33,158 nucleotides of DNA from a virus (IMGVR_UViG_3300020710_000327:1-33158), one strand, 5' to 3'; counted from the stretch's first letter, positions 1 to 33,158 are shown. Numbers and translations: made by a program. Notes: generated from the letters alone by a model not told the origin.

Positions 1-60
1 TTTCGCCAGAGTCGTTTTACCCGACCCTGGCAAGCCCATTATTAATATCTTCTTATTCAT
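1..60 (-). CDS. P-loop kinase, N-terminal fragment (possible APS kinase-like)
   Basis: Only the first 20 codons are in the window, read leftward from an ATG at 58-60. They encode a short beta strand rich in I, L and M followed by a Walker A loop, GLPGSGKTT, at about residues 9-17. That is the classic nucleotide-binding start of small P-loop kinases. The ATG overlaps the TGA stop of the symporter gene (57-59) as ATGA, so translation is probably coupled. Adenylate-kinase-like and adenylylsulfate (APS) kinase-like proteins with this kind of N-terminus are common in aquatic T4-like phages. The sulfotransferase-like genes nearby make an APS kinase attractive, but the substrate-binding part lies outside the window. 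The P-loop assignment is firm; the substrate is a guess. Confidence 0.72.
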   Translation of the reverse strand, partial: MNKKILIMGLPGSGKTTLAK

Positions 61-1514
61 GCAGAAGCCTTGCTAACTTTTGTAATAGTAAGTGCAAGTG
101 CACCGCTACCAAATACTGCTAGCATAGTTCCTAAAACTGCAATGTTTGGTCCACCACCAAAGTTCATACCATAAACATAAGTTGTAAATCCTACTAGGTA
201 TGCAATCAATACACCCCAGAACATTCCACGTTCATTGATAAGTGATTCATTCCACAAACTAATCATAAGTGGGAACCAAACTGTTGCACGTAGAATACCA
301 AAGAATAAGAAGATTGTTACAAGTGTCATACCAGGCCAGTTAGCCAATGTTAACCCAGCAACAATTAGTGCAAGCATACCTAAACGACTTGTTCTAACAA
401 CTGCATCACTAGTATCTTCTCTTCCTAATAGATTATGAAGGTCATGACCGCTGATATTACCAACACTACTCAATTGGCTATCAAGCACACTAACAAGACC
501 AGCAAATAACATGAATAGATACATGATTGCAGCCCAACTTGGTAGCAAGCCACCAACAGTTAGAATGTTTACATATCCAAGAAGTTCTTTAGGAACTGCA
601 TAATGTAAACCAGCAGCAGTAAACCCAAGAACACCAGTAAGAAGTGGCGTGATAATAAAGATAAATGCACCAAGAACAAATGATTTTACTATGCTATCTT
701 TGCGGATAGAAAAAGCACGTTGATAGAACGCATTGTCACCCCATGGTGCACCTAAGTGACCAATAGCAGTTGCAAATCCAACTCCCATAAACACACCTAA
801 CGCAAAATCAGTTCCAAAAATTTCACGACCATTGCCAGTGATACCACCTAATCCAAGATTTACAATATCTAAACCACCAGCAGCCGCAATGGTTAATGGA
901 ACAAGAATAATAAGTCCAAGAACTAGTGTGCTTAATTTGAAAATTTCAGTAATAACACTTGCCTTCAAACCACCACGAATTGTATATGTAAGCGCAATTG
1001 CGGCAATAATAAGACTAACGACATGATAATTTAATCCAGTAAGTACTTCAACACTTTTACTACCAGCAAGAACATTGATAGCAAAAGAGCAAATAGCCAA
1101 TGCTACAAGTTCAATGATAAACAAAATTTGAACTCTTGTACCAAATTTTTCTTTAAGATATCCACTGATAGTAAAACCATCAGGTTTACGATCACGCAAT
1201 GTCTTGGCAAACCAACTAAACAATATCAGTGATAAAAAATTACCGATACAAAACCAAAATAAACCTACTAGACCATTTTGATATGCTTGCTGTGCACTAA
1301 TAAACATACCTGGTGCCCACATCCATGCAGCACCTGTACTCATAGCACCTTGAAGTGTACTCAACTCACGACGAGCAACGAGAAATCCTTCTTTGGTTGC
1401 GGTGTATCCACTAGCAAACCAATATGTTAGTCCAAATATAACAGCGGCATACGCTGCCAATACTGTTAATCCTGTTCCACTATCAAACAGTGGGAACAAC
1501 TTAGTAAAGTCCAT
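57..1514 (-). CDS. Sodium:solute symporter (SSS family)
   Basis: A 485-residue integral membrane protein, close to the usual SSS length, with about 13 hydrophobic segments along its whole length. Family signs are the motif YTIRGGLKASVITEIFK near residues 177-193 and VLDSQLSSVGN at residues 343-353. In the second motif, S349/S350 sit where the paired hydroxyl residues of the Na2 sodium site are found in this LeuT-fold family. SSS proteins import sugars, amino acids, urea, carboxylates or similar solutes with sodium across the inner membrane. The DNAFYQRAFSIRKDS loop recalls urea/DUR3-type and proline-type members, but the substrate cannot be read. A strong Shine-Dalgarno (AAAGGAG) sits 5-6 nt before the ATG, inside the end of the upstream gene, which it overlaps by 14 nt. 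The frame is complete, with no sign of decay. A full symporter is unusual phage cargo. Confidence 0.88.
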   Translation of the reverse strand: MDFTKLFPLFDSGTGLTVLAAYAAVIFGLTYWFASGYTATKEGFLVARRELSTLQGAMSTGAAWMWAPGMFISAQQAYQNGLVGLFWFCIGNFLSLILFSWFAKTLRDRKPDGFTISGYLKEKFGTRVQILFIIELVALAICSFAINVLAGSKSVEVLTGLNYHVVSLIIAAIALTYTIRGGLKASVITEIFKLSTLVLGLIILVPLTIAAAGGLDIVNLGLGGITGNGREIFGTDFALGVFMGVGFATAIGHLGAPWGDNAFYQRAFSIRKDSIVKSFVLGAFIFIITPLLTGVLGFTAAGLHYAVPKELLGYVNILTVGGLLPSWAAIMYLFMLFAGLVSVLDSQLSSVGNISGHDLHNLLGREDTSDAVVRTSRLGMLALIVAGLTLANWPGMTLVTIFLFFGILRATVWFPLMISLWNESLINERGMFWGVLIAYLVGFTTYVYGMNFGGGPNIAVLGTMLAVFGSGALALTITKVSKASA

Positions 1515-2250
1515 TTTGATACTCCTTTAAAAATTTGTTTATTGATTCTTGTGCGGGACTTAAATTTATTGCATTTATATTATACAAATTTTCAAGAATT
1601 TGCAAATTGTTTTGCATACTGACCATACGAGTATGTACGGCTGTAAAATCTAACTCATCTATTGTATCCCAATTTAAATGTTTGTATAATTTTTGAAGTA
1701 ATTTAGTTGGTTCATTTTGTAAAATATCGTTTACAGTAATCTTAACAATACGAGAATCTATTACGTCGCAGTGACGATTGTCAATCTCTTGTTGTAATCG
1801 TTCTGTTAATTGTTCATCATCCCTAATGTCAAGCATACCATACCAACGTTCACGAGTCATCTTTGTTTCATTGTTTAACCAACATAAGAATACTTCATCT
1901 AGCGTAGGTCTTTCAATGAAAATAATGCGATCATCGTTATTCATCCAATGAAGAATTTGGTGGATGGCTGCATTAACATCTTCGCCTATGGCTGCTGGCC
2001 ATCCACCATATATGCTGTAACCCCAGTGGGAATTGGTATTACGGCACTTTTCTAGTTCTTCCATAAAAGAATCTGTATCACGCACCTTGCAAAAACTTGC
2101 ATAACCATGGCTGCTGCCATCTGGTTGCAACGGATTATCCATTATTGCTGGTTGAAAGTTTTTTCTTATTGCATTAAATCGATCTAATGCCCAACCAATA
2201 AAGCTTCCATAAGCACCAGGTGCGTATACGATACAGATTACTCGATTCAT
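1501..2250 (-). CDS. P-loop sulfotransferase-like protein
   Basis: A 249-residue soluble protein. It opens with a hydrophobic strand and a glycine-rich turn, VYAPGAYGSFIGW (residues 8-20), in the place where sulfotransferases bind the 5'-phosphosulfate of PAPS. It ends with a helical stretch around RIVKITVNDILQNEPTKLL that resembles the C-terminal part of phage sulfotransferase-like proteins. A central RIIFIERPTLDEVFLCWLNN segment could be the second (3'-phosphate) region. The start overlaps the stop of the ferritin-like gene as TAATG, and the 3' end overlaps the symporter by 14 nt, so it belongs to the leftward coupled set. The loop is not a canonical Walker A (no GK[ST]). The family call rests on overall pattern only; catalytic function and acceptor are unknown. 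Confidence 0.45.
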   Translation of the reverse strand: MNRVICIVYAPGAYGSFIGWALDRFNAIRKNFQPAIMDNPLQPDGSSHGYASFCKVRDTDSFMEELEKCRNTNSHWGYSIYGGWPAAIGEDVNAAIHQILHWMNNDDRIIFIERPTLDEVFLCWLNNETKMTRERWYGMLDIRDDEQLTERLQQEIDNRHCDVIDSRIVKITVNDILQNEPTKLLQKLYKHLNWDTIDELDFTAVHTRMVSMQNNLQILENLYNINAINLSPAQESINKFLKEYQNGLY

Positions 2251-2996
2251 TAATTCATCGCCATTAAAATGCCAGTGTCGTGCTTAACGAAGTCAGTGAT
2301 AGTTACACCTTCTGCTGCTTCAAACATGTCCTTTGCTTCTTGTAGTGGCTTAGTATTCATGCAAGAGATGCTATAAAGATCAACACGCATCTTCTTTGCA
2401 ATTTCAGCAGCACGAAGTTGGTTTTCAGGAGTATCGCAAAGCTGTTCAAGTTTCAAACGACCAATGTTGCTATGGAAACCTTCGTCATGTCCAATCTTTG
2501 CATAGCTATTGGCAATGAAAGTATCTTCAATGCATTCAGCCATCTTGTTCCAAACACGTTCTGCACGACCTTCTGCAATGAACTGATAAAGAGCAAGAGC
2601 AAGTTCGTCAGTTTCTGCTTCATACTTTTCAAGAAGGTCAGCGCCTTTTGCAGTTGGCTTTGCAGCTTCTGCATCAATAGCAGCCTGAACATCTAGCGGT
2701 TCACCTGTAATCTTTTCAATGCATTCTTTAACCATGCGGAAGTGAACTGCTTCATCAAATGCTTGCTTAGCAATATTCTGCAATTCAATTGGATCACTGT
2801 TTGCTGGCATTGTAGCAACACGGTTTGAGATTTCAACCATGTTCATACGTTCATTGACCATACGACCAATAAAGTGATTTACAAGCTTTTCCTTGCTTGG
2901 CTTGCTTGCAAAATATGCTTCTGTTTGCATTTCACTAGCACGAAAAAGTGGTTCGTTAAGGGTTTTTAGATTCTTTACAAATTCTACTGCGTTCAT
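2250..2996 (-). CDS. Ferritin-like di-iron carboxylate protein
   Basis: A 248-residue, largely helical protein with metal ligands spaced as in ferritin-like four-helix di-iron enzymes. A helix-1 glutamate (E49 or E55) is followed by E82-A-V-H85, then by helix-3 glutamates near 142-146, and by E172-G-F-H175. The two ExxH motifs lie about 90 residues apart. The size and the first ligand block recall aldehyde-deformylating oxygenase and related oxidases, but no subfamily marker was recognised. Di-iron proteins of this fold activate oxygen to oxidise or hydroxylate a substrate, or store iron. A ribosome site AAAGGA precedes the ATG at 2994-2996. A slightly upstream ATG is out of frame and closes after two codons. 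It lies 12 nt after the 2OG oxygenase-like gene, so two iron-oxygen enzymes are adjacent. Confidence 0.65.
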   Translation of the reverse strand: MNAVEFVKNLKTLNEPLFRASEMQTEAYFASKPSKEKLVNHFIGRMVNERMNMVEISNRVATMPANSDPIELQNIAKQAFDEAVHFRMVKECIEKITGEPLDVQAAIDAEAAKPTAKGADLLEKYEAETDELALALYQFIAEGRAERVWNKMAECIEDTFIANSYAKIGHDEGFHSNIGRLKLEQLCDTPENQLRAAEIAKKMRVDLYSISCMNTKPLQEAKDMFEAAEGVTITDFVKHDTGILMAMN

Positions 2997-3008
2997 GTCA
3001 TTTTTCCT

Positions 3009-3740
3009 TTAAAGTTTGACTACTAAATTTTTACTGGCACCGCCTACCACTTCACGTGTTCGGTCAGTGACATATCCTGTAATTTGCAACATAGGACGGT
3101 CCCACCATCCCATATTAGCAGTGGCGTGTGGCATATCTTGCCATTCCCAAGTGATACAATCACCTGCTCGCCATTGAGTAAAGTTGGCATTGCCTAGTTG
3201 AAATACTTGTCCCATTTCCCAATCTGCTAGCATAATGGCAAATCGACGCATGATATCTGGATTTTTATCCATATCAGTTACTTTAAAACTGTTTTCACGT
3301 TCTGGTCTGGCAGCAAAGTTATCAATATGAGTATGCAGCATTTGACCAGTAGTTTGATTATGGAACTTAATCATACTTTCATCCATACCAAGCCAATTGC
3401 TTACCTGTTGAAAGATTTCGATATCTTCTGCTGCGGTACGATTAAAAACTTCTTGCTCAGGGTTAGCGCCAGCACGAATCAAATCTTGTTCTTCTGCTGT
3501 TGCACTATACAATCCCTTATCAGCAATTTCTTTGTTGAAATTATTACGTGTTCCCCAACTGCTTGCTTTTGTACGAGGCATACATTCACGAATTGCATCC
3601 GTAAAATCTGCATCAAATCTGCAAACATGTGTATAGCTGTCTATACCAGGCTGTGGCACCCGTTTAGTATCAAAATGCCAACGGCTGCGGCTCTTAGTAA
3701 ATTCCCAACGACTATCGCCCCAATTTTCATACTCTGTCAT
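3009..3740 (-). CDS. Fe(II)/2-oxoglutarate-dependent oxygenase-like protein
   Basis: A 243-residue protein with the metal triad expected of the jelly-roll (cupin-type) oxygenases. HTHID gives H138 and D140 (or H136), a distal H205 lies in DMPHATAN, and R215 in WWDRPMLQITG is a candidate for binding the 2-oxoglutarate carboxylate. The strand content between these points (RFAIMLADWEMGQVFQLG, RAGDCITWEW) fits the fold. T4-like aquatic phages often carry such enzymes; substrates are mostly unknown and may be proteins, nucleic acid bases or metabolites. It is the first gene of the leftward set. A TATAAATA late-type promoter lies 53 nt upstream, and a weak AGGA site sits 11 nt before the ATG. Fold confidence is fair; substrate is unknown. 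Confidence 0.62.
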   Translation of the reverse strand: MTEYENWGDSRWEFTKSRSRWHFDTKRVPQPGIDSYTHVCRFDADFTDAIRECMPRTKASSWGTRNNFNKEIADKGLYSATAEEQDLIRAGANPEQEVFNRTAAEDIEIFQQVSNWLGMDESMIKFHNQTTGQMLHTHIDNFAARPERENSFKVTDMDKNPDIMRRFAIMLADWEMGQVFQLGNANFTQWRAGDCITWEWQDMPHATANMGWWDRPMLQITGYVTDRTREVVGGASKNLVVKL

Positions 3741-3773
3741 CCTAAATTTTTTCCTATGCTGATTTTTTTCTAA

Positions 3774-3781
3774 GATAAATA
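3774..3781 (+). promoter_or_regulatory. Candidate late promoter element (rightward)
   Basis: GATAAATA, one mismatch from the T4 late consensus TATAAATA, lies 48 nt upstream of the GTG start of the methyltransferase gene. It faces right, in the 89-nt divergent gap. The gap is very AT-rich, so a chance match is possible. Confidence 0.4.
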
Positions 3782-3793
3782 ATTTTATAAAGA

Positions 3794-3801
3794 TATTTAT
3801 A
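3794..3801 (-). promoter_or_regulatory. Candidate late promoter element (leftward)
   Basis: The minus strand reads TATAAATA here, an exact match to the T4 late -10 consensus. It lies 53 nt upstream of the oxygenase gene that heads the leftward accessory set. It points away from the GATAAATA at 3774-3781 only 12 nt away, so the two elements would fire divergently with overlapping transcripts. Confidence 0.5.
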
Positions 3802-3829
3802 AAAAAATTCAGAAAGTGGAAAAAAATCA

Positions 3830-4567
3830 GTGAATAGAAAAATTTACAACTATTTGTATAAAAATTTACAAGATGCCTTTAATTTACCAAAGTATGATGA
3901 TTTTCGTAACACAATGGACGAAAATACCGATGTTGCAGCATTGCCATGGACACCAAAACGTTGGGAAAAATTTGTTGAAACAGTAAATCAAAATTTTGAT
4001 TTAGATATTAATTTTACTGGAACTCTGGCTGATGTTACACATGATATAGATCAGAAATATAGCTCAAGATTTTGGGGTGGCATTTGGCAACCTCGCACCG
4101 AAGTATATCAGTTTACAGGTTGGAATATTGTAGAACTTATTAATAAGGCAAATCCAAAGGCAGTGTTAGATGTTGGCTGTGGCTTTAATCAGTTTAAAGC
4201 ACGTATTCCTAATCTAGTTGGCATTGATGCTTACAATCATAGTGCTGATTATATGGTTGATATTTTAGATTACAATGTTCCAAATGAAACTTACGATCAT
4301 GTTATAGTATTTGGTAGCATTAACTTTGGTGAATTTAGTGATATCAATGCTAGATTTAAAAAAGTAATTGATTTGACTATGGTAGGCGGAAAAATATATG
4401 TTCGTGCAAATCCAGGCCATGTTCACAAAAATGGCCAGTGGGTGGATATCTATCCGTGGGATTTTGATACTGCTTATAAGATTGCTCAAATTCATAACTG
4501 TGAATTGAGTTCTTTTAAGAAAGATAATGGTGATAGACTTTATTTTGAGTTAAAGAAAAATGCCTAA
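3830..4567 (+). CDS. Class I SAM-dependent methyltransferase
   Basis: A 245-residue protein. Motif I of the Rossmann methyltransferase fold is AVLDVGCGFNQF near residues 110-121. It is followed by the strand LVGIDAYN, whose acidic residue would hold the ribose of S-adenosylmethionine, then by MVDILDY and a strand YDHVIVFGSINFG in the motif IV position. A later GGKIYVRANPG strand completes the fold. The N-terminal 100 residues are family-specific and were not recognised, so the acceptor is unknown. The start is a GTG with a poor ribosome site (GTGGAAAA); the next ATG would remove 27 residues. The end overlaps the next gene by 8 nt (ATG inside the last codons), so the two are likely co-translated and may act on the same product. 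Confidence 0.75.
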   Translation: MNRKIYNYLYKNLQDAFNLPKYDDFRNTMDENTDVAALPWTPKRWEKFVETVNQNFDLDINFTGTLADVTHDIDQKYSSRFWGGIWQPRTEVYQFTGWNIVELINKANPKAVLDVGCGFNQFKARIPNLVGIDAYNHSADYMVDILDYNVPNETYDHVIVFGSINFGEFSDINARFKKVIDLTMVGGKIYVRANPGHVHKNGQWVDIYPWDFDTAYKIAQIHNCELSSFKKDNGDRLYFELKKNA

Positions 4568-5201
4568 ACTAATAGTTTTATTTGGACCACAAGGAAGTGG
4601 TAATCATTTATTTGGTAAAATATTTTCAATGCATCCTGATGTTCACGGATGGAAGGATGCACTGAAACCAGATGGTTATTTTATTCCCCATTACAAAGAA
4701 CCATTTAATTGGTATTGGAATAATATTGATGCGATTGATATGGATATTATGGGTGGCAAAGAATATGCCGTTACTAGTATTTCAAATCCATACATTGAGA
4801 AATGGTTACCAAAAGTTCCACCAATTTATGAGTTTATGGAAAAATGTGAAAGCATTGGCATTGAAGTTCAACCAGTTGTAATAGGGCGAGATAGAAATAT
4901 CCTTACTCATCAACAAACCCGATTGCGAGGTGGACCAACTTGGGGCAATATGCCTCAACTTATACAATGGATGAAAGAGCCACCATTTTATATTTCACAA
5001 GAATTATTATATCTTTATCGTAAACAATATGTAAAGAGCTTAGCACACTGGTTAGATTTTCCTCTTCTTTGGGATGATCCACAAATAGAAGAAATTTTAA
5101 AAGAAGATGCAAACGAAAAGTATATTACTGCTAGTGATTGCACAGACTTAGACGAGCATGTTAAAATTATATTAACACCGCCATGGTTAAAACCACAATA
5201 G
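4560..5201 (+). CDS. P-loop sulfotransferase-like protein
   Basis: A 213-residue protein starting with strand LIVLF and the loop GPQGSGNHLF at residues 9-18. This resembles the phosphosulfate-binding loop of sulfotransferases (GxxGSGN-type) more than a kinase Walker A, since asparagine replaces the lysine. The following segment, IFSMHPDVHGWKDALKPDGY, fits the helix and loop after the PAPS site. A later IEVQPVVIGRDRNIL resembles the RDP-type second phosphate site (R, D, R). The gene overlaps the methyltransferase by 8 nt and ends just before the gp14 promoter. It is not an obvious close paralogue of the other sulfotransferase-like gene at 1501-2250. The acceptor could be a polysaccharide or small molecule; none is indicated. 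Confidence 0.5.
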   Translation: MPKLIVLFGPQGSGNHLFGKIFSMHPDVHGWKDALKPDGYFIPHYKEPFNWYWNNIDAIDMDIMGGKEYAVTSISNPYIEKWLPKVPPIYEFMEKCESIGIEVQPVVIGRDRNILTHQQTRLRGGPTWGNMPQLIQWMKEPPFYISQELLYLYRKQYVKSLAHWLDFPLLWDDPQIEEILKEDANEKYITASDCTDLDEHVKIILTPPWLKPQ

Positions 5202-5205
5202 TTTA

Positions 5206-5230
5206 TTTCCCATAAATATTATTTGGGAAA
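5206..5230 (+). other. Inverted repeat around the gp14 late promoter
   Basis: TTTCCCA (5206-5212) and TGGGAAA (5224-5230) form a perfect 7-bp inverted repeat with an 11-nt AT-rich loop that contains most of the CATAAATA element. It lies between the sulfotransferase-like stop and the gp14 start. No T-tract follows, so it is a poor intrinsic terminator. It could be an RNA processing or stability hairpin for read-through transcripts, or a protein site. Confidence 0.5.
5211..5218 (+). promoter_or_regulatory. Candidate late promoter of gp14
   Basis: CATAAATA, one mismatch from the T4 late consensus, ends 17 nt before the gp14 ATG. The spacing matches the other late elements in the window. GGGAAA in the short leader may serve as the ribosome site. 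Confidence 0.55.
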
Positions 5231-5235
5231 CAATT

Positions 5236-6318
5236 ATGCCAAGATTAAGTTTATATAGAGAAAATCACACCAATGATTATAAATGGCAAGATAACCGTAT
5301 TCTTGAATTATATACGGTTGGTGGTGTAGGTATTAATGTACACAAATATCTTGGTCCTGTTACAAATGGACAATCTACAGATTTAACTGAACCAAATTAT
5401 TTAAATTCTACTGAAAAAAATTTGCAAGATTTGCTATTCATGGAAAACCGTGACCGCAAATATGACAAAGATATCTATGAACTACGTGGGCACTATAGTG
5501 TTCAAGACAATGATTTTAACTTAAGTCAGTTTGGTCTTATGGTTAATAATGATACCTTGTATATTACCTTTCACAATAATGATATGGTTAGTCGTTTAGG
5601 CAGAAAAATCATGCCTGGTGATGTATTTGAAATGCCGCATCTTCGTGACTATTTTCCACTTGATGAAACTTTGCCAGCAGCTTTAAAGAAATTTTATGTT
5701 GTACAAGAAGCAACTCGTGGAAGCGAAGGTTTTGCACAAACGTGGTGGTCGCATATTTGGCGTTGCAAAGTTGCTCCAATGGTAGATGCGCAAGAATATC
5801 GTGATATACTAAACGAACCAGCTACAAACAATACAACATCTACTATTCGTGATTTGTTAAGCAACTATAACCAAAATATTGGCATCAATGATGCAGTTAT
5901 TGCACAAGCACAAAGTGATGTGCCAACTAGTGGTTATAATACTAATAATCTCTTTATATTGCCTACAGCCGATGGTGTGACACCTATTATTGCCATACCA
6001 GGTTATTTAACAGGCAGTGCTGCGCCACCAAATGGTTTACCTGTAACTCAAGGAGTTGCATTTCCACTTAATCCTACGCAAGGTGAATATGTATTGCGTA
6101 CTGATTATGTACCAAATAGATTATTTCGTTATGATGGAACAAGATGGGTAGCACTACAAGATGTTCAACGTGCAAATATTACTGGTATCGAAAATAATAC
6201 ACAACTTGGAACATTTATCAACAATACAGCTACGGTAAAATTACCAAATGGTGCTGTTGTGCCTAGTTTACAACCACTAAGTAGTTTATTAGCACTCAAA
6301 CCAGATGCATTAGGATAA
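5236..6318 (+). CDS. gp14: T4 gp14-like neck protein
   Basis: A 360-residue virion protein of the head-tail neck. The N-terminus (PRLSLYRENHTNDYKWQDN, then GGVGINVHKYLGP) and the central block with MENRDRKYDKDIYELRGHY, FGLMVNNDTLYITFHNNDM and MPGDVFEMPHLRDY match the pattern of T4-like gp14. In T4 that protein forms the collar with gp13 and joins the tail to the filled head. A C-terminal extension near residues 275-312, LRTDYVPNRLFRYDGTRWV, is the form seen in cyanophage-type gp14 and makes it longer than T4's 256 residues. The gene directly precedes gp15 with a 4-nt gap, the T4 gene order. The ATG is preceded by a CATAAATA late element and GGGAAA. Confidence 0.85.
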   Translation: MPRLSLYRENHTNDYKWQDNRILELYTVGGVGINVHKYLGPVTNGQSTDLTEPNYLNSTEKNLQDLLFMENRDRKYDKDIYELRGHYSVQDNDFNLSQFGLMVNNDTLYITFHNNDMVSRLGRKIMPGDVFEMPHLRDYFPLDETLPAALKKFYVVQEATRGSEGFAQTWWSHIWRCKVAPMVDAQEYRDILNEPATNNTTSTIRDLLSNYNQNIGINDAVIAQAQSDVPTSGYNTNNLFILPTADGVTPIIAIPGYLTGSAAPPNGLPVTQGVAFPLNPTQGEYVLRTDYVPNRLFRYDGTRWVALQDVQRANITGIENNTQLGTFINNTATVKLPNGAVVPSLQPLSSLLALKPDALG

Positions 6319-6322
6319 TCAA

Positions 6323-7711
6323 ATGGCACAATTTTTCTATGATAAACAAATTCGTAGATTTTTAAATCAATTTATACGCATTTTTAGTGATACATATGTT
6401 GAATTTGGTCAAGACACAAATGGTAATCAAGTTCTTTATCGTGTTCCATGTCGCTATGCTGATACTAATCGTCAAGCTTCTGCTATTCTGAAACAAAATA
6501 GTGATAATGGAATTAACAGTGTTCCTCAAATGGTTTGCTATATTACTGCTGTTGATTATGATAGAAATCGTGTTCAAGAACCAAAGTTTGTAGATAATCG
6601 CAGCGTTCGCCCAAGAGCAATTGATCCTCTTACAGGAAATTTATCTACTCAACAAGGTCAAAATTTTCAATTACAAAGATTAATGCCAGCACCATATAAA
6701 CTTACAATCGTAATGGAGATTTGGACAAGCAATTTTGATCAAAAAATGCAGCTATGGGAACAAATAGCTGCTCAATTTAATCCAGATATGGAAATACAAA
6801 ATAGCGATAATTATTACGATTGGACAAGTTTAAGTTATATATTGCTTACTAACACCAACTGGACAACTAGAAATATTCCTGTGGGCAGCGATGATCCAAT
6901 TGATGTAGGAACATTTACTTTTGAAGTTCCAATTTGGATTACCACACCAGCAAAGTTGCTGCGACTTGGTATTGTTCAAAGTGTTGCAGTCAATACATAT
7001 GATGCTATGGGCAATCCTATCCAATCTATTGAACAACAAGCTAATCAACTTGGAAGCCGTCAGTATTTTACGCCTACTGGTTATCAGGTTTTAGTTAATA
7101 ATGGCAATGTAACACTGTTTCCAAGTGGTGGTCCAGAACTTAATAATACTGCATTTACTACGCCAACAACACTAGGCAACGCTATACCATGGTTTCCTGT
7201 AGTTTCAAGTTTCGGCAAGCTAGCTAATAATTATAGCATGCTGTATCTAACAGATACACAAACACAAAGTTTAATAACAGGCACAGTAGCATATGATTCA
7301 ACAAATCCAAATAATTTGCTTTTTACAGTTGATAATGCTACAATACCTACAAATGTTTTGCCTAGTGTAAATGCAATTATTAATCCACAGGTAAATGCGC
7401 CTGGTATTGGATTACCTGCTGCAAGCACTGGTCAGCGATATTTGCTCACTAATAATTTAGGTGGTGCGACACTAGGAAACGGAGCGGCAGCTTGGCAAAA
7501 TGCAAATACAAGCATTGTATCTGCGCTGCCCAATGATATTATACAATATAACGGTAACTCATGGTTTGTAGCGTATAGACCTAATGCCACAAGCAATTCA
7601 AGTTATGTTACAAACACATTTAGTAGTATACAATATGCATGGAATGGAAGCGCATGGCAAAAAAGTTGGCAAGGAATTTATCAAGAAGGTCTGTGGTCAA
7701 TCGTTCTTTAA
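6323..7711 (+). CDS. gp15: T4 gp15-like tail sheath stabiliser / tail completion protein
   Basis: A 462-residue virion protein. The first 230 residues follow the gp15 pattern: FFYDKQIRRFLNQFIRIFSD at the start, RVPCRYADTNRQASAIL, then PQMVCYITAVDYDRNRVQEP, and RLMPAPYKLTIVMEIWTSNF. They end with TFTFEVPIWITTPAKL. In T4 gp15 forms the hexamer that caps the tail tube and sheath and docks to gp13/gp14. The remainder is an extension absent from T4 gp15. Its final 90 residues (about 371-462) carry YNGNSW and WNGSAWQKSW motifs known from aquatic T4-like relatives. It lies 4 nt downstream of gp14 and overlaps the NUDIX gene at its 3' end. Confidence 0.87.
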   Translation: MAQFFYDKQIRRFLNQFIRIFSDTYVEFGQDTNGNQVLYRVPCRYADTNRQASAILKQNSDNGINSVPQMVCYITAVDYDRNRVQEPKFVDNRSVRPRAIDPLTGNLSTQQGQNFQLQRLMPAPYKLTIVMEIWTSNFDQKMQLWEQIAAQFNPDMEIQNSDNYYDWTSLSYILLTNTNWTTRNIPVGSDDPIDVGTFTFEVPIWITTPAKLLRLGIVQSVAVNTYDAMGNPIQSIEQQANQLGSRQYFTPTGYQVLVNNGNVTLFPSGGPELNNTAFTTPTTLGNAIPWFPVVSSFGKLANNYSMLYLTDTQTQSLITGTVAYDSTNPNNLLFTVDNATIPTNVLPSVNAIINPQVNAPGIGLPAASTGQRYLLTNNLGGATLGNGAAAWQNANTSIVSALPNDIIQYNGNSWFVAYRPNATSNSSYVTNTFSSIQYAWNGSAWQKSWQGIYQEGLWSIVL

Positions 7712-8130
7712 CTGCTGCTGGTGCAATCTTTATAAGCGCAAAAACAAAACGAGGATTATTTTTGCTACGTGATCAAGATACCTATAGTGACACGTGGGGG
7801 TTGGTTGGTGGTCAAGTAGAAGGTGATGAAACCTTATACGAAGGGTTGACAAGAGAAGTTAAAGAAGAAATTGGTTTTGTTCCACCAATAATAAAAATCA
7901 TACCTCTTGAATTATTCTCTTCGCCAGATGGTCATTTTAACTATCATACTTTTGTAATAATAGTGAAAGCAGAATTTATTCCAATATTAAGTAGTGAACA
8001 TAAAGGTTATGCATGGTGTGATTTAAATAATACACCAAAACCGCTGCATCCTGGTTTATACAATAGTTTAAACAACAATATTATAAAAGAAAAACTTGAA
8101 ACTATTCGTGATTTGTTAAAAATCACCTAA
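7654..8130 (+). CDS. NUDIX hydrolase (MutT-like)
   Basis: A perfect Nudix box, G-x5-E-x7-REV-KEE-IGF, lies at residues 53-75 (GQVEGDE ... REVKEEIGF). It provides the Mg-binding glutamates that hydrolyse nucleoside diphosphates linked to another group, such as damaged dNTPs, ADP-ribose, NAD(H) or capped RNA. The flanking strands AAGAIFISAKTKRGLFLLR and FNYHTFVIIVKAEFIP fit the fold. Three starts are possible. The ATG at 7639 has no ribosome site. The ATG at 7654, chosen here, has GGAATGGAAG upstream. A GTG at 7693 would begin right at the domain, with AGAAGG close by. Any of these overlaps the end of gp15. The 3' end overlaps the convergent gene by 15 nt. NUDIX proteins are frequent in T4-like phages; the substrate is not readable. 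Confidence 0.9.
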   Translation: MAKKLARNLSRRSVVNRSLTAAGAIFISAKTKRGLFLLRDQDTYSDTWGLVGGQVEGDETLYEGLTREVKEEIGFVPPIIKIIPLELFSSPDGHFNYHTFVIIVKAEFIPILSSEHKGYAWCDLNNTPKPLHPGLYNSLNNNIIKEKLETIRDLLKIT

Positions 8131-8832
8131 TAGCACAGCATCTCGTATAGTTACTTCTTGATAATTAGGCAATGTTTTAAATAATTCATCAAAATTATGA
8201 CTGTGATGATTGCGAACACGATAAAAACTTACTGAACTATATGCTGCAATTACATTATACAAATATGTATCAAAATCACGGAAATCATCTATTACTTCAC
8301 GACCATCATATCCTAGAGTGTCACTATAAATATTTTCATTTGTAACGCCATCCGTTCTATCAAAACCAAATAGAAATATCTTTTTTGCGCCATCAAACGC
8401 TGCAAGATATGCTGCGGTTGCACCAGCATCCATATGATATACATGCGGTATTAAATTTGCATCACGATATGAACTTGTCCATAATTCGTTTGTAATAAAA
8501 ACTTTATTGTGCATGTCATTTGCAATTTCAGCAAAGAAAATACCATCTTTAAAAACATAATAGTCAGCAGGCGTGTCACGATATGCAGCATTACAAGCAT
8601 ATGTTCTTTTATAGCCTTCTGCTACTCGTTGATTATTCTGGCTCAAGATAAGTTTTACTGTAGGATCAAGTCTACTGATTCCATTTCCAAGTACTACAGC
8701 AGTAGATGATGCTAAATCATATGGCAAATCACGAGGAGTAACAAACACACTTTGCATTTCTCCATCACGAACATATGAAAGAGTTTCACCTTTATAATCA
8801 CGACGATATGTTGGTTTATTTAAATTTCCCAT
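8116..8832 (-). CDS. MptE/DUF115- or sialyltransferase-like Rossmann protein
   Basis: A 238-residue protein with a nucleotide-sugar-type Rossmann pattern. It has a strand and glycine turn VVLGNGISRLDP (residues 46-57), then TYACNAAYRDTPADYYVFKDG (78-97) and GATAAYLAAFDGAKKIFLFGFD (137-158). The same order (GNGPSL, then CN..., then an alanine-rich helix with GF/GxD) is seen in CMP-sialic-acid transferases of GT42 and in DUF115/MptE-like proteins. It is the last gene of the leftward fibre block. Its ATG overlaps the stop of the repeat fibre gene as TAATG, so it is co-translated with a receptor-binding candidate. That position suggests modification of fibre or host glycan, or of a linked nucleotide sugar. 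The exact family is uncertain. Confidence 0.45.
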   Translation of the reverse strand: MGNLNKPTYRRDYKGETLSYVRDGEMQSVFVTPRDLPYDLASSTAVVLGNGISRLDPTVKLILSQNNQRVAEGYKRTYACNAAYRDTPADYYVFKDGIFFAEIANDMHNKVFITNELWTSSYRDANLIPHVYHMDAGATAAYLAAFDGAKKIFLFGFDRTDGVTNENIYSDTLGYDGREVIDDFRDFDTYLYNVIAAYSSVSFYRVRNHHSHNFDELFKTLPNYQEVTIRDAVLLGDF

Positions 8833-10247
8833 TAGAATCTTCCTACTGCTATTTCAATTTTTACTATGCTATCATCTAATATGATATCCATACTCTTGCC
8901 TATAATACAACCTGGTTCGTATAGCGATTTGTCCATTGCACATGCTACACCACGTTCACTACTACTTACCAATAAGGTACCTTTATTTACTGGTCCACGC
9001 ACTAAGCAAGGGACACGACCTGTTAGTGCGATTGGCAGCCAATTATCATGTTCAAAATTATCATTCATAAGATACGCAGGGTTTGTTGATACTACACCAG
9101 CCACCGCCGTATCATGTGTGCGGGTTGATACAGTAACATCAAGATCACCACCAAATATCATAACTGTGCCAGGTGTATAATAATCATCACTATGATACAT
9201 TTCGGCCAAATCGGCGTATTTTGCTGTCGTTGATGTGCCAGTAAATGTTACGGCATAACAGGTGCTCCAATAAGCACTTGCACTTCCCAGTGTAACGGCA
9301 TTATTACTACTTGGTGTATGAGTAGAACTTGTTATTGTGCTGAATGTACCAGCACTACTTGAGTTGCCAATAGTGGTTGCTAATAAACTGGTAGCATTGA
9401 TCGTAGCACCATTAGTTGTTCCTTGTAGGTTAGTTGTTCCACTTACAGTAAGTCCAGTTAGTGTCCCAACACTTGTGATATTTGTTTGTGCTGCACTACT
9501 TGAGTTTAACGTTCCATATAATACAGCACTTGCATTTCCAATAGTACCAGCATTTACTGCTGGTGCAGCAATTGTATCAGTTGTCGTGATGGTAGTTGTA
9601 TTGATAAATGTGGTATTACCCGCAATACTTAAGTTACCACCTACGTATAAGTTACCAGTGATACCAACACCACCGCTTACTACCAATGCGCCAGTAGTTG
9701 TACTTGTGCTTGTAGTTCCACTTGCAGCAATAATATTGCCACCACTATAAAGATTACCAGTAGTTGTAACAGTTGTAAATGCGCCCGTATTTGCAGTGTT
9801 TGCACCAATTGCACCAGTATGATAACCAGTTATCTGACCACCACTGCTTGTTGTGAAACTTGGACTTGTAAGCGCACCAGTGCTTGTGATATTACCTTGT
9901 GCAGCAGTAGTTAAGGTACCAGTAAGTAGCGCACCACTGTTTCCTAATACGCCTGCCTGTATTTGGTTTGCAGCAATGGTACCAGTTGAAGTAAGAGAAG
10001 TTAAGGTGCCAACACTTGTAATGTTACCTTGTGCTGCGGTAATTAGTGTGCCTTGTAGCAACGAGCCACTATTACCGATTAATCCTGCCTGCAATTGGTT
10101 AGTTGTAGTTGTGCCAGTCACAGTTAAATTAGCAAAAGATGGTGTAGTTGCAACTACTGTCCATGTGTTTTGTGTGCTGTTATACACAAAAGTAGTATTG
10201 TTTAATACTGCGATCTGACCATTTACTGGACTGGTTGGAAAACTCAT
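8832..10247 (-). CDS. Repeat tail fibre with YADLAE...GRVP C-terminal domain
   Basis: A 471-residue virion protein. It has a short N-terminal cap (FPTSPVNGQIAVLNNTTFVYN, with an NTW motif), then Thr/Ser/Gly-rich repeats of about 35 residues of the type GLIGNSGSLLQGTL..AAQGNITSVGTL, probably beta-helical or trimeric fibrous. A STSTTTGALVVSGGVGI linker follows, then a conserved C-terminal domain (about 342-471). This runs AKYADLAEMY, PGTVMIFGG, VAGVVSTNPAYLMN, ALTGRVP, and ends in IEIAVGRF. The same end domain occurs at the end of the 378 aa protein and is common in aquatic T4-like phage fibres. It may be an intramolecular chaperone or autoprocessing domain, as in peptidase G2-type ends, but that is inference. 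Both flanking junctions are tight: 8 nt to the LamG gene upstream, TAATG overlap downstream. Confidence 0.8.
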   Translation of the reverse strand: MSFPTSPVNGQIAVLNNTTFVYNSTQNTWTVVATTPSFANLTVTGTTTTNQLQAGLIGNSGSLLQGTLITAAQGNITSVGTLTSLTSTGTIAANQIQAGVLGNSGALLTGTLTTAAQGNITSTGALTSPSFTTSSGGQITGYHTGAIGANTANTGAFTTVTTTGNLYSGGNIIAASGTTSTSTTTGALVVSGGVGITGNLYVGGNLSIAGNTTFINTTTITTTDTIAAPAVNAGTIGNASAVLYGTLNSSSAAQTNITSVGTLTGLTVSGTTNLQGTTNGATINATSLLATTIGNSSSAGTFSTITSSTHTPSSNNAVTLGSASAYWSTCYAVTFTGTSTTAKYADLAEMYHSDDYYTPGTVMIFGGDLDVTVSTRTHDTAVAGVVSTNPAYLMNDNFEHDNWLPIALTGRVPCLVRGPVNKGTLLVSSSERGVACAMDKSLYEPGCIIGKSMDIILDDSIVKIEIAVGRF

Positions 10248-10255
10248 AATGTTAT

Positions 10256-12397
10256 TTATTGATTCAAGAATGCAGATGTTTGTGGTGTGAAGTTGGCTGT
10301 GTAGCGTGCATAACCTTTTGTGTATCTTATTTCGTCAACATAACCATTAAAATATATACCAGTAGACCCTGTTGCACACCATCCACTGCTGAAAGTGGTA
10401 TCTGAAAATGTATATGATGTTGAAGTAGAACCTGCAGATACTCCATTAATATACATTTTTATAACACCTGAATATCTAACTATAGCAACATGATACCACT
10501 GACCTATTGTAGGAGCCGTACCAATACCTGATCCACCAGCAGTACCTAAAATATTTTGTGTATTATTTCTTATACCCCATCCAGATGTAGTAGCATATGG
10601 TTGAAATCCAGTGCTACTCGATGAGCCTATTATAGAGAAAAATGTAGGTGCAGACACATTTGTAGGAACTGCAGAAAAATTTACCCATCCTTCCAAAGTA
10701 AAGTCTCCTGTTCCTGGAGCTTGTACTGTACCTTGAATATAATCAGTGCTTCCGTTATAATATATACTAGTACCACCAAACTTACTTTGTGTAGAAGAAA
10801 TAGCTGCACTTCCATATGTTATTAAACTTACTTTCTGTGAACTATCAATAATACCAGCGTTAGTTGCATTCAATAATAATGTCGTGTTAGCAGTAGAAGA
10901 CGCAGTAAATGGTTGAGTTGGGGGTGTAAATATTAATGCCCCTACAGTAGTACTTGATGTTTGATAAGCAGAAGGTATATTATTTGCTACTAATCTCATA
11001 TTAGAAATATAACATTGGCTATAGTTACCACCACTTGATGGTATACCAATATAAACCGAGCCTGTAGCAGATGATAGTGAAGAAGTATAATTACCTGCTG
11101 CTACTAGATACCCGTTAACAAATATTTTTGCATTCCCAGACGCATCTCTAGTAAATACAACATGTGACCATGCATAAAGGGGTATATTGTAAGGAGCTAC
11201 TAGCGAGCTCGGATTTAATAGCTCATAAGTAGCAGAGCCAGTTCCAGCAATTGCCCAGTCTATTGCTGTAGCGTTACTTATTTTAAATCCCCAGGTAGGA
11301 CCACCACCACCGTATGACCAATTTCTATTTGCAAGAAATATAGGATTAGTATATGACGTAGGATATACCCATGCTTCAAATGATACAGATGAACCAGAGT
11401 TAAAATCAAATACAGAACTGTAAGGAATTGTTAAATAATCTGTACTTCCATTAAAATACATGCTACCACCAACTACAGTATTTGAATATGCAGATGTTGG
11501 ACTAAATGGTGAGAATGGTACAATGTTTGTATTTGAAGAAGGAGTTACTGCTGTTCCTATACTTCCTTCTGTCGAAAAACCATTACTTTTATGGAAACAA
11601 AGATAAGCTGTATTAGCAACATTTGTAAGAGTAGACAAAGGGGGAGTAAATGATCCAGTGCCACTGTAAAGAGCATTACCATTAACAATTCTAAAATTTG
11701 ACACGTAACTATTACTTGCATATGTTCCATCCCATCTTGACATAAAATTGAGATATCCAAGAGATATAGAATTTGCAAATGTTGCTGAGTTTAATAAATT
11801 GCCGTTCAAATATGCATACACTGTCGAACCAGATCTAGTCAATGCAATATGGTTCCACGTATTTAATACGTTTGTTTTAAAATCAGTCCAAGTTATAAAA
11901 GTTGATACAGAATCTGCAGATGCTCCTGCAGTTTGCAAATAAAAATTTAAATTAGAATTATTGTTGATTCTGCTATCAATAATAAATGGTTGTGCAGCCC
12001 AAGATGATGCGTTTAACCACATTTCTATAGTGAAATCGCCTGAAAGTGTTACACCATTTTGAATTTGAGGTCTATTTGCTACATAAGCACTCCAACCAGT
12101 AGTAGAGAATGGTGAGAACGTGCCTTGGGTTGGAGTTCCTAATTTTGTAACTGTTAAATTATTAGTACTAGAATCTAAAAACACACTATTATTAGCACCA
12201 TTTGTTCCATCAGCATGAAGTAGTAATGTAGTATAGGGAAAATAATTATCATTATTATTATTACCTAAAAACCTTGGAAAAGTTCCTAATGCAATATATT
12301 GATTAGCTTCAATAATATGAAAAAGTCCACTAGCAGAACTTGAATTTATAGTAACTGCTGGTCCAACAACACCGCCATTATTTCGCAATCTTGCCAT
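10256..12397 (-). CDS. Virion protein with three LamG/concanavalin-like domains
   Basis: A 713-residue protein built from three copies of a Laminin-G-like (concanavalin A-type) jelly roll, at about residues 55-270, 310-500 and 505-710. Each copy has the series TLLL (or MYF/IYYNGSTDY), a central strand SVSFEAWVYP / FTIEMWLNAS / DFTLEGWVNF, and WxHVxxxR, plus KMYINGV/KIFVNGY/YAYLNGN. Each ends in a YISNxRxVxG or YVDEIRYTKG strand. Such domains bind carbohydrate and often tip phage fibres, so this is a candidate host-glycan adhesin. Its ATG overlaps the stop of the 120 aa gene (TAATG). The first 50 residues, VGPAVTINSSSASGLFHI, are a short attachment or cap region. Confidence 0.85.
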   Translation of the reverse strand: MARLRNNGGVVGPAVTINSSSASGLFHIIEANQYIALGTFPRFLGNNNNDNYFPYTTLLLHADGTNGANNSVFLDSSTNNLTVTKLGTPTQGTFSPFSTTGWSAYVANRPQIQNGVTLSGDFTIEMWLNASSWAAQPFIIDSRINNNSNLNFYLQTAGASADSVSTFITWTDFKTNVLNTWNHIALTRSGSTVYAYLNGNLLNSATFANSISLGYLNFMSRWDGTYASNSYVSNFRIVNGNALYSGTGSFTPPLSTLTNVANTAYLCFHKSNGFSTEGSIGTAVTPSSNTNIVPFSPFSPTSAYSNTVVGGSMYFNGSTDYLTIPYSSVFDFNSGSSVSFEAWVYPTSYTNPIFLANRNWSYGGGGPTWGFKISNATAIDWAIAGTGSATYELLNPSSLVAPYNIPLYAWSHVVFTRDASGNAKIFVNGYLVAAGNYTSSLSSATGSVYIGIPSSGGNYSQCYISNMRLVANNIPSAYQTSSTTVGALIFTPPTQPFTASSTANTTLLLNATNAGIIDSSQKVSLITYGSAAISSTQSKFGGTSIYYNGSTDYIQGTVQAPGTGDFTLEGWVNFSAVPTNVSAPTFFSIIGSSSSTGFQPYATTSGWGIRNNTQNILGTAGGSGIGTAPTIGQWYHVAIVRYSGVIKMYINGVSAGSTSTSYTFSDTTFSSGWCATGSTGIYFNGYVDEIRYTKGYARYTANFTPQTSAFLNQ

Positions 12398-12759
12398 TAA
12401 CTTATGTTCTCATAACTACTAATTACACTTAAACTATTAGCAGTGCTAGTAGATGCTTGAACTACATCACCTTCTTCTAAGTAAATAGGCGTGTCCTTGC
12501 CAAGCACAACAAGAGTGCTGTTTGCTGGCACATTAATATTATTTGTTATGTAGTTGCCATTAGATGTGCTATAACGATATAAAAACACATTTCCTTGTAC
12601 AGTAACGCTTCCATAGTTAGAAAACATTAAATGATTTACTTTTACTAAAGTGCTGCTGCTTAAATTGTTGACTATAACATTGCTTAAAACAGTAGACAAG
12701 TTTGCTGCTGCAGTCTTGCCATATACATTTGCTGTTAGAACCATATTTAATGCAGTCAT
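12397..12759 (-). CDS. Small fibre-associated virion protein
   Basis: A 120-residue protein with a predicted beta-sandwich pattern and the ending IYLEEGDVVQASTSTANSLSV followed by ISSYENIS. Small proteins of this design, with an EEGD..Q/R.S.....L...SYE end, accompany fibre genes in many phages. No function is established that can be read here; it may be a fibre-attachment or capping subunit. It lies between the 1403 aa fibre and the LamG protein. A GATAAATA element ends 19 nt before its ATG, with an AAGGA ribosome site between. It has TAATG coupling to the LamG gene. Recognition is by pattern only. Confidence 0.6.
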   Translation of the reverse strand: MTALNMVLTANVYGKTAAANLSTVLSNVIVNNLSSSTLVKVNHLMFSNYGSVTVQGNVFLYRYSTSNGNYITNNINVPANSTLVVLGKDTPIYLEEGDVVQASTSTANSLSVISSYENIS

Positions 12760-12778
12760 TATAAATCCTTGACTTCAA

Positions 12779-12786
12779 TATTTATC
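12779..12786 (-). promoter_or_regulatory. Candidate late promoter of the 120 aa gene
   Basis: The minus strand reads GATAAATA. It overlaps the TGA stop of the 1403 aa fibre gene and ends 19 nt before the next ATG. AAGGA follows in the leader. Confidence 0.5.
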
Positions 12787-15700
12787 AACTGAATATTGTA
12801 TTAAGTGCATAAATTTTGCCTACACTTGGACCAAGAGTTGCACCTGTATTTCCATTGGAAAGCAGTGCACGACTGCTAATGTCAACCCAATATGAAGCAC
12901 CGGTAGCATCACTAATATATTCATAAAGAATATCAGTATTGCCCTGATACCACTGTGCGCCAGTACTAGGGGAAAGTGGTGCAGTATTACTTGTTGTTAA
13001 TGTTACACCTCCACCTCCACCACTGCTAAATGCTAACCCATTGCTATAGTAATAAGCAGCACTGTATACTGCGCTATTACCTACTATATTTCTACCATAT
13101 ATGTTAGCAGTTTGTGCGGTAATGTTTCCACTAGATGTTATTGTTGTAAACACACCGCTATTTGCGCTATTAGCACCAATAGCACCAGTAAGATATCCAA
13201 CTATTTGTCCAGAACCAGTAATAGTTCCACTTGCAGTTACACTAGTGAAAACACCACTATTAGCTGCGTTTGCACCAATAGCACCTGTAAGATAACCAGT
13301 TAATTGACCGCCACTGTTAGTTGTTAAACTACTTGGTGATAGTGTTCCTGTATAAGTTGGCAGATATGATGCAACATTACTATTACTATAAGTTCCAGTA
13401 ATTGTACCAGAAAGTGTTGCTCCATTACTCCAATAAAATTGAGCGCCATATATTGCTATATTACCAATTAGGTTTGCAGCATACACATTAGCAGTTTGTG
13501 CGGTAATGTTTCCACTACTAGTAAGACCAGTTAATGTTCCAACACTTGTAATATTGGTTTGTGCTGCGGTTGATAGCGTTCCAGTTAATGTTGATCCCGT
13601 ATTGCCAATTGTTCCAGCATATAGAGACACGGCATTGAAATTGTTTGCATATACTGCACCACCAACACCCATACCACCACTGATTACAATAGCACCCGTA
13701 GTTGTAGATGTAGATGTTGTAGTTTGGAATACAACAATATTGCCTGCGCTATCTACTCTTAATCTTTCTACAAGAGAGTTTGCACCAGTATTGCCTGGTG
13801 CTTTTGTCCATAGTCCTATATAACCACTGTAATTACCATCATCAGTAGTACTAATTCTGGTTTCTGGGGTAGAACCACCAGCAACACTAGTATATGTATA
13901 AAAATCAATTGCACTACCAGCACCAGCACCACCGCCAGTATTAATTAAATTTAATTGTGTTTTTAATGCACCTGCTAAACTATTAGTTAAATTAAGTGGT
14001 GCTGCATTATAGTTAAAAGTTGTTGGAACTGGACCAATATATGAGTTACCCAATATAACTAGGTTACCACCAACTGTAAGGTTGCCACTTGTGCTTGCTG
14101 TTGTAAACACGCCGCTGTTAGGTGTATTAGCACCAATTGCACCAGTTAGATAGGCAATTACCTGACCACCACCACTAGTAGTAAAACTTGGACTTGTTAG
14201 CGCACCAGTGCTTGTAATATTAGTTTGTGCTGCAGTAGTTAGTGTTCCAACTAATGAAGCACCAGTATTGCCGATTGTACCAGCGTATACCGCACTGCCA
14301 TTTATTAAGTTACCATTTATCGCAGCAGCAGTATTACCTATTGTGGTTGCGTATAGGTTTGTTGCATTGATAGTGGCACCGTTAGTTGTGCCTTGTAGAT
14401 TTGTAGTTCCACTTACAGTAAGTGATCCTAATGTACCAACACTTGTGATATTGGTCTGTGCTGCAGTTGATAAGGTACCAGTTAATGTAGCACCAGTATT
14501 GCCGATTGTACCAGCATATAGCGACACACCGTTAAAATTATTTGCATATACTGCACCAACAATACCAACACCACCAGCAACTTGAAGTGCACCACTTGTA
14601 GTGTTAGTAGCAACTGTAGTATTTTGAACAAGAGCAGCACCAAATTTTATTGTATCATAAACAATATTAGTATTTGCAAGATTTACTACACCACCACTTG
14701 GTTCTGGCAAGTTAGAGAATAGATACCATTGATTATCTACGTGATTGCGTGTAAAACCAGTATGTTGATAATTGTTAATATTACCACCAACAAAATGGCT
14801 ATAGAAACCAATTTCATAGTTGTATGAGACAGCATTTGCACTCAAGTATATTAGCGGATCGCTAACAACGAGTTGCTGAGAAGTTTGTGATATAATATTT
14901 GCAGCATAAATGTTACCACCAACATACAAATCTTGTTGAATTGCTGCGCCACCTTGTGTAACAATAAGAGCACCTGTACCAAGACCGCTTGTGTTTGTTG
15001 CATTAGTAACAGTGGCTGTTGTAAATGTAGCAGTATTTGGTGTATTAGCACCAATTGTACCAGTTAGATAACCAGTTAATTGTCCGCCATTGTTTGTTGT
15101 TATGCTACTTGGAGATAGTGTTCCAGTGTATGTTGGCAGATATGAATTAACGTTGCTATTGCTATAAGTTCCTGTAATAGTTGATGCAAGAGTTGCACCA
15201 TTTGTCCAATAGTACTGACCACTATAAGATGCGGTATTTGCTACTACATACGCAGCATATACGTTAGCACTTTGCGCAGTTATGTTACCACTTGATGTTA
15301 ATCCTGTTAAGGTACCAATGCTTGTAATATTACCTTGAGCACCTGTTATTAGTGTCCCCTGTAACAACGCTCCACTATTTCCTAATACACCTGCTTGAAC
15401 TTGATTTGCAGCAATAGTACCAGTTGAAGTAAGAGAGGTTAACGTACCAACAGAAGTAATGTTTGTTTGTGCGTTGGTTATTAATGTACCACTTAAGCCG
15501 CTATTTGCTACTACATAAGCAGCATACACATTAGCAGTTTGTGCTGTTATATTACCACTGGTAGTTAATCCAGTAAGTGTTCCAACACTTGTGATGTTTG
15601 TTTGACTTGCACTTTGTGAGTTGAGTGTTCCATAAAGTACTGCACCAGCATTACCAATTGTAGCAGCGATGACAGTAGGAGCAGCAATAGTTCCAGTAGA

Positions 15701-16996
15701 ATTTAAACTCGTTAAGGTACCAACGCTTGTAATATTAGTCTGCGATGCGGTTGATAACGTACCAGTGAGTGTAGCGCCGCTGTTGCCAATAGTACTAGCA
15801 TTTATTGTTGGCGCACTAACAGTTCCTTGTGCAGTGATTGTACTAGTTGCAGTGAGGGTTGTAAATGCACCACTATTTGCGCTATTGGCACCTATTGCAC
15901 CAGTTAGATAACCACTTACCTGACCACCGCTATTAGTTGTTAAACTACTTGGTGATAGAGTACCTGTATAGGTTGGTAAGTAAGAAGCAACATTTGAATT
16001 ACTATAGGTACCTGTACTTGAAATTGTTATAGATTGCGGTATAGAGGAATTATTTGTAGTTATTGATATTCCGCTACCAGCAATAAACTGTACAGTATCT
16101 TCACCTACTGCCTTAAGGTTTCCTTGACCGTCAACATACCATGTTGAGAATGAACTTCCCAACGCAATTTTTGCAGTGTTTGGTCCCCAAGGATAAACGT
16201 GGAAACCAGTTGCTGTATCAAATCGTAAGGTAGTAATATTTGTTAATACATTTGAATATGCATTTGCAGCATTAATTTCACTTACTGTGAAATATCCACC
16301 ATAAGCATTGCCATTTGACCAGTTAAAACCATTGGCAGTTACGCTGCCACTTGCTACAATACTATTTGCATACTCAGTTTGTGTAATGGTTTCATAATTT
16401 TGTGTTGTAATATTACCAGTAACAAATAAGTTACCATTGACAGTAATATTGCCAGCAGTTAAATTACCGCTATAAGTTGGCAAATATGCGGCAACTTGTG
16501 TATTTCCATAACTGCTGCTAGTAAATGGTGTTCCATTTCCATAGTAATAAGCATTGCTATAAATTGCGCTATTTGCAGTAATATTAGTAGCGGTTATGTT
16601 GGAAAAATTGCTACCAAGATTAGCAAAGTTAATATTTGAAGTACCAACAATAATGTTACCTATGGTAGTTACATAATAAAATCGTTGACCATAGTTTGTG
16701 CCTTCATTAACATAAACAAGAAGACCCGTCGTAATACTATATGGCTGCGAGGCATCTTGAGCACGCGTCCAATTACCATTGCTTCCGCTACCTAATGTGC
16801 TTACGTAATAGATACCATTTTGGGTTGAATCGCTTTGACCTTGAACAAGTATGCGATCATTAAGGGCAAGCGTTACACCGTCAAGTGTATTTGGTGCACC
16901 ACCACTTAATGTAATATTCGTGAAACTAGTAGCACGGCAACTGTTTTTAAAGTCGCTGTCTAAAATATTTTCAGCACGAACTCTTGTTAAAGCCAT
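12785..16996 (-). CDS. Giant repeat tail fibre protein (1403 aa)
   Basis: An N-terminal domain (about 1-130) with RAENILDSDFKNSCRATS, TLDGVTLALNDRILVQGQ, QNGIYYVSTLG and RAQDASQPY is a type seen at the base of many phage fibres. It is followed by more than 1,100 residues of low-complexity beta-repeat. Recurrent modules are GTIGNTGATLTGTLSTAAQTNITSVGTL (about 35 aa), GGQVSGYLTGAIGANSANSGAFTT, and ITAQTANVYA..VVAN followed by a YYWSNGATL block. A block with DPLIYLSANAVSYNYEIGFY near 14580-14870 is shared with the 1965 aa fibre. The C-terminus ends in STGAQWYQGNTDILYEYISD followed by YWVDISSRALLSN. There is no S74 end. It is probably a long trimeric fibre. Codon pattern and composition match its neighbours. 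An AATAAATA element ends 17 nt before the ATG, with AGGA in the leader. Confidence 0.82.
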   Translation of the reverse strand: MALTRVRAENILDSDFKNSCRATSFTNITLSGGAPNTLDGVTLALNDRILVQGQSDSTQNGIYYVSTLGSGSNGNWTRAQDASQPYSITTGLLVYVNEGTNYGQRFYYVTTIGNIIVGTSNINFANLGSNFSNITATNITANSAIYSNAYYYGNGTPFTSSSYGNTQVAAYLPTYSGNLTAGNITVNGNLFVTGNITTQNYETITQTEYANSIVASGSVTANGFNWSNGNAYGGYFTVSEINAANAYSNVLTNITTLRFDTATGFHVYPWGPNTAKIALGSSFSTWYVDGQGNLKAVGEDTVQFIAGSGISITTNNSSIPQSITISSTGTYSNSNVASYLPTYTGTLSPSSLTTNSGGQVSGYLTGAIGANSANSGAFTTLTATSTITAQGTVSAPTINASTIGNSGATLTGTLSTASQTNITSVGTLTSLNSTGTIAAPTVIAATIGNAGAVLYGTLNSQSASQTNITSVGTLTGLTTSGNITAQTANVYAAYVVANSGLSGTLITNAQTNITSVGTLTSLTSTGTIAANQVQAGVLGNSGALLQGTLITGAQGNITSIGTLTGLTSSGNITAQSANVYAAYVVANTASYSGQYYWTNGATLASTITGTYSNSNVNSYLPTYTGTLSPSSITTNNGGQLTGYLTGTIGANTPNTATFTTATVTNATNTSGLGTGALIVTQGGAAIQQDLYVGGNIYAANIISQTSQQLVVSDPLIYLSANAVSYNYEIGFYSHFVGGNINNYQHTGFTRNHVDNQWYLFSNLPEPSGGVVNLANTNIVYDTIKFGAALVQNTTVATNTTSGALQVAGGVGIVGAVYANNFNGVSLYAGTIGNTGATLTGTLSTAAQTNITSVGTLGSLTVSGTTNLQGTTNGATINATNLYATTIGNTAAAINGNLINGSAVYAGTIGNTGASLVGTLTTAAQTNITSTGALTSPSFTTSGGGQVIAYLTGAIGANTPNSGVFTTASTSGNLTVGGNLVILGNSYIGPVPTTFNYNAAPLNLTNSLAGALKTQLNLINTGGGAGAGSAIDFYTYTSVAGGSTPETRISTTDDGNYSGYIGLWTKAPGNTGANSLVERLRVDSAGNIVVFQTTTSTSTTTGAIVISGGMGVGGAVYANNFNAVSLYAGTIGNTGSTLTGTLSTAAQTNITSVGTLTGLTSSGNITAQTANVYAANLIGNIAIYGAQFYWSNGATLSGTITGTYSNSNVASYLPTYTGTLSPSSLTTNSGGQLTGYLTGAIGANAANSGVFTSVTASGTITGSGQIVGYLTGAIGANSANSGVFTTITSSGNITAQTANIYGRNIVGNSAVYSAAYYYSNGLAFSSGGGGGVTLTTSNTAPLSPSTGAQWYQGNTDILYEYISDATGASYWVDISSRALLSNGNTGATLGPSVGKIYALNTIFS
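14580..14870 (-). repeat. Module shared with the 1965 aa fibre (copy 1)
   Basis: This encodes a block with DPLIYLSANAVSYNYEIGFY, NNYQHTGFTRNHVDNQWYLF and NTTSGALQVAGGVGI. The counterpart is at about 20950-21240 in the 1965 aa gene. It is similar at protein level and clearly the same module in the same order. Confidence 0.7.
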
Positions 16997-17013
16997 TTGT
17001 TAATCCTGTAAGG

Positions 17014-17021
17014 TATTTATT
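17014..17021 (-). promoter_or_regulatory. Candidate late promoter of the 1403 aa fibre gene
   Basis: The minus strand reads AATAAATA, ending 17 nt before the ATG, with CAGGA in the leader. Confidence 0.5.
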
Positions 17022-17026
17022 GATAC

Positions 17027-18163
17027 TTACAGACGACCAACTACTACCTCTATAACGCCCGTACCATCACCAAAGTTCTCTAAGGCTTTACCGATAACAC
17101 TGCCCATGACAGGATTGTTTTCACCACGTGCAGTTCCATCGCCATTGGATACCATCATCTGACCTTTACGAACAGGTCCAGTAACTTTAGTTGGGACACG
17201 ACCAGTTAATGCAATGTATAAACCATCACTATCGCTGTTCATCATATAAGCAGGATTAGTTGATACTACACCAGCAACAGCAGGACTTTCATCAATATTG
17301 CTTAGTGTAACTTCATATTCGCCACCAAAATCAACTACTGTACCTGGTTCATAGTTTGCATCACTGCTATAACGTTCGGCCAAATCGGCGTACTTTGCAG
17401 TAGTTGATGTTCCAAGAAAATTTACTGCATATACGTTATTCCAATATGCACTTGTTGTACCAAGATTAACACTTGCGTTAGCATTTGGATATACGCCGCC
17501 GCTGCCTGCAATGATAGTTGGAGCACTTAGTGTATCAGTTGTATTAATAATTGTTGTATTGACATAAAAGGTGTTACCCGCAACACTTATGTTACCACCA
17601 ACAAATAGATTACCTGCAATTCCAGCACCGCCGTTAACAACCAAAGCACCAGTAGAATTAGATGTTGATGTTGTAGAACTGCTTATCACAAAACTATTTG
17701 TATTAGCACGGAAACGCCCGATCTCATTAGTAGTTGCGGAACCAGCAAGAGAAAATACAATATCTTTTAAAGTATAGGTAGAAATAACAAGATTACCACC
17801 ACCAGTACTTGTATTGCCAGCAACATATAAGTATCCATCATTTGGACCAGTTAAGTTATATGCTGCTTGGTTGTATCCACTGCTATTAATACCAAAATCA
17901 ATGAATGTATCATTGTCATTTCCATTATTAGCAACAGCAACAATATCTGTTGTTGCTTGATTTCCATTGTTTTGATTTTGTACAACTAATTGAACATAAT
18001 TGTTTATGTTATCACCATGTTGCAATTTTGCATATTGTGGACTATAACTTAATGCACTTCCTAAAAATACAGAGCCAGTAGTGGTAATATTACCACCGGC
18101 AGCATCAATGCTTGCTAAACCAACGGTAAGACCGTTATGTACCGTAAAATTTGTATTTGCCAT
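17027..18163 (-). CDS. Fibre protein with YADLAE...GRVP C-terminal domain (378 aa)
   Basis: The N-terminus is NFTVHNGLTVGLASIDAAGG. A block at about residues 35-170 (QYAKLQHGDNINNYVQLVVQ, TDIVAVANNGNDNDTFIDFG, YNLTGPNDGYLYVAGN) is nearly duplicated inside the 1965 aa fibre. A TSNSTGALVVNGGAGIAGN linker follows. Residues 256-378 form the conserved end domain: AKYADLAERY, PGTVVDFGGEYEV, VAGVVSTNPAYMMN, ALTGRVP, and IEVVVGRL at the terminus. This end matches that of the 471 aa fibre. It lies between the two giant fibres, with an SD-like CAGGGAG upstream and no clear late element of its own, so it probably shares transcripts with the 1965 aa gene. Likely a virion fibre or fibre-tip component. Confidence 0.78.
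   Translation of the reverse strand: MANTNFTVHNGLTVGLASIDAAGGNITTTGSVFLGSALSYSPQYAKLQHGDNINNYVQLVVQNQNNGNQATTDIVAVANNGNDNDTFIDFGINSSGYNQAAYNLTGPNDGYLYVAGNTSTGGGNLVISTYTLKDIVFSLAGSATTNEIGRFRANTNSFVISSSTTSTSNSTGALVVNGGAGIAGNLFVGGNISVAGNTFYVNTTIINTTDTLSAPTIIAGSGGVYPNANASVNLGTTSAYWNNVYAVNFLGTSTTAKYADLAERYSSDANYEPGTVVDFGGEYEVTLSNIDESPAVAGVVSTNPAYMMNSDSDGLYIALTGRVPTKVTGPVRKGQMMVSNGDGTARGENNPVMGSVIGKALENFGDGTGVIEVVVGRL
17600..18050 (-). repeat. Duplicated block shared with the 1965 aa fibre (copy 1)
   Basis: It encodes the QYAKLQHGDN...NDNDTFID...YNLTGPNDGYLY...DIVFSLAGSATTNE block. The partner at about 22430-22890 differs at scattered residues only, for example LQHGDN against FQHGDN and TTNEIGRF against TANEFARM. 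This indicates duplication followed by divergence. Confidence 0.75.
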
Positions 18164-18187
18164 AGTTCCATATCTCCCTGCTGGCTA

Positions 18188-21100
18188 TTATACTGGCATA
18201 TAAGTTTGGAATACTGTTGCAGATGCCGTACTGCTCCAAGTATTTGCTAATAGATTCACACTACCAGCACTTAGTGTTGTGCTAAAGTTAGCAAGTGAAT
18301 TTGCGCCTGTATTTACAACACCGTAAATTTGACTTGTTGGTGTAGTACCGTTATGCACAACAATTACCTCTGCCAAACTATACACACCATTTGTACCATC
18401 AGTTACCTTAATAACATACTTTGCACCACGGAATGCGCTTGCTGAGAATGTATCAATTGCGGTAGGTGTATTTTGAGTAAGAGCAATATTGCTCATCATT
18501 GGTGCTTGACCGCCAGTAAAGTAGTTGCTTCCACTTGTACCTACGTTTGCAACATAACGAGTTATATTGTTTGCAATAACACTGATATTTGCAGTTGTAC
18601 CACCAGTATCGCTGACATTAATAGAACTATTTGCTTGACCTAGCGCAGTTACGGTTGCTGTTGTAACTACAACACGAGCATCAATAATATCAGTTGATAG
18701 TGGTGCTTCTGTAAATGTTAGTGTTGTTCCACTTACGCTATAAGCAGTTGTTGGAATTTGAACAACACCGTTGATTGCTACAATAGTGCTGTTTGTAGTA
18801 GAACTTTGGCTAAGTGTAAATGCTACTGTACTACCATCGCCAGTAAATTGGTTACTTGTAACAGTGGTAAATGTACTACCAGTTCCTGTCCATGAACTTG
18901 TGCCAGAATTGTAAAATTCTAATTGATTAGTTGTAGTATTATAACGAATCATACCAGCAGCACCAGTAGGACGATTGCCGGTAGTGCCTGCTGGAATTAT
19001 AATACTATCTGTGCTATTAACCTGTAAGCTTGCGCCACTTGTAATTGAGTTTGGACCAACTTTTATACCAACTTGTCCAGTTAAACCATTTGTAACAAGT
19101 AGGTTTTGCCAACCAGCAGCACTGTTGCCATGTACTACAAGGTTTGCAGCAACTTGTGCAGCATTAACTGTTAAGTTAGCATTGCGTGGGACATAAACAT
19201 TAAGGTTACCAACACCATCGTATGTACTAATGTTTTGTGTATAAACACCCGCTGTTACGCTGTTAGTAATAACGGAGTTGCATGTGTTTATGTTACCATT
19301 TACACTTAGATTGTTTAGGAAGCCAACGCTTGTAAGACTTGAGTTGGTAACACCACTTGCAAGAGTTGTACCTGTTAAGTTATTGGCATCTACAGTGACA
19401 GTAATATCGCTTGTTCCATTGAATGGTACGCCATTAATGTTTCTTGAAGTTTGCAATGCTGTTGCAGTGCCTGCGTTACCACTTACACTACCAGTGATTG
19501 TATTTGTAACTGTTAAATTAACAAGTGTGCCAACAGCAGTAATGTTAGGCTGTGAAGCAGTTGTTAGATAACCAGTATGTAGTGTATTTGTATTGCCAAC
19601 TTGAACTGCAGTAATATAGTTTGCTGCAATATTACCGTTATATACTGTTAAATATGCAGCGGCTTGGGTGTTGCCATAACTCTGCGCAGCAATAGTGGCT
19701 GCGATACTTACACCGTTTGGATAGAAGAAGTTAGTTGCCACTGCGCCAGTATTTGCTACCACATAAGCAGCATATACGTTTGCAGTTTGCGCAGTAATGT
19801 TACCACTTGTTGTTAGTGATGTTAGAGTTCCAACACTTGTAATATTTGGTTGGCTTGGTGTAGCACTACCAATAGTACCTTCAAGAATTGTGCTTGTATT
19901 ACCGATTTGGAAAGCACTGATTGCGTTTACGCTTGCATTGCCTGTTAGGTTGATGCTTGCACCGTTGAATACAGCACTAGCATTGCCGATTGTACCAGCA
20001 TTGATAGTTGGTGCAGCAACCGTACCACTAACTGTTAGTGATGTCAGCGTACCAAGAGAAGTAATATTTGGCTGACTTGGTGTAGCACTACCAATTGTAC
20101 CTTCAAGAATTGTGCTTGTATTACCGATTTGGAAAGCACTGATTGCGTTTACGCTTGCATTGCCTGTTAGGTTGATGCTTGCGCCGTTGAATACCGCACC
20201 GCTATTTCCAATTGTACCCGCATTGATTGATGATGCAGCGGCAGTACCACTGACAGTTAGTGATGTTAGAGTTCCAAGAGAAGTAATGTTTGGTTGACTT
20301 GGAGTAGCACTACCAATTGTACCTTCAAGGATTGTGTTTGTATTACCGATTTGGAAGGCACTGATAGCATTAACACTTGCATTACCTGTTAGGTTGATGC
20401 TTGCACCATTGAATGTTGCGCCGCTGTTTCCAATCGTTGCAGCATTTAGAGTTGCAGCATAAAGTGTTCCGTTAACGTTTGCGGTAGTAAACACACCGCT
20501 ATTTGCTACGTTGGCACCGATTGCGCCAGTTAGATATGCAGTTACCTGACCACCGTTATTTGTTGTTAAACTACTAGGGCTTAGTGTTCCAGTATAAGTT
20601 GGTAGATAAGCAGAAACTTGTGTATTACCGTATAGACCAGTGATAGTGCTTGTAAGTGAAGCACCGTTGCTCCAATAGAACTGTGCACCATATAGAGCCG
20701 TATTACCAATTACGTTAGCAGCATATACGTTTGCAGTCTGAGCAGTAATATTACCACTTGCCGTAACGGTCGTAAACACAGCACTATTTGCAGTGTTTGC
20801 GCCGATTGCACCTGTTAGATAACCAGTAACCTGTCCAGTGCTAGTTACACCAGTGAACACACCACTTGATGGTGTTGTAGAACCAATTGGAGTATTCTGA
20901 ATACTGCCTGCATATAGCGCACCAGCAATACCAGCGCCACCAGCAACTTGCAGAGCACCACTAGTTGAACTACTTGAAGTTGTAGTATTTTGAACTAGCA
21001 AAGCGCCAAGTTTAAGTGTATCATAAACTGTATTACTGTTAAAGGAAACAACGTTACCACTTGGTTCGCCAACGTTGCTGAATAGATACCATTCATTATC

Positions 21101-24085
21101 AACATAATTTCTAACAAGACCAGTATGTTGGTAATTATTATTATTTCCGCCAATAAAGTGACCGTAGAAACCAATATCATAGTTGTAATTACTAATACCA
21201 TAACTTTGCAAGTATAGCAATGGTTCTTGAACTGTTAGTATTGATTGTTGCACGGCTTGAAGATTTCCAACAATCAGATTACCTGCAATATAAGAGTCGC
21301 CAACAACATAGAAACCACCACTAATTTGTAGCGCACCTTGACCAGCAGCATATGAATTAGCAGTATTTGTTATGCTTACAGTTGTAAATGTAGCACTGTT
21401 TGCAGCATTTGCGCCAATGGTTCCATTTAGATAACCAGTAATGTTGTTTAGAGCAGTAATGTTACCTGCTAGTAAGTTACCGGTATATGTTGTTAAGTAT
21501 GCAGCAGCATTTGTGTTGCTATAAGCACTTGCAGTAATAGCAGAAAGAATGTTTACACCATTTGCATAATAATAAGCTGCACTGTAACTTGCAGTATTTG
21601 CAATAATATTACCAGCGTAAACGTTAGCAGTTTGTGCAGTAATATTGCCGCTTGCTGTTACAGTTGTAAACACACCACTGTTTGCAGAGTTTGCTCCAAT
21701 TGCACCGTTGAAGTAGCCAACAACCTGACCACCGCCAGTAATAGTTCCTTGTGCTGTTAGCGCACCACTTGCAGTGACAGTTGTAAATGCACCGCTATTT
21801 GCAGTATTAGCACCAATTGCACCTGTTAGGTAACCGCTTACTTGACCACCACTATTTGTTGTTAAACTACTTGGTGATAGTGTTCCAGTGTAAGTTGGAA
21901 GATATGAGTTAACATTGCTATTGCTGTATGTACCAGTAATTGTTGATGCAAATGAAACGCCGTTTGCCCAATATGCACCAGTTGCAGTAATGTTGCCATA
22001 TACAGCGCCGTTAGCATATACAAATGTTCCACCAGGTCCACTTAGACTTCCGTTATTGTTAAATGTATATTGGTATGAAGCAGGTTTAATACTAATTTGA
22101 TATGGTCCAACAATTGCCAAATCAAGTGAGTTATCTTCAAGAATTGACGCTCCACCAACTGTAAATTGAATCTTTGGTGTGGCAAGTTGTGTAATAGCAT
22201 TAAAGTTGTTAGCATAAACGTTTGCATAATAATTGGTGCTATTACCAATATAATATGATGTGTTAGCAAGAGGTATTAAATTACCAGTTGCAAGATTGCC
22301 AATGTTTCCATTATATGTTGGAAGATAAGAAGCAGCATTTGCATTGCTATATGCACTTGCAGTAATAGCAGAAAGAATATTTACGCCATTTGAGTAATAG
22401 TAAACAGGGCTATAACTTGCAGTTCCAACATTAAGGTTACCACTTACACCAGCACCACCACGAACTTGAAGTGCACCAGTTGATGTAGATGTAGAATTTG
22501 TTGTGCTACTGATTACAAAACTATTTGTATTTGCTCTCATACGAGCAAATTCATTTGCGGTAGCACTACCAGCAAGAGAAAATACAATGTCATTTAATGT
22601 ATACGTAGAAATTACAAGATTACCACCACCAGTGGTTGTATTGCCCGTAATATATAGATAACCATCATTTGGACCAGTGAGGTTATATGCTGCTTGGTTA
22701 TAGCCGCTGCTATTGATACCCATATCAATAAAAGTATCATTATCACTGCCATTATTAGCAACTGCAACAATATCAGTTGTTGCTTGATTGCCGCTGTTTT
22801 GATTTTGAACAACAAATTGCACATAGTTATTTTGATTGTCACCATGTTGAAATTTTGCATACTGCGGAGTATAATTAAATGCAGTTCCAAGATATGTTGA
22901 ACCTGCAATATAAATGTTACCACTTGCACCAATACCACCTTGAACAACTAACGCACCGCTTGTGGTTGATGTAGAACTTGTTCCGCTTGCAGCAACAATA
23001 TTACCGCCAGCATATAGGTTACTTGTAGTAACTACAGTTGTAAAGTTGCCACTATTAGCAGTATTTGCACCAATTGCACCAGTAATATAACCAGTAACTT
23101 GTCCACCACCACTTGTAGTGAAACTTGCTGCCTGACTTGCGCCAGTTAGTGTGCTTGTTGCGCCACTAAACACAGCACCGCTGTTACCAATTGTCGCAGC
23201 ATTTACAGTCGCAGCATAAAGTGTGCCGTTAACATTTGCAGTTGTAAATGTGCCACTAGCAGGACCAGTGTTACCGATGACAGTATTATTAATACTTGCA
23301 GTTTGGATACCAAGTTGTAAATTAGTATTTGGATCAGTTACTTGAAGATAACCGCCACCATCGCTTACTGCAATAGCACCAAGATAAATTGTTGTGCCTT
23401 TAATCCATAGATTTGCAAAACGATTGGTAGATGAACCCAATGAATAAGTGTTAGAAACACTTGGAATAATATTACCAGTTACTAGGATATTGCCCTGAAT
23501 AGTAGCATTACCTGTGGTAGAAAGAGTTGTAAATGCACCACTGTTTGCAGTGTTTGCACCAATTGCGCCATTGAAATAACCAGTAAATTGACCGCCACTG
23601 GTTGCAGTGAAACTAGGCGCTTGCAGTGAAGAAGTTACACTAAGTGTTCCGATAGATGCATTGTTTAATAGAATACCATATGCTTGTAAGTTTGCAAAAC
23701 CACTGTTATTAATTGTACCAAATGTAGTGCTAGCAGTAGATTCTGTAGTATATTGTAGTTGAAACTGTTTTGCAGTTTCTTCCCAAATGAAAGCAACGTT
23801 AGTTTGGTTACCACGACCCATGATTGTACCAAGGTCATATGTAGGAGTGCCGCTTTGATTTCGGTTAATGGCAAATAGTGGGTCAGCTATAACAAGATTT
23901 GTGGTATCTAGCGTGGTTGTATTACCATTGACCGTAAGGTTACCAATGGTCATATTGCCCGTGTAGGTAAAATTATCGCTTAGTAAACCACCGGTTACAC
24001 TTTTAGCAACTAATTTTGCCGATGCATAAATGTCACTATTATAAACCTGATTATTACGAACTCTTGTTAAATTTCCACCGCTCAT
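18188..24085 (-). CDS. Giant repeat tail fibre protein (1965 aa)
   Basis: The largest gene in the window. The N-terminal cap has GNLTRVRNNQVYNSDIYASA, then NTTTLDTTNLVIADPLFAIN. The body is a long array of Thr/Ser/Asn/Gly-rich repeats (GTIGNSGA..., GGQVTGYLTGAIGANTANS..., ITAQTANVYA...). It includes three tandem copies of a 74-residue unit with SVNAISAFQIGNT and ILEGTIGSATPSQPNITS. Blocks shared with the 378 aa and 1403 aa proteins are embedded. The C-terminal third has LTSVGFLNNLSVNGNIN, a short domain with RPTGAAGMIRYNTTTNQLEF, the FTGDGSTVAFTLSQ domain, and a terminal FRGAKYVIKVTDG...TYMPV domain that also ends the 571 aa protein. Likely a long trimeric host-contact fibre. A CATAAATA element ends 21 nt before the ATG, with GGGAG in the leader. 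Confidence 0.83.
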   Translation of the reverse strand: MSGGNLTRVRNNQVYNSDIYASAKLVAKSVTGGLLSDNFTYTGNMTIGNLTVNGNTTTLDTTNLVIADPLFAINRNQSGTPTYDLGTIMGRGNQTNVAFIWEETAKQFQLQYTTESTASTTFGTINNSGFANLQAYGILLNNASIGTLSVTSSLQAPSFTATSGGQFTGYFNGAIGANTANSGAFTTLSTTGNATIQGNILVTGNIIPSVSNTYSLGSSTNRFANLWIKGTTIYLGAIAVSDGGGYLQVTDPNTNLQLGIQTASINNTVIGNTGPASGTFTTANVNGTLYAATVNAATIGNSGAVFSGATSTLTGASQAASFTTSGGGQVTGYITGAIGANTANSGNFTTVVTTSNLYAGGNIVAASGTSSTSTTSGALVVQGGIGASGNIYIAGSTYLGTAFNYTPQYAKFQHGDNQNNYVQFVVQNQNSGNQATTDIVAVANNGSDNDTFIDMGINSSGYNQAAYNLTGPNDGYLYITGNTTTGGGNLVISTYTLNDIVFSLAGSATANEFARMRANTNSFVISSTTNSTSTSTGALQVRGGAGVSGNLNVGTASYSPVYYYSNGVNILSAITASAYSNANAASYLPTYNGNIGNLATGNLIPLANTSYYIGNSTNYYANVYANNFNAITQLATPKIQFTVGGASILEDNSLDLAIVGPYQISIKPASYQYTFNNNGSLSGPGGTFVYANGAVYGNITATGAYWANGVSFASTITGTYSNSNVNSYLPTYTGTLSPSSLTTNSGGQVSGYLTGAIGANTANSGAFTTVTASGALTAQGTITGGGQVVGYFNGAIGANSANSGVFTTVTASGNITAQTANVYAGNIIANTASYSAAYYYANGVNILSAITASAYSNTNAAAYLTTYTGNLLAGNITALNNITGYLNGTIGANAANSATFTTVSITNTANSYAAGQGALQISGGFYVVGDSYIAGNLIVGNLQAVQQSILTVQEPLLYLQSYGISNYNYDIGFYGHFIGGNNNNYQHTGLVRNYVDNEWYLFSNVGEPSGNVVSFNSNTVYDTLKLGALLVQNTTTSSSSTSGALQVAGGAGIAGALYAGSIQNTPIGSTTPSSGVFTGVTSTGQVTGYLTGAIGANTANSAVFTTVTASGNITAQTANVYAANVIGNTALYGAQFYWSNGASLTSTITGLYGNTQVSAYLPTYTGTLSPSSLTTNNGGQVTAYLTGAIGANVANSGVFTTANVNGTLYAATLNAATIGNSGATFNGASINLTGNASVNAISAFQIGNTNTILEGTIGSATPSQPNITSLGTLTSLTVSGTAAASSINAGTIGNSGAVFNGASINLTGNASVNAISAFQIGNTSTILEGTIGSATPSQPNITSLGTLTSLTVSGTVAAPTINAGTIGNASAVFNGASINLTGNASVNAISAFQIGNTSTILEGTIGSATPSQPNITSVGTLTSLTTSGNITAQTANVYAAYVVANTGAVATNFFYPNGVSIAATIAAQSYGNTQAAAYLTVYNGNIAANYITAVQVGNTNTLHTGYLTTASQPNITAVGTLVNLTVTNTITGSVSGNAGTATALQTSRNINGVPFNGTSDITVTVDANNLTGTTLASGVTNSSLTSVGFLNNLSVNGNINTCNSVITNSVTAGVYTQNISTYDGVGNLNVYVPRNANLTVNAAQVAANLVVHGNSAAGWQNLLVTNGLTGQVGIKVGPNSITSGASLQVNSTDSIIIPAGTTGNRPTGAAGMIRYNTTTNQLEFYNSGTSSWTGTGSTFTTVTSNQFTGDGSTVAFTLSQSSTTNSTIVAINGVVQIPTTAYSVSGTTLTFTEAPLSTDIIDARVVVTTATVTALGQANSSINVSDTGGTTANISVIANNITRYVANVGTSGSNYFTGGQAPMMSNIALTQNTPTAIDTFSASAFRGAKYVIKVTDGTNGVYSLAEVIVVHNGTTPTSQIYGVVNTGANSLANFSTTLSAGSVNLLANTWSSTASATVFQTYMPV
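19801..20460 (-). repeat. Three tandem 222-bp repeats in the 1965 aa fibre gene
   Basis: Three consecutive copies share the stretch TAGCACTACCAAT, starting at 19861, 20083 and 20305. The period is exactly 222 bp, or 74 codons. Within copies, long runs are identical or nearly so, and the frame is kept throughout. The third copy is cut at its left-hand module border near 20450. Copy number can change by slippage or recombination without breaking the frame. Confidence 0.88.
20950..21240 (-). repeat. Module shared with the 1403 aa fibre (copy 2)
   Basis: It encodes EPLLYLQSYGISNYNYDIGF, NNYQHTGLVRNYVDNEWYLF and SSSTSGALQVAGGAGIAG. It pairs with the block at about 14580-14870. Confidence 0.7.
22430..22890 (-). 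repeat. Duplicated block shared with the 378 aa protein (copy 2)
   Basis: It encodes QYAKFQHGDNQNNYVQFVVQ, DIVAVANNGSDNDTFIDMG, YNLTGPNDGYLYITGN and a STSTSTGALQVRGGAG linker. It is the counterpart of the block at about 17600-18050. Confidence 0.75.
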
Positions 24086-24106
24086 GCTTAAAGTGCTCCC
24101 ACGAAG

Positions 24107-24114
24107 TATTTATG
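24107..24114 (-). promoter_or_regulatory. Candidate late promoter of the 1965 aa fibre gene
   Basis: The minus strand reads CATAAATA, ending 21 nt before the ATG. It lies in a 61-nt gap after the 690 aa fibre gene. Confidence 0.55.
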
Positions 24115-24146
24115 GCAAGATTAAATTTTTTAACCATGCATATTCT

Positions 24147-26219
24147 TTATTTGTTTTTTAGTGCTGCTACCTGAGATTTAAGCTCTTGAATTTGATTATT
24201 AAGTTCTTTTATTGCACTAGTTAGCAGTGGTATAACTTGAATATAATCAACCGTAAGTTTAATGCCTGCTGGACTAGTAAATCCATCACTATCTGTAGTT
24301 TCTTCAAGTTCACTATCTGGAACATGACCAACCATATTACCAAATCCTGATTTGATTAAATCTTGTGCGATAAATCCAAATTTATCGCCATCATCGATAT
24401 GGTTTTTTATTTGATAATGGATAGGATTTATATTTGCAACAAACTGTAGACTATCAGCAGTATTGATTGTACCAATTATATTTTTAATACGAGCATCTGA
24501 ATAAGCATTAAATTCAGTAGCAATAATACGATCACTAGCATAAATGCTAATTGGTGCAGTATTTCCAGCATTATAACCAGTAATACTACCGTAGATTGCA
24601 GCTTGAGTAGGATTAGCTAACCAGTCATAAGCAGGCACTGCAACAGAAACATTTGCGCTCACAGTGATGGGATAGGTAGGATTACTTATAGATGAACCTA
24701 CACCTATTTTTCCACGTACAATATTGTTGATTGAAGAAGTAATGTTACCTGTTACCGAAAGAGTACTGCTGCTATATGTAAGCCCACTGCTTCCAGATAC
24801 AGCATTACTATTAGAATATATTGCAACCTGACCAGCGGCACCACCACCAGCAACACTACTGCCTGGAATTACTACATTGCCCCAACTTAAATTACCACTT
24901 CCATCCGTTGATAGATAGCTACCTGAACTTCCACCAGTAATTTGAATATAACTTACATTACCTAATATAAGTTTATTTGATGATGTAGGGTTAAATGTTA
25001 CTGTGCCAGAAGTAAATCCAGTAGTTCCACTTACTTGTAATCCTGTTAATATACCTACGCTAGTAATATTTGGTTGTGCAGCAGTAACAATGTTACCAAC
25101 CAGCAATGCACCATTATTACCAATTGTGCCAGCAGCAATAGTGGATGCATTTATAGCATTGACTGATAAAGTGCCACCAGTAATAACAAGATTTCCCACT
25201 GAAAGTAATCCAGTCATTGTATTAAGAGAACCATCCGTATTGATATTTCCAATAATACCAACACCCCCTCCTACTTGAAGTGCACCACTTGTTGTAGTAG
25301 TGCTTGAAGAATTACCGTTAATAAAAGCAGTAAAACCAGACGCAATTAAATTACCAGTTATTTGAACATCTGCATTTGCTAAAACATTCAAAGCAGAAGT
25401 TTGTGTACCATTAATATTAGCACGTAATCTAATTATACTATTACTTGCAGTATTATCTAAACGAAGTTCATTACTAGTTACATTTATACTAGTCTGATTA
25501 CTTGTACCAATATTGATACCACTGTTGTTTTGTACGCTCAAAACACCAATTGTGCTAGTATTTTGATCACTGCGCATAAAACTTGTTGCTTGAACGTATC
25601 CAAGAGCATCACTATTAGTTGCTGTACCAACAAAACGGTTATTGTTTACAAAAGATGTGCTAGCAATATTCATACCAGGTGAAATAGTAGAAAATCCAAT
25701 AATACCAGGTACTTGAGGAGTAAATGTTTGATCACTGCTTAATATTGCAAATCTAATATTAGAAATTTTGAAACTAACTACGCTATGATTAACTAAACTA
25801 GTGTCCGTAATAACTTCTGCAACAACTGCGCCAGTATTAATTGGTCCAACTACAACCCAACTTGTACCATTATATACGTCGAGTTGTTGATTAGCTGTAT
25901 CCCACCAAAAATCACCAATGTTTGGGCTAGTAGGTTGACTTACGCCGCTTGTGGCACTGCTAACATTTTTGAATGTGGTTCCATTGTAAATTTTTAATGA
26001 ACTAGTTGCACTATTATACCATAACTGTCCGCTTATAGGATTTGATGGGCTGCTACTATTAGAAAAATTTTCTAAAATATTCAAAAAATTTTGATCTAAG
26101 TATTGTCCATAACTTGGTGTATTTCTGCCTACCAATGCAATGCTAGTACTTGTGTCTACTGTACCTTCATTGATAACAATCGGGTTAGCTCCATTTGCAT
26201 GGGTAATCGTATACGACAT
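24147..26219 (-). CDS. Tail fibre with S74 intramolecular chaperone end (690 aa)
   Basis: The N-terminus (YTITHANGANPIVINEGTVD, NTPSYGQYLDQNFLNILENF, NPISGQLWYNS) is almost the same as that of the 615 aa fibre. A block with FKNVSSATSGVSQPTSPNIG, DFWWDTANQQLDVYN and GTSWVVVGP follows, then VPGIIGFSTISPGMNIA. The middle carries fibre repeats. The C-terminal 121 residues (570-690) are an endosialidase-type chaperone domain, peptidase S74. The self-cleavage serine candidate is S574 in AYSDARIKN. INPIHYQIK, FGFIAQDL and VDYIQVIPLLTSAIKELNNQ follow, with a closing coiled coil. The family trimerises fibres and then cuts itself off. A TATAAATA promoter ends 20 nt before the ATG, and ACAGGAG is the ribosome site. 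Confidence 0.9.
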   Translation of the reverse strand: MSYTITHANGANPIVINEGTVDTSTSIALVGRNTPSYGQYLDQNFLNILENFSNSSSPSNPISGQLWYNSATSSLKIYNGTTFKNVSSATSGVSQPTSPNIGDFWWDTANQQLDVYNGTSWVVVGPINTGAVVAEVITDTSLVNHSVVSFKISNIRFAILSSDQTFTPQVPGIIGFSTISPGMNIASTSFVNNNRFVGTATNSDALGYVQATSFMRSDQNTSTIGVLSVQNNSGINIGTSNQTSINVTSNELRLDNTASNSIIRLRANINGTQTSALNVLANADVQITGNLIASGFTAFINGNSSSTTTTSGALQVGGGVGIIGNINTDGSLNTMTGLLSVGNLVITGGTLSVNAINASTIAAGTIGNNGALLVGNIVTAAQPNITSVGILTGLQVSGTTGFTSGTVTFNPTSSNKLILGNVSYIQITGGSSGSYLSTDGSGNLSWGNVVIPGSSVAGGGAAGQVAIYSNSNAVSGSSGLTYSSSTLSVTGNITSSINNIVRGKIGVGSSISNPTYPITVSANVSVAVPAYDWLANPTQAAIYGSITGYNAGNTAPISIYASDRIIATEFNAYSDARIKNIIGTINTADSLQFVANINPIHYQIKNHIDDGDKFGFIAQDLIKSGFGNMVGHVPDSELEETTDSDGFTSPAGIKLTVDYIQVIPLLTSAIKELNNQIQELKSQVAALKNK

Positions 26220-26239
26220 AAAAGCGGCTCCTGTCCAAA

Positions 26240-26247
26240 TATTTATA
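26240..26247 (-). promoter_or_regulatory. Candidate late promoter of the 690 aa fibre gene
   Basis: The minus strand reads TATAAATA, an exact T4 late consensus, ending 20 nt before the ATG. The extended context TATAAATATTTGGA is identical to that of the 615 aa fibre gene, so the promoter was duplicated with the gene. Confidence 0.65.
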
Positions 26248-26283
26248 TTATATTAACAATAGACAAACGAACAAGAATCACTA

Positions 26284-26637
26284 TTATGTCCAAGTAATCT
26301 TTATACCACCTGTTCCACCATTGGTACCGCCACCACTACCTGAATTTCCAATAATATAAGAAAGAACGTTTCCGTAAGGTATTGCACCGCCTTTGTATGT
26401 TATTTTAACATAGGAACCTGCGCCACCACTGCCACCAGTTGCACTACCATAAGATGTACTTGCACTAACTCCGCCGCCGCCATAACCAACATTAGCATTG
26501 GTTGCGCTATTATTCTGTGCAGTAGAACCGTTGATGCCACTGTTACCATTTAAAAATACAAAGGAACTAGGGTTTGCAATACTAGGATTAGGATTTGCAT
26601 TTATTGTTCCGCCACTTCCGCCGCCACCATCTGACAT
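26284..26637 (-). CDS. Glycine-rich small adhesin-like protein (117 aa)
   Basis: Glycine runs at the start (SDGGGGSGG), middle (VGYGGGG) and end (GNSGSGGGTNGGTGG) surround short conserved strands (GGAGSYVKITYKGG, YGNVLSYIIGN), with the terminal GGIKITWT. The ending is the typical C-terminal edge of glycine-rich fibre domains. Glycine-rich loops of this kind form tip adhesins, as in gp38-type proteins of T-even phages. AAGGA precedes the ATG, and an in-frame TAA lies directly before it, so it is not a direct continuation of the 210 aa gene 23 nt upstream. Because the 210 aa protein stops before such an ending, the two could be halves of a once single adhesin. Confidence 0.65.
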   Translation of the reverse strand: MSDGGGGSGGTINANPNPSIANPSSFVFLNGNSGINGSTAQNNSATNANVGYGGGGVSASTSYGSATGGSGGAGSYVKITYKGGAIPYGNVLSYIIGNSGSGGGTNGGTGGIKITWT

Positions 26638-26660
26638 TTATCAGTTCCTTAATCAAATAC

Positions 26661-27293
26661 TCATACACCATATGAACCTTTGTATGTTGCATCACTGCCA
26701 TATGGACCAGGATTTCCTATCGTACCAGTTAATGTGCCTTCTGAATTTTGAACTACTTGTCCAACTACACTGCCACCATAAGAAACAGTAGTTATATATG
26801 AACCACCCGCCGCTTCCACTGAATAAGTATATTGTGCACCGTGTCCTCTAACAGTAGTATCGACAGGCGGTGGTGGAACAGGAATACTGCCAGCACCACC
26901 TCCACCGCCGCCGCCTGCAGTTACACCTAATACATTACTATCGCCACCATTTCCGCCTCCGCCGCCATTTCCACTGCCGCCACTGCCGCCACCACCCCAT
27001 ATTTCTATGGTAATAAAATTACGATATAGTGGAGCAACAGTGCTTCCACTACCAACAGTATTAGAGAAATAGGTTCCACTGCTAGCAGGATCGGTTGCAC
27101 GTTTACCACGAAAATCACTTATGTTTAAAGTGCTACTGCCAAACAACCCAGTTGTAAGATTGCCATCATAATACCATCTTACGCCATGATAGTTTGTTAG
27201 GTCTGTGCCCAAACCAAACTCTGTGTTGATTGCAGCTAAATCAAGAGGACCGCTAAAAGGTAGTGCACCGCCTGGTACGCCTGGTGTTGACAT
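26661..27293 (-). CDS. Glycine-rich virion protein (210 aa)
   Basis: The N-terminus LPFSGPLDLAAINTEFGLG, then STLNISDFRGKR, is a motif set found in virion proteins of aquatic T4-like phages. A strand FITIEIWGGGGSGG leads into two glycine-rich runs, one ending VTAGGGGGGGAGS, followed by proline-rich PVPPPPVD. The end is beta-rich without glycine runs (SYITTVSYGGSVVGQVVQNS) and stops at YKGSYGV. It begins only 2 nt after the stop of the 615 aa S74 fibre, so it is coupled to it, as gp38-type adhesins or assembly factors follow their fibre gene. Likely a fibre-tip or baseplate-associated protein; exact role not recognised. Confidence 0.65.
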   Translation of the reverse strand: MSTPGVPGGALPFSGPLDLAAINTEFGLGTDLTNYHGVRWYYDGNLTTGLFGSSTLNISDFRGKRATDPASSGTYFSNTVGSGSTVAPLYRNFITIEIWGGGGSGGSGNGGGGGNGGDSNVLGVTAGGGGGGGAGSIPVPPPPVDTTVRGHGAQYTYSVEAAGGSYITTVSYGGSVVGQVVQNSEGTLTGTIGNPGPYGSDATYKGSYGV

Positions 27294-27295
27294 AA

Positions 27296-29143
27296 TTAAC
27301 TACCTCGTGCTTTTAATGCCTCTATCTCAGCACTAAGTTCTTTTATTGCTTCAATCAGTAGAGGAACTAATTTTTCATAACGCACAGCTAGGTACCCATC
27401 ATCACGAGTTGTAACAACTTGTGGTAAAACTTTTTCAATTTCCTGTGCAATAACACCTACTTCAACAGCATTAGTTTTACTAGCATCAATATCTTTCGCT
27501 GTTTCATTCCAGTTATATGTTACACCATTAATTTGTTTGACTTTTTCCAAAGCATCTGTTATATTAACTATATTATTTTTTAAATTTTTATCTGATGAAT
27601 AAAATGCAGTAATATCACCTGTTGCAGTAATAGCACCACTTACAGCTAAAGTAGAACTAATATATGTTAACCCACCAGCAGGAGAAACACTAGATGAGGT
27701 TTGATAAAGTGCTACTTGTCCACTTGATCCACCATCGTTTACTGGACTAGAAGCAAGACTAGCCCAACTTAAATTACCACTGCCATCAGTGGATAGGTAT
27801 TGCCCACTACTACCACCTGTTAATTTTACATAAGAAATACTGCCTAAATTTAATGGATAACTGTTGGTTGGATTAAATGTTACTGTTCCACCACTAAGAT
27901 TGGTTGTTCCGGTTAAACTTGTTGAACCATTAACTTGTAATGCTGTTAATGTACCTACGTTTGTAATATTTGGTTGTGCTGCAGTAGATAAAGTTCCAGT
28001 AAGTACTGTTCCTGAATTACCAATTATAGCAGCATTAACATTAGATGCAATAAGGGTACTAAGAGAGAGTGCGCCACTTACAATAGCAAGACTTCCAACT
28101 GATACATTGCCACTAAATGTATTCTGTGCACCGCCTACATTTAATTGACCGCCAATACCAACACCACCAACTACTTGAAAAGCACCAGTGGTTGTACTAG
28201 TACTATCTGTAACACCATTAATAATGCCACTTTCATTGCTTGTTACTACATCCAAATTACCTAAAACAAATAGATTACCATTGACTCGCACATCAGCATT
28301 ACCAAGCACATCTAGTGCAGGTGTTACCGTGCCACCTATGTATGTTCGTAATCTAATTATTCCATTATTTTGAGAGTTATCAAGATGAAATTCATTACTT
28401 GATATATTAATTCTGCCTATACCAGTAGTTCCAACATTAATACCATCATTGTTTACAACACTCAAAATACCAGTTGTACTTGTATTTTGGTCACTACGCA
28501 TAAAGCTACTAGCATAAACACCACCAAGTGAATCACTGTTTGTAGAAGTACCAACGAAACGATTATTGCCTACCAAAGATGTATTTGCAATATTCATACC
28601 AGGAGAAATTGTACTATAACCTAGAATACCAGGTGCTTGTGGAGTAAATGTTTGGTCTTTGCTTAGTATTGCGTAACGAACACCGCCAATTTCAAAACTA
28701 ATTACGTTGTGTGTAATTGAACTTGTATCAGTTATTGTTTCAGCTACTACAGTACCTATACTTGTTGGACCAATTACTTTCCAACTTGAACCAGTATAAA
28801 CATTAAGTTGTTGGTTTGCAGTGTCCCACCAAAAATCACCTATTTGTGGATTAGTTGGTTGACTTACGCCACTGGTTGCATTACTAATATTTTTGAATAC
28901 ACTGCCTGTGTAAACTTTTAACAAACCAGTAGAACTATTATACCAAAGCTGACCGCTTATTGGGTTCACTGGTTGACTAACATTAGAAAAATTTTCTAAC
29001 ATATTAAGGAAATTTTGGTCAAGATATTGACCATAGCTTGGTGTATTTCTACCTACCAGTGTAATACTGGTTGTTGTATCTATTGTCCCATCGGCAATTA
29101 CGATTGGATTTGTTCCATTTGTATGGGTTATCGTATACGACAT
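27296..29143 (-). CDS. Tail fibre with S74 intramolecular chaperone end (615 aa)
   Basis: It is a paralogue of the 690 aa fibre. The same N-terminal 200 residues are present (YTITHTNGTNPIVIADGTID, NTPSYGQYLDQNFLNMLENF, APGILGYSTISPGMNIANTS). The middle has GTTGIGRINISSNEFHLDN, a STSTTTGAFQVVGGVGI linker and SGGSSGQYLSTDGSGNLSWA. The C-terminal 103 residues (513-615) are a textbook S74 chaperone. S517 in YSSDKNLKNNI is the cleavage candidate, followed by INGVTYNWNE, VGVIAQEIEKVLPQVV, LAVRYEKLVPLLIEAIKEL and a final helix. It is expected to trimerise the fibre and be released by autocleavage. A TATAAATA element ends 20 nt before the ATG, and AGGGA is the ribosome site. Confidence 0.92.
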   Translation of the reverse strand: MSYTITHTNGTNPIVIADGTIDTTTSITLVGRNTPSYGQYLDQNFLNMLENFSNVSQPVNPISGQLWYNSSTGLLKVYTGSVFKNISNATSGVSQPTNPQIGDFWWDTANQQLNVYTGSSWKVIGPTSIGTVVAETITDTSSITHNVISFEIGGVRYAILSKDQTFTPQAPGILGYSTISPGMNIANTSLVGNNRFVGTSTNSDSLGGVYASSFMRSDQNTSTTGILSVVNNDGINVGTTGIGRINISSNEFHLDNSQNNGIIRLRTYIGGTVTPALDVLGNADVRVNGNLFVLGNLDVVTSNESGIINGVTDSTSTTTGAFQVVGGVGIGGQLNVGGAQNTFSGNVSVGSLAIVSGALSLSTLIASNVNAAIIGNSGTVLTGTLSTAAQPNITNVGTLTALQVNGSTSLTGTTNLSGGTVTFNPTNSYPLNLGSISYVKLTGGSSGQYLSTDGSGNLSWASLASSPVNDGGSSGQVALYQTSSSVSPAGGLTYISSTLAVSGAITATGDITAFYSSDKNLKNNIVNITDALEKVKQINGVTYNWNETAKDIDASKTNAVEVGVIAQEIEKVLPQVVTTRDDGYLAVRYEKLVPLLIEAIKELSAEIEALKARGS

Positions 29144-29163
29144 AAATCTGGTCCCTATCCAAA

Positions 29164-29171
29164 TATTTATA
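29164..29171 (-). promoter_or_regulatory. Candidate late promoter of the 615 aa fibre gene
   Basis: The minus strand reads TATAAATA, ending 20 nt before the ATG. The context TATAAATATTTGGA is shared with the promoter at 26240-26247. Confidence 0.65.
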
Positions 29172-29189
29172 CAGTTATATAATTAGATA

Positions 29190-30905
29190 TTAAAGTGGAA
29201 TATATGTTGCACTTACTTTAATATTATTTGTGCTAGTAGTTGTTGCCCAGAGCGAAACATTGGAATTATATACATTTGCAGTAAGCGTAAACAACTGTGT
29301 ATTAGTGCTTGTAACACCATACGTAGTAACCACCGCATTTGTTCCATCATGAACCACCAATGCTTCGCTACTTTGAAAATAATTGCTGCCATAATTTGAT
29401 GCACTAATAATATACTTTGCTGTTCTATAAACAGCAGAACTGAATGAATCAATAACAGCAGTTGTAGAATTAACTGCAATATTTGGAACGGAAAACACAA
29501 GCGGAACACTGTATGTTATTTTTGTGCTATCAACTGTCATGGTTGTTAAACCATCATTGATAAACTTTGCAGTTGCAAGATTTCCAATTGAAGTCATAGA
29601 AATTGATGCATTGCCACTTGATAGATTTCCAACCGTTGTACTGGGAACGTACTGGCGAACTTCTATAATATCAGTAGATACTGGAGCTTCATTAAGAGTT
29701 AACACATTTCCACTTACGATATAGCTTGTAGTTGGTAATTGAATTACACCATTGATTGAAACTAACGTTCCACTTGTAGTATTATTTTGACTTAAATTAA
29801 AAATTGTTGTACTACCATCACCAGTAAACACATCGCTTACTACGTTTGTTGTGCCGCCTTCAATACCAACTGCTTCCCATTTGATACCAGTATAAACTTC
29901 CAAATATCCAACTGATGTATTCCAACGAACCATACCACTTGTTGGTGTAGGTGGATAATTGCTATTTGTTCCAACAGGGAGTAGAAGTGCAGTATTACTA
30001 TTAATTGCCACAATTCCACTACCAGTTGGATTTATGTTAATAGATGCATTACTGCCAAATGCACTTATACTAGTAGTGATTAAATTTGCATTTACATTAT
30101 AAGCACTAATATTTCCACTGTAGGTTGGCAAATATGCTGCAACATTGGCGTTGCTATAACTGCTAACACCACTTAGTTGACTGCCATCACCATAGAATCT
30201 ATATGCAGTAACATTTCCAACGGTAGACAAATTTCCAGTTGTAATATTTCCATTTACTGTCAACACATTGCTAACAATTAAATTAGCATTAGCATTAACA
30301 TTACTGTTAAATGTAACCGTGTTACTATATGAGGTTTGCAACGCAATATTTGCTAAACCAGTTGCACCAGTATATCTTGCTCCACTAACAAATATACTTT
30401 TACCAGTAAAAGATACTGCTAGACCGTTTGCATAATATGGCAAGTTTGTATCTGCAAAGTTTAAAACGCCACTGCTATAATCAAAATACCAGCTATCATT
30501 ATTACCGCTACCATCAGCAAATAACTGATAACCGCTTGTTTGAGGGTTAGTTGTTCCACTTTCTACAACATATACTTTTGCCTGATATGTAGAGCCAAAA
30601 CTTGGATCAATCCAGTTTGTTAAACCAGTTAGCCAAGTACGATTTGCAGTTGCGGTACTATCAACCGTTGCCTTAACCGTATCACTCAGTGCATCACTAT
30701 AAATTGTAATTACACTACTATTTGCACCAGGAATCGTTGACGGAATACTGCTACTTTGTTGCCAAATATAGTCACCACGAGTAATAAGTGGGCTTGGAAT
30801 ACTTTCGTTTGCAGGACTTTTTGCAGTAGCCGTATCGGTTTTAGATAGGGTATAACCAACCTTCTTAAAGAGATAATCTACTTTCTGTGTATCTGAAATA
30901 GCCAT
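29190..30905 (-). CDS. Virion structural protein with FTGDG domain (571 aa)
   Basis: The N-terminus ISDTQKVDYLFKKVGYTLSK, with SPLITRGDYIWQQSSSIPST, is a pattern known from virion proteins of cyanophage-like T4 relatives. Next come TWLTGLTNWIDPSFGSTYQA and LFADGSGNNDSWYFDYSSGV, then repeat-type segments (NGNITTGNLSTVGNVTAYRF). The C-terminal half carries NYPPTPTSGMVRWNTSVGYL, then the FTGDGSTTIFNLSQ domain with INGVIQLPTTSY and EAPVSTDIIEVRQYV. It ends with YRTAKYIISAS...VSATYIPL. The last two domains also end the 1965 aa fibre. The ATG overlaps the stop of the 663 aa gene as TAATG. The role within the baseplate or fibre is not recognised. Confidence 0.72.
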   Translation of the reverse strand: MAISDTQKVDYLFKKVGYTLSKTDTATAKSPANESIPSPLITRGDYIWQQSSSIPSTIPGANSSVITIYSDALSDTVKATVDSTATANRTWLTGLTNWIDPSFGSTYQAKVYVVESGTTNPQTSGYQLFADGSGNNDSWYFDYSSGVLNFADTNLPYYANGLAVSFTGKSIFVSGARYTGATGLANIALQTSYSNTVTFNSNVNANANLIVSNVLTVNGNITTGNLSTVGNVTAYRFYGDGSQLSGVSSYSNANVAAYLPTYSGNISAYNVNANLITTSISAFGSNASININPTGSGIVAINSNTALLLPVGTNSNYPPTPTSGMVRWNTSVGYLEVYTGIKWEAVGIEGGTTNVVSDVFTGDGSTTIFNLSQNNTTSGTLVSINGVIQLPTTSYIVSGNVLTLNEAPVSTDIIEVRQYVPSTTVGNLSSGNASISMTSIGNLATAKFINDGLTTMTVDSTKITYSVPLVFSVPNIAVNSTTAVIDSFSSAVYRTAKYIISASNYGSNYFQSSEALVVHDGTNAVVTTYGVTSTNTQLFTLTANVYNSNVSLWATTTSTNNIKVSATYIPL

Positions 30906-32896
30906 TAGTGTGACGCTGCTCCTATACTAAGAGCAGTTACGCTTTGACCACTTGTTAACTTAATACGAACATAAATTTCATTACCAGTACTGTTACTACT
31001 TGTTTCTGTACCAAATGTAGCAGTTACTGCCTTATTTGATACAGCACTGTTTAGCATTGCAGTTCCACCAGTACTTGCTCCATTGCTACCGTTGCCACCA
31101 GCACCCGTATTTGCGCCAGGTTTACCAGCGCCGCCATAAGCCGTGCTTAAATCTAACCAACCGTTTAAGGTGCTTGTGCTGTCCAATGAAGAACCAGGCA
31201 GTGCAACCCAAAGACCTGCAATAGTCCCACTGTACACAACGTCAAATTTACTCAATGCAGACTTAGCAAACTTAAATGTAAAGTATTGGCTAGAACCTTG
31301 TCCACTTAAATTAGGTCCAACTGGTTGATAACCTGTACTATAATTTGTTTGGTCAAATTTAAGAACAGCAGCAACGACTGTTGCATCATATGTATAAAAT
31401 GGTCCAGTTTGACTATTAAACGCCGCTTCACTTCCAGTATAGGCAGGAGTATCCGACGAACCAGGATTTGCAATACGAAATGTGCCTGGTGTACCACTAA
31501 TTGAATTTGTTAAATTAGTTTCTTCAATCTGTGTAGTAGTACCAGTCTTATATAAAACATTTACGCCTGGAAAAAATGTTTGTGAAGCACTGCTATAACT
31601 ATTATATGCCGTCAAACTTGGTCCAGTAGAACTACTATTGAAACCAGTTAGTCCACTCGCAGTAGTGGTAAAATATGCACTACCACTGCTTACATAAGAA
31701 TTACGTGCAAGCGGAGTTGTTACGCCCGCTTGTGTATAGGTCACACTGCTTGGTGTAGAAATTGCGCCACCTGCAGCACCAGTTATAAATGTATCACTGC
31801 TATAATAAGTATCACCGCTAAGTTTAGCAACGTTTGCTGCCAAACGCCACACACTACTACTATTAAGGTGCGGAACAGTAGAACTAAATGTTGCACTATT
31901 TGTTGTAAGTGCAATGCTGCTATTGCTCCATACGGGTGCACCTGGATTGTTAATATCATAATACCAACTTACAGCATTGGTATTTGCACCAGCCGTATCA
32001 GTTAGATAAACTTGATTCCACCCAGCAGCCGCATTACTTCCACTACCCTGTGCACTAAAGCTACTCCAAAATCCACCACTTCCACCACTTAGCACACTAT
32101 AATCTTGGTTTAGGGTAATAATAAGTTGACCATAGGTACCATTGTTATTGTTACCACTGGTCATTACACGATAACCAGTAGCAACACCATTTACAATAAC
32201 TTGAACGTTACCACTATCACCTGGTCCTTGGCGAGTAAAGGTATTGGTAGTCATGGTTGCTGCACGAATACCATTAGAGAAACTGGTGCCACCAGAAATA
32301 CTTAAATTGCCCCATCCACTATTATCAGTTTGTGTAAAGTTACACATACGACCTAGCGTAGATAACCCACTTAAACTTAATGCACCGCTATTTGGAAAAT
32401 TGCCAGGTGAAGGTGGAACTAGTTTACCCAATACTTGGTTAAGTTTTGCAATACCGTCTGTCACATAAGTTGTAGTTGTTAGTGTGACTGCATTACTTAC
32501 CAATTGTCCACTTGTATTTGAACCAAGCGGAATGTTATTGCCGATTAAATCTGTACCAATTGTGCTATCAACATATGCTTTTGTAGCTGCATCATTTGTA
32601 TAAATCGGTGTTGCAAGATTTCCAATGCGTTGATTGCTTACATCAATATTGCCAGCATAAGAATATAGGAACAAATTACCCGTCGTAGCAGCAACAGTGT
32701 TATTGTTTATAAAAACATTGCCTAGTGTAGTCGTGCCATTTACAGAAAAAGTATTGCCTGGTGTGTTGTTAAGGATACCAACACGACGATTATTGGTATC
32801 AAAATACATTAAATTGCCATCAACAATCAAATCTACGTTATAACGTAGAAGATTATCTTTGAGCATATTTCCGCCGATTTTACCGATTACAGCCAT
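30905..32896 (-). CDS. Virion structural protein (663 aa)
   Basis: The N-terminus VIGKIGGNMLKDNLLRYNVD, then LMYFDTNNRRVGILN and TNDAATKAYVDSTIG, is characteristic of structural proteins near the fibre genes in T4-like aquatic phages. The TPGNTFSVNGTTTLGNVFIN segment is of the fibre-repeat type. The centre has SGALSLSGLSTLGRMCNFTQ, SGNVQVIVNGVATGYRVMTS and a WYYDINNPGAPVWSNSS segment. The C-terminal part has FTFKFAKSALSKFDVVYSGT, LWVALPGSSLDSTSTLNGWL and ends in IYVRIKLTSGQSVTALSIG. Large relatives in other phages are simply called virion structural protein. It is 32 nt downstream of the truncated gene and coupled to the 571 aa gene. AAGGT lies before the ATG. Confidence 0.72.
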   Translation of the reverse strand: MAVIGKIGGNMLKDNLLRYNVDLIVDGNLMYFDTNNRRVGILNNTPGNTFSVNGTTTLGNVFINNNTVAATTGNLFLYSYAGNIDVSNQRIGNLATPIYTNDAATKAYVDSTIGTDLIGNNIPLGSNTSGQLVSNAVTLTTTTYVTDGIAKLNQVLGKLVPPSPGNFPNSGALSLSGLSTLGRMCNFTQTDNSGWGNLSISGGTSFSNGIRAATMTTNTFTRQGPGDSGNVQVIVNGVATGYRVMTSGNNNNGTYGQLIITLNQDYSVLSGGSGGFWSSFSAQGSGSNAAAGWNQVYLTDTAGANTNAVSWYYDINNPGAPVWSNSSIALTTNSATFSSTVPHLNSSSVWRLAANVAKLSGDTYYSSDTFITGAAGGAISTPSSVTYTQAGVTTPLARNSYVSSGSAYFTTTASGLTGFNSSSTGPSLTAYNSYSSASQTFFPGVNVLYKTGTTTQIEETNLTNSISGTPGTFRIANPGSSDTPAYTGSEAAFNSQTGPFYTYDATVVAAVLKFDQTNYSTGYQPVGPNLSGQGSSQYFTFKFAKSALSKFDVVYSGTIAGLWVALPGSSLDSTSTLNGWLDLSTAYGGAGKPGANTGAGGNGSNGASTGGTAMLNSAVSNKAVTATFGTETSSNSTGNEIYVRIKLTSGQSVTALSIGAASH

Positions 32897-32914
32897 CTAT
32901 GATACCTTATTAGA

Positions 32915-32922
32915 TATTTAGG
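32915..32922 (-). promoter_or_regulatory. Weak candidate late promoter of the 663 aa gene
   Basis: The minus strand reads CCTAAATA, with two mismatches to TATAAATA, ending 18 nt before the ATG. The match is poorer, but the spacing equals that of the other elements. Confidence 0.35.
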
Positions 32923-32928
32923 TATAAC

Positions 32929-33158
32929 TCAGTTAGCGTCGGTTGAATTAAACTTATGGAAAACAACAACACTATAAGTTGCAGGTGGTGGGTTTGCAAA
33001 TGTAATTACTGCACCACTTAATGTGAAAGCATCGCCTGGATTCTGTGCAACGTTACCGACAAATACAAGAATACTATTTTGGTCAGGAGGAATATAGCTC
33101 AAAGTATACGAGGTTGTAACTCCATCGCCAGTAAATAAATCTTTTTGAATAGTAACAT
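32929..33158 (-). CDS. Virion protein, C-terminal fragment with FTGDG domain
   Basis: The open frame enters from the right edge and ends at a TGA (32929-32931), leaving about 75 residues. The visible part reads IQKDLFTGDGVTTSYTLSYI, then SILVFVGNVAQNPGDAFTLS and a strand ATYSVVVFHKFN near the end. This is the same small beta domain as FTGDGST in the 1965 aa and 571 aa proteins, here at the extreme C-terminus. The start and the rest of the gene lie outside the window. It is on the same strand as the fibre block and 32 nt before the 663 aa gene. Confidence 0.8.
   Translation of the reverse strand, partial: VTIQKDLFTGDGVTTSYTLSYIPPDQNSILVFVGNVAQNPGDAFTLSGAVITFANPPPATYSVVVFHKFNSTDAN

Follow-up and report, generated by a model that had tools for sequence, protein, structure and literature searches.

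Several phage-borne transporter genes, among them pstS, amt, and tctA, lie beside metabolic genes; tctA, for example, has been reported from a SUP05 viral contig (PMC4164917). A gene for a sodium:solute symporter (SSF), ORF234c, was noted in 2006 in the cultured T4-like Aeromonas phage 44RR2.8t (AY375531; PMC1524935), so SSF genes in phages are not new as such. Sulfotransferase and 2OG-oxygenase genes have also been recorded in marine phages, where their function is described as unclear (PMC10580990).

The locus analyzed here likewise sets a transporter beside metabolic genes, but the transporter family, its partners, and the late-type promoter differ from those of phage pstS, amt, and tctA. 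Its source, like 44RR2.8t, is a T4-superfamily phage with an SSF gene. ORF234c, however, belongs to another, SGLT-like SSF branch (BLASTP E 0.022 to the transporter described below), and adjoins motA amid small genes, without such an operon. The open-access literature yielded no published description of this gene combination, in keeping with the initial annotation, which had not recognized it as a known auxiliary cassette.

The window, meaning the whole stretch of DNA that was analyzed, is the 33,158-bp uncultured virus record IMGVR_UViG_3300020710_000327, a fragment. The relevant features are:

1–60, minus strand: KIN, first 20 codons, APS-kinase-like (complete, 154 aa, at L002:6525-6989)
57–1514, minus strand: SYM, 485 aa, predicted SSF-fold transporter; ATGA overlap with KIN (−4 nt)
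1501–2250, minus strand: S1, 249 aa, P-loop-like; 14-nt overlap with SYM
2250–2996, minus strand: FER, 248 aa, ferritin-like by structure model; 1-nt overlap with S1 (TAATG)
3009–3740, minus strand: OX, 243 aa, oxygenase-like; 12-nt gap to FER
3794..3801, minus strand: TATAAATA, element resembling a T4-type late promoter; 61 nt upstream of the OX ATG
3830–4567, plus strand: MT, 245 aa, methyltransferase-like; divergent partner of the operon
4560–5201, plus strand: S2, 213 aa, sulfotransferase fold by model; divergent partner of the operon
5236–6318, plus strand: virion structural protein gene, next after MT-S2
6323–7711, plus strand: tail sheath stabilizer gene, followed by a Nudix gene

The initial annotation described an operon of five minus-strand genes with tight junctions. 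Direct checking of the open reading frames confirmed all five, with gaps of 12, −1, −14, and −4 nt at the successive OX/FER/S1/SYM/KIN junctions. The operon nevertheless extends farther. An independently assembled contig, L002, matches the window at 99.97% identity over 6584 bp and continues left past position 1, the sequence that the annotation proposed to read. There KIN is complete, and CYT (120 aa) and S3 (210 aa) follow it, with a 4-nt overlap at each junction; beyond S3, a convergent, oppositely directed gene marks the operon end. The full operon therefore comprises seven genes, OX-FER-S1-SYM-KIN-CYT-S3, rather than five, and the divergent pair MT-S2 belongs by family to the same set. 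Purifying selection appears to act on the cassette genes (dN/dS 0.03–0.19 in comparison with L004). Because of this constraint, and because the gene order recurs in other phages, the layout goes beyond chance.

The operon was also said to lie behind a T4-type late promoter element, and comparison with relatives bears this out: the position of TATAAATA is conserved in L004, L171–L176, L181, and L185. Among close relatives with OX first, its distance to OX is 58–61 nt in L004, L171, L173, L174, and L176, and 39–40 nt in L172, L175, and L185. The surrounding sequence has diverged between these two groups; the element itself is kept. Across 12 near loci, 13 of the 20 copies of the element lie in the 100 nt that precede genes, which make up 2.9% of strand-bases, a 23-fold enrichment. 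Several control octamers, unrelated, AT-rich, and comparable in composition, had ratios between 2 and 9; the frames overlapping the motif, ATAAATAT and TAAATATA, gave 25–26. Two further minus-strand copies in the window, at 26247 and 29171, stand directly upstream of late structural genes. By its promoter consensus, then, the operon would be expressed late.

The virion structural protein, the only structural protein searched, shares 39% identity with its counterpart in Agrobacterium phage Atu_ph07 (490 kb) and 37% with the one in the Pseudomonas jumbo phage PA5oct, which also has the same gene order from structural protein through tail sheath stabilizer to Nudix. These identities and this synteny place the source virus, as judged from one protein and its immediate neighbors, as a jumbo-phage relative in the broad T4-like grouping. 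The earlier label of T4-like phage thus holds in the wide sense. It does not hold in the narrow sense: with this one gene as query, the closest cultured relatives were Atu_ph07 and PA5oct, not members of the Straboviridae or T4 proper.

How firmly are these genes associated? SYM relatives were collected as 54 loci of less than 90% mutual identity, 35 of them with at least 43% identity to the window SYM. S2 lies within five genes of SYM in 83% of these 35 loci, compared with 0.9% for random positions on the same contigs; the corresponding values for MT are 80% (28 loci) and 2.0%, although the SYM loci share ancestry and the counts are therefore not independent trials. The genes flanking the SYM loci are largely unrelated between phages. 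S1, searched alone, gave 18 clear loci (L323, a weak partial match, was left out), and SYM is the next gene, at −14 to +26 nt, in all 15 that reach past S1. Near relatives keep the order OX-(S1)-SYM-KIN-CYT-S3, with short overlaps. The prospect that the genes might be scattered in all relatives, raised by the initial annotation, thus applies to FER; the order of OX, SYM, KIN, CYT, and S3 is kept in close relatives, and S1-SYM is never split. Relatives of the set recur in many uncultured phages, and comparison of the loci shows that the cassette is modular.

The reading we favor, tentatively and at somewhat less than an even chance, is a late-expressed auxiliary operon that represents one form of a widespread, modular phage cassette: a SYM core, joined by proteins of the sulfotransferase fold (S2 and, probably, S1 and S3) and by MT, with transport coupled to group transfer. 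Phage metabolic genes usually are interpreted singly. Since the transporter here keeps its enzyme neighbors across unrelated surroundings, a multi-gene phage system becomes both predictable and testable. The recurrence of the set in uncultured phages suggests a widespread, undescribed means by which phages import or modify a compound while infecting the cell.

SYM matches PF00474 over residues 44–437 (6.3e-22; 78.4 bits against a cut-off of 22.8). Full-length profile matches extend to DUR3, CHT, and vSGLT, and the best solved relatives are urea-proton symporters of the DUR3 type. By family, SYM is an SSF-fold transporter with predicted transport activity. This match and full-length profile are what it has in common with DUR3 and the SSF family; what sets it apart is a phage-only clade, an altered Na2 site, and sulfotransferase-fold and methyltransferase neighbors. 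In a tree of 108 SYM relatives and five outgroup SSF proteins (a quick search with long outgroup branches, in which deep branching is unsure), SYM falls within a 37-row clade, all viral, with support of 100. No close SYM relative was found among the cultured phages of the collection searched, except on one unverified gut scaffold. S2 lies within five genes of SYM in 32 of the 37 clade members. Outside the clade, a protein with a PP-loop (SGGxDS) motif appears instead of S2 in 60 of 71 rows, a count that overstates independence because many of these rows represent one conserved Clostridia prophage arrangement. These neighbors are of several PP-loop ATP-pyrophosphatase kinds: PAPS-reductase-like; asparagine-synthetase-like; and others.

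Residues S364 and S365 of vSGLT, and S340 and T341 of PutP, form the Na2-site hydroxyl pair that binds Na+. The position matching vSGLT S365 is Ile or Val in 37/37 clade members, Thr in 69/71 of the others, and Ser or Thr in 5/5 outgroups; the preceding position is Ala in 17/37 and Ser in 70/71, respectively. By alignment with vSGLT, the corresponding window SYM residues are Val343 and Ser342, so that the pair is not kept. This loss makes the description "Na+ symporter" less likely, and leaves "SSF-fold transporter" unaffected; it may change coupling in SYM. A broader proposal, which we regard as rather doubtful, is that a phage-only SSF branch gave up the canonical Na+ site and became linked to two enzymes, one with a sulfotransferase fold and the other a methyltransferase, in place of the PP-loop ATP-pyrophosphatase that partners its relatives. 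The result would be an unrecognized transport-and-modify system, with SSF and TctA/TctC interchangeable in related islands.

The kinship with DUR3 raises a different possibility, nutrient acquisition by classical auxiliary metabolic genes: SYM (TctA/TctC elsewhere) would bring in a nutrient containing nitrogen or sulfur to supply late phage synthesis, and from it the enzymes would free N, S, or C. An amidinotransferase/arginine-deiminase-like gene added to the operon in L178–L186 fits this idea, as do the islands (described below) in which FER accompanies a glutamine-amidotransferase/Peptidase_C26 gene and a tripartite tricarboxylate transporter. However, identity between SYM and DUR3 is low and says little about substrate; urease, sulfonatase, and deaminase genes are absent beside SYM; and phage nutrient genes usually are early, whereas the promoter here is late-type. 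We consider this explanation rather unlikely, though still in contention.

Evidence for the group-transfer component of the favored reading comes mainly from S2, which has a conserved GPQGSGN loop. In structure comparison (VIA) of its model (pLDDT 93.8), PAPS-dependent sulfotransferases fill the top 17 rows (Z 11.7 to 9.8), with P-loop kinases at 9.8 and less; the modeled S2 thus has a sulfotransferase fold. Of the Arg and Ser that bind the 3′-phosphate in such enzymes, a candidate Arg, R110, is invariant, and Gln118 rather than Ser stands eight residues further along. S1 is P-loop-like, and sulfotransferase-like by loose resemblance only; profile searches gave it no confident family match. 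S3 also is P-loop-like, with a sub-threshold match to Sulfotransfer_3 and no confident family match, and the S2 and S3 profiles fail to align with each other. MT looks like a small class I SAM-methyltransferase by its motifs, D-x-G-C-G and G-x-D, which are invariant in 23 relatives; PDB methyltransferase matches are weak.

Known phage base-modification loci include 2OG oxygenases, P-loop kinases, and methyltransferases. The similar inventory here allows a model of nucleic-acid hypermodification, in which the P-loop proteins, oxygenases, methyltransferase, and nucleotidyltransferase would modify phage bases and SYM would import the attached moiety. Distant SYM relatives in Clostridia prophages do adjoin PAPS-reductase-like and ParB-like genes. 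Nevertheless, profile searches identified no DNA-modification enzyme family, S2 matches no DNA kinase above the sulfotransferases, and the locus sits among late tail genes, leaving this model very improbable.

The favored reading also calls on KIN and CYT. KIN matches PF01583 (2.5e-15; 57.2 against a cut-off of 21.1) and keeps APS-kinase motifs; its match to TIGR00455 (NCBIfam apsK; 6.5e-15) scores 55.3, below the cut-off of 138.7. It is accordingly described as APS-kinase-like. CYT matches NMN adenylyltransferases (8.1e-8) and is, by this family match, a predicted NadM-type nucleotidyltransferase. An APS-kinase-like KIN and a sulfotransferase-fold S2 are shared with sulfate activation and transfer, which comprises ATP sulfurylase, APS kinase, and PAPS-dependent sulfotransferase. 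The cassette differs in that no ATP sulfurylase was found in it; CYT matches ATP sulfurylase at only E 0.12. Since CYT is NadM-like, no complete PAPS route is encoded, and the canonical pathway was rejected as a complete one.

Three other roles were considered. NadR-type NAD salvage combines an NR kinase with an NMN adenylyltransferase. The CYT family brought this route into view, but KIN matches APS kinase rather than NR kinase, and none of the genes examined is NAMPT-like; NAD salvage may still be a role of this pair. The Campylobacter methyl-phosphoramidate route employs a CysC-like kinase, a nucleotidyltransferase, and a C26 hydrolase. A route of this type was rejected, as a C26-type gene is present in FER islands and absent from this operon. 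Gamma-glutamylation with a glutamine synthetase-like gene (cluster 179) also was rejected: inspected by eye, the suspected gene product looks like a TctA-type membrane protein. It counts against the favored reading that KIN, alone or together with CYT, is also present in phages that lack SYM.

OX contains the motif H138xD140 ... H205 ... R215, whose residues are invariant in 13 relatives. A relative in Synechococcus phage S-SCSM2R carries the annotation 2OG-Fe(II) oxygenase. Profile searches with OX (Pfam, NCBIfam, PHROG, PDB) gave no match, and the protein is 2OG-Fe(II)-oxygenase-like by motif. In FER, the ligands E49, E82xxH85, E142, and E172xxH175 are invariant, so that all six di-iron ligands are present. 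VIA comparison of the FER AlphaFold2 model (pLDDT 88) placed MiaE best (Z 16.7, 187 residues, 3.4 Å); CADD, representing HDO-type folds, follows close behind, together with PqqC and aldehyde-deformylating oxygenase (Z 15.9–16.0). The model indicates that FER is a ferritin-like di-iron protein, a four-helix bundle with E, ExxH, E, ExxH ligands. This fold and ligand set are common to MiaE, aldehyde-deformylating oxygenase, and PaaA/PaaC. Unlike those enzymes, FER belongs to a family of uncultured phages, and searches of Pfam, NCBIfam, and PDB gave it no significant match by sequence. A PDB sequence search with P0002 also gave no match.

Together, these assignments allow a concrete scheme for transport coupled to group transfer. 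Late in infection, SYM would be inserted in the host inner membrane and move a small solute. KIN and CYT would supply a PAPS-like nucleotide as activated donor. From it, S1, S2, and S3 would transfer the activated group onto an acceptor, either the solute brought in by SYM or a glycan of the cell surface or virion, and OX, FER, and MT would oxidize and methylate that acceptor. Here we infer transport activity and its direction, donor, acceptor, and a single pathway for all seven genes. If the transporter does work without the usual sodium site and feeds group transfer, phages would be re-engineering membrane transport late in infection. Several protein families that abound in uncultured phages, and are scarce or missing in cultured ones, would also gain a function.

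FER itself has other company. Among SYM loci it occurs only here; its usual partner is a glutamine-amidotransferase/Peptidase_C26 gene (cluster 6), no more than 10 genes away in 46/52 FER loci. These FER islands share MT, S2, S3, OX, and sometimes KIN and CYT, and TctC, or TctA with TctC, replaces SYM (TctA identity was judged by inspection, not by profile). With its usual partner and a Tct transporter elsewhere, FER here is a stray member of a related island. From this distribution it is clearly an exchangeable addition to the cassette, and probably would serve as an optional tailoring step.

Because the FER, MT, S2, S3, and OX families form such SYM-less islands, the set could instead be a loosely associated collection of interchangeable accessory genes, gathered beside the tail-fiber region by recombination, co-transcribed, and with no need to share a pathway. 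Sister contig L171 is informative in this regard. Its structural protein is 99% identical, S2 98%, MT 95%, and OX 95%; it lacks both FER and S1, and the same slot holds a SYM only 42% identical, such that transporter and S1 appear swapped as a block. Measured against L171, synonymous divergence is 0.03 in the structural gene, 0.30 in S2, and 0.79 in OX, a rising gradient that suggests recombination in this region. The habits of FER add to this picture. Nevertheless, S1-SYM and S2-MT-SYM linkage survives unrelated flanks, far above background, and we judge a loose collection rather improbable, though still in contention. For the favored transport-and-transfer cassette, L171 carries a further implication: a transporter slot that is kept at 42% identity, with OX, MT, and S2 at 95–98%, is a slot that matters. 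The genes also may assemble in another order; in marine phage locus L107, KIN-MT-SYM-S2-OX-CYT form one run.

FER, the ferritin-like di-iron protein gene of the operon, was absent from all cultured phages searched. At FER loci (L015-L091 and others), the next gene is regularly a Peptidase_C26/glutamine-amidotransferase gene (cluster 6); TctC-type receptors often are present too, and a few loci encode a TctA-like membrane protein. A relative of KIN, the APS-kinase-like gene, was found in cultured siphophages, for example Stenotrophomonas phage vB_SmaS_Bhz60 (L302), where its neighbours code for a NADAR-domain protein and a DNA methyltransferase, and SYM, the SSF-family transporter gene, is absent.

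Distant SYM relatives belong to a conserved run in which SYM is followed, twice in succession, by a PAPS-reductase-like gene and then a ParB-like gene (genome contigs L226-L300; L093 and L143-L164). This run occurs mainly in Clostridia prophages, often with terminase genes close by. On the cell-derived contigs L224, L228, L229 and L279, SYM shares one run with two other genes, one asparagine-synthetase-like and one for a zinc-ribbon protein. In L178-L188, the operon itself is interrupted by an inserted amidinotransferase/arginine-deiminase-like gene (cluster 84).

Within the window, the operon lies beside large minus-strand genes that share mutually similar stretches, which are tail-fibre-like repeats. 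The genes of this tail region considered here are:

6323-7711, tail sheath stabiliser gene
7639-8130, Nudix gene, as called
8116-8832, possible glycosyltransferase gene
8832-10247, minus strand, large gene with tail-fibre-like repeats
12785-16996, minus strand, large gene with tail-fibre-like repeats
17027-18163, minus strand, large gene with tail-fibre-like repeats

The third of these genes, near the tail genes, matches an alpha-2,3-sialyltransferase weakly (phrog_4603, E 0.0028); it is possibly a glycosyltransferase. The sheath stabiliser and Nudix genes, as called, overlap in different frames, and the true Nudix start may lie further in.
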